Shown: piece after piece, positions 1-13,774 of the stretch
Numbering within the stretch: the stretch's first letter is position 1
Layout: each line of letters begins with the position of its first letter
Assembly: GCA_937967425.1 (NCBI GenBank)
Contig: CALBST010000202.1
Coordinates: 1 to 13,774, forward strand
Length of the DNA stretch: 13,774 bases
Direction of reading: 5' to 3'
Source: an uncultured Caulobacteraceae bacterium
GTDB lineage: Bacteria; Pseudomonadota; Alphaproteobacteria; Caulobacterales; TH1-2
Made by a program: the position numbers and the translations under genes
The notes under the pieces: generated by a model
Told to the model about the DNA's origin: nothing
Databases searched by the model: none
Seen by the model: the letters and a program-made list of their open reading frames with translations, nothing else

Positions 1-98
1 GACGTTGAGTAATTTTCCGGGATTTTGCGGCGCTTTGCGGTTTTTCCGCGCGCGCGGCGCATGCCCTTGTCGTGCTTGGCTTTTCCTCACTAGCTGAA

Positions 99-123
99 CC
101 CTACCAAGCCCTACCGGTCCCTA
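99..123. repeat. Three CCCTA repeats at 10-bp spacing before the integrase
   Basis: CCCTA occurs at 99-103, 109-113 and 119-123, and the first two copies extend to CCCTACC. The spacing is one helical turn, so all copies face the same side of the DNA. Phased short repeats just before a tyrosine recombinase gene are often arm-type integrase sites or part of attL. That role is inferred: no matching att copy was found elsewhere in the window. Confidence 0.4.
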
Positions 124-185
124 TGCCTCCCTCTGCAGCGAATGGGACAGGAACGGGATTTGAGGGATGCAGTGGAGCGTATCAG

Positions 186-1442
186 TTGCCAAGACCATCG
201 AACCACAAGCTCAAATTGACGCGTCGCGCGATCGAAGACTTGCAGCCTGAAGGCCGTCGCTATCGCGTGCTCGACACCGAGATCGCAGGTCTTTCTATCA
301 TGGTGATGCCTTCAGGCAGAAAGACCTGGTCGGTACGCTACACGCCAGAAGGCGCTTCCCCGACTGAAGTCGTGCTTGGCGACTATCCCGGCGTCCTTCC
401 TGAGACCGCACGCGACTACGCTGGCAAGGTGCGCTCCGGCGCGCGGCTTGAAGGCCGCGACCTCGCCAAGGAGCGCAAGGAGGCGCGGCGAACGAATGCC
501 ATTCGCCGTGAGCGCACCGTCGACAAGGTGCTGGAGACCTATATGGCGGATGCGCAGCGGCGGATGCGTGACTGCACGATCGTCCGCCTGCAGTCGACGA
601 TCAGGCTCTACGTGACCCCCAAGTTCGGCAAGAAGAGCATTGGGCTCGTGACCCTGGAAGAGGTCCGGCGCTACGTCGAGGAGATCGAGGATTCGGGCCG
701 GCCAGGGGCAGCGCGCAGCGCGTGTTCGGCCCTCAAAGGCCTGATGGCCTTTGCCCTCCAGCGAGGCCTGATCGAGCGCAACGTGCTGGCGGGCTATCCG
801 GGCCCCAGCATCGCCAGTCGTGAACGTGTCGCCACGCAGGACGAATTGAAGCTCGTTTGGTGGGGCCTGGTGGATATGGCCAAAAATCCGCAAGGCCGAT
901 CCACCGCCCAGGCCCTGCAACTCGCTCTGTTGACCCTACAGCGTCGAGGCGAGGTCGCGGGGCTCAGCAAATCCGAGGTTGACCTCAGCGCGAAGCGTTG
1001 GACCATCCCGGGCAGCAGGACGAAGAACAAGTCCCCGCAGGTCGTGCCGTTGGCTCCGCTCGCCCTAAAGATTGTGGAGGAGGGGTTTGCGCACACTGGA
1101 ACTGACCAGGCATTTGCGGGTCGCAAGATGCTGATTGCGTCGACCGGCCATGCGCTCACGCGCGGCTTCATTCGACTGAGGGAGGATGTGGGCGCCGGCG
1201 ACCTCACGGTGCACGACCTGCGTCGGACCGGCGCGACGATGATGGCGGAGATCGGCATCTCGGGCGATGTGATCAGTCGTATCCTCAATCACACGCCGCC
1301 CGGACCGCAGGTGACAAAGATCTATAATCGCTTCGATTACGAGCCGCAGAAGCGCGAAGCGCTTGAGCGGTGGGAGGCGCACCTGATGTCGATCGTGCGC
1401 AAAAAGGAAGTTGGCGGAGCTCGAAGCGCGGACTTGGGTTGA
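186..1442 (+). CDS. int: Tyrosine recombinase/integrase (P4-like, N-terminal arm-binding domain)
   Basis: Site-specific recombinase expected to integrate and excise the element at whose left edge it sits. Residues are numbered from the longest frame, a GTG at 72. An arm-type DNA-binding domain starts near residue 45 (KLKLTRRAIEDLQ). A core-binding helical domain covers about 145-235 and the catalytic domain about 255-435. The active-site set is complete: Arg291 (QRRGE), Lys318 or Lys320 on the beta hairpin, His381-x-x-Arg384 (HDLRR), His407 (LNH) and the nucleophile Tyr418 (KIYNR). I place the start at TTG 186, with GGAG 8 bp upstream, because the family normally begins just before the arm domain and residues 1-38 of the longer frame overlap phased repeats and look non-coding. 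ATG 123 is the other option. The protein appears intact. Family assignment is firm and the start is uncertain. Confidence 0.9.
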   Translation: MPRPSNHKLKLTRRAIEDLQPEGRRYRVLDTEIAGLSIMVMPSGRKTWSVRYTPEGASPTEVVLGDYPGVLPETARDYAGKVRSGARLEGRDLAKERKEARRTNAIRRERTVDKVLETYMADAQRRMRDCTIVRLQSTIRLYVTPKFGKKSIGLVTLEEVRRYVEEIEDSGRPGAARSACSALKGLMAFALQRGLIERNVLAGYPGPSIASRERVATQDELKLVWWGLVDMAKNPQGRSTAQALQLALLTLQRRGEVAGLSKSEVDLSAKRWTIPGSRTKNKSPQVVPLAPLALKIVEEGFAHTGTDQAFAGRKMLIASTGHALTRGFIRLREDVGAGDLTVHDLRRTGATMMAEIGISGDVISRILNHTPPGPQVTKIYNRFDYEPQKREALERWEAHLMSIVRKKEVGGARSADLG

Positions 1443-1465
1443 ACATCAGGTGTTCTGCCAAACCC
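1436..1465 (+). terminator. Possible hairpin at the end of the integrase gene
   Basis: GAACA 1441-1445 pairs with TGTTC 1451-1455 over a 5-base loop. GGGTT 1436-1440 can pair with AACCC 1461-1465 after a 5-base bulge. It overlaps the integrase stop codon. There is no T-run, so an intrinsic terminator is only a weak proposal. Confidence 0.25.
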
Positions 1466-1488
1466 GATTAAGGACCTGGGCGCTTCCT

Positions 1489-1620
1489 GTTTCGGACGCG
1501 ATTGTTCCGCTTTGACGTGTTCAAATTGACAGCCATTTGTCCTCTCCTCTGGCTCCCAGAGCGAGAGCGACGGGACCAAGACAACTCACGGGCTTCTACG
1601 CGCCATCCGTTTCGGACGCG
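1489..1620. repeat. 12-bp direct repeat GTTTCGGACGCG, two copies 120 bp apart
   Basis: Exact copies lie at 1489-1500 and 1609-1620, the only two I noticed. Both are in the gene-free stretch between the integrase and the nuclease (1443-1657), the second ending 37 bp before the nuclease start. They could be operator sites, recombinase-binding sites or a relic of an old insertion; nothing favours one. I see no gene in this stretch. Confidence 0.4.
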
Positions 1621-1657
1621 CATGAAGTTGAGCTAAGGTCGTGCAGCGGAGATTCGC

Positions 1658-2065
1658 ATGCGCGTTTGGCTCATTGCTATTTGCTTTGCCGCTTTCCCTG
1701 TGGTCGCCTGGGCTGACCCGTGCGAAGGCTCGTTGCCGCGACGAGCAGGCGAGACCTTTAGTGGTCAGGTTAGGTACATTGGCGATGGCGACAGCCTCTG
1801 TGTCGGCAATTCTTCGGACCCTTCGACTTGGATCGAAGTGCGTCTCGCAGACTTCAATGCGCCTGAGCTCCACGCCCAAGGTGGGGAGGCGGCCAAGGAT
1901 GCGCTTGAGCGCCTGGCGATGGGACAGAATGCGCAATGTGTCGCGACACGTGGGCGCAACGGCCGTGTGGTGTCGTACGATCGTGTGATTGCGACCTGTC
2001 GAATTGGCGGACGCCGCATTGGCGACGCATTGCGGGCCGCGGGCGCCCGCGAGGGTGGCAACTAG
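1658..2065 (+). CDS. Secreted staphylococcal-nuclease-like (SNase) domain protein
   Basis: 135 residues. A cleavable signal peptide (residues 1-19, hydrophobic core LIAICFAAFPVVAWA) implies export. The SNase/OB-fold signature follows: YIGDGDSLCV (40-49), the arginine loop VRLADFNAPEL (61-71) and YDRV (107-110). Against S. aureus nuclease, Asp45, Arg62, Glu70 and Arg109 match catalytic Asp21, Arg35, Glu43 and Arg87. The position of the Ca2+ ligand Asp40 is Asn67, so metal use or activity may differ. Small exported SNase proteins are common cargo of plasmids and conjugative elements, which fits the position beside an integrase. The ATG has GGAG 6 bp upstream. It lies 215 bp after the integrase on the same strand and probably has its own promoter. 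Family call is solid; the substrate is unknown. Confidence 0.85.
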   Translation: MRVWLIAICFAAFPVVAWADPCEGSLPRRAGETFSGQVRYIGDGDSLCVGNSSDPSTWIEVRLADFNAPELHAQGGEAAKDALERLAMGQNAQCVATRGRNGRVVSYDRVIATCRIGGRRIGDALRAAGAREGGN

Positions 2066-2066
2066 G

Positions 2067-2309
2067 TTATTCGTTCCAGTCGCACACTTCCTCTGCGCGC
2101 CGAAGGAGGTGGCGCACCGCGATGCTCGCCAGAGTGCCGGCTGCGAGCGCCTCTATGGAACCAAGCCCCTCGCGATGTGCGAACCAGCCTATCGCGGCGC
2201 CAACGATGAGAACTGGCGTCCAGCGCATCAAGCTGGCCGCAATCCAGTAGCCGGCGTCAATCAGCACAAGCGCGACCAGGGCAGCGCAGGCGACCACTAA
2301 CGCTTCCAT
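2067..2309 (-). CDS. Small two-helix membrane protein, unknown function
   Basis: 80 residues, not recognised. Two hydrophobic segments (about 3-27 and 30-46) are followed by an amphipathic basic stretch ending VRHLLRRAEEVCDWNE. The ATG at 2309 has GGAG 7 bp upstream and overlaps the end of the upstream HNH gene by 13 bp, so the two are almost certainly co-transcribed and translationally coupled. Its stop is 1 bp past the stop of the convergent nuclease gene. The good ribosome site and the tight packing support a real gene; the sequence gives no clue to its role. Confidence 0.65.
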   Translation of the reverse strand: MEALVVACAALVALVLIDAGYWIAASLMRWTPVLIVGAAIGWFAHREGLGSIEALAAGTLASIAVRHLLRRAEEVCDWNE

Positions 2310-2632
2310 CGTGAAGCTCCGGGCCGTTCGTCACGCGATTGGAAGGGCCGGCCGCGCAACTGGGCGCCATAGCGACGGCGGCGTTCGTATTGCGACAGCG
2401 CTTCACCGTTGAGGCGCTTCACCTTCCAAATGTTCTTGATGTCGCGAAGCGTTTTGACCTTATGGCACCGCGCGCACATGAGCTGGTCGGGCTTGGCGCG
2501 CCGCCATGTGTTCGGCGTCGAATGTTCGCCGATCAGACCTTCGGTCGCTTCGCACTCATCGACGCAGCAGGCGCCGTTCTGCTTTTCAAGCAGCGCTTCG
2601 TACTCGCGTGCGGTCAGATAGAGACGGCCCAT
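2297..2632 (-). CDS. HNH endonuclease-like protein
   Basis: 111 residues from ATG 2632. The N-terminus LTAREYEALLEKQ is typical of small HNH proteins of phages and mobile elements. A zinc-knuckle pair is visible as Cys22/Cys23...Cys27 and Cys53-ARC56. The catalytic core is read as GEHS (His37 in the place of the usual DH) and CHKVKT (His57). These would form the beta-beta-alpha-metal fold that nicks or cuts DNA. The tail (80-111) is very basic (YERRRRYGAQLRG). The frame stays open upstream to GTG 2734, but that 34-residue extension does not resemble the family and I left it out. The ribosome site before ATG 2632 is weak. The gene is the first of a pair with the small membrane protein at 2309-2067. 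Confidence 0.75.
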   Translation of the reverse strand: MGRLYLTAREYEALLEKQNGACCVDECEATEGLIGEHSTPNTWRRAKPDQLMCARCHKVKTLRDIKNIWKVKRLNGEALSQYERRRRYGAQLRGRPFQSRDERPGASRWKR

Positions 2633-2755
2633 GATGAGACGCGCCTTCTTCAAGCGTTGAAGAGAAGGGCGCTGATGTCTCGACGTGATTGGCTGACGCC
2701 AATCGGTCCCCAGATGTAAGAACAAAACAAGCACAAATTGGTTGAGCGTGCAAGT

Positions 2756-2773
2756 GGTCTCTGCGAGGAGACC
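2756..2773. repeat. Perfect inverted repeat GGTCTC-N6-GAGACC
   Basis: GGTCTC 2756-2761 and GAGACC 2768-2773 flank TGCGAG. It lies in the intergenic stretch between the minus-strand HNH gene and the plus-strand zinc-ribbon gene, next to a locally A-rich patch (2717-2740) that could hold promoters. Its second arm overlaps the ribosome site GAGGAG of the alternative TTG 2779 start. It may be an operator or an mRNA hairpin; low certainty. Confidence 0.3.
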
Positions 2774-2829
2774 GACCGTTGCGAGCAGCAGTGCGAGCGC
2801 GGCGCGTGGGCTACGAGGAGAAGGTGCCG

Positions 2830-3135
2830 GTGAAGTTTGGCCAGCTCGGCAAGTTGAGCGGACTCTATTTCGGCTGCACGGGATGTGCGCGCGGTACGCT
2901 CTTCACTGCGGTCGAGTTGGTGAAACTCTACGGCACAGAGGGGCGCGTCGCTGATCTGGCGAAACGTCTGTCGTGCAAGTTCTGCAAGCAGCACCGGCGG
3001 TGTCCGCCGCGTGTCTATGTTGAAGTCTCGCGGCCGTTTTATACGAAGGCGGAAGCTGCAGCGCTGACGGCGACCAATCTTGATGCGCTTGTCTACACGC
3101 TGGAAAAGCTAAAGCCGCCGAAGAAGATCTCGTGA
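2830..3135 (+). CDS. Zinc-ribbon-like protein with two CXXC knuckles, unknown function
   Basis: 101 residues from GTG 2830. A first knuckle, FGCTGCARGT, is followed by ELVKLYGTEGRVADLAKRL and a second knuckle, CKFCKQHRRC, then VYVEV. This order matches small alphaproteobacterial proteins in which two CXXC pairs flank an LxxLxxxxG...DLxxRL helix, probably a structural zinc site; no enzymatic residues are visible. Start choice: GTG 2830 has GGAG 9 bp upstream and gives the N-terminus usual for such proteins (MKFGQLGKLSGLYF). TTG 2779, with GAGGAG 8 bp upstream, would add 17 mostly basic residues. The C-terminus KLKPPKKIS is basic. It is convergent with the membrane gene at 3244. Function is unknown. 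Confidence 0.6.
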   Translation: MKFGQLGKLSGLYFGCTGCARGTLFTAVELVKLYGTEGRVADLAKRLSCKFCKQHRRCPPRVYVEVSRPFYTKAEAAALTATNLDALVYTLEKLKPPKKIS

Positions 3136-3144
3136 GCGTGCGAA

Positions 3145-3162
3145 CCCGCGCGTTCGCGCGGG
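3145..3162. terminator. GC hairpin between convergent genes
   Basis: CCCGCGCG 3145-3152 and CGCGCGGG 3155-3162 form a perfect stem (7 bp if a 4-base loop is required), with weaker outer pairing of GAGCG and CGCTC. It lies 9 bp after the stop at 3135 and before the converging stop at 3244, the right place for a bidirectional terminator. No T-run follows on either strand. Confidence 0.4.
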
Positions 3163-3243
3163 ACGCGCTCTCGTGAACCGAGCCGCGCTGGTATGGACGA
3201 GTTTGGCGCGTCTCGGCCCTGCGGGCTTCGATCGCTTTCGCGG

Positions 3244-3960
3244 CTACGCCAGCCAGCTGTAAGGCAGCGTGCCCAGCGTGACGCCAACGAGGAGGAAAAT
3301 GGCGCCACAGAATGAAAGATCGAGGCCGCCGGTCGCGTGAGATTTCAATAGATGCCGGAGGTCGCGGATGTCTGTATCCCACTTCGCCGCCTCGGCATCG
3401 ATCTGCGCTTTCAAGCTCTCGTGGCGTTCTTTCGCGAGCGTGCTCGCAGCTTCAAGCGCCGCGTCGTGGCGCTCGATTTCCTTCAGCAGAAATTCGATCT
3501 TCTCGTCGGCTGAGGCGTTTAGCTTCAAGCCGGTCCGAACGCTGCCCGCGCCAAACGCCGTTGCGCCAGTCAGCACGCCGTCCATGCGCAGGAATTGATC
3601 CTTGGGAAAGATGGCGGGCGCCCCACGAAGCCAAGCAATGATCGCCCCATGCAAGGACGGCAAGCCGACTTGGGCGCGCGTCATCAGTACGCCAAGGATG
3701 ACGAACATTACGCCGGCGCACTGCAGCAGCGTGCCAATGCCGCGGGTGTAGTCTTTATGGTCCGGCACGCGAATGAAGAGCACGAAAATCATCGCGGCGC
3801 CGTTCGCTGCGAGCGTGACGAGGCCGAGTGCGCCGAGGCGCAGCCATGCGCCGAATCGATCAGGATAGGTCGTCAGCTGTTTCAGACGTTTAGGGTGTAT
3901 CACGGTCTCGCAGCGCTTACGCATTGCCGCAAGATAGTGACGCTTCGTTCTGGCCGCCAT
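3244..3960 (-). CDS. Membrane protein with central coiled coil, unknown function
   Basis: 238 residues, not recognised. The N-terminus is basic (MAARTKRHYLAAMRKR), followed by hydrophobic helices at about 41-63 (LGALGLVTLAANGAAMIFVL) and 74-93. A loop follows, then a charged heptad-like stretch at about 151-205 (DEKIEFLLKEIERHDAALE... to LRHLLKSH) that should form a coiled coil, and a last helix at about 212-233. The long charged arm lies between membrane anchors. It starts 12 bp after the stop of the HTH gene, so it may be the last gene of the trb-derived operon. The ribosome site is poor for ATG 3960 and no better for ATG 3924, so the start is unsure. The position suggests a mobile-element accessory protein, but no function can be read from it. 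Confidence 0.65.
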   Translation of the reverse strand: MAARTKRHYLAAMRKRCETVIHPKRLKQLTTYPDRFGAWLRLGALGLVTLAANGAAMIFVLFIRVPDHKDYTRGIGTLLQCAGVMFVILGVLMTRAQVGLPSLHGAIIAWLRGAPAIFPKDQFLRMDGVLTGATAFGAGSVRTGLKLNASADEKIEFLLKEIERHDAALEAASTLAKERHESLKAQIDAEAAKWDTDIRDLRHLLKSHATGGLDLSFCGAIFLLVGVTLGTLPYSWLA

Positions 3961-3972
3961 CCGCCTGGTGAT

Positions 3973-4326
3973 TCACTTCTCGCTCGTGCTGGAGCGGCGC
4001 TGTGCGGAAATCCAGGCGTCCAGATCGGCCGGATCGTAGCGCACGGCTCTCGCTGTCGATTTGATGAAGCGCGGCCCTTTGCCGGCGCAGCGCCATTTGT
4101 CCAACGTCGATTTGGAAAGCCCCAGGCGTGCTGCCGCTTCGCGAACCTTGAGTAAGACCGGCGGCGGCGTGACGAAACGGGCCGTCCTGCGCGGGGCCGC
4201 AGGAACGCGAGATGGAGCGGCCTGCGCTTGCCGCGAAGTCTGTCTCGCCGCTTGCGACGTCTGAGTTGCTTCGCCGAAGAGATCGGGTTGCGGCAAACGC
4301 TCGTCCTTGTCGCGCTGTTTCCTCAC
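3973..4326 (-). CDS. Helix-turn-helix DNA-binding protein (AlpA/excisionase-like) at the end of the trb operon
   Basis: 117 residues from GTG 4326. Residues 1-55 are polar, Gln/Ala/Pro-rich and probably disordered (includes QPDLFGEA). The C-terminal half is a winged helix-turn-helix of the MerR/AlpA/excisionase type: LLKVREAAARLGLSKSTLDKW, then GPRFIKS and VRYDPADLDAWI, the usual wing and closing helix. Its GTG overlaps the trbI stop as GTGA, so it is translated with the conjugation genes. In Tn4371-like elements this position more often holds a small DUF2274 gene. A plausible role is control of transfer or excision; this is inferred from fold and position only. An ATG-less start and no clear Shine-Dalgarno sequence suggest reliance on coupling. 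Confidence 0.75.
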   Translation of the reverse strand: MRKQRDKDERLPQPDLFGEATQTSQAARQTSRQAQAAPSRVPAAPRRTARFVTPPPVLLKVREAAARLGLSKSTLDKWRCAGKGPRFIKSTARAVRYDPADLDAWISAQRRSSTSEK

Positions 4327-5453
4327 GGCGGGTAGGGGCGCAGTTGGATATCTTGACTGACGAGCACCCGAACGCGCGCACCAGCGTGTATTCGCAATGT
4401 CGGACGCACGTTGAGTTCACGATCGACGATGCGCGATCCGGTTTGCGCAGCTTGCTGGGCGGCGGCGTCGCCGATGCTCTGAGACAGTCTGGCGTCGTCT
4501 TCGTCTTCACTTTCATTGGCGGCGACGCCAAGCACGGCGGAGATGAGCGAGGCCACAACAATGCGCCCGAGGTGCGCATCAACATCGCCGGTTAGACCGG
4601 CGCTGCCGGCGGCGTCGGCGCCGGGCATGGCGCGCAACGGGATCGACCACCCGTTTGGCATGATGAGCCTGTTCCAAACGACCAGCAGGCGCCGCTCGCC
4701 ATAGGCAGTGTCGGAATCGTAAGAGCCGATCAGCCGCGCGCCCTGCGGGATCAGCAATATCTCGCCAGTGACGCTGTCGAAGACATTTTCGCTCACCTGC
4801 GCGATGACGCGCCCGGGCTGATCGGAATTGAGCGCGGTGATGAGCGCAGCGGAAATCGTTGCGCCGGCTTGGATCGTGTAAGGCGAGCGGGGCGGCGCAT
4901 AGGTTGCATCAAGAACGCCGTCATCACGTCCGCGCTGACCATTGAGGAATTGAGCGCGCCGGCCGCTCTCGGTGAAACTCTGCGCGTTCGCCGGCCCCGC
5001 GACGCGGCGATCGGAGAACAGGATAGAAGAAATGCGCGCCGCCTCAGCTTCCGTTTCAAGCGGTGAGGGACGCGCGGGCTCGTAAGTAGCGGGGCCGGCA
5101 TCGTTCGGTGCAGCCAAAGCCGCTTCAGCAGGCGCGTGATCGCCCCAAAAGTAATCGCGGTCTTCCTCGGGCGGCTGCAACGTTTCGAGATCGTAGTTGG
5201 CAGGCGCTTCACGGATGTTCTCGGGCGGGTTAGCGGTCTGGAGGCTTTGTTGCGTTTCACCATCCGAGCCTGCGGTCCGGTCACGCTCGGATAGTCCGTT
5301 CACCAATGCGAATGCGATGAGCGCGCCTAGACCAAGCGTTCCGGCCATGAGGGTCTTGCGTGACAAGCGTCGTGGCTTGGGCGCAGGCGCACGTATCGCA
5401 GTGATCGGCGGCGCCGCTTTGTGCGGCGGTTCGACTTGCGCTTCGGCGGTCAT
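4323..5453 (-). CDS. trbI: Conjugal transfer protein TrbI (VirB10 family)
   Basis: 376 residues. VirB10-type protein that spans from the inner-membrane channel to the outer-membrane core of a type IV secretion system. Seen here: a short cytoplasmic tail, one inner-membrane helix (about 35-53, LMAGTLGLGALIAFALV), a proline-rich periplasmic linker (about 60-185), then the conserved beta-barrel domain: YTIQAGATISAALITALNSD (192-211), QVSENVFDS, LIPQGARLIGSYDS (234-247), VVWNRLIMPNG (258-268), PGADAAGSAGL (277-287) and the terminal QDIQLRPY (367-374). Length and motifs are normal, so it looks intact. The start overlaps the trbG stop (ATGA) and the end overlaps the HTH gene (GTGA). Without the upstream trb genes it cannot build a transfer machine alone. 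Confidence 0.96.
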   Translation of the reverse strand: MTAEAQVEPPHKAAPPITAIRAPAPKPRRLSRKTLMAGTLGLGALIAFALVNGLSERDRTAGSDGETQQSLQTANPPENIREAPANYDLETLQPPEEDRDYFWGDHAPAEAALAAPNDAGPATYEPARPSPLETEAEAARISSILFSDRRVAGPANAQSFTESGRRAQFLNGQRGRDDGVLDATYAPPRSPYTIQAGATISAALITALNSDQPGRVIAQVSENVFDSVTGEILLIPQGARLIGSYDSDTAYGERRLLVVWNRLIMPNGWSIPLRAMPGADAAGSAGLTGDVDAHLGRIVVASLISAVLGVAANESEDEDDARLSQSIGDAAAQQAAQTGSRIVDRELNVRPTLRIHAGARVRVLVSQDIQLRPYPP

Positions 5454-6292
5454 GGGTGTCTCCCGCGGCGGGGCGCGCGTGGCGCGCTCTGCGCGCCGTC
5501 TCGACTGATGCGCACGACGATTGGGCGTCTATCACCCAGGCGCAGCTCGGCCTCATCGAAGAGGCGGTCGATGACGTAGCGGTCGCCCGAAACTCGGTAG
5601 TTCACCAAAGCCGCTTCGCCACGCTCGGTGATGAAGAGTGGAGGGGCCTCGCTTGTCGCCATCGCCGGCGGAAACTCGATGTAGGTCTTTTGCCCATCGT
5701 CAAACACACGCACCGGGCGCCAGCGCGGGGCGGCGCCGCGAATGGTTCGGATGCGATACGCGAAATTGAATTGTTCGGCGCCATGAGGTCCGCCAGCGAG
5801 GCTCGCGTCGGCGTCGACCGGATAGCGCCAAGCTGTCTGCGCCGAATAGGTTTGTCCAGCGACCGCAATGGCCTCGATCGAATAGGAACGCCGGTCGGTG
5901 ACGAGAACGATGTTGGTGCGGATGCTGGCGCGCGTCGGCTTCACGAGCAGCATGGCGCGTGGACTGGCGATATCGCCACCAATGGCTTGCTCGACCATCC
6001 AGCGCGTGGTGTCGCCCGCCGCTACGGTCACGATGGCTTCGCCGGGCTCCAGCAGGATGGTGGAGATGAAGCCGGGCGCGCCATAGACCTCGTAGATCGC
6101 GCCTGGCGCGTAGTCGTAAACTTGGGTGGCGTCGGTGAAGTTCGCAGGGTCAGGGCGTCTGCGGGCTTCGGCGTTCGCTTCGCTCAAAGCGGTGACCGGC
6201 GTAATCGCGCGGGCGCGCGGTGTTTGAGCCTCTGCGTTGGAAGTCATGCACGCCAATGCAACCGCAGCGAATAGGAGAGACCTCCGCGTCAT
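5450..6292 (-). CDS. trbG: Conjugal transfer protein TrbG (VirB9/CagX family)
   Basis: 280 residues. Periplasmic/outer-membrane component that with VirB7- and VirB10-type proteins forms the outer core of a type IV secretion channel. A signal peptide covers residues 1-22 (SLLFAAVALACMTSNAEA). The N-domain includes VYDYAPGAIYEVYGAPGFI, ILLEPGEAI and DTTRW, followed by LLVKPTRASIRTNIVLVTDRR and Y-x-A-x-x-AWRYP. The C-terminal CagX domain has FDDGQKTYIEFPPAM, PPLFI and VNYRVSGDRYVIDRLFDEAELRLG. The ATG at 6292 overlaps the stop of the trbF remnant as ATGA, and the stop overlaps trbI. The protein appears complete. Confidence 0.95.
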   Translation of the reverse strand: MTRRSLLFAAVALACMTSNAEAQTPRARAITPVTALSEANAEARRRPDPANFTDATQVYDYAPGAIYEVYGAPGFISTILLEPGEAIVTVAAGDTTRWMVEQAIGGDIASPRAMLLVKPTRASIRTNIVLVTDRRSYSIEAIAVAGQTYSAQTAWRYPVDADASLAGGPHGAEQFNFAYRIRTIRGAAPRWRPVRVFDDGQKTYIEFPPAMATSEAPPLFITERGEAALVNYRVSGDRYVIDRLFDEAELRLGDRRPIVVRISRDGAQSAPRAPRRGRHP

Positions 6293-6477
6293 GGCTGCAC
6301 GCGCGGTGACACGGACGCCGGTGTTTCCGGCGACATCGAGAACTCGGTGATGAAAAGACCGAGTGGATTGTGCGTCAAGGCGTCGGCGTTGCGTGGACGA
6401 TCAAAGCGGACTGTGAAGAGACCGGTGAAGCTTTGCGCCGAGCGCGCGTCGGCGCCGTGCGTCGCCTCGATCCAGGA
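6289..6477 (-). pseudogene. trbF: trbF 3' remnant (VirB8 family), 5' part lost
   Basis: About 62 codons in frame with the stop at 6289-6291 read SWIEATHGADARSAQSF, then GLFTVRFDRPRNADAL and NPLGLFITEFSMSPE. This is the C-terminal end of TrbF/VirB8, where W-x-E, the P-P/R-x-x-x-AL turn and NPLG(L/I)(F/Y)(V/I) are family hallmarks. Upstream of about 6478 the homology stops abruptly and the DNA becomes a TonB-dependent receptor read in another frame. The inner-membrane helix and most of the periplasmic domain are missing (TrbF is normally over 200 residues). Its stop still overlaps the trbG start (ATGA), the normal trbF-trbG arrangement, which confirms the identity. Confidence 0.88.
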
Positions 6478-7297
6478 CGCTGCCGTAGGTCGCTGACGCG
6501 CCATCGGCGAGGACTTCGACGCGCTCGATCGCCGCGAGCGGGATGGCGGAAATGTCGACGAAATTGCCCAAGCCTGCAGGCGCGAGTCGCCGGCCGTTGA
6601 GCAGCGTAAGCGTCGCGTCCGATCCAAGCCCGCGTAGGTCCACGGTTGAGCCGAGGGCGATATTGTTTCCGGGCGCGGTGGAGTTGAGCTGGGTGAGTTC
6701 GCCTTGGCTTCCGGGAAATACTTGGGGCAGCGTCTGAAGCAAATCCTGCACGGTAGTGCGACCGCTCTCCTCGATGTCGCCGCGATCGAGAGTGAGCAGG
6801 TTTGCCCCCGCGGGCACAGCGCCACGAATGCGCGTGCCGGTGACGACGATCTCTTCTTCGTCTTCGGTTCCGCTCACCGCCGCACTGGATGTCTGCGCAG
6901 TTTCAGCGCCGCTCGCGGCGCTCGCCTGCTGGGGGCGTGATGATCGCTCCTGAGCCAGCACAAGATTGCCGCCGCTGATGCGGCCGTTGTAGCCGGAGCG
7001 CGCAAGCAAAAGATCGAGCGCTTGTTGGCGTGTGTAGGAACCACGCAATTGCGGAGAGGGGAGTCGCCGCAGATCGTCTGAGAAATAGAGTGCATTGACG
7101 CGCGCTTGCCGCGCGAATTCGCTCAGGGCGCTGCTGAGAGGCTGAGCGGCGATATCGAATTCAATCCGCTCATCGCTGATCTGCTGGATGTCTTGCGCGA
7201 GCGCCGGTTCGGCAGCGGTGGCGCCCATCGCGCCGAGAATGAGAGCGGTTGCCAGCTTTCGCCGGCGGTCATCCCGCTTGGTGGTCTTGCCCTTCAT
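6401..7297 (-). pseudogene. Truncated TonB-dependent receptor (STN + partial plug, barrel missing)
   Basis: The frame encodes 298 residues, of which about 273 are receptor. A signal peptide covers residues 1-35 (ends AAEPALAQ). The STN domain (about 43-115, FDIAAQPLSSALSEFARQA to GGNLVLA) is the kind that signals to FecR-type anti-sigma factors. An acidic linker (EDEEEIVVTGTRIRG) leads to the plug domain (about 160-273) with VQDLLQTLPQV, LRGLGSDATLTLLNGRRL and IERVEVLADGASATYGS. Receptors normally continue with DAVAGVVN and a barrel of several hundred residues. Here the sequence changes at about 6479 into trbF DNA, giving 25 out-of-frame residues to the stop at 6401. The ATG has a strong GGAGGGGG about 5 bp upstream. 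No fecI/fecR pair is nearby. It could be expressed as a soluble STN-plug protein but cannot transport. Confidence 0.88.
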
Positions 7298-7443
7298 GGT
7301 TTCCCCCTCCGCTCTTGAACGAGCGTTGTCGGGAGGAAGACACTTCAGCTCGAAAACTGCGCCACGTCTGCGCGAACAATGTTTGCGGATGGAGGACTAG
7401 CCCGCAGACACGCGCTCTCCGATGATCGCGGAGGAGGAACGCG

Positions 7444-7806
7444 ATGAGAGGCATGGGCGATTTTCAAAGGGCGCAGATGAAGCATCGCGATGCGCGCGTC
7501 AGCGCGATGGCGCAGCATTTGCGCGCGGCGGTCGACCTCTGGGAAGAGATTCAGCTCTATCCATTCAAGAAAGAGGAGCCCGCCGAGCCGCCGCCTCCGC
7601 CACCAGCGCCGCCGCCCGTCGCAGCGTTGCCATCAGAGAAGCTTGCGTACGGAATCAAAGAGGCAGCGATCGCTCTTGGGATCAGTAAGACGACGATCTG
7701 GCGCGCGATGAAAGAGGGAAAGGTGTCGGCAGTGAAGGTGGGCAATCGCACGCTCATAAGGACGGAAGCGTTGCAGGCTTGGCATTCCGCTCGCGTCGCG
7801 GGATGA
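7444..7806 (+). CDS. Excisionase-like helix-turn-helix protein with polyproline linker
   Basis: 120 residues. Residues 1-40 are helical and charged (MKHRDARVSAMAQHLRAAVDLWEEIQ). Residues 41-62 form a Pro-rich linker (EEPAEPPPPPPAPPP). Residues 66-118 are a MerR/excisionase-type winged helix-turn-helix: YGIKEAAIALGISKTTIWRAM, then GKVSAVKVGNRTLIRTEAL and the closing helix QAWHSA. Proteins of this build serve as recombination directionality factors or repressors of mobile elements. A very strong GAGGAGG lies 7 bp before ATG 7444. It is divergent from the receptor fragment (gap 7298-7443, which must hold both promoters) and is followed after 10 bp by a short ORF. It is a second HTH gene, different from that at 4326-3973, and is a candidate partner of the integrase at the other end; this is inference. 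Confidence 0.8.
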   Translation: MRGMGDFQRAQMKHRDARVSAMAQHLRAAVDLWEEIQLYPFKKEEPAEPPPPPPAPPPVAALPSEKLAYGIKEAAIALGISKTTIWRAMKEGKVSAVKVGNRTLIRTEALQAWHSARVAG

Positions 7807-7816
7807 CGGAGGTCTT

Positions 7817-7948
7817 ATGCGCGAGATTCATCGACGCTTGAGAGACCTCTACTTCAAGGAAGGTTGGTCGACTGCAGCGGCGGCAAAGTGCGGCGGGTGC
7901 AGTGCGGCTTGGGTGAAGACGCGTGGCGGGCGTAAGCGTGGTGGAGGA
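7817..7948 (+). pseudogene. 5' part of a small unknown gene cut at the edge of the mobile DNA
   Basis: ATG 7817 has GGAGG 5 bp upstream and lies 10 bp after the HTH stop, so it is placed like the second gene of an operon. The start MREIHRRLRDLYFKEGWST looks like coding sequence. From about 7949 the same DNA is the tail of the opposite-strand ubiT remnant, so the rest of the frame (open to 8098) is probably read-through. I do not recognise the protein; a break near 7930-7949 is the simplest explanation. Confidence 0.35.
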
Positions 7949-8322
7949 CGCTTCTGTGTCGTCGGAAATCTCGAGGTCTCGGGAAAAGACGAGCGCGTCG
8001 CCATCGGCATCGGCGTCAATCATGCGCATGAGCACCGCAAAGGAAGCGGTGATGCGGGCATCGTGCGGAGGATGGGCGCCGGGCTGGAGGACGCGTAATA
8101 CCGGCCGTGCCGGATTAGGCTTCAGATAGAGTAGCACCGGCAAATCGCGCGGCTTGATTATGAAGCGGCTGGTTTGATGGCGGCCCAATCGGTCGAACAA
8201 TTCGGATGCCTTGCTGACACGTCACGGACGATAAGGTTCATGAACGGCTGGAGCGGCAACAACAGCAGCTCAGACCGCGCGCGCCAGTGACCGCGCCAGC
8301 CGCTATGCGCATGATCGCTCAT
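7949..8322 (-). pseudogene. ubiT: ubiT remnant (SCP2-fold accessory factor of anaerobic ubiquinone synthesis), frameshifted and truncated
   Basis: From ATG 8322 the minus strand reads MSDHAHSGWRGHWRARSELL, then LPLQPFMNLIVRDVSARHP. At 8201-8205 CCGAA stands where CCGGAA would keep frame, and the protein continues one frame over as ELFDRLGRHQTSRFIIKP, DLPVLLYLKPNPARPVLRVL, HDARITASFAVLMRMI and DADGDALVFSRDLEISDDTEA. The last block is the UbiT/SCP2 signature. UbiT normally goes on to V-x-A-L-R-N-A and about 20-40 more residues; here nothing in any frame matches after DTEA (7949). So it has one single-base deletion plus loss of the 3' end. UbiT works with UbiU/UbiV in O2-independent ubiquinone synthesis; neither partner is in the window. 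The shift could be a sequencing error, but the missing end could not. Confidence 0.75.
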
Positions 8323-8351
8323 TCCCGTCCGCTAACACCTGCCGGCGACTA

Positions 8352-8396
8352 CGTATTTTCCGGATCTCAAGTGACGAGAGGGCGCAGCGTATTTTC
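8352..8396. repeat. Direct repeat CGTATTTTC, two copies 36 bp apart
   Basis: Exact copies at 8352-8360 and 8388-8396 lie in the leader of the minus-strand ubiT remnant, 30 bp and more upstream of its ATG. They are the most AT-rich words in this GC-rich region and could be a regulator site; there is no further support. Confidence 0.3.
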
Positions 8397-8403
8397 TTTG
8401 GAG

Positions 8404-8417
8404 TTGATAATCGTCAT
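8404..8417. promoter_or_regulatory. FNR/FixK-like box 1
   Basis: TTGAT-AATC-GTCAT, with a perfect left half and 3 of 5 in the right half against TTGAT-N4-ATCAA. It sits 82 bp upstream of the ubiT ATG (8322) and shares TTGATAAnCnTCATTC with box 2. FNR-family proteins act on such sites at low oxygen, which suits ubiT; which gene it controls is inferred. Confidence 0.4.
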
Positions 8418-8510
8418 TCACGATCCTCCATTTTATTTCTAGGGCATGTCCCGGGCGTTCAGGCGCAAGGTCGGCCACCTGCGTTTGCCGCCTCCCGTAA
8501 AGTCAGACTC

Positions 8511-8533
8511 GCGGCCGCCCTCGCGGCGGCCGC
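8511..8533. repeat. Strong GC hairpin in the leader of the tyrosine phenol-lyase gene
   Basis: GCGGCCGCC 8511-8519 pairs perfectly with GGCGGCCGC 8525-8533 over CTCGC. A 9-bp all-GC stem would be very stable in RNA. No T-run follows, so it is not a standard intrinsic terminator. It lies upstream of box 2 and so may not be in the lyase mRNA if transcription starts after that box. Confidence 0.45.
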
Positions 8534-8613
8534 ATCCTTCAAGCCGCCGGCGCCTGAAAAAACACCGATCCCGCGCTGCCGGATGGGCATGGCGAGGCTT
8601 GAGCGTCACGGGC

Positions 8614-8627
8614 TTGATAACCATCAT
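8614..8627. promoter_or_regulatory. FNR/FixK-like box 2 before the tyrosine phenol-lyase gene
   Basis: TTGAT-AACC-ATCAT matches 9 of 10 defined positions of TTGAT-N4-ATCAA. Its centre is 83 bp before ATG 8704. A class II FNR promoter would start near 8662, leaving a leader of about 40 bases; the matching -10 position (8650-8655, TAGGCC) is weak. This is the best of the three boxes. Confidence 0.55.
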
Positions 8628-8652
8628 TCGACGCCAGGGCGCCCGCAGCTAG

Positions 8653-10095
<1,443 letters not shown>

Positions 10096-10150
10096 CGGTT
10101 GGCCCCGCGGCGCCTACCGTGCGATGTTGAGGGCGAACGGGACAGAGGCC

Positions 10151-10531
10151 ATGACGAGCAACGAAGAGATCATCCGCAATTTTGTGGCTGCCTGGTCGCG
10201 TCTCAATGCCGGCGAGCTTGCATCTTACTTCGCCGAAGATGGCGTCTATCACAATATGCCGTTCGCACCTGTGTCGGGACGCGCCAACATCGAATCCTTC
10301 ATCGCCAACTTCATCAAGCCGTGGACAGCCACGGATTGGGAAATTCTCAATCTGGTATGCGCAGGTGATATCGTCTTCGCCGAACGCATTGATCGCACCA
10401 AGATGGGCGCCAAGAACGTCGACCTGCCATGCTGTGGCGTGTTCGAGATGCGCTCAGGACAAATTCAGGTCTGGCGCGACTATTTCGATATGAGCACTTA
10501 CGCGCGCGCCTCTGCGGGCGTATCCGGCTGA
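10151..10531 (+). CDS. Limonene-1,2-epoxide hydrolase-like protein (SnoaL/NTF2 fold)
   Basis: 126 residues from ATG 10151. The five active-site residues of limonene-1,2-epoxide hydrolase are all present in the right order: Tyr33 and Asn35 (VYHNMP), Arg79 and Asp81 (AERIDR), and Asp110 (WRDYFD). They correspond to Tyr53, Asn55, Arg99, Asp101 and Asp132 of the Rhodococcus enzyme. PVSGR (41-44) also fits. Such enzymes add water to an epoxide; the true substrate cannot be read from sequence, and many relatives have unknown roles. The frame is open upstream to 9992 inside the lyase gene, but the family starts near MTSNEEIIRNF. The ribosome site AGAGG is only 2 bp from the ATG, so coupling to the lyase or a start at ATG 10124 is possible. 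It ends 21 bp from the convergent MaoC-type gene. Confidence 0.85.
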   Translation: MTSNEEIIRNFVAAWSRLNAGELASYFAEDGVYHNMPFAPVSGRANIESFIANFIKPWTATDWEILNLVCAGDIVFAERIDRTKMGAKNVDLPCCGVFEMRSGQIQVWRDYFDMSTYARASAGVSG

Positions 10532-10552
10532 TGTTTCAGCAAGCGCTCCGCC

Positions 10553-11446
10553 TCAATGCGGCGCCTCTTCTTGACCACAACGTTGGCCGCCAACAATCGC
10601 CGGACGGCAGTCTGCATCGACGTGCAACGAGAAAACGACTCCCGTCGCGCCACGCTCAGCGCAAAGGCGGAGCGCCGCGCCATAAGGGATGGGTCCTCGC
10701 AGCCAGAGGTCCAGTTTCTGCGGCCAGTCCTCTGCGGGCGCCAGGCGCGTAAGGCATTGGGCAACGATGAGCTGGGGGTGGTGGAAGGCGCTTCGATAGC
10801 CGAAGCGGCGCACGTAGCAGTCAAAGAGGTGAATGCCGTTATAGTCGCCCGTAAGTTGCGCCATCGTCCATCCGACATCAGGACGAGATCGCCATTCCGC
10901 TACCACTGCGCGGGCCGCCGGCGCCGACGGCGGCTTCGGGGCGGGCTGGTGCGTTACCGAGATCCCATGACGGCCGCGATAGTGAAATGTGTTGAGTGCT
11001 TCCCAGACGAGGACGCCATCGGCGCGCGCCGTTGTCACAAGGTCAATCTCAACGGCGTTTTCGTAGACGCGTTGCGCCGCGGCTTCGGTCCGAAAAACAT
11101 AGACCGCATCGACTGGAAGCTCAGCGTGTTGGACAATGCGATTGCGTGCCTGTAGCGCCTTCCAGATCGGCAGAGGAAACCGTGGGTGTGTGAGCACTAC
11201 CATGTTCAGTCGAAAGCCGACGATCTGCGGATAGAGTAGTGGTAGAGATCTGGCTGGATCCGATCCGCTCAGCGCAAGGTATGTCGTAAGCGAGCGCCGA
11301 TCGATGCGGTGCTCACGCCACGTTGCAGCGATTGGCGGGAGTTCGCCCGTCGGTCTCGGCGAAGACATAAGCGCGCTGAGCATGAATTGAAGCGCGCGCG
11401 GTGCGCGCTTGAACTCGATTTCGTCTGCGCGGTCGATTGAAGACAT
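10553..11446 (-). CDS. MaoC-like acyl dehydratase family protein (double hotdog)
   Basis: 297 residues from ATG 11446. A first hotdog-like half (about 30-160) includes LYPQIVGFRLNMVVLTHPRF and EIDLVTTARADGVLVWEALNTF. The second half (about 190-260) carries the hydratase-2 motif LTGDYNGIH (198-206), with the Asp201 and His206 expected to be catalytic, followed by RRFGYRSAFHHPQL. MaoC-type enzymes hydrate 2-enoyl-CoA thioesters reversibly. The usual N-P-I-H is N-G-I-H here and the HGM motif is HHP, as in a distinct subfamily of unknown substrate. The frame extends upstream to GTG 11602, but those 52 Arg/Ser-rich residues do not resemble the family. No clear ribosome site precedes ATG 11446. It is convergent with the epoxide-hydrolase-like gene and divergent from the transporter. 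Confidence 0.8.
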   Translation of the reverse strand: MSSIDRADEIEFKRAPRALQFMLSALMSSPRPTGELPPIAATWREHRIDRRSLTTYLALSGSDPARSLPLLYPQIVGFRLNMVVLTHPRFPLPIWKALQARNRIVQHAELPVDAVYVFRTEAAAQRVYENAVEIDLVTTARADGVLVWEALNTFHYRGRHGISVTHQPAPKPPSAPAARAVVAEWRSRPDVGWTMAQLTGDYNGIHLFDCYVRRFGYRSAFHHPQLIVAQCLTRLAPAEDWPQKLDLWLRGPIPYGAALRLCAERGATGVVFSLHVDADCRPAIVGGQRCGQEEAPH

Positions 11447-11604
11447 GATAGTCAGCTGTGCCACAATAAGGGCGCTGCGGCGCGCGTTTGACGCGGCGGA
11501 CGAGACAAAGCGCCGCTTCTCGCTGCGGCGCCGATCAACGATGGGAATCTTCGGCTCTCCTAGAGCTCGGGGTGGGTCTCGATTGCTTGTTGTCAAGCGC
11601 ACGC

Positions 11605-11618
11605 TTGATATTGCTCAT
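11605..11618. promoter_or_regulatory. FNR/FixK-like box 3 between the MaoC-type gene and the TDT transporter
   Basis: TTGAT-ATTG-CTCAT has a perfect left half and 3 of 5 in the right half. It shares TTGATAnnnnTCATT with boxes 1 and 2. A further TTGATAAG half begins at 11618. It is in the divergent stretch 11447-11691, which has no other feature I can support. A class II start would fall near 11653, 39 bp before the small ORF at 11692, which suits rightward transcription. Confidence 0.35.
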
Positions 11619-11691
11619 TGATAAGCGCCCGGCTTTGGGCTCTGCTTGCGCGTGCGAACTCCTAAAGCGCCGGGGCTCCTTGGAGAAGGCG

Positions 11692-11790
11692 ATGCTTGCG
11701 GTTCGGTGGTTGCGGATCGTCTTAGCGGCCATCGACGCCTGCATGGCGCTTCGATCTGCGCCGTTTGCGCTCGCGCGTGAGAGGCTGTGA
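11692..11790 (+). CDS. Small 32-codon ORF coupled to the TDT transporter gene
   Basis: ATG 11692 has an excellent GGAGAAGG (GGAG 6 bp upstream). The peptide MLAVRWLRIVLAAIDACMAL continues RSAPFALARERL. It is short and mildly hydrophobic, with basic residues at both ends. Its TGA (11788-11790) overlaps a GTG start (11787) of the transporter as GTGA, the same overlap style as in the trb operon. It could be a translated leader that feeds ribosomes to the transporter or a small membrane peptide. It is not recognised, and the length alone makes chance possible. Confidence 0.4.
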   Translation: MLAVRWLRIVLAAIDACMALRSAPFALARERL

Positions 11791-12869
11791 ACCGCGGCGA
11801 TCCGCCTACGAAGTCAGCAGGTCGCCAGATGCTGTGCAGCAGAATTCGGGCAGGCTTGGTCACACTCTATCCGGGTTACTTTGCCCTCGTCATGGCGACG
11901 GGCATAATCTCCAACGCACTATTCCTTGAGGATCAACGTTCGCTCTCAGCGATCTTGTTTGCCCTCAACATTGTCGCTTATCCATTGCTCTGGTTGCTGA
12001 CGGTCTTGCGCCTGTTGGCGGCGCGAGAGGCCTTCTGGGCGGACATCACGAGCCCCAAGCTCGTCTTTGCCTTCTTTACCACTGTTGCCGCCACTGACGT
12101 ATTGGGCGTGGGCATGAACCTCCGCGGCTGGAGCGATGCAGCGACGGCGATGTGGGTGTTTGCGCTCATTCTCTGGACAGGGCTCATCTATTTTTCGTTC
12201 GGTGTCCTCACCTTTCTCAATACGGCGCACGGGGCCAACGTCGTCCACGGCGGCTGGCTCATCGCAATCGTCGGAACCGAGTCGCTGGTCATTCTGGGCG
12301 CGGCCATCGCGCCAAATCTCGGCGCTCACCAACAGAGCGTGCTTGTGCTCATTCACATGTTCTGGGGCATCGGTCTTGCTCTCTACGGCATATTCGTCAC
12401 CTTGTTCGCCTACCGCATCTTCTTCTTTGACATCGAGCCGGACGATGTAAGCCCGCTCATTTGGGTCGTGATGGGCGCGGCGGCGATCAGCACCAATGCT
12501 GGATCGGTGCTCATCTTGACCGACACCGGAATAGCTTTCCTTGAATCCATGCGCCCGTTCATAGACGGGGTGACGCTCATCATGTGGGCGTGGGCGACGT
12601 GGTGGATTCCATTGCTCGTGCTGTTCGGTTTCTGGAAGCATGGGGTGCGCCGCGCCCCCATCATCTATACGCCAATGCTCTGGAGTCTTGTGTTTCCGCT
12701 CGGCATGTACGCCTTGGCGAGCCTGCGTCTTTCCTTGGCGGCTGACTTCACGCCGCTGCGACTCATTTCCGGAGCGATGGTATGGGTGGCGCTAGGCGCG
12801 TGGTCGCTCACCGCCGCAGGGTTGATAATCTCCATGTGGCGCGGTGCGCGCGGCATTGGAGGAACTTAA
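11787..12869 (+). CDS. TDT-family transporter (TehA / C4-dicarboxylate carrier type)
   Basis: 360 residues. Multi-pass inner-membrane protein with about ten hydrophobic helices. The family's first-helix motif is clear (LYPGYFALVMATGIIS, about 27-42). Later segments include WVFALILWTGLIYFSFG, HGGWLIAIVGTESLVILGA and IMWAWATWWIPLLVLFGFW. TDT members include TehA (anion channel fold, tellurite phenotype), Mae1 malate transporters and SSU1 sulfite pumps, so the cargo is probably a small anion, but which one is not visible. The GTG 11787 start overlaps the stop of a small ORF; ATG 11829 (AGG 7 bp upstream) gives the more usual family N-terminus and is equally possible. Its TAA overlaps the convergent stop of the next gene in the palindrome CTTAAG. 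Confidence 0.85.
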   Translation: MNRGDPPTKSAGRQMLCSRIRAGLVTLYPGYFALVMATGIISNALFLEDQRSLSAILFALNIVAYPLLWLLTVLRLLAAREAFWADITSPKLVFAFFTTVAATDVLGVGMNLRGWSDAATAMWVFALILWTGLIYFSFGVLTFLNTAHGANVVHGGWLIAIVGTESLVILGAAIAPNLGAHQQSVLVLIHMFWGIGLALYGIFVTLFAYRIFFFDIEPDDVSPLIWVVMGAAAISTNAGSVLILTDTGIAFLESMRPFIDGVTLIMWAWATWWIPLLVLFGFWKHGVRRAPIIYTPMLWSLVFPLGMYALASLRLSLAADFTPLRLISGAMVWVALGAWSLTAAGLIISMWRGARGIGGT

Positions 12870-13210
12870 GGTCCAAGCAGACGCGCGACCAGATCGAGTT
12901 GCAGAAAGCCGAGCACCATGAGGGCGTTGCCGGCCCATACGACGGTCGAAAGGCGAGCAAAGAGACGCCATTGCGGTCTGGCATGCTCGGCGCAACGCCA
13001 GACGGCAATGAGAATCCACGCCGTGTAGAGGGCGAGTGCTACAAGCAGCGTCTGCTCCATCCAGAGCTTTTGTTCGTGAAGCGCTTCAAGCAACAGCACG
13101 GCGAGGGCGACGCTGGTGAGAACGCCGTAGCCCCAATAGACCTTCCAGAGCGTCATTTGCCCGCGCCAGGCGCGCAGCTCCGGCGCGAAAACGAGTGAAA
13201 GCCAGCGCAC
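12866..13210 (-). CDS. Three-helix inner-membrane protein, unknown function
   Basis: 114 residues from GTG 13210 (GAGG 9 bp upstream). A short amphipathic N-terminus (FAPELRAWRGQ) is followed by hydrophobic helices at about 23-44 (VYWGYGVLTSVALAVLLLEA), 52-71 (EQTLLVALALYTAWILIAVW) and 88-108. The segment YTAWILIAVWRCAEHA is the most family-like: small alphaproteobacterial membrane proteins with a YTxWxxxxVWRCA block exist, to my knowledge without assigned function. ATG 13156 would remove the conserved-looking N-terminus. It lies downstream of the AhpD-like gene on the same strand with a 111-bp gap, so it may have its own promoter. Confidence 0.7.
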   Translation of the reverse strand: MRWLSLVFAPELRAWRGQMTLWKVYWGYGVLTSVALAVLLLEALHEQKLWMEQTLLVALALYTAWILIAVWRCAEHARPQWRLFARLSTVVWAGNALMVLGFLQLDLVARLLGP

Positions 13211-13321
13211 GAGCCAAACCTCGGTATCTCGAAGCGCCAGTGTGACGCAGCGAGACCGGCGGGCAAGATGGGGCGCGCTCGGAATTTCGGCTACGGACCG
13301 ATTGCGCTCGCCGTGGCCCGA

Positions 13322-13669
13322 TTATGCCTTGGCCTCGAATTGGTCGAATGCGCGCAGCGCGTCGGCCGCATAGTTCATGGCTGGTCCACCGCCCATCTGA
13401 ATGGCGACGCCCAGAGCCTCAGCCACATCCTGGCGGGTCGCGCCCGTGCGGCGGGCGCCGCGCGCGTGATAGGCGATGCAGCCTTCGCAGCGCGTGGCCA
13501 CCGCGATCGCGAGTGCGAGCAGTTCCTTGGTCTTCTTATCCAGAGAGCCGGCCGTCTGCGCCGCTTTGGATAGTCCGCCAAAGGCCGCCACTGTCTCGGG
13601 AATGAGTTTGCGCAACTCAATCGCGTAAGCATCGATCTCGGCGATGCGCTCAGCGTAGTCCGTCGTCAT
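13322..13669 (-). CDS. AhpD-like carboxymuconolactone decarboxylase family protein
   Basis: 115 residues from ATG 13669, normal for the family. The AhpD signature is intact: Glu49 (KELLALA), then Cys61-E-G-Cys64 and His68 (RCEGCIAYH), followed by GATRQDVAEALGVAIQMGGGPA. In AhpD the cysteine pair and nearby Glu/His form a thiol relay that removes peroxides; many short CMD proteins are of unknown substrate but likely thiol-redox active. GGAAG lies about 10 bp before the ATG. The frame continues 29 residues further to 13756, but this extension crosses an inverted repeat (13702-13727) and does not resemble the family. It may be co-transcribed with the membrane protein at 13210-12866. Confidence 0.88.
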   Translation of the reverse strand: MTTDYAERIAEIDAYAIELRKLIPETVAAFGGLSKAAQTAGSLDKKTKELLALAIAVATRCEGCIAYHARGARRTGATRQDVAEALGVAIQMGGGPAMNYAADALRAFDQFEAKA

Positions 13670-13701
13670 TGATTGATACTCTTCCGGCCAAACATGAAGC
13701 A

Positions 13702-13727
13702 GCCGCTCCGCTTTGACACGGAGCGGC
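13702..13727. terminator. Perfect GC hairpin upstream of the AhpD-like gene
   Basis: GCCGCTCCG 13702-13710 pairs with CGGAGCGGC 13719-13727 over 8 bases. It lies 33 bp before ATG 13669 on the minus strand. It may terminate a gene beyond the right edge, or act as an operator or leader structure. No T-run follows on either strand, so the type is tentative. Confidence 0.35.
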
Positions 13728-13774
13728 GTGCCCGACCAAGCGTTCCGCGCCTCCACGGTGCGGGCGGCTGGCCT

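Follow-up and report, generated by a model that had tools for sequence, protein, structure and literature searches.

A receptor–trbF junction in a decayed lasso-carrying conjugative element: probable repeated deletion at preferred breakpoints sealed by end joining

In the window (the whole 13,774-nucleotide stretch of DNA analysed here), the 5′ part of a TonB-dependent receptor gene is directly followed by the 3′ part of the conjugation gene trbF (Table 1), which raises the question of how the two came to be joined. The junction lies where the preliminary description had placed it: the receptor part ends with codon 273, at 6479, joined to trbF codon 175, and the TrbF reading frame (SWIEATHGADARS...) starts in another frame at 6477. 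The resulting open reading frame (ORF) thus consists of receptor codons 1–273 followed by 25 residues read from trbF DNA in the wrong frame; the proper TrbF frame (SWIEATHGADARSAQSFTGLF...) runs over 62 codons from 6477 to 6289, its 3′ end overlapping the start of trbG. The fused ORF scores above the cut-off with Pfam Plug and below it with STN (21.4 versus 28.4 bits), and, in agreement with the barrel loss claimed in that description, the Pfam scan found no receptor barrel in it. With an incomplete Plug and no barrel it would not be a working receptor, and it is most likely a dead receptor stub, trbG and trbI being leftovers. The loss of trbB–L was also claimed rightly: none of these genes was found in the scanned ORFs, none is evident in the ORF list, and the coupling protein is absent as well. 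The trbG and trbI genes of the window stand without the rest of the transfer machine, which an integrative conjugative element (ICE) possesses in complete form, and the lack of a coupling protein and of trbB–L among the window ORFs makes the window a remnant.

Table 1. Features of the window around the junction and in the rest of the element
Feature	Position	Strand	Evidence
Truncated 5′ receptor gene, STN + Plug, codons 1–273	6479..7297	-	Plug 59.8 bits; 96% identity to G003 receptor codons 1–272
Junction, receptor ...GGCAGCG joined to TCCTGGATCGAGG... of trbF	6477..6479	-	Two-sided alignment to G003 and G002; same in G034
Fused 298-aa ORF, receptor codons 1–273 + 25 out-of-frame trbF codons	6401..7297	-	Protein on 12 contigs
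trbF 3′ remnant (VirB8 family), 62 codons, own start missing	6289..6477	-	Intact L003 TrbF matches VirB8 and NF010446
trbG (VirB9/CagX family), complete ORF	5450..6292	-	Pfam CagX 193 bits; TIGR02775 TrbG_Ti 184.5 bits, above cut-off
trbI (VirB10 family), complete ORF	4323..5453	-	Pfam TrbI 192 bits
HTH gene after trbI	3973..4326	-	Pfam HTH_17 above cut-off; relatives fused in P0016, P0020, P0024, P0026
Tyrosine integrase of the element	72..1442	+	Pfam Phage_integrase, Arm-DNA-bind_3; ORF as listed
Divergent HTH gene adjoining the receptor	7444..7806	+	Also beside the receptor in G002 and G003
Shine-Dalgarno-like GGAGGGGG of the receptor gene	7303..7310	-	Identical in G003

A TrbG search of genome contigs gave 30 loci, among which L001–L004 are 69–82% identical (by their record titles, L002 is Terricaulis and L003 Hyphomonadaceae); the intact TrbF of L003 scores 155 bits with Pfam VirB8 and 202.9 bits, above the cut-off, with NF010446 TrbF. 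The receptor stub was searched in the four genomes behind these loci. The search in relatives recommended by the preliminary description uncovered intact receptors and an undeleted trb order. Receptor frames are intact in G003 (1026 aa, about 96% identical to the stub) and in G002 (1062 aa, 85%), each flanked by the divergent HTH gene that also adjoins the window receptor; its G003 counterpart contains one internal stop. The order is undeleted in four relatives, read on the contigs in G003 and G002 and detected by tblastn with the G003 ORFs in G014 and G048: HTH gene, receptor, S9 peptidase, Asn-synthase protein, Transglut_core3 protein, GntR, LuxI, two LuxR-type genes, coupling protein, trbB ... 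trbE, trbJ, trbL, trbF, trbG and trbI. The family scan of the G003 transfer genes covered trbB, trbE, trbJ, trbL, trbF, trbG, trbI and the coupling protein; TrbB, TrbE, TrbF and TrbG are above the NCBIfam cut-offs, TrbL and TrbI above those of Pfam, the coupling protein is recognized by Pfam, and TrbJ narrowly misses its own (95.3 versus 100.55). G002 has an integrase, and its order is undeleted, although frame breaks interrupt several genes, trbF and trbI among them. In the window integrase, family matches start at residue 49, and it is 93.6% identical to the L002 integrase over the main aligned stretch. The undeleted relatives possess the coupling protein and type IV secretion genes and, as seen in G002, the integrase that characterize ICEs. 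They resemble P-type (trb) ICEs in having the coupling protein and the trbB, E, J, L, F, G, I order and differ from them by a lasso-peptide cluster that separates the receptor from the coupling protein, whereas the window differs by retaining the trbF tail, trbG and trbI only. The undeleted order in relatives indicates that the window arose by deletion from a conjugative element, and its parent is an ICE, of Hyphomonadaceae by record titles. On the G003 contig the receptor occupies 2336–5317 and trbF 22451–23161; the window edges map to 3155 and 22975, hence about 19.8 kb are missing. Besides the genes named in the preliminary description, this loss includes the lasso-peptide cluster, the luxI/luxR genes and the coupling protein. 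The proposal of an illegitimate-recombination deletion in a conjugative element is therefore borne out by the undeleted relatives; the event is, however, no isolated case, as breakpoints recur (see below).

In the undeleted element, the peptidase is a lasso isopeptidase of the AtxE2 family (NF033523, 577 bits versus a cut-off of 400) and the Transglut_core3 protein is a lasso B2 protein (NF033537, 69 versus 33 bits); the Asn-synthase protein scores 81 bits with Pfam Asn_synthase, every NCBIfam cyclase model being below its cut-off. All four undeleted elements carry two small precursor-like ORFs, the first ending with ...EVTQGIYDPVKKENLVTPQARDF and the second with ...EVTLGVWDPIFKENFV(S/T)PHMRDM (...DVTRGIWDPILKENFVLPQMRDM in G002), and the first precursor of G048 is just above the cut-off of PF24178 Subterisin (28.3 versus 27). 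From lasso-peptide rules, the core presumably starts at the Gly after EVTx, with the ring closing on Glu9. Isopeptidase, B2 protein, cyclase and precursor, the components of a lasso-peptide cluster, are thus all found in the undeleted relatives. The likeness to astexin/subterisin-type clusters extends to the two precursor-like ORFs, B2, the cyclase-like protein, the AtxE2-family isopeptidase and the receptor; the difference is that the cluster lies here within a conjugative element, beside luxI/luxR, and that the window keeps the receptor stub only. The segment 2336–14292 of L058 (G003 contig 4) contains the lasso cluster and receptor with luxI and two luxR-type genes inside the conjugative element, and lasso cluster and luxI/luxR lie inside the element also in G002, G014 and G048. 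In the undeleted relatives, a conjugative element carries a lasso-peptide cluster together with quorum-sensing genes belonging to that cluster, and such a cluster within an ICE is apparently undescribed in the part of the literature covered by our search.

The junction itself is blunt, without IS or repeat, as first described: the window sequence and its alignment to relatives reveal no extra DNA or IS, and there is no in-register direct repeat of at least 8 nt in G003, G002 or G014 up to 50 bases away from the two parental points. Over this distance, direct exact matches reach at most 8 nt in G003, out of register, and none of at least 8 nt was found in G002 and G014. The short shared GGCAGCG initially suggested is missing from the trbF of relatives, which reads TGGCAGGT(A/G)AG(C/T)TGG at the junction, and the in-register overlap is 0–1 base, counted against relatives. 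A crossover core common to both partners, as site-specific recombination uses, is not seen by eye at the breakpoints, and the window junction shows no IS or repeat that could have mediated the deletion.

Among 60 family genomes, G034 has a TrbF tail only (residues 171–236), straight after a receptor fragment with a 310-aa open frame (the tail-only TrbF match of G002 is the second half of its frame-broken trbF). The G034 junction (ATTTATGGCAGCGAGCTGGATCGAAGC, versus ACCTACGGCAGCGTCCTGGATCGAGGC in the window) is that of the window within 1–2 bases, in the same wrong frame, and again yields a 298-aa ORF. A relative with an intact gene of the same fused structure had been named as evidence against the chimeric junction. 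G034 has this form, but the coupling protein and trbB–L gave no match in 18 kb of G034 (tblastn with G003 ORFs), and the absence of trbB–L makes it a second deletion, not an intact ancestral gene. The G034 remnant lies in L120 (contig 3, 548000–566000), where it comes after a presumed patatin-like ORF and after large ORFs whose start we take to be TIR-like; a presumed Rhs-like ORF follows the HTH gene.

A protein search with the fused ORF gave 309 matches at E ≤ 0.001, the best 120 of which were examined (the window's own is P0002). Twenty-nine sequences were read individually and all 120 tails were compared with 27 receptor frames of at least 600 aa from the loci; this comparison is crude, some known fusion tails having scored as aligned, and as many short tails among the 120 are unassigned, fusions may have been missed. 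At least 18 proteins besides P0002, among these best 120 of 309, have a receptor N-terminus joined to a fragment of a conjugation gene: TrbF (P0003, P0006), TrbI (P0010, P0027, P0028, P0029, P0063, P0119), the HTH gene after trbI (P0016, P0020, P0024, P0026), a relaxase (P0011, P0014, P0017, P0021, P0023) or the coupling protein (P0052). Additional protein searches provided a further receptor–TrbI fusion, P0122. The relaxase assignment derives from full-length relatives in G037 and G042, which score 22.9 and 24.8 with Pfam Relaxase (cut-off 24.6) and 172–173 bits with RlxS, far below the model cut-off of 850. We left out of the counts P0031, whose tail is a G003 ORF between GntR and luxI that overlaps luxI on the opposite strand, P0012, whose tail has no assignment, and P0230, with an out-of-frame HTH tail judged by eye. 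P0221 carries the TrbI tail from PIMPNGWS on an unrelated, non-receptor N-terminus, so that the TrbI breakpoint may not be receptor-specific; it was used as a fused row in the TrbI tree and excluded from the endpoint simulation (see below).

Breakpoints were located with split alignments, for which the intact proteins of G003 served as reference except for the HTH gene, which was aligned to that of the window. The recurrent points are S-W in TrbF, between N and GWS in TrbI, between G and PRF in the HTH gene, and near HIVLRG in the relaxase. TrbF resumes at codon 175 in P0006 as in the window, and within about 1 base of it in P0003, as read from the protein; this breakpoint is also that of G034. 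The window and P0003 combine the same trbF point with a receptor broken at codons 273 and 248, respectively. In five of the seven receptor–TrbI fusions (P0027, P0028, P0029, P0063, P0119) TrbI resumes at codon 269–270, its receptor partners being codons 73 (twice), 108–111 (twice) and 150; the two others resume at TrbI 264 and 103. The HTH gene resumes at codon 84–85 in four fusions out of four, and the relaxase at a T/S-H-(I/V)-V motif, or about 4 residues before it, in five out of five. Nine TrbI endpoints (P0010, P0027, P0028, P0029, P0063, P0119, P0122, G052 and G043), treated as independent, were compared with 200,000 uniform draws over codons 100–370, a range that approximates findable fusions and in which long fusions are under-sampled. 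Six endpoints within two codons occurred in none of the draws (largest number, 4), and eight within ten codons were not reached either (largest number, 6).

Junctions were read at the DNA level in four cases, the window, G034, G052 and G043, and from proteins for the other fusions. The coupling protein is joined to TrbI in frame at GWS (codon 269–270) in G052, and out of frame at codon 261 in G043. By comparison with relatives, the overlap is about 2 bases in G034 and 2 in G052. Such fusions are few: one of the window/G034 kind was found for the 36 receptor matches in family genomes (G034), and two further receptor matches have shorter frames, of 649 aa and of 464 aa, the latter running to the sequence end. 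In 398 genomes of the order, queries made of TrbI fusions had matches in 37, and among those followed up only G052 and G043 carry fusions. The plasmid search yielded only relatives below 60% identity for the receptor, and relatives at 60–80% DNA identity for trbG/trbI, none of which matched the query over 80% of its length; viral contigs contained no relative of the TrbI fusions or of the receptor stub. The G052 element seems to carry a second deletion. No receptor or lasso-cluster match was found on its 30-kb contig (tblastn, matches over more than 30% of the query). From 5101–5196 onwards in L114 (G052), the start of the divergent HTH gene adjoins a LuxR-type gene. The coupling protein has a match in 51 of 60 family genomes; at five loci in G047, G051, G058 and G060 it is matched as two pieces meeting near residue 414–418, a recurring break of another kind.

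What these breakpoints have in common was looked for in several ways. By comparison with relatives, the TrbF and TrbI points have 0–3 bases in common with the receptor side; in G003 the figure is 1–3 at TrbI 264–270 and TrbF 175, a value reached by 9–48% of random in-frame pairs, and microhomology is not supported as the driving force at TrbI 269 and TrbF 175. The HTH point, with 5 shared bases (about 1% of pairs) and 12 of 24 in the neighbourhood, could have been produced by slippage. Local hairpins are not supported either, as endpoint percentiles are mostly unremarkable; the lowest are 2.7%, on the upstream side of receptor codon 70, and 3.2%, on the downstream side of TrbF 174. No common core motif was seen by eye at the breakpoints, so that "preferred" is a description of these positions and not an explanation. 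Group II intron exon shuffling, relaxase nic-like sites and shufflon-type recombinases were dropped by reasoning alone; so was a Cas9-like cut three bases from NGG, which fits TrbF and TrbI but not the receptor, the coupling protein or the HTH gene. A Ku gene is present in nine of nine genomes searched, including G034, G043 and G052, and the junctions are compatible with Ku/LigD end joining, the presence of Ku being no proof of its use.

We propose, with a probability of about 0.7, that the window is a decayed lasso-carrying ICE produced by recurrent deletion through end joining between preferred breakpoints. Breaks would occur preferentially at a few positions, located in the genes for the receptor, the coupling protein, TrbF, TrbI, the HTH protein and the relaxase, and Ku-type end joining would probably seal them using little homology. 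In the window, a deletion of about 20 kb welded receptor codon 273 to trbF codon 175, and the receptor stub, trbG and trbI remain. The decay of conjugative elements is usually regarded as random; here, separate cutting and rejoining events in related elements appear to have used a common small set of points, unlike what random deletion predicts. The classical deletion hot spots of lacI re-use endpoints through short repeats; endpoints are likewise re-used here, but the number of bases shared is only 0–3 at the points in TrbF and TrbI. Re-use of breakpoints by separate lineages in the absence of repeats would implicate fragile sites or a disarming nuclease. A more specific idea, which we regard as less probable, is that an undescribed break-directing process, encoded by the element or by the host, cuts fixed positions in conserved motifs of the genes named above, the ends then being joined by end joining in many combinations; if true, conjugative elements would be recurrently disarmed in a position-specific manner. 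Our search on deletion hot spots and ICE remnants gave nothing usable in the part of that literature that it reached.

We consider it doubtful that a few old deletion alleles were instead spread by recombination between homologous flanks, through transformation or gene-transfer agents, with junctions shared by descent. The purging of mobile elements by transfer of deletion alleles is an established idea (PMC4774983, PMC5850275), and in the former a resident element reportedly loses functions as in our case (PMC4774983); the difference is that new junctions seem to be made here. The window is mosaic, its receptor side being close to G003 and its trb side not: dS between the window and G003 is 0.19 for the receptor part, 0.85 for trbI and 1.73 for trbG. 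Along the receptor stub itself, differences from G003 amount to 9 of 322 positions, then 38 of 350 and, in the part that reaches the junction, 2 of 148. These uneven differences and the differing dS values indicate that the two sides of the junction have different histories; the receptor region may have been recently exchanged between elements, or the join may have been made between two elements, for example in a tandem array. The purging model reportedly needs homologous flanks on the donor allele. Consistent with movement between fusion types, or with recent sharing by them, P0119 (a TrbI fusion) and P0020 (an HTH fusion) are 96% identical over 74 receptor residues. On a tree built from 109 TrbI tails, 10 changes are required to account for the 10 fused rows, versus a mean of 9.7 with shuffled labels, and as the fused tails do not group in this weakly resolved tree the events look largely independent. 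However, of its 101 inner branches 61 are open, those with strong support impose no more than 2 changes, which would suit spread alleles, and G043 is on a long branch, so that flank exchange between elements could inflate the number of origins. For four fused rows examined, the nearest row is 94–98% identical, and for three it is an intact gene; that of P0029 is the window's own complete trbI. Against shared descent, the receptor DNA of the window is G003-like up to the junction, whereas the receptor part of G034 is nearest to another intact receptor (57.5% identity, versus 43.4% to the window's). With only two differences from G003 in the last 148 nt, the window event looks recent and not inherited together with that of G034. 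Intact G003 is the closest match to the receptor part of the window (95.6%) and also to that of P0003 (92.7%), yet the two break the receptor at different codons. The partners joined at one TrbI point are the coupling protein and receptor codons 73, about 109 and 150, a variety that is impossible from a single allele. The receptor parts of the four HTH fusions, at best 70–73% identical to each other, speak neither for nor against independence.

Preferred breakpoints also account better for these data than plain random illegitimate deletion, the hot spots then being an artefact of what a protein search finds, which we regard as improbable. Short overlaps at several junctions would suit random deletion, and a search bias is suggested by the reading frames: only one of the four DNA-level junctions (G052) is in frame versus most fusions of the protein set, an in-frame excess best read as such a bias. 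However, this bias affects frame and length and not obviously position, TrbI endpoints are clustered far beyond uniform draws, and the window and G034 have both endpoints in common at the DNA level. It is very improbable that the receptor stub, trbG, trbI and HTH gene form a functional, conserved mini-element, for instance a satellite borrowing a complete conjugation machine: trbG and trbI are open and the fused ORF has 298 aa in both the window and G034, and the window keeps an integrase, but other fusions retain merely a TrbI or HTH stub, the window event looks recent, and the TrbI tree places G034 together with P0227, not with the window. An assembly or library chimera, raised at the outset and suggested by a blunt junction without repeat, is just as hard to sustain given that the identical 298-aa fused protein was found on 12 contigs by protein search, that the same junction sits on a 586-kb contig of G034 and that exact points recur; the window junction is, from these comparisons, a genuine deletion.

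In the window the receptor signals may possibly now drive trbG–trbI. The preliminary description credited the receptor gene with a strong ribosome site and a promoter; the former is confirmed by the Shine-Dalgarno-like sequence (Table 1), and the latter is not, no sigma-70-like promoter having been found at 7200–7560. Elsewhere in the window, 8704–10095 encodes a tyrosine phenol-lyase (735.4 bits versus an NCBIfam cut-off of 720.7), the gene of which adjoins a SnoaL/limonene-epoxide-hydrolase-like gene and a SLAC1-type channel gene.
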